This document shows, one piece after another, positions 1-23,168 of a DNA stretch of 23,168 bases. The position numbers and the translations under genes are program-made. This DNA comes from a virus: IMG/VR virus record IMGVR_UViG_3300007734_000488, positions 1 to 23,168 of that record; one strand, 5' to 3'. The notes below the pieces were generated by a model. It was not told the origin of the DNA. It did no database searches and saw nothing but the letters and a program-made list of their open reading frames with translations. How positions within the stretch are numbered: the stretch's first letter is position 1; each line of letters starts with the position of its first letter.

Positions 1-234
1 GTACAGTGCGGCTCGTTCTGACGCTTCGGCTTCGATGGCCTGACCTTCGACTTTTATCTCTTCAACTCGCTGCTGCGCCTCAAACCCTGCTCTACGGAGT
101 TCCAGTTCGCGTTCAATCTGCATCTGAGCCATCGTCAACTCATGCTTTTTGTCGGCACGATCTTGGAAGAAACCCAGCAGTTTGGGCAAGCCGCCAGCCA
201 GAAAGGAGACTAAGGTGGAGAGTAGGGTTAGCAT
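1..234 (-). CDS. Partial membrane-anchored coiled-coil protein, lysis region
   Basis: The N-terminal 78 residues are present and the gene runs off the left edge. The ATG lies inside the last codons of the preceding holin candidate (AAATGCTAA, 7-base overlap), a layout typical of translational coupling. The first 23 residues are hydrophobic or amphipathic (LLSTLVSFLAGGLPKLLGFF), followed by a strongly charged, Glu/Arg/Lys/Gln-rich stretch from about residue 25 that should form a coiled coil. Proteins of this shape are common next to phage holins and are usually left as hypothetical; a holin-associated or inner-membrane spanin-like role is possible but is only inferred from position and topology. 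No catalytic motif is visible. Confidence 0.7.
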   Translation of the reverse strand, partial: MLTLLSTLVSFLAGGLPKLLGFFQDRADKKHELTMAQMQIERELELRRAGFEAQQRVEEIKVEGQAIEAEASERAALY

Positions 235-452
235 TTCTTTTCGTCCTCGTGTGATAATTTAACGCCAGCCAACAGGCCGATAAAGCCACCGACAATGGTT
301 TGAAATGCAGGGCCAACAAGTTCAAAAATCTTGTTGTTGTCCACCTTGTCGTCAAACAGTCCAAGCAACATGACACCAGACATTGACAGAACAACAATAC
401 ACAGGGTCATGCTGACCATCAGTGTGACAAAGAAGGTAAGCTTGGCTTTCAT
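228..452 (-). CDS. Putative holin, two membrane segments
   Basis: 74 residues with two predicted membrane segments, about residues 7-33 and 47-66, a short acidic loop between them (DDKVDNN) and a charged C-terminal tail ending HEDEKKC. Small size, two hydrophobic helices and a charged tail match class II holins, which form lesions in the inner membrane at the end of infection so that the endolysin can reach the wall. A GAGG ribosome-binding site lies about 7 bases before the ATG. It follows the ejection genes and an XhlA-like gene, the place where a lysis cassette is expected. No endolysin is seen in the window; it may lie beyond the left edge. Family assignment is by topology and context, not by a recognised signature. 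Confidence 0.6.
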   Translation of the reverse strand: MKAKLTFFVTLMVSMTLCIVVLSMSGVMLLGLFDDKVDNNKIFELVGPAFQTIVGGFIGLLAGVKLSHEDEKKC

Positions 453-476
453 TTGGTGCCTCGAAAAATTCCATGA

Positions 477-644
477 TTACCTGTGCAGCGTGAGGCCTGC
501 ATAGACGATGGCTGACATACTAAAGATAAGCACTCCCGCGGTCTTAATGAGGATGCCCTCAATCCTTTTTAACCGTGCGTTGATCTGGTCATAGCGCTCA
601 GCGCAAACAGCCTCATGGCTGGTGAATTGTGATTCAAGGCTCAT
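477..644 (-). CDS. Small XhlA-like membrane protein (holin accessory candidate)
   Basis: A 55-residue reading frame. Its ATG overlaps the stop of the 879-residue ejection gene as ATGA (644-641), strong support for a real coupled gene. Residues about 1-30 are polar and helical with an amphipathic stretch (RYDQINARLKRIEGIL), and residues about 33-51 form one hydrophobic segment (TAGVLIFSMSAIVYAGL) followed by THLHR-like polar end residues (TLHR). A cytoplasmic coiled coil followed by one C-terminal membrane segment is the layout of XhlA-type haemolysin/holin-accessory proteins. It sits 24 bases upstream of the two-segment holin candidate, so a lysis or membrane-anchoring role is plausible. Assignment rests on layout, not on close sequence identity. 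Confidence 0.65.
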   Translation of the reverse strand: MSLESQFTSHEAVCAERYDQINARLKRIEGILIKTAGVLIFSMSAIVYAGLTLHR

Positions 645-3280
645 TTCTTTCTAGCTCCTGCACCAAGTTCTAAAGATTTTTGTACTTCAGCTGCGTTTGC
701 CCTTCTTGCTCTCATTTCCATCACTGTGGTGCCTAACTGCAAGCCTGGTGCAATGTAATTTAATCCACCTTCTGCGGCAGCACCAATGCCTTGTTTTGCT
801 TTTTCTGCCAAAGCTGCTACCAAGGTGTTTGAATTGTTGACAAATGCGCCTCGGGGTTGTTCTTGTGTGTAACGTGCTACATTGCCAAGAGTTTTTAATT
901 CTGATGCTATTTCTGGTGTAAAAATTTGTTCCAGATTTTTTACGTCATCAAGATTTTTTAATGCTCTGTTGTATCCAGCTTGTGTAAAATTGCCGTTTTC
1001 ACCTACGATGCCAGCTTTATCTCTCAAATAGTTTATTGTGCCAGAGGCCATGTGCTGATGCGCTACCGAGTCTTTGCCAAGATGGTTGACCATCGTAGCA
1101 ATGTTTTTGTTTACGCCATTGACAACAAACTTTTGTAAATATTTGTCTGCTGGCACAACATCATCTACTGCCGCTTTATAGGCCGGGTCTTTTTTTAGCA
1201 TATCAAAGCGTTCTTTTGCCAAACCTCGGGCAGTATCAGCCAACGGTTTTAATTTTCCAGCGGCTTGGCCTGTTAACGGCAGCTGCTCTAACGCCTCACG
1301 CACAATGCTTGATGCCATTGCAGCATTACCATCGCCAGAGCGTTCTGCTTTGCGAATCTCTGCTGCCAGATTGGTACGCATAGCTTCAAAGTTTTCAAAC
1401 GTCATTGGCTCACCAGATTTAAACCGTTCAAGTTGGGATTTAATTGATGGTGATAAAAATTCTGTCTTTAACTTTTTGCCAAGCATTGTCTCTGCGTTTT
1501 TTGCTAACGTGATGCCATCAATTGGAAATTGACCGCCGTTTGCATCTTCCAGGGCTTTGTATGCCGCACTAATTTTTTCACTGCGTGCAGTGTCAATGGT
1601 TTTGTAAGCATCAATGATGCCTTGGCTGTTTTCTATGATCTTTGTGCCGTAAGCATCAGGCGCAGCACCACCACGGATTTCGTCTATATTTTCTATTAAC
1701 TGTCTATTTTGTTCGTTGTACCGTTGTGCAAACTGAGTGTCTTTACCACGCCTGTTTTGTTCATTTGATAATTTAACAATATCGCCACTGGCTTGTCCTT
1801 CGGTCAAACGCACAGGCACTCGCAAACTGTCAGCTTCAATATGCCGCATAAACGTGGGCACATTTGTTTGTTCAAAAGGGATACCACTTAGCACGGCTTT
1901 CAATTCTGGCTTTGCACCCAAAAGCGCTTGCTGAATTGTTGTTATGGTTGGGACGCCAGCTGCTCCAACACTGCCAGGTGTAGCACCAGCACCAGCCGCA
2001 GCGCCAGCAGGCAATGCCACAGCAGGCCCAGCAGGGGTTGTTCTGTCGCCCAGGATGTCAAACGCTGTTGTTGCAGCTGGTGGTGGGTTGGCGGCTCGAG
2101 CAGCAGCAGCGGCCTGTTGGCGCTTTTCAAACGCTGACTGAGTCTCGCTAAGCATCTTGGCAGACATTTGCCCAGGCACCGTCACCTCAACCGGGCGCAG
2201 GTTAACGTCTAACGGCTGCGGTGGCAGGGTAGGCTCAACACGGGGTCGCTCCGTAAGCACAGTCTTGTCCCTGACTAATGGCTCGGTGGCTGCATACAGG
2301 GCTTCTCCCACAGCTCCAGCAACGGGTTTGACTACCTTGCTAGCCAGCGGTGCAACACCAACCAGGCCAGTGCCCATCATGTTGGCAACATCAGATTCTG
2401 GTATCCCAGTTTTCTCAGAAATGTATTTAGCGCCTTTGCCAATGTTTGCGCCAATGAAATCCATAATTTCACGGCTCAATTCACCCTTGTATGCCCCCGT
2501 TTCAGCAACTCCAAATGTCTTTCCAAACGGTTTTTCTAAAGCTCCAACAACTGATTTTTCAGCGGCAGCTGCTTCTTCCGGTGTTTGACCAAACATCCTT
2601 GCACCAGCATATGTAACAGGCCCAGCAATCCCAGGAATGATGCCGCCAATGGTTGTGTCAGCCAATGATGCTGTTGCGGCTCCCAGGTTCTTTAAGTGCT
2701 TTAGCGCAGCTAGGGAAATCGGGCCATCGCTACCAGAAGGGTATGGTTGACCAGCCATGCTAAAACCAACAGTTTTTGCAACAGGCTTTTGCACCACTGA
2801 GCCAGGTTGATTTGCTGCAATTGTTGTGTCAAACAAATCGCCCAAAGAACCAACGTCAGAACCCTTTTGTGGCGCAGAGGCAGCGGCAGCTGGCGCACTA
2901 ACAACAGCAACGGGAATAGCAAACCCCCGTTTGGTAATTTCTCTTTTTATTGCTGCAACATCTTGTACGGCTCTTGGTTTTCCAGCAGCAGCTTGTGCCT
3001 CGGCTTTGGCTAATTCCTGCGTAAGTATTGCTAGGGCATCTTGATCTCTTGCTTGCTGCTCTTGTTGAGTTACTCTGGCAGGCACAGGCGCAGGCGCAGC
3101 TGCTATTGGCGGTGGCGCAGGAACAGCTTGTAGGACTGGTGCTGGTGCTGGTGCAGGCGGTGGGGTTGGTGCTGCTGGTGCTGCTGGTGGTGGGGCAACA
3201 GGAACAACCGTCAGCTTTGGTGCAGCAGGTAACGGCTTTGCTGCTGGTGTATCGTCCCAAAGTTCAGCAAGGGTTGCCAT
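641..3280 (-). CDS. DNA-ejection / internal virion protein (P22 gp16-position)
   Basis: 879 residues, the last of three large genes after the tail hub. By position it corresponds to the P22 gp7-gp20-gp16 ejection set, proteins packaged in the capsid and delivered through the cell envelope ahead of DNA. Residues about 15-68 are almost entirely Pro, Ala and Val, then comes a Gln/Glu/Ala-rich helical stretch to about 110. The middle (about 190-320) has Gly/Ala-rich hydrophobic stretches (IGGIIPGIAGP, MMGTGLVGVAP) that could cross or disturb membranes, followed by another Pro/Ala linker and a long helical, charged C-terminal half. The start overlaps the previous stop by one base (TAATG). No lytic transglycosylase or peptidase motif was recognised. 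The exact match to gp16 is inferred from order, not sequence similarity. Confidence 0.65.
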   Translation of the reverse strand: MATLAELWDDTPAAKPLPAAPKLTVVPVAPPPAAPAAPTPPPAPAPAPVLQAVPAPPPIAAAPAPVPARVTQQEQQARDQDALAILTQELAKAEAQAAAGKPRAVQDVAAIKREITKRGFAIPVAVVSAPAAAASAPQKGSDVGSLGDLFDTTIAANQPGSVVQKPVAKTVGFSMAGQPYPSGSDGPISLAALKHLKNLGAATASLADTTIGGIIPGIAGPVTYAGARMFGQTPEEAAAAEKSVVGALEKPFGKTFGVAETGAYKGELSREIMDFIGANIGKGAKYISEKTGIPESDVANMMGTGLVGVAPLASKVVKPVAGAVGEALYAATEPLVRDKTVLTERPRVEPTLPPQPLDVNLRPVEVTVPGQMSAKMLSETQSAFEKRQQAAAAARAANPPPAATTAFDILGDRTTPAGPAVALPAGAAAGAGATPGSVGAAGVPTITTIQQALLGAKPELKAVLSGIPFEQTNVPTFMRHIEADSLRVPVRLTEGQASGDIVKLSNEQNRRGKDTQFAQRYNEQNRQLIENIDEIRGGAAPDAYGTKIIENSQGIIDAYKTIDTARSEKISAAYKALEDANGGQFPIDGITLAKNAETMLGKKLKTEFLSPSIKSQLERFKSGEPMTFENFEAMRTNLAAEIRKAERSGDGNAAMASSIVREALEQLPLTGQAAGKLKPLADTARGLAKERFDMLKKDPAYKAAVDDVVPADKYLQKFVVNGVNKNIATMVNHLGKDSVAHQHMASGTINYLRDKAGIVGENGNFTQAGYNRALKNLDDVKNLEQIFTPEIASELKTLGNVARYTQEQPRGAFVNNSNTLVAALAEKAKQGIGAAAEGGLNYIAPGLQLGTTVMEMRARRANAAEVQKSLELGAGARKK

Positions 3281-4791
3281 TATTTTATAACTCCCATAAT
3301 TTTGGCTACTCTAATTTTTCTTGACAATTCAGCTAGTTCTGCTTCAGATAGTGAGGCTTTCATCTTGGCTACATCTTCTCTAGTCATTTCTTGGAAAAGT
3401 CTGCTATCGGCTATGTCATTAAATTGAGCAAGTTGTTGAATGTAATTGTCTGGCGTGTTTCGATACTGGCCTAAGTATTTGGCTTTTGCAGCTTTCATGC
3501 TTTCAATGCCAATTAACTGGTTAACCACTTCTTTAATTGCTTGGGCGTTCATCTTTGTGTTGGGGTTAGCCATTTCTGCCAACGCTCGTGCAGCATCAGT
3601 GTTGCCGCCTGCCAATGCCAATAAGTTAGCATTTTTTCTTAATTCATCAGTAGCTGTTTTTTCTGCCTCATAAGCAGTCATACCAATTGCATTTGCAATT
3701 CCTGCTATCAATTCTTTTCTTGCCCCACCAACACCTGTAAACGCTTCAGGAGCCAGCTGCCTAATTTTCTGTAGTGTTGCAATTCTTTGTTGAGCAACAG
3801 TTGCATCTGTAGATGTAGTTGCCCAATCTGCGCTTGCTGTTGCTGCGTTTGATTTAAGTGTCTCACCCTCACCTGGCGCTTGGCCTGTGACAAACGGCCT
3901 ACCAACTTGAGCCGCAGCAGCACCAGGGCCAGCTAGAGCAGGGCGATTACTCGGCGCAGGCGCACCAGCACCAAAGCCTTGTGTACCAACAGACCCTTGT
4001 GGGCCAAGCAAATATGGTGTGCCAGCAGGGACGTCAGGGAACTGGCCTTCAGCAGCAACCCCTTGCGTTGTTGGTGGCAATTGCTGTACAAAAGAAGTTC
4101 CTGGAATTACAGCACCTTGAGGCATACCTGCAAAAATATTGGTGTTGACAGTTCCACCACCAGCGCCTGTGTTTACTGCTATTCCTGTTGGTGCCATTGC
4201 GCTGACACGGCTTCCAACATCAAGAGTAGCTAACAATTTATCTTTTAAAAAAGTTCTCAATTCACCTGGCCTGTTTCTAGCTTGTTCAAGATATGGTTGT
4301 ATCAACTGAGCAGCCTGGTCAATTGGTATGCCCATTTCTTTGGCTTGGGTCATTCCATAACTTTGCAACAAATTAGACAAACCATCTGGGTAAACTGAGT
4401 TTGGGTCTTTTTCAGCAGCAATAACATAAGGGTTGTTTATGAGTGCTGTAAGCCTGTTAGCAACAATGTTTACCTTTTTACTAGCTACATCGTAGCCTGC
4501 TGATTCTTCACCTAATTGAGCAGTGCCTGCGGCAGCAGTAGCACTTTTCAATAATTGCGGATTGACTTGGGCAGCTTGTTCAACAATTTGTCGCTGTGCT
4601 TGCAATGCCAATGGATTCATTTGCCGTGCTTGTTCAACAGTCTGCTCGGCGGCTTGCAGCTGTAACGGGTTAAGCTGGCGCTGCTGCTGGTACGCCTGGG
4701 CGCTGGTTGCCATGTTCATCATGTCAGACAACGACATTCCAGGCACGGGCTTAACCGTGTTGCCAATTGGGGTTATGTTGAAATCAGCCAT
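3280..4791 (-). CDS. DNA-ejection / internal virion protein (P22 gp20-position)
   Basis: 503 residues, between the P32-like ejection protein and the 879-residue protein. The N-terminus (about 40-80) carries a roughly 18-residue repeat beginning NP (NPLQLQAAEQ, NPLALQAQRQ, NPQLLKSA), Gln/Ala-rich and probably helical. A Gly/Pro/Ala-rich flexible centre (about 195-310) leads to a charged helical C-terminal half. This long, helical, low-complexity build is usual for podophage ejection proteins. It ends one base before the next gene begins its ATG (TAATG) and starts 9 bases after the preceding stop, with an AGGA element about 8 bases before the ATG. Function is inferred from position and composition; no enzyme motif is visible. 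Confidence 0.65.
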   Translation of the reverse strand: MADFNITPIGNTVKPVPGMSLSDMMNMATSAQAYQQQRQLNPLQLQAAEQTVEQARQMNPLALQAQRQIVEQAAQVNPQLLKSATAAAGTAQLGEESAGYDVASKKVNIVANRLTALINNPYVIAAEKDPNSVYPDGLSNLLQSYGMTQAKEMGIPIDQAAQLIQPYLEQARNRPGELRTFLKDKLLATLDVGSRVSAMAPTGIAVNTGAGGGTVNTNIFAGMPQGAVIPGTSFVQQLPPTTQGVAAEGQFPDVPAGTPYLLGPQGSVGTQGFGAGAPAPSNRPALAGPGAAAAQVGRPFVTGQAPGEGETLKSNAATASADWATTSTDATVAQQRIATLQKIRQLAPEAFTGVGGARKELIAGIANAIGMTAYEAEKTATDELRKNANLLALAGGNTDAARALAEMANPNTKMNAQAIKEVVNQLIGIESMKAAKAKYLGQYRNTPDNYIQQLAQFNDIADSRLFQEMTREDVAKMKASLSEAELAELSRKIRVAKIMGVIK

Positions 4792-4800
4792 TTTTTTGTC

Positions 4801-5652
4801 CTATGCTGGGGTAAATCTAAGACCTTGATTACCGCCGCCTAATGTTAAACCTTGCGCCCCTGACCCTAAAGAATAATCTACTGCTGGCTGCGCTGCTGTT
4901 GCTTGGGGTCTGAGCATCGATGCCAAGGTCGCAGCATTGCCGATTCCTTGCAGGCCACCAGCCATGACGTTGGCAGCACCAATGTTTCCAGCACCCAAGG
5001 CTGATGCCCCGCCAATTGCAAGTTGACCAAGGTTGCCAGCAGTACCAACGCCGACATTGCCAATGTTGGTGGTAGCGGTCTGCCCAATGCCTGCCAGGTT
5101 AGACAACTTGTTGTAAATGTTGGTGCGCTCAGATTGGCCTTGGTTGAAGATGTTTTGTTGCTGAGACATATAGTTTGCCAAAGCATTTTGGTACGCATTG
5201 CCAGCGTAATCTTCTGCAAACTTTGTTCGTGCCAAATCAATGTTGCTGCCGCCACCGCCTGGATTCATAGCTTGCGCTGTTGCCCCCAAACCCTGCTGCT
5301 TCATAAACTCATAGTTTGGCGCTAGGTTGGATTTCAAATCCTCTGCGGTAAACGGTCGGTACGGGGCTTGTTTCTCAGTAAAGTACGGCAGCATATCTTG
5401 CAGGCTGGTCAACGCTCCTTGTCCAGCAGTGCGGTATGGCAGCTGTTGAGCATTGAGGATGTCAAACATCTCCCGCTGTCTAGCTGCTGCATCTTGAGTG
5501 GCAGCGTATTGAAGTTGCGCTCCTTCTTTAGCCGCTGATGCTTGCCCTTGCGAACCCATGTAGCCCAATACTGCGCCACCGCCAATTGCTAATGGCAAAG
5601 CATTTGCTGCCACAAATGTTCCTAATGATGAGGCTGCTGCAAGAAAAGTCAT
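4801..5652 (-). CDS. DNA transfer protein, P22 gp7 / P32-like
   Basis: 283 residues. A hydrophobic N-terminal segment (about 10-33, ANALPLAIGGGAVLGYMG) precedes an Ala/Gln-rich helical region (ASAAKEGAQLQYAATQDAAARQ) that matches the start of phage proteins often annotated as DNA transfer protein p32. The centre has the family-like stretch NALANYMSQQQNIFNQ followed by NIYNKLSNLAGIGQTA, and the C-terminus is a Gly/Ala/Asn-rich repeat-like region (about 190-245). Such proteins are packaged in the virion and help carry DNA across the envelope. The ATG overlaps the cupin gene's stop as ATGA. It heads the three-gene ejection set. Confidence 0.75.
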   Translation of the reverse strand: MTFLAAASSLGTFVAANALPLAIGGGAVLGYMGSQGQASAAKEGAQLQYAATQDAAARQREMFDILNAQQLPYRTAGQGALTSLQDMLPYFTEKQAPYRPFTAEDLKSNLAPNYEFMKQQGLGATAQAMNPGGGGSNIDLARTKFAEDYAGNAYQNALANYMSQQQNIFNQGQSERTNIYNKLSNLAGIGQTATTNIGNVGVGTAGNLGQLAIGGASALGAGNIGAANVMAGGLQGIGNAATLASMLRPQATAAQPAVDYSLGSGAQGLTLGGGNQGLRFTPA

Positions 5653-6077
5653 GTCAACTCCTTCATTTTGAGCTTATTTGCTGAGTCAAACAATGCTGCT
5701 GTGTCTGGCTCAATCAATTCAGCTTCAATGTCATCTAAATCTGTTTTGTCAGTGCGGTGAATCGTAACCCCGATTGCGTCAGTCACCGCCAAGGTTACCC
5801 GCTTGGTGCCGGGTTTGCTTTCCACCACATCACCAGCGTACAAGTGTTTCATGCCGCCCTCAGTCCAGGCAATTATTTCACCTTTGGCACAAAGAAAGAA
5901 ATGCGGCTCTTTATGCACCTTGCCAACAATTAGCGTCCCAGCTGGGCGGTAGACTTTCCGCAGGTACATCCCAGGCGAGAATGAGTGTTCGGTCACCAAC
6001 TCGAGTTGTGGCAACACTGACATCTCAGTTTGCAGGCGCTCGATCTGCTCTCTGGTGACTTGTGTGACCAGGCTCAT
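5649..6077 (-). CDS. Phage cupin-like protein
   Basis: 142 residues when started at 6077, where ATG overlaps the stop of the upstream fibre gene as ATGA; a second ATG four codons upstream at 6089 is possible but less well placed. Residues about 45-110 look like a single-domain cupin barrel: GTLIVGKVHKEPHFF followed by AKGE resembles motif 1 with His55 and His59 and a Glu, and GDVVESKPGTKR resembles motif 2. The helical N-terminus (about 7-22) and acidic C-terminus are outside the barrel. Stand-alone cupin-like proteins occur in the structural regions of many phages with no known activity. It lies between the fibre and the ejection genes, so a virion or assembly role is possible. Metal binding is inferred from the spaced histidines. 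Confidence 0.7.
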   Translation of the reverse strand: MSLVTQVTREQIERLQTEMSVLPQLELVTEHSFSPGMYLRKVYRPAGTLIVGKVHKEPHFFLCAKGEIIAWTEGGMKHLYAGDVVESKPGTKRVTLAVTDAIGVTIHRTDKTDLDDIEAELIEPDTAALFDSANKLKMKELT

Positions 6078-7024
6078 CCCACCACCCACGCCGTGCCATT
6101 GTCAAACACCGGGCAAACCACCGCACCACCGCCCACTGGAGCCGCTAGAAACGCTGGGGCCAAGGCATCAGTTACCCATGACCTGCGGCCTTGCGTACCA
6201 GCTGCTGGCAGAGTTGCCACGGTGTAGGCAGCGCCCAGGCCATTGCCACCATTTGCTACGGGAAGGATACCAGATACATTGGTTGTCAGGCTGGCAAAGG
6301 TGGTAGATGTTGTACCCGTCCCGCCGTTGGCTATTGGCAGGGTTCCAGTGACATCCGCTGTCAGAGACACCGCACCAAAGGTCGGCGCACCAGCAGCATT
6401 GCCGTGCAACACTGTTGTGGTCGTCCCCAAACTGCCCAATACCGTAGGCGCAGCGCCAGCGCCGCCCCCCAGCACTATCCTGCTTGCAGTCAACACGCCA
6501 GAGGAAGCCCAGGCTGTGCCACTAGAAAAGTACGGTACGCCGCCACTGGTTCCAGCAACAGTAAATGCTGGCGTGGTGGTTGGCGTAGCCACCGACACAA
6601 TACCGCCTGTCCAACTAACCGACGTTACCGTGCCCACAAACGCATCATTGCTGGTGATTGTGAAACTTGGGTAAGTCCCTGTTACAACCGTTGTGCCAGC
6701 TCCCGTTAGCACCACTGTTTGGTCTGGAAGGCTGTTGGTCACCGTGATGGTGCCTGCGCCATTGGTTACAGTAATGCCTGTGCTGGCGGTCAGGGTGTGC
6801 AGGGCGTAGCCCGTGCCGTTGCCAATCAACAGCTGCCCGTTAGTGGGAATTGTGGTCAACCCCGTACCGCCGCTGGCAACTGGCAATGCACCACTCAAAT
6901 TAGCGCTAATAAAACTGGGGTTCATCAACCACATCAACCATTCCTGGCTTGGCCTGCCCGTGATTGGGTCTAGAAACGTGCTAAACGGGATGTTGATGTT
7001 GCTGTTGGGGATAGCAGTAGCCAT
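6074..7024 (-). CDS. Repeat-bearing tail fibre protein in the tail-needle position
   Basis: 316 residues, Gly/Thr/Val-rich and predicted to be mostly beta. The N-terminus (about 12-36, FSTFLDPITGRPSQEWLMWL) looks like an attachment segment. Three copies of LP(V/I)A(S/N)GG(T/N)G, at about 47-55, 229-237 and 254-262, are the repeat of many phage fibres and probably form trimeric beta shafts. The C-terminal 45 residues (AAGTQGRRSWVTDA to TAWVVG) match a common fibre C-terminal module. It starts one base into the stop of the gp10-type gene (TAATG) and so sits where P22 encodes its tail needle gp26; I see no needle-like coiled coil here. Whether it plugs the tail or contacts the cell is not shown. 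Confidence 0.75.
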   Translation of the reverse strand: MATAIPNSNINIPFSTFLDPITGRPSQEWLMWLMNPSFISANLSGALPVASGGTGLTTIPTNGQLLIGNGTGYALHTLTASTGITVTNGAGTITVTNSLPDQTVVLTGAGTTVVTGTYPSFTITSNDAFVGTVTSVSWTGGIVSVATPTTTPAFTVAGTSGGVPYFSSGTAWASSGVLTASRIVLGGGAGAAPTVLGSLGTTTTVLHGNAAGAPTFGAVSLTADVTGTLPIANGGTGTTSTTFASLTTNVSGILPVANGGNGLGAAYTVATLPAAGTQGRRSWVTDALAPAFLAAPVGGGAVVCPVFDNGTAWVVG

Positions 7025-8712
7025 TAGTTATCCCCTGCTGATGCTTTCAAGTTGGCTGAAATAATTACGGCTTTCACAGGCGCTGAAATGCTGACTTCAA
7101 ACACTCGGTCACGCCCAAAGCCCAAACGCCGCCAGATTGCCCGGTTGCTGTACTGGCCCATCTTGCCGATTGATGTCCAATGCTCACTTGACCAGGTGCT
7201 GCCGCCATCACTTGACCAGCGTAGCATGGCCTGGGGGTCATAGCCTGGTGTCGCAGGATATTGCTCAGTGACTATCTCAGCGCCTGCGGTATTTGGGCCA
7301 CTGTAGGCAAACGTCACCAAGGATTCAAACCCATCGCCTGCCTCAGTCGTAATCTCATCCCCGGCCTCAGTCACCAAATACTCCCAGTCAAACTCAGCAA
7401 CGAGTTGGTAGCTTGGCCCAGCTGGTGGGACGTTGAGCAATTCAGTAATGATGCCATCAGCAGTCTGCTCTGGCGTGATCCCAAGCCCTACGCCTGGTTG
7501 AAATTGGATTTGCAGTTCATCAAAGTATTGGCGCTGGAAATCTGCAACCAAATGAGGCGCTCGGCGCAGTCTGCGAATGGTGGCACCGTCTTCGGTGTAA
7601 ACATCATTCTCAATGCTGTAGAGCTTGCCGTTTTGGTAGTCTCCAACAATGTATCTGCTGTTAAAAAATGCACCGCAATTTGACCTGTGGCGGCTGTAGA
7701 CGCCATTTGCGAACGCCAGCCATTTGTGCCAGCTTTTGGTGGACAAATCATAAACCCATGTCAAATTGATGCTTGGAAATGTAACAACGTACATCTCATG
7801 GCCTTCAATCTGGTAGGTGTAGGCGATGGCGTCAGAAATGTATTGGTTGATGAGAGTTTGCTCAACTGCATGGGTAGAAATTCGCACCCAGGTGTAACCT
7901 TCCATCATCTCAATGGTGCCATCGCCCCGAGTGTCTCGAGCCACGCAAACAAAGCTGTTGCCAAACCGGGCCAAAGAAAACCTCGCAGCAATTCCACTCT
8001 GGCTGCTGGTGCCTTGCACCCGTTGAAACGGGAAGGTGGTGATGCCAGTTATCACGTTGCCAATGTCAGTCCAAACCTCTGTCGTGCGTTCACCCAACAG
8101 GTAGACCTGCCTGCGGTCAACAATAAGGCTCACCAACAGGTCACTCGAGCCATCAGCAGTGCCGTAAAGCGCCAAAGATGATGAGGCAAGGCCAAGGTCG
8201 CTACAGGCCCAGTTTTGCGTTCCTGGTTCGTTGTAGAGGAAATAGTTGTCAACCTGGTCAGTGACGTTTGCGCCCTGCCAAGGGCCATCAGCGCTAGACA
8301 GGGTTGCAAAAGTGTTTGTGGCTGCAATCCAGGTGTAGCGGTTCGCACCATCCACGATGTAGGCAGTCAACCCGTTGTTGGTGGTGATGTTGTCACTAAT
8401 GGACACTGGGCCAGTGCTGCTTAGCAGCGTACCGATTAAGGTTGCCACCATGCTGGTGTTGACTGAATACACGCTTGAGCCAGAAACCGCAATCAGGATT
8501 GTCTCTCCCGACATTGCGTGTAACCCTCTGACCTCTGCCACCGCCAGCTGCGTTTGCAAGGTCAGGCCAGGGGTTGGGTACAGCGCTACAACGCCACGCT
8601 CCCCAGGCTGCTTTTGAGGGTCAATTTCAGCAAAGAAATTGATGCACTCTTGAGCATCTTGATAAATGGACGGGGCTTCGTAGGAAGTCCCGACAAAACC
8701 AAAATCTGGCAT
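7024..8712 (-). CDS. Tail hub / packaged DNA stabilisation protein, P22 gp10-like
   Basis: 562 residues, in the range of P22 gp10 (about 470) with a longer C-terminus. The N-terminus (GFVGTSYEAPSIYQDAQECI then NFFAEIDP) and the later YPTPGL are hallmarks of this family, followed by beta-rich repeats with many aromatic and Gly residues (WTDIGN, FPFQRVQGT, SCARDTRGDG-like VCVARDTRGDG, YSIENDVYTEDG). In P22 gp10 hexamers bind under the gp4 ring, close the portal channel and hold the tail needle. The gene follows the gp4-type gene after one inserted fibre-like gene and begins only 1 base after that gene's stop. Its stop overlaps the next start (TAATG). Confidence 0.88.
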   Translation of the reverse strand: MPDFGFVGTSYEAPSIYQDAQECINFFAEIDPQKQPGERGVVALYPTPGLTLQTQLAVAEVRGLHAMSGETILIAVSGSSVYSVNTSMVATLIGTLLSSTGPVSISDNITTNNGLTAYIVDGANRYTWIAATNTFATLSSADGPWQGANVTDQVDNYFLYNEPGTQNWACSDLGLASSSLALYGTADGSSDLLVSLIVDRRQVYLLGERTTEVWTDIGNVITGITTFPFQRVQGTSSQSGIAARFSLARFGNSFVCVARDTRGDGTIEMMEGYTWVRISTHAVEQTLINQYISDAIAYTYQIEGHEMYVVTFPSINLTWVYDLSTKSWHKWLAFANGVYSRHRSNCGAFFNSRYIVGDYQNGKLYSIENDVYTEDGATIRRLRRAPHLVADFQRQYFDELQIQFQPGVGLGITPEQTADGIITELLNVPPAGPSYQLVAEFDWEYLVTEAGDEITTEAGDGFESLVTFAYSGPNTAGAEIVTEQYPATPGYDPQAMLRWSSDGGSTWSSEHWTSIGKMGQYSNRAIWRRLGFGRDRVFEVSISAPVKAVIISANLKASAGDN

Positions 8713-8713
8713 A

Positions 8714-9313
8714 TCAAGCAGCTACAGCTTTAATCACTGCAAAGTTGAAAACTGGTTGCTCAGTTGTTGTACCAACAAGTGAAAAGAATGAAACTCGGAA
8801 ACTACCTGCTGCCACTGCGGTAATGGCTATTTCATATAAATCAGTTCCTGATTTTTGATTGATAATAATTACATCAGTTGCTGCAACTGTGCTATTCGTG
8901 ACTGTGAAAGATGCAAGAGTAGGTGATCCTGCTGCACTCACCAAAGTAATAGAACCAGCTGTTTTGTTCAGCGTCACGCCTGTGGTTCGGCTGGTTATTT
9001 GAGTTACAGCACCGCCAGCGCCTGTTGCGTAGCCTACGCCTGCCGTGCCAGATGATGTGACTGCACCAGTTACTGCCAAGCTAGTCCCGGTGGCTGCACC
9101 AAGCACTGGAGTGACCATAACCATGCTGGTACTGGTGCAAGCAGAAATAACCCCGCTGGCAACCGTCCCCAGCGCAGGCGTAACCATCGTGGGGCTAGTG
9201 AACAGCAACGTCTTGCTGATGCTCTTGGTTGTGCCAGCTTGGACAAAAGGAACAATGTCAGCAGCGTTGATGACGGTGGCAACGGGCAGACCGGAGATGG
9301 CAACGGTAGTCAT
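8714..9313 (-). CDS. Fibre-like structural protein with anchor-type N-terminus
   Basis: 199 residues, rich in Thr, Val, Ala and Gly. The N-terminus (about 6-38, ISGLPVATVINAADIVPFVQ then TKSISKTLLF) resembles the short anchor found at the start of many phage fibres. The C-terminal half (about 95-199, QITSRTTGVTLNKTAGSITL onward through FTVTNSTVAATDVIIINQ) is a recurrent beta-rich knob-like domain of phage fibres and head fibres. It lies between the gp4-type and gp10-type genes, an interval normally tight in P22. AGGATTAAATT before the ATG supplies a ribosome-binding site. Likely a virion surface or tail-associated trimer; which part it decorates is not shown. Confidence 0.7.
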   Translation of the reverse strand: MTTVAISGLPVATVINAADIVPFVQAGTTKSISKTLLFTSPTMVTPALGTVASGVISACTSTSMVMVTPVLGAATGTSLAVTGAVTSSGTAGVGYATGAGGAVTQITSRTTGVTLNKTAGSITLVSAAGSPTLASFTVTNSTVAATDVIIINQKSGTDLYEIAITAVAAGSFRVSFFSLVGTTTEQPVFNFAVIKAVAA

Positions 9314-9326
9314 AATTTAATCCTAT

Positions 9327-10295
9327 TTAACGGAAACCGCCATCCATGATAAACCCAGCATCTTTGGCTTTGCCAACCATCAGGGAATCAGGATAACGTG
9401 AAACTTGGGGGGGGCGCATATTGGTGCGCTTGATTGTGGCCTTGGCCTGGGCAGCAAATGCGTTGATCATGGCAATTGTTGTGGTGTTTGTCTTGCCGTA
9501 CATGGGCATCAACCGTTCTGCCAGGCACCACCGCAGCGCATTGTTGTAACCCTGCGGCAGCTGGATGGAGTCGGTGTAGCCATTGAACTGCCGAAAGATG
9601 GTCTGAGTAAACAGATGCAACTCACCTTGGCTCGGGTTGGGATAGACAAAGATTGTCCCCAGCAATTCGCTTGGCTGGTAGTAAATGGCCTTAGCCCACG
9701 GCCCATTCAGCTGCTTGATGCCAATGCTCTGGTATTCTTCTGCCCCCAAAATAGCCACAGGGTAGTCTAGGTAACCGCCAGCAATTGGACTGCCGCCCTG
9801 CATGGTAGCAATCCGCACAAAGGCGCTTTCAATGTTTAGGGGACGCTCATAGTAGCCTGCAATCGTGGTGCTGGGCACTGTTTGGTTGATGCTGACGGTG
9901 TAGGTGCCTGCCTCGTTCACATTGCCGCCTGCGCCCGTTGTAAAGCCCACAATGGTGGTGCCAGCAGTGATGCCAGAGCCAGACAAGGTTTGCCCAATGG
10001 CAATTGCGCCCGAGGTGATGGCAGTAACAGTCAACGTGGTGGCAGCAATTGAGCCTGTAAACGATGCACCTACCTGACCACCTGGGCCGATGGTGTACTG
10101 CACCTGGTTGGGAACCGTTGGAAAAATGATTTCAGTCTTATAGAAGACCATCATGTTTTCGTTTGACCACTGAGCGCACATATCGTTCAGCATATCGAAC
10201 GCATCTGCCGAATCAGCTGCCGCCGGGGTTTCACCAGCTGCTAGAGCGCCAACGTCTTTTAGCGCCCGGTTGATGATATCCTGGGGGGTTGTCAC
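9327..10295 (-). CDS. Tail adaptor / head-tail connector, P22 gp4-like, with inserted domain
   Basis: 322 residues, roughly double P22 gp4 (166). The N-terminus ([17 protein letters not shown], then [20 protein letters not shown] at about 32-51) and the later [32 protein letters not shown] and [14 protein letters not shown] are clear gp4-family features. This protein forms the ring that seals the portal exit and accepts gp10; P22 gp4 has also been reported to have peptidoglycan hydrolase activity. Residues about 73-148, Gly/Thr-rich with [18 protein letters not shown], interrupt the family pattern between YTIGPGGQ and RPLNIESAF and look like an inserted Ig-like/beta decoration domain. The start overlaps the 105-residue gene as ATGA. 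A run of eight C/G near 9410 encodes RPP near the C-terminus. Confidence 0.88.
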
Positions 10296-10609
10296 AGCCC
10301 TTGGCCCTGCGTAACGTAGACCACCGCGGTGCTGGATGCTGTAATGCCTGTAAAGAATGTTCCCGCAGGAAAACTCATTATTTCAACAGCGCCAGCTACC
10401 AGGGGGATAGCCGTGGTTGTCGATGCTGCTGTTACAGCCAACGCTGACGATGTTCCCGTGCCCAAAAACACAGTTACCGCGCCAACATTGACAAACCGAT
10501 AATTGGTGTTGACCACATTGGATGGGCCAGGCTGTACAGCTGTTGGGGCACTGGTTGCGCCCGTAAAGTTAACTGTCAGGCCAAGTGGTTGGAAGGCTTC
10601 TTGAGTCAT
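10292..10609 (-). CDS. Hypothetical small beta-rich structural protein
   Basis: 105 residues, rich in Thr, Val, Ala and Gly with no charged clusters, predicted all-beta ([26 protein letters not shown]). No family was recognised. It is coupled to the gp4-type gene (ATGA) and begins 9 bases after the stop of the HExxH gene, so it belongs to the late structural operon. The composition is that of small head or tail decoration proteins. The ribosome-binding site is weak (GAAAG), consistent with coupling to the upstream gene. Confidence 0.65.
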
Positions 10610-10618
10610 TTTTGTCTT

Positions 10619-10882
10619 TCAAGGTTGTTCAGCGGCTCGTGCCTCGACTTCGTAAGGGTTCATTTTATAACCGTAGCGCAGCAGCCACCAGGTGTACTTG
10701 ATGGCGTACAGCACCTTACCATCTCGCCGCATCTGTTCCAAGTGCATCATTTCGTGCCTAATCAACGCATCGTGTTGCTCAAAGCCGGGGGCCATGTAAA
10801 TCATATTCCAAAAGCTAGTCCATCCTTTGAACCCGCAAAGGTTCATGTAGAGCAGGATTGGGCCTTTGGCAGTGCGTATCAT
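10619..10882 (-). CDS. Miniature HExxH putative zinc metallopeptidase
   Basis: 87 residues. Residues 43-47 read HEMMH, a HExxH zinc-binding and catalytic motif, inside a helix (LIRHEMMHLEQ). About 30 residues later NPYEVEARA (75-83) supplies Glu78/Glu80 as possible third ligands, the same NPxExEA pattern that ends the catalytic core in several small HExxH proteins. Between them is an aromatic helix (YAIKYTWWLLRYGY). There is no signal peptide. The start overlaps the 78-residue gene as ATGA and the stop is 9 bases before the next gene, so it is expressed with tail and head-tail connector genes. A role in wall penetration or virion maturation would fit but is inferred only from position; activity is untested. 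Confidence 0.75.
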   Translation of the reverse strand: MIRTAKGPILLYMNLCGFKGWTSFWNMIYMAPGFEQHDALIRHEMMHLEQMRRDGKVLYAIKYTWWLLRYGYKMNPYEVEARAAEQP

Positions 10883-11115
10883 GGTTTGGCAGTAGCCTTG
10901 TACGCTTTAATTACGTCAGCCGTATGCGTTGCAGCACAAATAGCTTTTACTCGGGCATCTTCATTGCTGTAGTCATCACCAGGGGCAACGACATGACGGT
11001 GGAATGTGCCGCTGATCTGTTTGCCATCTTCCATGATGGCGGTTTTGGTGCGAACTTGCACGCTGCCATTTTCGACCACTTCAATGCGGTCAACTACGTT
11101 TACTTTCTCTAACAT
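10879..11115 (-). CDS. Conserved phage structural-region protein of unknown function
   Basis: 78 residues. The pattern VDRIEVVENGSVQVRTKTAI, MEDGKQIS and FHRHVVAPGDDYS is a conserved one found next to tail-fibre genes in many phages, where it is left as hypothetical or called a tail protein. A beta-rich first half is followed by a short helical C-terminus (DARVKAICAATHTADVIKAY). AGGAGAG about 6 bases before the ATG is the best ribosome-binding site in this stretch and suggests strong independent initiation, just downstream of a 7-bp hairpin at 11133-11152. The stop overlaps the HExxH gene start. Confidence 0.75.
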   Translation of the reverse strand: MLEKVNVVDRIEVVENGSVQVRTKTAIMEDGKQISGTFHRHVVAPGDDYSNEDARVKAICAATHTADVIKAYKATAKP

Positions 11116-11132
11116 GATGCTCTCCTAGTATT

Positions 11133-11152
11133 GCCCAAGAATCCACTTGGGC
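11133..11152 (-). other. Perfect 7-bp hairpin upstream of the 78-residue gene
   Basis: GCCCAAG and CTTGGGC form a perfect inverted repeat with a 6-base loop, lying between the spike gene stop and the AGGAGAG ribosome-binding site. On the minus strand it is followed by AATACTAG and not a T-run, so it is not a normal terminator for the direction of the genes. On the plus strand it is followed by TTTGGTTT. It could be an mRNA end-stabilising or processing structure; function is not shown. Confidence 0.4.
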
Positions 11153-11169
11153 TTTGGTTTAACAATTGA

Positions 11170-12081
11170 TCACGGAACTGTTCCATCAACTATCAATCCA
11201 GTTGCTGCTAAAGCGGTAAGTAAACTTGCAAGAGCAACATTACCTCCACGGGAACCCGTTACTGTTTGTTGCGCTGCTCCTGCTGAACCAAAAAACCCAA
11301 ATGCTCCATTGCTGAAAGTCATGTAAGTTGTTCCAGAACCACCAATTTGTTTAAGTTTTGCTTGTAAGGAATTGCTTTGCTCAATGGTAAATTCAAAACC
11401 ACCAGCAGCTCGTTGCTTAATGCTAATACCTTGGTTAAATTGTGCAGTAATTGCGGGGAACAACAATTGTGGAATTGTCCCTGCGTAAATCTGCATTACA
11501 CTATCAAAAGCAGGCGCACCGCTGGCAGTGGTTGCGTAGCTTAATAAAAGACGATCTGACGTTTCTTCAAATGTAAGATTAAACCGATTACCAGCAGGGT
11601 CTGCATTAAGTGTAGACCGTTGAAAAAGCAAATCGGTGGAACCCCCATTGGTCGCTGGCTGCGCTTGGATAAAATGGCTATCAGTTGTAAACGCCAATCC
11701 TCTTAGGAAATAAGTAGCAGTGCCTGGTTGACTGTTTTGAATACCAATAATATTGTTATTCGTAACTGCATCAACAATCCAAGTCAAAACATTACTTTGC
11801 ACGCTGTATCGTAATCTACCAGCAAAAGCATTACTAACATTGTAAGTCGTTGCGCCAATCTTGATAAACGTGTTGCCTGCTGCTTGAAAACAATCTGTCC
11901 AAACATCTGGTGATGCGTCAAGCAAATAGGTTCCACTAGGAATAAAGTAGCGAGTATTTACCGCCCTAGCTAATGTAAATGCAACGGTATCATTGGTAAC
12001 ACCATCACCTACAGCGCCAAAATCTAAAACATTTGGTGGCGCACCACCAACCATTGAATAAGAAACTTTTGTAAGAGACAT
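11170..12081 (-). CDS. Short tail spike / fibre tip protein
   Basis: 303 residues. The N-terminus (SLTKVSYSMV, then NVLDFGAVGDGVTNDT at about 17-32, and YFIPSGTYLL at about 45-54) is the pectate-lyase-type beta-helix entry of tail spikes. P22-type spikes are about 600 residues or more, so the helix here is short or replaced. The C-terminus (SAGAAQQTVTGSRGGNVALA onward to LIVDGTVP) is a common terminal module of phage fibres. It probably binds, and perhaps cleaves, a surface polysaccharide, but no catalytic residues can be assigned. It is the last of the three-gene fibre cassette. Its DNA looks more A/T-rich than the terminase-portal region, as expected for a swapped host-range gene. Confidence 0.75.
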   Translation of the reverse strand: MSLTKVSYSMVGGAPPNVLDFGAVGDGVTNDTVAFTLARAVNTRYFIPSGTYLLDASPDVWTDCFQAAGNTFIKIGATTYNVSNAFAGRLRYSVQSNVLTWIVDAVTNNNIIGIQNSQPGTATYFLRGLAFTTDSHFIQAQPATNGGSTDLLFQRSTLNADPAGNRFNLTFEETSDRLLLSYATTASGAPAFDSVMQIYAGTIPQLLFPAITAQFNQGISIKQRAAGGFEFTIEQSNSLQAKLKQIGGSGTTYMTFSNGAFGFFGSAGAAQQTVTGSRGGNVALASLLTALAATGLIVDGTVP

Positions 12082-12090
12082 TTTAAGTGC

Positions 12091-12642
12091 CTATACTTTG
12101 TATGAAATAGAACCAAATATCACAGTATTATTTCCTATTACTGCGGCGGGTACAGTTGTAGATGTAGCAGCAAGGGCTAATCCATTTAATGTAAGAGTGG
12201 TGGCGCTGGCTGAATTATAAAACGTAAGAAATGTCATGTTAGTTGCAAGTGCTTCAAACAAACCAACGCAGCCTGCTTGTTCGTAATAAATAGAAGATGA
12301 TGTAAACGGTAGGCCACTGATTACGCTAGTGCTTCCAGTTCCAATAAGCGTTATGTGCAATCGAAACTGACAGTGAACTACATTTCCCACCTTGGTATAA
12401 CTACCATTATTGGCAGCATTGTATGTAGCAGTTCCACCAACACTAGGCGTCCAAGTACCTTGCTCATAGTCATTAAGCAACTCGCTGGTCATGCCAGGAG
12501 CAGATGGGTCAATAGAAAAGTCAATGCCCTTGCCAGATGTGCCGATGACTAGGTTGCCGGTGGACAGGTTAACGTTACCAGCAAAAGTAATTGGCGTTGC
12601 AATCTGACTAGCGTTGATAACTGAATTTGCTACTTTTAACAT
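12091..12642 (-). CDS. Tail fibre segment protein
   Basis: 183 residues. The N-terminal pattern NSVINASQIATPITFAGNVN, NLVIGTSGKGIDFS and SELLNDYEQGTWTP (about 28-66), with the following GSYTKVGNVVHCQF, is a well-known module of phage fibres and collar-like proteins. The rest is beta-rich (LTLNGLALAATST). It lies 9 bases from the adaptor-like gene upstream and 9 bases from the spike gene downstream. An AGGA element precedes the ATG. Probably a trimer that joins the adaptor to the spike or binds the receptor itself; this is inferred from family and order. Confidence 0.75.
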   Translation of the reverse strand: MLKVANSVINASQIATPITFAGNVNLSTGNLVIGTSGKGIDFSIDPSAPGMTSELLNDYEQGTWTPSVGGTATYNAANNGSYTKVGNVVHCQFRLHITLIGTGSTSVISGLPFTSSSIYYEQAGCVGLFEALATNMTFLTFYNSASATTLTLNGLALAATSTTVPAAVIGNNTVIFGSISYKV

Positions 12643-12650
12643 GGTAATTC

Positions 12651-13109
12651 CTAATCGTAAACAACTTCAATAATGGATGTGTATGGTGGTGCTTGGCTAA
12701 ATGTCACCGTGCCGCTGGTGACCGTATATGTGTTGCGGTTTTGATACACACCGTTGATGTAGATAGCGGTGAAACCGTTGACTACCGAGAAGGCAGTTGT
12801 TGTTCCGTCACCCGTAGCATTGACGCCAAAGGTGCTGCCGTTGATGTTGTCTACCGTCCAAATTAAGACGCTGGCGCTGGTGTACAGGGCAAACTTGTAG
12901 ATGGCTGCGCCAAGCCACACATTGGCCTCGCCACGGCTGTCCAAGACGATGGGGTTGGTGTTGGCAGTGCTGCCTGTGGAATCGGTGTAAGAGGCTAGTG
13001 GCGTGGTTGTGCCAGCAGCGTAGGTGTACAGCAGCCCACCCGACAATGGTGCGCCGTTCAGATCAAAGAATTGCAGCTTGGGCGTAGGGGATAAGGATGT
13101 GGTAGCCAT
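12651..13109 (-). CDS. Head-binding-like tail fibre adaptor
   Basis: 152 residues. Residues about 10-75 (PKLQFFDLNGAPLSGGLLYT, YAAGTTTPLASYTD, NPIVLDSRGEANVWL) follow the pattern of the N-terminal head-binding domain of P22-like tail spikes: FxDxxGxPLxxG, then P-x-x-x-Y-x-D, then a PI-x-LDSxG turn. The C-terminal 60 residues (FTAIYINGVYQNRNTYTV to SIIEVVYD) are a small beta domain that often follows such anchors. With no receptor-binding part of its own, it most likely anchors the next two proteins to the virion. It is the first gene after the terminator at 13122-13156 and has no clear ribosome-binding site. Confidence 0.72.
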   Translation of the reverse strand: MATTSLSPTPKLQFFDLNGAPLSGGLLYTYAAGTTTPLASYTDSTGSTANTNPIVLDSRGEANVWLGAAIYKFALYTSASVLIWTVDNINGSTFGVNATGDGTTTAFSVVNGFTAIYINGVYQNRNTYTVTSGTVTFSQAPPYTSIIEVVYD

Positions 13110-13121
13110 GATTTTTTAGTG

Positions 13122-13156
13122 AAAAAGGGAACCGCCCTTGCGAACAGTCCCCTTTT
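13122..13156 (-). terminator. Intrinsic terminator after the head-gene block
   Basis: Read on the minus strand, AAAAGGGGACTG pairs with CGGTTCCCTTTT around a 10-base loop, giving a 12-bp stem with two G-U pairs, and the stem runs into TTTTTC. On the plus strand the two G-U positions become A-C mismatches, so the structure favours minus-strand RNA. It lies between the small beta-rich gene after coat and the fibre adaptor gene, in the largest gap of this stretch, and would lower transcription of the tail genes relative to the coat gene. The T-run is short, so termination may be partial. Confidence 0.6.
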
Positions 13157-13177
13157 GTTTTACTGAAAACCTACAGT

Positions 13178-13609
13178 TTAGAACGCTGTGAAATCAGTAC
13201 CGTACACATAAATGTCAACCGTGCCGCCACTTACAGCAGTTCCGACTTTGACGTAGAACGTCTGGGCCGAAAGGTTTGCTGTGCCAGTAGCTGCTACCAC
13301 CGTGGATTTGGTGACGTAGGCTGAACTGGTGTTGTTGGTCAGTGCTGCGTTGGTGACGATTTCAGTTCCCGTACCTGCTGCACCCGTCCAAATTGCCAAA
13401 GCACCAGCAGACACATCCTTGTTGGCATTGGTGATGACAACATTGGTGACGTTATAGGTGCTGGTGTTGATGACGGGCAGGGTGATGACCGCATCGCCAG
13501 TGGCATTGATGGAAACGCTCGTTGCGTAAGCGATCAAGCGGATGGCCTGGTTGCTCGACAGAACTTGCGGGTGGACGGTGGTAGTTGTTGCTGCGCCTGG
13601 ATTTGCCAT
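13178..13609 (-). CDS. Putative head decoration or small structural protein
   Basis: 143 residues, nearly free of charge clusters and rich in Thr, Val, Ala and Asn, predicted beta-sandwich (SINATGDAVITLPVI, YNVTNVVITNANKD, QTFYVKVGTAVSGGTVDIYV). It has a strong AAGGAGT ribosome-binding site and begins 25 bases after the coat gene stop, ahead of the terminator, so it should be made in large amounts together with coat. Position and composition fit a capsid decoration protein or a head fibre. No specific family was recognised. Confidence 0.65.
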   Translation of the reverse strand: MANPGAATTTTVHPQVLSSNQAIRLIAYATSVSINATGDAVITLPVINTSTYNVTNVVITNANKDVSAGALAIWTGAAGTGTEIVTNAALTNNTSSAYVTKSTVVAATGTANLSAQTFYVKVGTAVSGGTVDIYVYGTDFTAF

Positions 13610-13634
13610 GATAGTTACTCCTTAGTGGTAGGTG

Positions 13635-14882
13635 TTAAGCGGCAACCCGGCAAGCAAGCTCGGGGTACAGCGGTGCCCAGCCGTAGAGAACGTCTACACG
13701 GGTTGGGATTGAGTCATTGTTGATAGTGTACTGGCGCACAACCCGCATGGACAGGCCCAGTTCCTTGTCAGCTGCACGGCCTGCAAAGTGGACACCATCT
13801 GGCAGCTCGAGGTCAGCGCAGGCCATCGTGAAGGCATTTTTGTGCATCACAATGTTCTGTGGCGAAACCGTGCCAGTGTTGTTGAACGGGGTCACCACTG
13901 CGGTTGCGCTGGTGCTATTGACCACCACATTCTGGAATTGACCAGCAGTAATCACAGCAGGGCTGACGATCACAGAAGTCGTACCAGAGGTTGCAACCGT
14001 CACATCAGCCTGGACAACAAAACTACGCAGACGGTTGGAGCCGTAAGCTGCACGATTTTGTGGGTTAGCTGCAAAGATGTTTGCAATGGTGATGGTATCG
14101 CCTTGCTTGAGTCCAGCCGTAGCAGTGGTTGCAGTCAGAGCAATGGTGGACGTTGATGCCCAGCCGCTGGTCAGAAAGCCCGTTGCCGTGGTAGTAGCGC
14201 AGGCCAGGGTAGCAGTGGAGTAGGAGCCAAAGGTTTGGCTAACCACGTTCTGATCCATCTTCCACATCATGCCTGCTGAGTCCTTACCCATCATGCCACG
14301 CTCGTATTGCTTGGCGATGGTGTTGCTTGGCACAAACAGACCTTTGAGCGAGTCAACAATGGTTGCACCAGTGAATGGCTCAACGATGCAGGCTCGGCGT
14401 CCATCACGGGGTGCGCCCTCAGAGTCCAGGTATGCGCCTGCCGTCAGGTAGGTGAGCAAGCTGGTGGGGACGGTGCCAGCAGTGCCGACAATGTTGGCAG
14501 TGTTATTTTTTGCCATAACCAGGCCATCACGGTCAATCTTGTTGGCAATAGCAGCCACAGCTGGTTTCAGCACTCGATCGCTAAAGCGATCAAGTGACAG
14601 TGCCAGGTCTTGCGTGGTGAACTGGGTATCAACGTGGAACTGTGTAGACAGGGTAACGGGGACGGATGTCTCGTTAAAGTCTTCCACATTCAGCGCTGGG
14701 CCAGAGGTGCCGACAAAGCGTCCAGGACGGCGAACATTTAATGTTGCGCCAATCTTTGCGCCTGTTACAGCGAATTGATCGTCATAGTTACGCTCAACTT
14801 GGCTCGTAAAAGTCAACTCGTTTTCCAAGACCATCAACGCTTCGTTGGTGATCATGCTGATGGTAAGCAAATTATTTGCCAT
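13635..14882 (-). CDS. Major capsid (coat) protein, P22 gp5-like
   Basis: 415 residues, close to P22 coat (430). The N-terminal pattern (LLTISMITNEALMVLENELT, VERNYDDQF, GATLNVRRPGRF) and the DLALSLDRFSDRVLKPAVAA stretch are typical of the P22 coat family with the HK97 fold. The Thr/Ala/Val-rich middle (about 225-320) probably corresponds to the inserted I-domain region of this family. The C-terminus has HKNAFTMACADLELPDG and LSMRVVRQYTI, also family features. AAGGAAATATC gives a good ribosome-binding site. It follows the scaffold gene by 20 bases, the usual scaffold-coat order. Confidence 0.92.
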   Translation of the reverse strand: MANNLLTISMITNEALMVLENELTFTSQVERNYDDQFAVTGAKIGATLNVRRPGRFVGTSGPALNVEDFNETSVPVTLSTQFHVDTQFTTQDLALSLDRFSDRVLKPAVAAIANKIDRDGLVMAKNNTANIVGTAGTVPTSLLTYLTAGAYLDSEGAPRDGRRACIVEPFTGATIVDSLKGLFVPSNTIAKQYERGMMGKDSAGMMWKMDQNVVSQTFGSYSTATLACATTTATGFLTSGWASTSTIALTATTATAGLKQGDTITIANIFAANPQNRAAYGSNRLRSFVVQADVTVATSGTTSVIVSPAVITAGQFQNVVVNSTSATAVVTPFNNTGTVSPQNIVMHKNAFTMACADLELPDGVHFAGRAADKELGLSMRVVRQYTINNDSIPTRVDVLYGWAPLYPELACRVAA

Positions 14883-14902
14883 GATATTTCCTTAAAAAAT
14901 GG

Positions 14903-15793
14903 TTATCGAATTTGCCCGTTAAGTCTACCTGCTTTCCAGGCTTGATAGCTGCCATGAAACTGCCCATCAGCAGTTAATGCAACATCACGCCCGGTGGCGG
15001 CTGACCGAATCGGGTTAATCGGTGGACTAGCTCGACTTTTCTGCACAACAGGCTTTGAGTCTTGTTTTTCAAACATGGCCTCTAACTTCCCAATTTGTCG
15101 CAGCTGTGCGGCTGGCGTCATCCCTTGCAGCTTTTCAACGAACTCGGGATTATCAGCAAGGTGATACAGCAGCTGTGGCCCAACATCTGACTCAAAGATG
15201 GCATCTCGCACTTCATTGACCACTGTCATGTCTGCGCTTTTTACCACTTGCTCAAAGTTCGGGATACTTGCTTTGGCTTGTGTGACCCGTTCTGACCAGG
15301 TGTTTAACACCTGCTCTTTCTCGGCCTGCACCTTTGCCTGTACCGCTTTCTGCTTTTCTTCCCCCAGTCGCTGGTCAACCTTGTAGTCTGTCAATGCCTT
15401 GGCATATTCAAACATATCGGTAAACTGGCTTGGGTCTGGTTCGGCTTCGCCCTTTGGCGCTTGCTGCCGTTCCATTTCCGCTAACCGCTGTTCAAGACTT
15501 AACCTGGCTTCACGCTCCCGCAAGGCTTCTTGCTTTGCTTCGTCACGGGCTTTGGTTACTGCCTCAAATCGCCGTTCAATCTTAGGTCGTCTTTTTTCCT
15601 CTGTTGTTTGCTGGTCTTCGCTGGCTGGTTCACTCTGACTGTCGTCATCCTGTGGCTCTATTGTTTCAATAGCCTCACGGGGCGGCTTGTCAGCTAAACC
15701 TAGCTTTTCAGCTTGGAATTCAGCTAAATTTTCGCTTGTGACCGTAGTGGCCTCAAGTCTTTTCTGCGTTTCACTTATCGCTACTTCAGACAT
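14903..15793 (-). CDS. Capsid scaffolding protein
   Basis: 296 residues, very similar in length to P22 gp8 (303). The N-terminal third is acidic and disordered (TIEPQDDDSQSEPASEDQQT), the centre is a long charged coiled coil (about 65-160, with many Glu, Arg, Lys and Gln), and the C-terminus is basic (SRASPPINPIRS, AWKAGRLNGQIR), as expected for the coat-binding end of a scaffold. It is placed between portal and coat as in P22. GGAG lies 7 bases before the ATG. Scaffolds are weakly conserved, so the call rests on position, length and composition. Confidence 0.82.
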   Translation of the reverse strand: MSEVAISETQKRLEATTVTSENLAEFQAEKLGLADKPPREAIETIEPQDDDSQSEPASEDQQTTEEKRRPKIERRFEAVTKARDEAKQEALREREARLSLEQRLAEMERQQAPKGEAEPDPSQFTDMFEYAKALTDYKVDQRLGEEKQKAVQAKVQAEKEQVLNTWSERVTQAKASIPNFEQVVKSADMTVVNEVRDAIFESDVGPQLLYHLADNPEFVEKLQGMTPAAQLRQIGKLEAMFEKQDSKPVVQKSRASPPINPIRSAATGRDVALTADGQFHGSYQAWKAGRLNGQIR

Positions 15794-15873
15794 GGATTAC
15801 TCCAAGGATTTGCCCCGTTACTACCCACGGGTCGGGTTTGGGCAATATTACCCGAAAACAAATGGTTTAGCAA

Positions 15874-17985
15874 TTATTGCATCGGCTGAGCTGGTTGAAT
15901 CAATGGGTTGGCCCCTTCGCTAATATCTTGGGCAGCAAATTGGGCATATTGGCCCTGCTCAACATTCCTACGGTCAATTTCTTGCATCAGTCGATTGGTG
16001 TCCATGTTATGCAGCAACATTTGCACAATTGCATCCAGTTCAGTCTTGTTCTGGCTGGTCACGGCACGGGTATTCTGGTCATTAACCTTAACTTCTGCCA
16101 TTGTTTCGGTGTTATGCGCCCGTGCGGTAACGTCCATCAGCTTGCGCCTGGTCTCGCCATCATCCCGCATCTTGGCAATCTGCCCTCGGTTATTGATCTC
16201 GAGCTGGGCGGCTTGTAATTGCTGTTGCATTTGTTGCAGTTGTTGCTGCTGCTGCGCCAATTGCATTTGCACCTGGGGCGGCACTTCAGATTTCTCGTCA
16301 ATCTGCGCCATCGGGTTTCTAGCTGCCAGCCTGTCAGCAATCACATCTGCGCCTGGAAAGTCCATATTCCTAAACACCAGGTCGCCTGCCAGGTCAAACA
16401 GTTCCTTGTTGCCTGATAGTAGTGGCATCATGGCCTCAACAGCCTGCTGGCGCTTGGATTGGAACCCTGGCCCAGTGTCCATCACAACGTCATACTCGCC
16501 CACCGTCACATCGTTCAACACTTCGCCCACCGCGGTTTGTTCGTTGATGGTGGTCATGTCTGGCTGTCCATCGCTGCCGATAATCCGCATCACCCGCTGG
16601 GTATCGTAAATCTTGGGTATCAAATCCAGCAGAATCTTGCCCGTATGTTTGATGCTGCGGGTCAGGTTGTCGTAAAAATGGAAGTTGCTCAGATCAGTTT
16701 GGCTCTGCTGCCCCTGGAGCGCTTTGCCGCTGATGTTGCCGCTTGGCAGCTGGTTAGGGTCCAGGATACCCAGCACCATTTGCAAGTCCATATTGATGGC
16801 ACTGGCAGCGTCCATGATGCCTGCGGGGGGCGCTTCGGGCTGTAGGCGCACTGGAACTGGCGCAGGCTGGCCTTCTATGTCTTTCTGCTTGTAACGCAGC
16901 ACAGGGCTGCTCTTGATGTTTGCCAATGCCCATTCATTTTCATGGCCTTCGTCCTGGCCTTCAGCAAGCAGCCACTTGGCCTTTGGTGCCAGGGCAATGC
17001 TCTCAGTCATGCTGGTGCGCCAGAAGTTGTACATCCGCTGGGGGTCTTTAGCAAACCGCACCAGGCCATACTTCTTGCGTTTGTCGTCAACGATCACTTG
17101 AGCGCCGTAGCAGGGCACGATGGGAATGTATTTGCCGTCCCAGGTCTTTTCTTCCAAAATCTCGAGCGCTGTCATCTTGCACCATTTGACTGCCCTGCGG
17201 AAACTCTCACGGGTATCCACCACCGTCAATCCTGCGGCTGCTACACGCTCAAGGAATCGGTCAGAGTCTGCAAACCCACTGCTGCCATCACTCAACAAGT
17301 ACAGCTTGGCCTTTTCCCTGGTGACGTAGAAGAATTCAGCAATCCGAATATCCTCTTTGGTCACCCAGCTTGCGGAATTGTCACCAGTGCTGCGGTGCGT
17401 AAAGTTGGCCCCATCATCAGCGTCTGGGTACATTTCCTTAAAAATGGTCTTGCTTAACAGTGTTGTAACCAAGCAACGCTCGGCATCTGAACCGTCTGGT
17501 CTTACGCTGTTGGGGTCAAAGTAGACCGTAAATGGGTTGTCGATGGCATCAATGTAGATTTCCTGGTCAAAAGAATCCTCGCTGACATACTTGGTATTGA
17601 TGCGCCAGTAACCCCAGCCCATACGCACTGCATAGTCAAAGGCGGTGTCGTAGGCGGTATCGGCGTTGCTGTTGACCTCAATGTGACGGGTAATGCCTTC
17701 CAGCACTTGGGCAATCTTGTAGTCTGCCAGGTTGTTCACTGGATGCACTTTGATGCGGGGGCGCTGCATACGTTGCTGGTTGGTCACCTGGCGCACATAA
17801 GCATCAATCTTGTTGATGGTCAGGCATGGCCTGGCCTCGAGGTTCCTGCTGTTCTGGATTTCCACAGGCCACTGGTCACCAGCTGCAAACCGTATGTCTT
17901 GCAGGGCTTCGCTGCGATTAGTGCTGTCGCTGTCGTTCACCAGCTGCCAAAACTTAATGGCATCGTCAATGCGAGGGTCGTTCAT
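15874..17985 (-). CDS. Portal protein, P22 gp1-like
   Basis: About 703 residues, close to P22 portal (725). I place the start at the ATG at 17985, because AAGGA sits 5 bases before it; the ATG at 17991 touches that site and is less likely. Typical P22-portal features are RFAAGDQWPVEI, RPCLTINKIDAYVRQVTNQQ, the YDTAFDYAVRMGWGYWRI stretch and FTVYFDPNS in the first 170 residues. Residues about 572-598 form a Gln-rich coiled coil (QLAQQQQQLQQMQQQLQAAQ), matching the C-terminal barrel region. Portal dodecamers form the DNA entry and exit vertex, bind the terminase, then the gp4-type adaptor. It starts 8 bases after the terminase stop. Confidence 0.92.
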   Translation of the reverse strand: MNDPRIDDAIKFWQLVNDSDSTNRSEALQDIRFAAGDQWPVEIQNSRNLEARPCLTINKIDAYVRQVTNQQRMQRPRIKVHPVNNLADYKIAQVLEGITRHIEVNSNADTAYDTAFDYAVRMGWGYWRINTKYVSEDSFDQEIYIDAIDNPFTVYFDPNSVRPDGSDAERCLVTTLLSKTIFKEMYPDADDGANFTHRSTGDNSASWVTKEDIRIAEFFYVTREKAKLYLLSDGSSGFADSDRFLERVAAAGLTVVDTRESFRRAVKWCKMTALEILEEKTWDGKYIPIVPCYGAQVIVDDKRKKYGLVRFAKDPQRMYNFWRTSMTESIALAPKAKWLLAEGQDEGHENEWALANIKSSPVLRYKQKDIEGQPAPVPVRLQPEAPPAGIMDAASAINMDLQMVLGILDPNQLPSGNISGKALQGQQSQTDLSNFHFYDNLTRSIKHTGKILLDLIPKIYDTQRVMRIIGSDGQPDMTTINEQTAVGEVLNDVTVGEYDVVMDTGPGFQSKRQQAVEAMMPLLSGNKELFDLAGDLVFRNMDFPGADVIADRLAARNPMAQIDEKSEVPPQVQMQLAQQQQQLQQMQQQLQAAQLEINNRGQIAKMRDDGETRRKLMDVTARAHNTETMAEVKVNDQNTRAVTSQNKTELDAIVQMLLHNMDTNRLMQEIDRRNVEQGQYAQFAAQDISEGANPLIQPAQPMQ

Positions 17986-17993
17986 GGTCATCC

Positions 17994-19253
17994 TTAATTC
18001 ATCCAGCTGCCTGCGGCCTCGAGCATGGGTTTAGGTTTGCGCTTGGCTGGTTCCCGAATCATAAGGCCAATGTACCGGAAGGCATCAGCACCGTGGCTGT
18101 AGTGGTCGTGCAGGGGGTTGCGGCTGAATTGCCCGGTGTCTGGGTCTACCTCGTAGCGGTAATGGCGCAAACAGGCCAGCCCATCGGCTGAGTGCTCTCG
18201 GTCAAAGTAGCAATTGGGGAATATTGTCCTGGCGGCGTTGATGCTGTCCACCACAGGCACTCGGGGCAAAATGTGGGTTTTGTAGCCTGCTGCCCTCACA
18301 ATGTCGTCAATGCTGCGCCCAGCTGCTGCTAGCGTTTTGTTCTCTGCATCGTGCGGGAGCCAGACCGTATCGTAGTGGTAGCCATACGTCTGCATGGTTG
18401 CCAAGTAAAAGCTGATGGTCTTCTGGCTGTCCTCAATGTACCGAATCAGCCTGGTTTCCATGCCTACAAACTGCAAAAACCAGATGGCGGTGCTGTCAGA
18501 CCATCCCAAGTCAAAGACAGCGTGTACAGGCTTTGTGGCGTCAAACGGCACCCGGCAGATACGCCCATCCATCTCGGCCTGCTGCATTTCCTTGGCAAAG
18601 ATGGCACCATCCACTGTCTGGCGGCACAGCCCTTCCCAGACCTGGTTGTAGGCTTCTTCGTCCCTTTGCTTGAGCGCATCTTTCTCCAGGCGCAGTGTCT
18701 CTGGAAACCAGGGGTTATCTGACCAGTTGACCTTGATCTGGATGCAGTCATCAGGCGGCTTGACAACAAATCGTTGGTAGGTCTCGTCTGTTTCTAGCTC
18801 AGGGTTAAAGCTGACCCATATCTCACTGTCTTCCTTGCGGATGGTTGGTATCAGCACGTTCCAGGACAAGCGGCTGACGGTCTGGGCTTCTTCCACCCAG
18901 CAAATGTCCACGCCCTCAAATGACTTGATGTTGCTGATGTTGTTCTTCAGCCCGGCAAAGGCAAACTCGGTGCCGTTAGAGCCACGGATACTGGCCTGGG
19001 TGATCTCGTAGAAACTGTGCAGGCCCAATGCCTCAATCTGGTCACACAGCAGCTTGTGGACGCTATCCCTAATGCTTGTCTGGAACTCACGGGCGCAGAG
19101 TATGCGAGTTGGCTGCTTGGCACCTTTGATCAGCAATGCTCGAGCAATGCCCCAGCTCTTAGCCCCGCCCCTGCCACCGTAGCAAACCTTGTAGCGGCTG
19201 CGCTGGAACAGGCTTTGCAGCTTGAGTGGGAACTCGGCCTTGGCGTCATTCAT
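17994..19253 (-). CDS. terL: Terminase large subunit (packaging ATPase-nuclease)
   Basis: 419 residues from the ATG at 19253, which overlaps the small-subunit stop by 8 bases; a TTG four codons upstream is less likely. The N-terminal ATPase has Walker A GGRGGAKS at 26-33 and Walker B VDICWVEEA at 115-123. The C-terminal RNase H-like nuclease has its acidic residues at Asp248 (FDLGWSD), Asp302 (LPHDAENK) and Asp390 (HGADAFRY). The enzyme cuts concatemeric DNA and pumps it into the procapsid through the portal. All key motifs are present, so it should be active. Packaging type (headful or otherwise) cannot be read with certainty, though P22-type relatives use headful packaging. Confidence 0.95.
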   Translation of the reverse strand: MNDAKAEFPLKLQSLFQRSRYKVCYGGRGGAKSWGIARALLIKGAKQPTRILCAREFQTSIRDSVHKLLCDQIEALGLHSFYEITQASIRGSNGTEFAFAGLKNNISNIKSFEGVDICWVEEAQTVSRLSWNVLIPTIRKEDSEIWVSFNPELETDETYQRFVVKPPDDCIQIKVNWSDNPWFPETLRLEKDALKQRDEEAYNQVWEGLCRQTVDGAIFAKEMQQAEMDGRICRVPFDATKPVHAVFDLGWSDSTAIWFLQFVGMETRLIRYIEDSQKTISFYLATMQTYGYHYDTVWLPHDAENKTLAAAGRSIDDIVRAAGYKTHILPRVPVVDSINAARTIFPNCYFDREHSADGLACLRHYRYEVDPDTGQFSRNPLHDHYSHGADAFRYIGLMIREPAKRKPKPMLEAAGSWMN

Positions 19254-19614
19254 TGGGCTTGACAAAGGTCACCTGGATGCCCTGGAGCGCTTCCCCGTCC
19301 TTACCCGTGATCTCTTGCTTGACTGTCTCGGCCCATCGCAGCTGGGTCTTTGTCCACCAGATCAATGCCGTGGTGTCGCCGCCCGTAGCCTTGGCAAACA
19401 GTGTCTTGGCTATCTGCCCATTGGCCTTTGCCTTGCCCGTGTCCAGCTCGGTGCGGTAATACTTGCGGAGCGTCTTATCGTCTATCCCCACCAGGATGCC
19501 AATCTGCTCGTGAGGCAAGCCCAACCCACTGGTGTTCTCAACCAGTTTTCTCATCTTGTCGGTTGGCTCATGGGCCTCTTGAGGGATTAAGCCTTTAACA
19601 GGTTCGGTTCTCAT
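19246..19614 (-). CDS. terS: Terminase small subunit
   Basis: 122 residues when started at 19614 (MRTEPVKGLI). A longer frame from 19692 adds 26 hydrophobic, Trp-rich residues that look out of place and overlap another small gene, so I reject it. Residues about 35-60 contain a helix-turn-helix-like stretch (LPHEQIGILVGIDDKTLRKY) and the later QIAKTLFAKATGGDTTALIW and KTQLRW are typical of phage small subunits that recognise the packaging site. It overlaps terL by 8 bases. The ribosome-binding site is not evident. The packaging site often lies in or near this gene, but no repeat pattern marks it. Confidence 0.8.
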   Translation of the reverse strand: MRTEPVKGLIPQEAHEPTDKMRKLVENTSGLGLPHEQIGILVGIDDKTLRKYYRTELDTGKAKANGQIAKTLFAKATGGDTTALIWWTKTQLRWAETVKQEITGKDGEALQGIQVTFVKPNE

Positions 19615-19643
19615 TTTATATAGGGGAGCTGGTTTGTTGTATT

Positions 19644-19865
19644 TTAACCACAGAACAAGCCAAGCGGGTGATGTCCACCAGACTTCAGCCATCTTTCGAC
19701 TACTGCACCCATAAGGTCTAGGTTCGATTTCCAGAGCGCCCGTATCGTTGGGCTAGTCGTCACATCACCGTTCTGCTCTGTTCCTGTGATACCCCTAGCA
19801 AGTTCACGCGCTGGCTTGTCAGTAAGCGCATCACTTTTCTCGATAGCAACCGTAACAGGGTTCAT
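19644..19865 (-). CDS. Hypothetical small protein upstream of terminase
   Basis: 73 residues from the ATG at 19865, where it overlaps the stop of a 37-codon frame as ATGA; a GTG at 19907 in the same frame is an alternative. The N-terminal part is polar (VTVAIEKSDALTDKP), the C-terminal part is helical with aromatic and basic residues (TIRALWKSNLDLMGAVVERW). No family was recognised. It ends 29 bases before the chosen start of the terminase small subunit. The frame is open far upstream, interrupted only by a TGA at 19935-19937. Confidence 0.5.
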   Translation of the reverse strand: MNPVTVAIEKSDALTDKPARELARGITGTEQNGDVTTSPTIRALWKSNLDLMGAVVERWLKSGGHHPLGLFCG

Positions 19866-19975
19866 TGTTTCGCCATCAGCAATCGGTACTGGAACGCAAA
19901 AAGCCACTTTCTGCTGCGCTCTGATGGTGCAACATCAGTTCCCTTGGGGGGTAACGCATGAGAAAATGGCCTCAT
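19862..19975 (-). CDS. Candidate 37-residue peptide gene
   Basis: A short frame starting MRPFSHALPPKGT, basic and with aromatic residues near the end (RSRKWLFAFQYRLLMAKQ). Its TGA overlaps the ATG of the 73-residue gene, which is the coupling seen for real genes elsewhere in the window. It overlaps a 26-codon frame on the same strand in another phase. No ribosome-binding site is clear and no family was recognised, so coding status is uncertain. Confidence 0.35.
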   Translation of the reverse strand: MRPFSHALPPKGTDVAPSERSRKWLFAFQYRLLMAKQ

Positions 19976-20015
19976 ACCGTCTTGTGTTGCACCACTTGAC
20001 CAAAAAATTGTACAT
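19935..20015 (-). CDS. Candidate 26-residue peptide gene (possible broken start of the 73-residue gene)
   Basis: A 26-codon frame beginning MYNFLVKWCN whose ATG shares one base with the stop of the 21-residue membrane peptide (TGATG). It is in the same phase as the 73-residue gene downstream and is separated from it only by one TGA and 22 further open codons before its ATG. It may therefore be the start of a longer gene broken by a nonsense change, or chance. Coding status is low-confidence. Confidence 0.25.
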   Translation of the reverse strand: MYNFLVKWCNTRRYEAIFSCVTPQGN

Positions 20016-20080
20016 CAAATTTTCTCAATCAATGCCCAGATTACTAAAACAACAATGACAACAAGGACAATTTTTATCAT
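20015..20080 (-). CDS. Candidate 21-residue single-membrane-segment peptide
   Basis: The ATG overlaps the stop of the polyvalent-type gene as ATGA. The peptide is almost wholly hydrophobic (IKIVLVVIVVLVIWAL) and ends IEKI, so it should form one membrane helix with a short charged end. The precise coupling supports expression, but such a short frame could arise by chance. Function unknown. Confidence 0.4.
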   Translation of the reverse strand: MIKIVLVVIVVLVIWALIEKI

Positions 20081-21954
20081 TGGATAAAAGAGTTTATGCT
20101 GTTTTGCTGCTGGTCTTGCATCCCGGCACCCAGGCCAATGCCACCAATCGGTGCAGCGGTGAACAGCGGCTGGCCTTTCTTGACACCGCCACGCATCTCT
20201 GGGCTGATGTCAATGTAACGAACTGTTGCGTTGGTGTCTGGTGTCTGGTAGTAACTTCTGCCAGCTTTTTCAATTGTTCCTTTTTTGCCAATCGTTGTCT
20301 CACCCGTCTTGGCGTTGTACTTCTTGCCTTGCTTGGCTAAAAATGCAGGGTAAATTTCATCGTAATAGGCTTTCATGCCTTCACCGCCAATGGTCAGGTC
20401 ATCGCCTTTGATGGTTCCAGTTCTTTGCTCGGCAATCTGCTTTGCCATTGATTTACCCAAAACTTCCTCTACCGTCTTGCCTTGAGCTGGGCCTTCAATA
20501 AACTTACCATTTTTAACTTTCCCATCAAATGTATTTGATCCACCTTTATAGGCCTTAATCTTTATTTCATCAGGACGAATAGATGATCCTTCTTGGCTAG
20601 ATAAGCTATCAAATTTTGCTCTTTCAGTGCCAGTCATGTCTCTAAATGTTTTTTGACGCAATGCTTTAAGTTCGGCAGCCTCAATATCAGTTAACTTTTG
20701 ACCAGTCTGGAAAACAATCTCATCCACATTCTGGCGCAACTCATTGGCGTATCGCTCAATTTGCTGCTTACCCGTTGTCAGGCCAACCCTGTCATAGCCA
20801 TTGTCAGCAGCGTACTTCAGCGCACGTTTCAGCGCCAGTTGATGCCAGGTGTCCTTGAAGGGTGCGTCTGGGACGCCTTTTTGCATAATTGGTGGTAATG
20901 CATCAATTTCAGCTTTAATCTCTGCTGGAATAGGTTTATTTGCTTCCATATATGGCCAAGCAAGTTTTTCCAATTCTTTTCTACGTTCCTCAACTTTTGG
21001 ATTTTCATACCCCTTTTCCCGACCAGCCTGATGCCAATCGGATTGAATCTCCTCAATCAATAGCATTTTCTTGCCATCAGCATCCACTCGGTCATTGACC
21101 CTCATATGCGCTAGGATGTTGGGTTCGTCAAAGTGGGATGACTTGTAAATAGGCGCTTCACTAATTTGCCTCTGTAAAGATGTATTTTCATTTTGTAATC
21201 TGCTTATCTCACTGCGAATTTCATTTGTCCCACTGGTGCCGTACATTTCTTGACGCAATGCTTTAATTCTTTCCTCGTTTGCAATTTGAGCAGCCCTTGG
21301 CTTGTCCCATTGATTTGGCAACGTTAGCAATATCTCACGGTAGTTCTCACCACCAGGGAGTTGGTATTGACCATATTTTGTTGGATTAGGTACGCCAAGT
21401 CCTTTTAAATCAAGTGCTTCTGCCCTTGTATTAAACATTTCAGACTCTAAGAAATACTTGTTTGCAAGTTCTTTATTGCCAGCCGCTTGCGCTCTTTGAG
21501 CATTTCTAATAGCAACTTCAGCACCGCTATACAAACTATCAACAGTGCTTTGATCTCTGATATTTTGCAACTTCAATAATTCATTAAATTTTTCTTCACC
21601 GAAAGTAGGCGCATCTATTGGATGTTCTTTAAGCTGGCTTAATTCATTCTCAAGAGTTGCTAAACGAATCTTGTCGTAAGATGGTGCCTCACCCAACCTA
21701 ACCTCTTGCACATCCACTCGATTGCCAGCAATGTAGTCTTGCACCTCTTGCCGGGTCACATTAGGCTTGCCCTTCAGATAGTCATCCAGCCCCAACCAGG
21801 ACAGCTCCTCCTTCTTAACGTCTTGGCCCTTCATCAGATCATTGAGGAACGATTCGCCAGTGCCGGACTTGCGGGGAATGTTTAATGTTGCTTGCTCGGC
21901 TGCCGAGTAGAACCCCAACGGGGACACTGGTGCTTGCGGCTTGATTGGCACCAA
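20077..21954 (-). CDS. Polyvalent-type phage protein, C-terminal 625 residues (probably frameshifted)
   Basis: 625 residues from a TTG (21954) or GTG (21951); no ATG is available. It opens directly with SPLGFYSAAEQATLNIPR, then KKEELSWLGLDDYLKG and VTRQEVQDYIA (about 48-75), a module that in related phage proteins is usually internal. Further conserved blocks are YGQYQLPGGENYREILLTLP (194-213), FDEPNILAHMRVNDR (275-289), IEEIQSDWHQ (300-309) and APFKDTWHQLALKRALKYAA (364-383). This block order is found in large multi-domain 'polyvalent' proteins of phages and conjugative elements, some thought to be packaged and delivered into the cell. Enzyme activity is not assigned. It overlaps the 182-residue frame by 73 bases in another phase. 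Confidence 0.75.
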   Translation of the reverse strand: MVPIKPQAPVSPLGFYSAAEQATLNIPRKSGTGESFLNDLMKGQDVKKEELSWLGLDDYLKGKPNVTRQEVQDYIAGNRVDVQEVRLGEAPSYDKIRLATLENELSQLKEHPIDAPTFGEEKFNELLKLQNIRDQSTVDSLYSGAEVAIRNAQRAQAAGNKELANKYFLESEMFNTRAEALDLKGLGVPNPTKYGQYQLPGGENYREILLTLPNQWDKPRAAQIANEERIKALRQEMYGTSGTNEIRSEISRLQNENTSLQRQISEAPIYKSSHFDEPNILAHMRVNDRVDADGKKMLLIEEIQSDWHQAGREKGYENPKVEERRKELEKLAWPYMEANKPIPAEIKAEIDALPPIMQKGVPDAPFKDTWHQLALKRALKYAADNGYDRVGLTTGKQQIERYANELRQNVDEIVFQTGQKLTDIEAAELKALRQKTFRDMTGTERAKFDSLSSQEGSSIRPDEIKIKAYKGGSNTFDGKVKNGKFIEGPAQGKTVEEVLGKSMAKQIAEQRTGTIKGDDLTIGGEGMKAYYDEIYPAFLAKQGKKYNAKTGETTIGKKGTIEKAGRSYYQTPDTNATVRYIDISPEMRGGVKKGQPLFTAAPIGGIGLGAGMQDQQQNSINSFIQ

Positions 21955-22430
21955 GCATCCCCAGACTCACCTTCCACCACACTAGGCATCAACCCCTGCC
22001 GCTGCAGGTAACCCTCGCCCATACGCACTGCCGTTGGCCCTAGCGCCCTGGCACCAGCTGCTACTGCTCTGGCTGCTGGCATTGGGTTCAAAGGCACAAA
22101 GGCACCTGCTTGCCCAGCAACTTCACCAACCCTGGACGTTGGCTTGAGTGGCAAATTCTCAAGATAGTATTCGGAGCCATAGGGCAGCTGCGGTGCTGGC
22201 TCGTACTGCGTTTCACCGAACATCTCAGTCGGCATGGGACTTCTACCCATGAAATTCAATGTGTCAGGCAACAAGCCAGCCAATCCTGCTACACGCCCTC
22301 GGGTAACATCTAAAGGCACATTGGCTGATGCTTCTGGGTCTTGGAACCTGCGCTTGGGCTTCATCTGCGGGAAAAACCCCGTTGCTGCCCTATCATTTGG
22401 CAAAAACGAACTAAGCAGATTGTCAGCCAT
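21882..22430 (-). pseudogene. N-terminal piece of the polyvalent-type protein (probably frameshifted)
   Basis: 182 residues. The N-terminus (LLSSFLPNDRAATGFFPQMK) and the stretch YYLENLPLKPTSRVGEVAGQ, followed by an Ala/Pro/Val-rich hydrophobic region (about 128-165), look like the start of the same large polyvalent protein. Up to about residue 176 (MPSVVEGESG) it reads naturally; the last 30 residues are Trp/Cys/Arg/His-rich and out of character. At that place the 625-residue frame takes over in the -1 phase. It overlaps the upstream gene by 8 bases. I read it as one gene broken by an indel, a sequencing error or a programmed shift; two separate coupled genes remain possible. Confidence 0.55.
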
Positions 22431-23168
22431 GATTCTTGAAGAATTTGCTAACCTGCTTCTTGGCTATTTTGCGCCTGTTGATTTGCTCCAGCATCTTGAC
22501 GCCATAACGCTTGACTGCATCCCGCTTGATAACGAACTCGCCGTCTTGCAGTGCTGCGTAGCCATCGTCTGGGCCTGGTGCCTTGCCTAACAGGTCTTTG
22601 AGCCTGACCATGCCGCCTTTGGCAAATGCTTGGCTACCGCCACCAAAACCAGCATCACCACCGCCATAGCCACCAGCATTAGCACCTGGTGCGTCAGCGC
22701 CGCCGCCGTAGCCACTGCCAGGACTAACCATGCCGCCCGTTGGTATGCTGCTTTCTTTGCCAAAATTAGCCGTTGGGGACGAAAAGCCAATTGGCGTTGC
22801 CCCCCGAGTTTCAACTGGCGCTGGTGCCTGCTCACTACGTCCTGCCAAGCCTCCAAAAAACCCGGTGGCGGTTGACTGCTTACCCGCATATTGGTCGCCG
22901 TAAAGCCCGGTGGGGGTTATGCCAGAAGTGCCTGGTTGAGAACCATAACCACCTACTTGCAGCCCAGTACCAGGGTCAATCCCTCGAGCTACCGATTGCT
23001 GGTCAGCCACAAATTGTGGGAACATCGCCTGCTGCGCTCGCATTGCCAAACCAACCCCAAAAGGGGCGTAATTCATTGCCTTTTGACCAAACTGGGTAAT
23101 GCCAGCCATCGTGGGATTGTTGCTGTAAAAAGCGGCTTTTTCAGCGTTGGACATCATGTCAAATGCCG
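22423..23168 (-). CDS. Gly-rich phage protein with DGEFVI C-terminus (5' partial)
   Basis: The frame is open to the right edge, so the true start may lie outside; the first internal ATG is at 23157, giving 244 residues. The N-terminus (NAEKAAFYSNNPTMAGITQF) is helical; the middle is a flexible Gly/Pro/Ser/Thr-rich region with many GGY and GYGGG steps (about 95-185); the C-terminus has FAKGGMVRLKDLLG, then GPDDGYAALQDGEFVIKRDA and a basic tail (NRRKIAKKQVSKFFKNHG). The GGxV and GPDDGxxxLxDGEFVI pattern is a common end of phage structural-region proteins, including some tape-measure-like ones. It precedes the polyvalent-type gene with an 8-base overlap. Function unknown; possibly packaged in the virion. 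Confidence 0.7.
   Translation of the reverse strand, partial: AFDMMSNAEKAAFYSNNPTMAGITQFGQKAMNYAPFGVGLAMRAQQAMFPQFVADQQSVARGIDPGTGLQVGGYGSQPGTSGITPTGLYGDQYAGKQSTATGFFGGLAGRSEQAPAPVETRGATPIGFSSPTANFGKESSIPTGGMVSPGSGYGGGADAPGANAGGYGGGDAGFGGGSQAFAKGGMVRLKDLLGKAPGPDDGYAALQDGEFVIKRDAVKRYGVKMLEQINRRKIAKKQVSKFFKNHG

Follow-up and report, generated by a model that had tools for sequence, protein, structure and literature searches.

What does an 87-codon gene with a zinc-protease signature do in the spike region of a P22-type phage? The question is raised by a viral DNA stretch of 23,168 nucleotides (IMG/VR record IMGVR_UViG_3300007734_000488, positions 1 to 23,168), hereafter called the window. It is a P22-type phage fragment with terminases, portal, scaffold, P22-type coat, a spike cassette, an adaptor, head-closure and ejection-type proteins, the small terminase, scaffold and ejection roles being assigned from position and composition. 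The cassette encodes, in order, the 152-aa, the variable 183-aa, the tailspike-type, the 78-aa, the HExxH and the 105-aa proteins (Table 1), which places the HExxH slot between the tailspike-type gene and the 105-aa gene that precedes the head-tail adaptor. The same cassette occupies two genome positions, the coat-adaptor interval in window-type phages and the portal-scaffold interval in others, and therefore it moves as a unit. An earlier, sequence-only reading had assigned the HExxH gene to a tail/connector operon; the operon is indeed structural, and the place of the gene can be refined to a variable slot directly behind tailspike/fibre genes.

Table 1. Features of the HExxH gene and of the spike cassette around it (window coordinates)
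Feature	Position	Strand	Remarks
87-aa HExxH protein gene, DUF4157-like mini-gluzincin candidate	10619..10882	-	ATG start, 87 codons and stop
HEMMH, codons 43-47; two His as putative zinc ligands and putative catalytic Glu	10742..10756	-	H43, E44 and H47 never vary across 66 distinct genes or in the remote relatives aligned
NPYEVEA, codons 75-81; E78 likely third zinc ligand, E80 likewise invariant	10640..10660	-	Conservation of E78 and E80
ATGA stop/start overlap (4 bases) of the HExxH gene start with the 78-aa gene stop	10879..10882	-	No Shine-Dalgarno site
152-aa protein, conserved cassette opener, DUF4183 at C-terminus	12651..13109	-	
183-aa variable spike-module protein	12091..12642	-	Mostly 40-66% identity, neighbours ~90%
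Tailspike-type protein, pectate-lyase-like N-terminus, varies between relatives	11170..12081	-	
78-aa gene upstream of the HExxH gene, phrog_6228 (unknown function)	10879..11115	-	
105-aa small protein at the end of the slot; the portable spike cassette ends with this gene	10292..10609	-	
Head-tail adaptor (Ad3 / SU10 adaptor-like)	9327..10295	-	

Viral contigs contain several hundred relatives of the 152-aa protein that opens the cassette, and in loci L158 and L159 a long fibre has a closely similar sequence as its N-terminus, suggesting a common anchor for exchangeable spikes. Elsewhere in the window, a cupin-like 146-aa protein (PF07883, below cut-off) is encoded at 5649-6089 between fibre-type and ejection-type genes. 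On the minus strand, the overlapping ORFs 20077-21954 and 21882-22430 apparently belong to a single protein that a frame change near 21954 has divided, since ahead of the TTG of the second ORF the VEGESGDA of the first is continued in the other frame; the change could be a real frameshift, a programmed frameshift or a sequencing error.

The minus-strand ORF 10882-10619 translates as MIRTAKGPILLYMNLCGFKGWTSFWNMIYMAPGFEQHDALIRHEMMHLEQMRRDGKVLYAIKYTWWLLRYGYKMNPYEVEARAAEQP, and both its length of 87 residues and the residue numbers given in the earlier reading (His43, Glu44, His47, with NPYEVEA downstream) were as stated. From the composition of this proteome, 0.0003 HExxH motifs would be expected by chance in an ORF of such size, and the 87-aa protein was the sole carrier among the 22 window proteins scanned. 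E78 is preferred as the third ligand on the gluzincin ExxA pattern, with E80 as the alternative. Inspection by eye revealed no evident signal peptide in the 87-aa protein.

No Shine-Dalgarno site precedes the HExxH gene, whereas most surrounding ORFs have one, and among the family genes Shine-Dalgarno-like sites were present before 3 of 77 starts. The ATGA overlap was discarded as evidence of coupling, since the second codon (Ile/Thr) forces ATGA; the coupling argument was confined to how rare Shine-Dalgarno sites are and to genuine overlaps with upstream ORFs. Because a ribosome site of its own is mostly missing and the start lies at or beside the upstream stop, the 87-aa protein may be made late and in step with the preceding spike-module gene, its translation perhaps proceeding by re-initiation after that gene. 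The earlier description of the gene as coupled to virion genes holds as far as the 4-base overlap is concerned; the neighbour that it overlaps is the small phrog_6228 protein, which is no known virion gene.

Viral contigs searched for relatives yielded 74 close loci with 74-100% identity over full-length matches. H43, E44, H47, E78 and E80 were invariant in 66 of 66 distinct close homologue genes, in which the codons of several invariant residues, such as 43 and 44, carried synonymous changes. The median dN/dS was 0.11, corresponding to purifying selection; ORF 10882-10619 belongs to a real gene family. Among more distant relatives from phages and bacteria, those read and aligned likewise kept the HExxH motif and both glutamates. 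Most of these were retrieved by patterns not using HExxH, which gave 19 bacterial loci and additional phage loci; some patterns contained the glutamates, and for the relatives found with them only the conservation of HExxH is independent. None of the homologues had lost His43, Glu44 or His47.

A cultured homologue was found in Pseudoalteromonas phage J2-1 (46% identity, ATN93410.1), and remoter ones in phage C48C1 and Parabacteroides phages. The proposed lack of a P22 counterpart agrees with a tblastn search in which all 8 matches among 50,697 phage records were to other phages. The window protein matched PHROG 37302 over its full length (E 2.8e-24), as did 39 of 40 family members; PHROGs records no function for this group. 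In NCBIfam the window protein had no match and the family gave noise only, as did a PDB sequence search with the single protein as query. Relatives of ~111 aa occur in Bacteroidota (L084-L086); one of them, L084, lies among ordinary chromosomal genes, and therefore the family is not restricted to phages. Flavobacterial relatives with an N-terminal hydrophobic segment adjoin a packaging-type ATPase (phrog_6891) in L092 and a lysozyme-like endolysin in L087, contexts that are possibly integrated tailless phages.

AlphaFold2, run with 40 aligned relatives, predicted a compact fold (pLDDT 90.4, pTM 0.77) with a short beta edge, a helix at 38-54 carrying HExxH, a helix at 56-70 and a helix at 76-84 carrying E78 and E80. 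The predicted fold is zincin-like, and thus not of a kind expected to hold the three HExxH residues apart. Among predicted viral structures (BFVD), the second match was a phage protein named DUF4157 (TM 0.80/0.85, rmsd 1.7, probability 1.0), followed by SprT-like and IrrE-like proteins; the DUF4157, SprT-like and IrrE-like models had probabilities of 0.87-1.0. Foldseek against the PDB, with models of the phage protein and of a bacterial relative, returned no significant E-values for this very small protein; the more plausible of the weak matches were gluzincins, e.g. BlaR1 (TMq 0.51), and lend weak support.

Among named families, a link emerged to Pfam eCIS_core (DUF4157, PF13699), with which the protein shares the HExxHxxQ core and the preceding strand. 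PF13699 matched 17 of 40 family members, the bacterial ones with E-values down to 8e-11. The window protein was not among them, being unlisted at E<=10 and below the 22-bit gathering threshold, and the phage relatives scored 13-14 bits in 4 of 10 sampled records against this 22-bit cut-off. When the phage profile (A4) was aligned by hhalign to a bacterial DUF4157-type profile (A5), which includes L096 (42 bits) and L080 (27.5 bits), both passing PF13699, the two matched at 99.6% (E 6e-24) across the catalytic core and NPYEVEAR, linking the protein by homology to proteins above the Pfam threshold. Unlike eCIS members, it is a stand-alone 87-aa protein of tailed phages, and its gene lies in a tailed-phage structural operon; neither sheath genes nor eCIS genes were seen in the window. 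Judged by sequence, it is a distant DUF4157 relative and no member by Pfam's rule.

The VgrG2b C-terminal effector domain is a solved gluzincin with H935, E936, H939 and E983, a Glu being the third ligand; its toxicity in the periplasm depends on an intact site, and a tail-spike-like protein carries it (PMC6899460). Its crystal structure (6h56) was matched by the bacterial profile (E 3.6e-4); a mixed profile reached only E 0.15, and the phage-only profile gave no match. The domain has in common with the window protein the HExxH motif and the downstream Glu, but is larger, with 44 residues from H939 to E983 as against 31 in the window protein. PhageMetallopep (PF18894), likewise a phage HExxH protein, matched weakly, at 13.5 bits over residues 35-80, below its gathering threshold of 23.7. 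The minigluzincins and the M56 BlaR1 domain share the idea of a minimal gluzincin, BlaR1 being among the better PDB fold matches; BlaR1 differs in being a membrane receptor protease and gave no significant sequence or Foldseek E-value.

As in clan MA(E) gluzincins, HExxH lies on a helix with invariant His and Glu, and a downstream Glu is predicted on a following helix; a fold like that of known zincins was matched in BFVD, the PDB matches not being significant. In all testable features of sequence and predicted fold, the 87-aa protein behaves as a gluzincin, and its relatives and modelled structure mark it as a putative minimal gluzincin-type zinc peptidase. In the probable active site, H43 and H47 would bind zinc together with E78 (or E80), and E44 would serve as general base in peptide cleavage. 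The sequence-only reading had seen a small putative HExxH peptidase with a complete set of possible ligands, and residue conservation and the zincin-like predicted fold bear this out. It is very hard to believe that the motif is a chance HExxH in a small ORF with no enzyme function: the small size speaks for this and nothing further does, and set against it are the low expectation given above, the strict conservation across phage and bacterial homologues and the zincin-like fold matches.

The gene contexts of the family were compared. Of 74 non-redundant loci, at least 57 had an upstream gene that could be recognised as a spike or fibre from its N-terminal pattern alone, and profiles found further fibres (T7-type in L172, gp53-like in L175). 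By our count, about ten of sixteen unrelated lineages are fibre-linked. Spikes lie next to the HExxH gene in L160, L162 and L170, and fibres near it in L163 and L165; a tail collar fibre stands beside it in the P2-like Mucispirillum prophage L079, a fibre occurs in L081, and the J2-1 homologue adjoins a tail protein gene. A 4-base overlap with the upstream spike gene was frequent (e.g. L162, L170, L172, L158 and L159). In L165, the gene upstream of the HExxH gene and overlapping it (5423-6001) encodes a 2OG-Fe(II) oxygenase (phrog_81), an accessory enzyme in the fibre region.

There were exceptions to this linkage. In L167 the gene lies within a lysis cassette, with a holin-like phrog_3427 gene two genes downstream, and L171 is similar; in L177 its neighbours on either side are a head-tail adaptor and a scaffold-like gene, in C48C1 it is surrounded by auxiliary genes and in PM93P1 it stands beside the terminase, and L084 is chromosomal. 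In L128, L143 and L170 it stands between the fibres and an M15-type endolysin, the latter read by eye. Phages in general use the interval from fibres to lysis genes as a hot spot for accessory genes, so position by itself is no proof of a tail role.

Relatives were also gathered via the 105-aa neighbour, so that the choice of query would not introduce bias. The HExxH gene was present in 13 of 28 such loci and absent from 15, the remaining order being largely kept. In several gene-minus loci (L185, L191, L204, L205 type), the last codons of the gene (GGCACGAGCCGCTGAA...) survive in the gap that separates the stop of the 78-aa gene from the start of the 105-aa gene. The junction differs in L189. 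In L190 the gene is reduced to its first codons fused to its last, and the gene upstream is a 116-aa one of the kind whose end also stands before the intact gene in L054. The remnants and the differing junctions of L189 and L190 indicate that the gene was lost at least three times, and a reading of the gene-minus relatives as the ancestral empty site was rejected for most of them on the same remnants and the L190 join. The last codons (10619-10645 and the same stretch in relatives) show little synonymous variation; they may have a second use, at the start of the 105-aa gene or as a junction for recombination. An immunity-gene role of the 105-aa neighbour was dropped, as this gene persists where the peptidase gene is deleted.

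These losses bear on the suggestion in the earlier reading that the protein matures a virion protein, which they weaken: the gene is dispensable and absent from about half of the near-identical relatives, mostly with deletion scars, which argues against an essential virion-maturation role, and near-identical tailspikes are found with and without it. A narrower form, a maturation protease or folding helper for the upstream tailspike or fibre, placed like a fibre-assembly chaperone, would suit a gene that directly follows those for spikes and often overlaps them by 4 bases. We consider it unlikely, given that the upstream spikes have no common C-terminus, that about half of the close relatives do without the gene, and that a 429-aa spike is nearly the same in L046, which has the gene, and in L191, which lacks it. 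The latter pair indicates no spike-specific dependence there, and spike-specific maturation was dropped on this ground. Slightly less probable still is a non-catalytic DUF4157-like adaptor with a purely structural zinc, which would hold or load proteins onto the tail tip. A chaperone function has been proposed for DUF4157, and the growth inhibition by one effector was independent of the metalloprotease motif (PMC11297309); the small DUF4157 protein Sle2 of Streptomyces binds components of the spike complex of its contractile injection system as well as cargo (PMC13277306). Against an adaptor, Glu44 is as invariant as the His ligands, and a purely structural site would tolerate its loss.

Penetration of the envelope or action after injection, which the sequence-only reading had also proposed, are both possible. 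Our tentative preference, held at somewhat less than even confidence, is for an accessory, tail-linked mini-gluzincin that would act on the host envelope during entry. The product would work with the tail tip or spikes, or be delivered with them, and might, less certainly than it would bind zinc, cut a host envelope protein and so aid entry on some hosts. The step to tail tip and envelope is suggested by the recurring fibre linkage and by the behaviour of relatives, namely VgrG2b, Sle2 and the DUF4157 proteins that mark contractile injection systems (PMC8213781). An entry role would also explain why the gene moves along with spike modules and disappears where it is of no use. Action in the cytoplasm, in host takeover or lysis, ranks close behind and is nearly as likely: a late-expressed accessory peptidase, parked in the hot spot behind the fibre genes, could serve host takeover, counter-defence or lysis inside the infected cell. 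IrrE/ImmA-like proteins, to which the model is similar in BFVD, cleave cytoplasmic regulators. The repeated deletion of a dispensable gene, the lysis setting of L167 and L171, the fibre-endolysin intervals, the auxiliary genes around the C48C1 homologue and the export signal not seen by eye all suit such a peptidase; set against it, lysis neighbours occur only in a minority, and the gene adjoins fibres or spikes in about ten unrelated lineages, a closer association than a generic hot spot predicts. The more specific form of the entry reading, in which the minimal DUF4157-like zinc peptidase is an exchangeable attachment of the receptor-binding module and acts at the tail tip on host envelope proteins, is speculative, and we would give it only a modest chance.

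The unnamed PHROG 37302 group and phage proteins labelled DUF4157 were already known, and a description of the phage gene was not found in the searchable literature. Apparently undescribed there are the strictly kept site in so small a protein that stands alone, the recurrent placement of its gene after those for receptor binding, and the repeated losses of this gene. What DUF4157 does in contractile injection systems has been called an unsolved question (PMC8213781, PMC11297309), and here an 87-residue stand-alone relative with an intact, conserved site is gained and lost by phages behind their tailspikes. Near-identical phage pairs with and without the gene, together with the cultured J2-1 homologue, make its function directly testable. 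If the protein is tail-borne, it would add a protease to the phage-entry toolkit and give an injection-system domain a link to phages. If the tail-tip reading is true, this peptidase would be an old companion of the tail tip, common to phage tails and to the bacterial injection systems derived from tails (eCIS, T6SS), and its catalytic role could be studied here in its smallest form.
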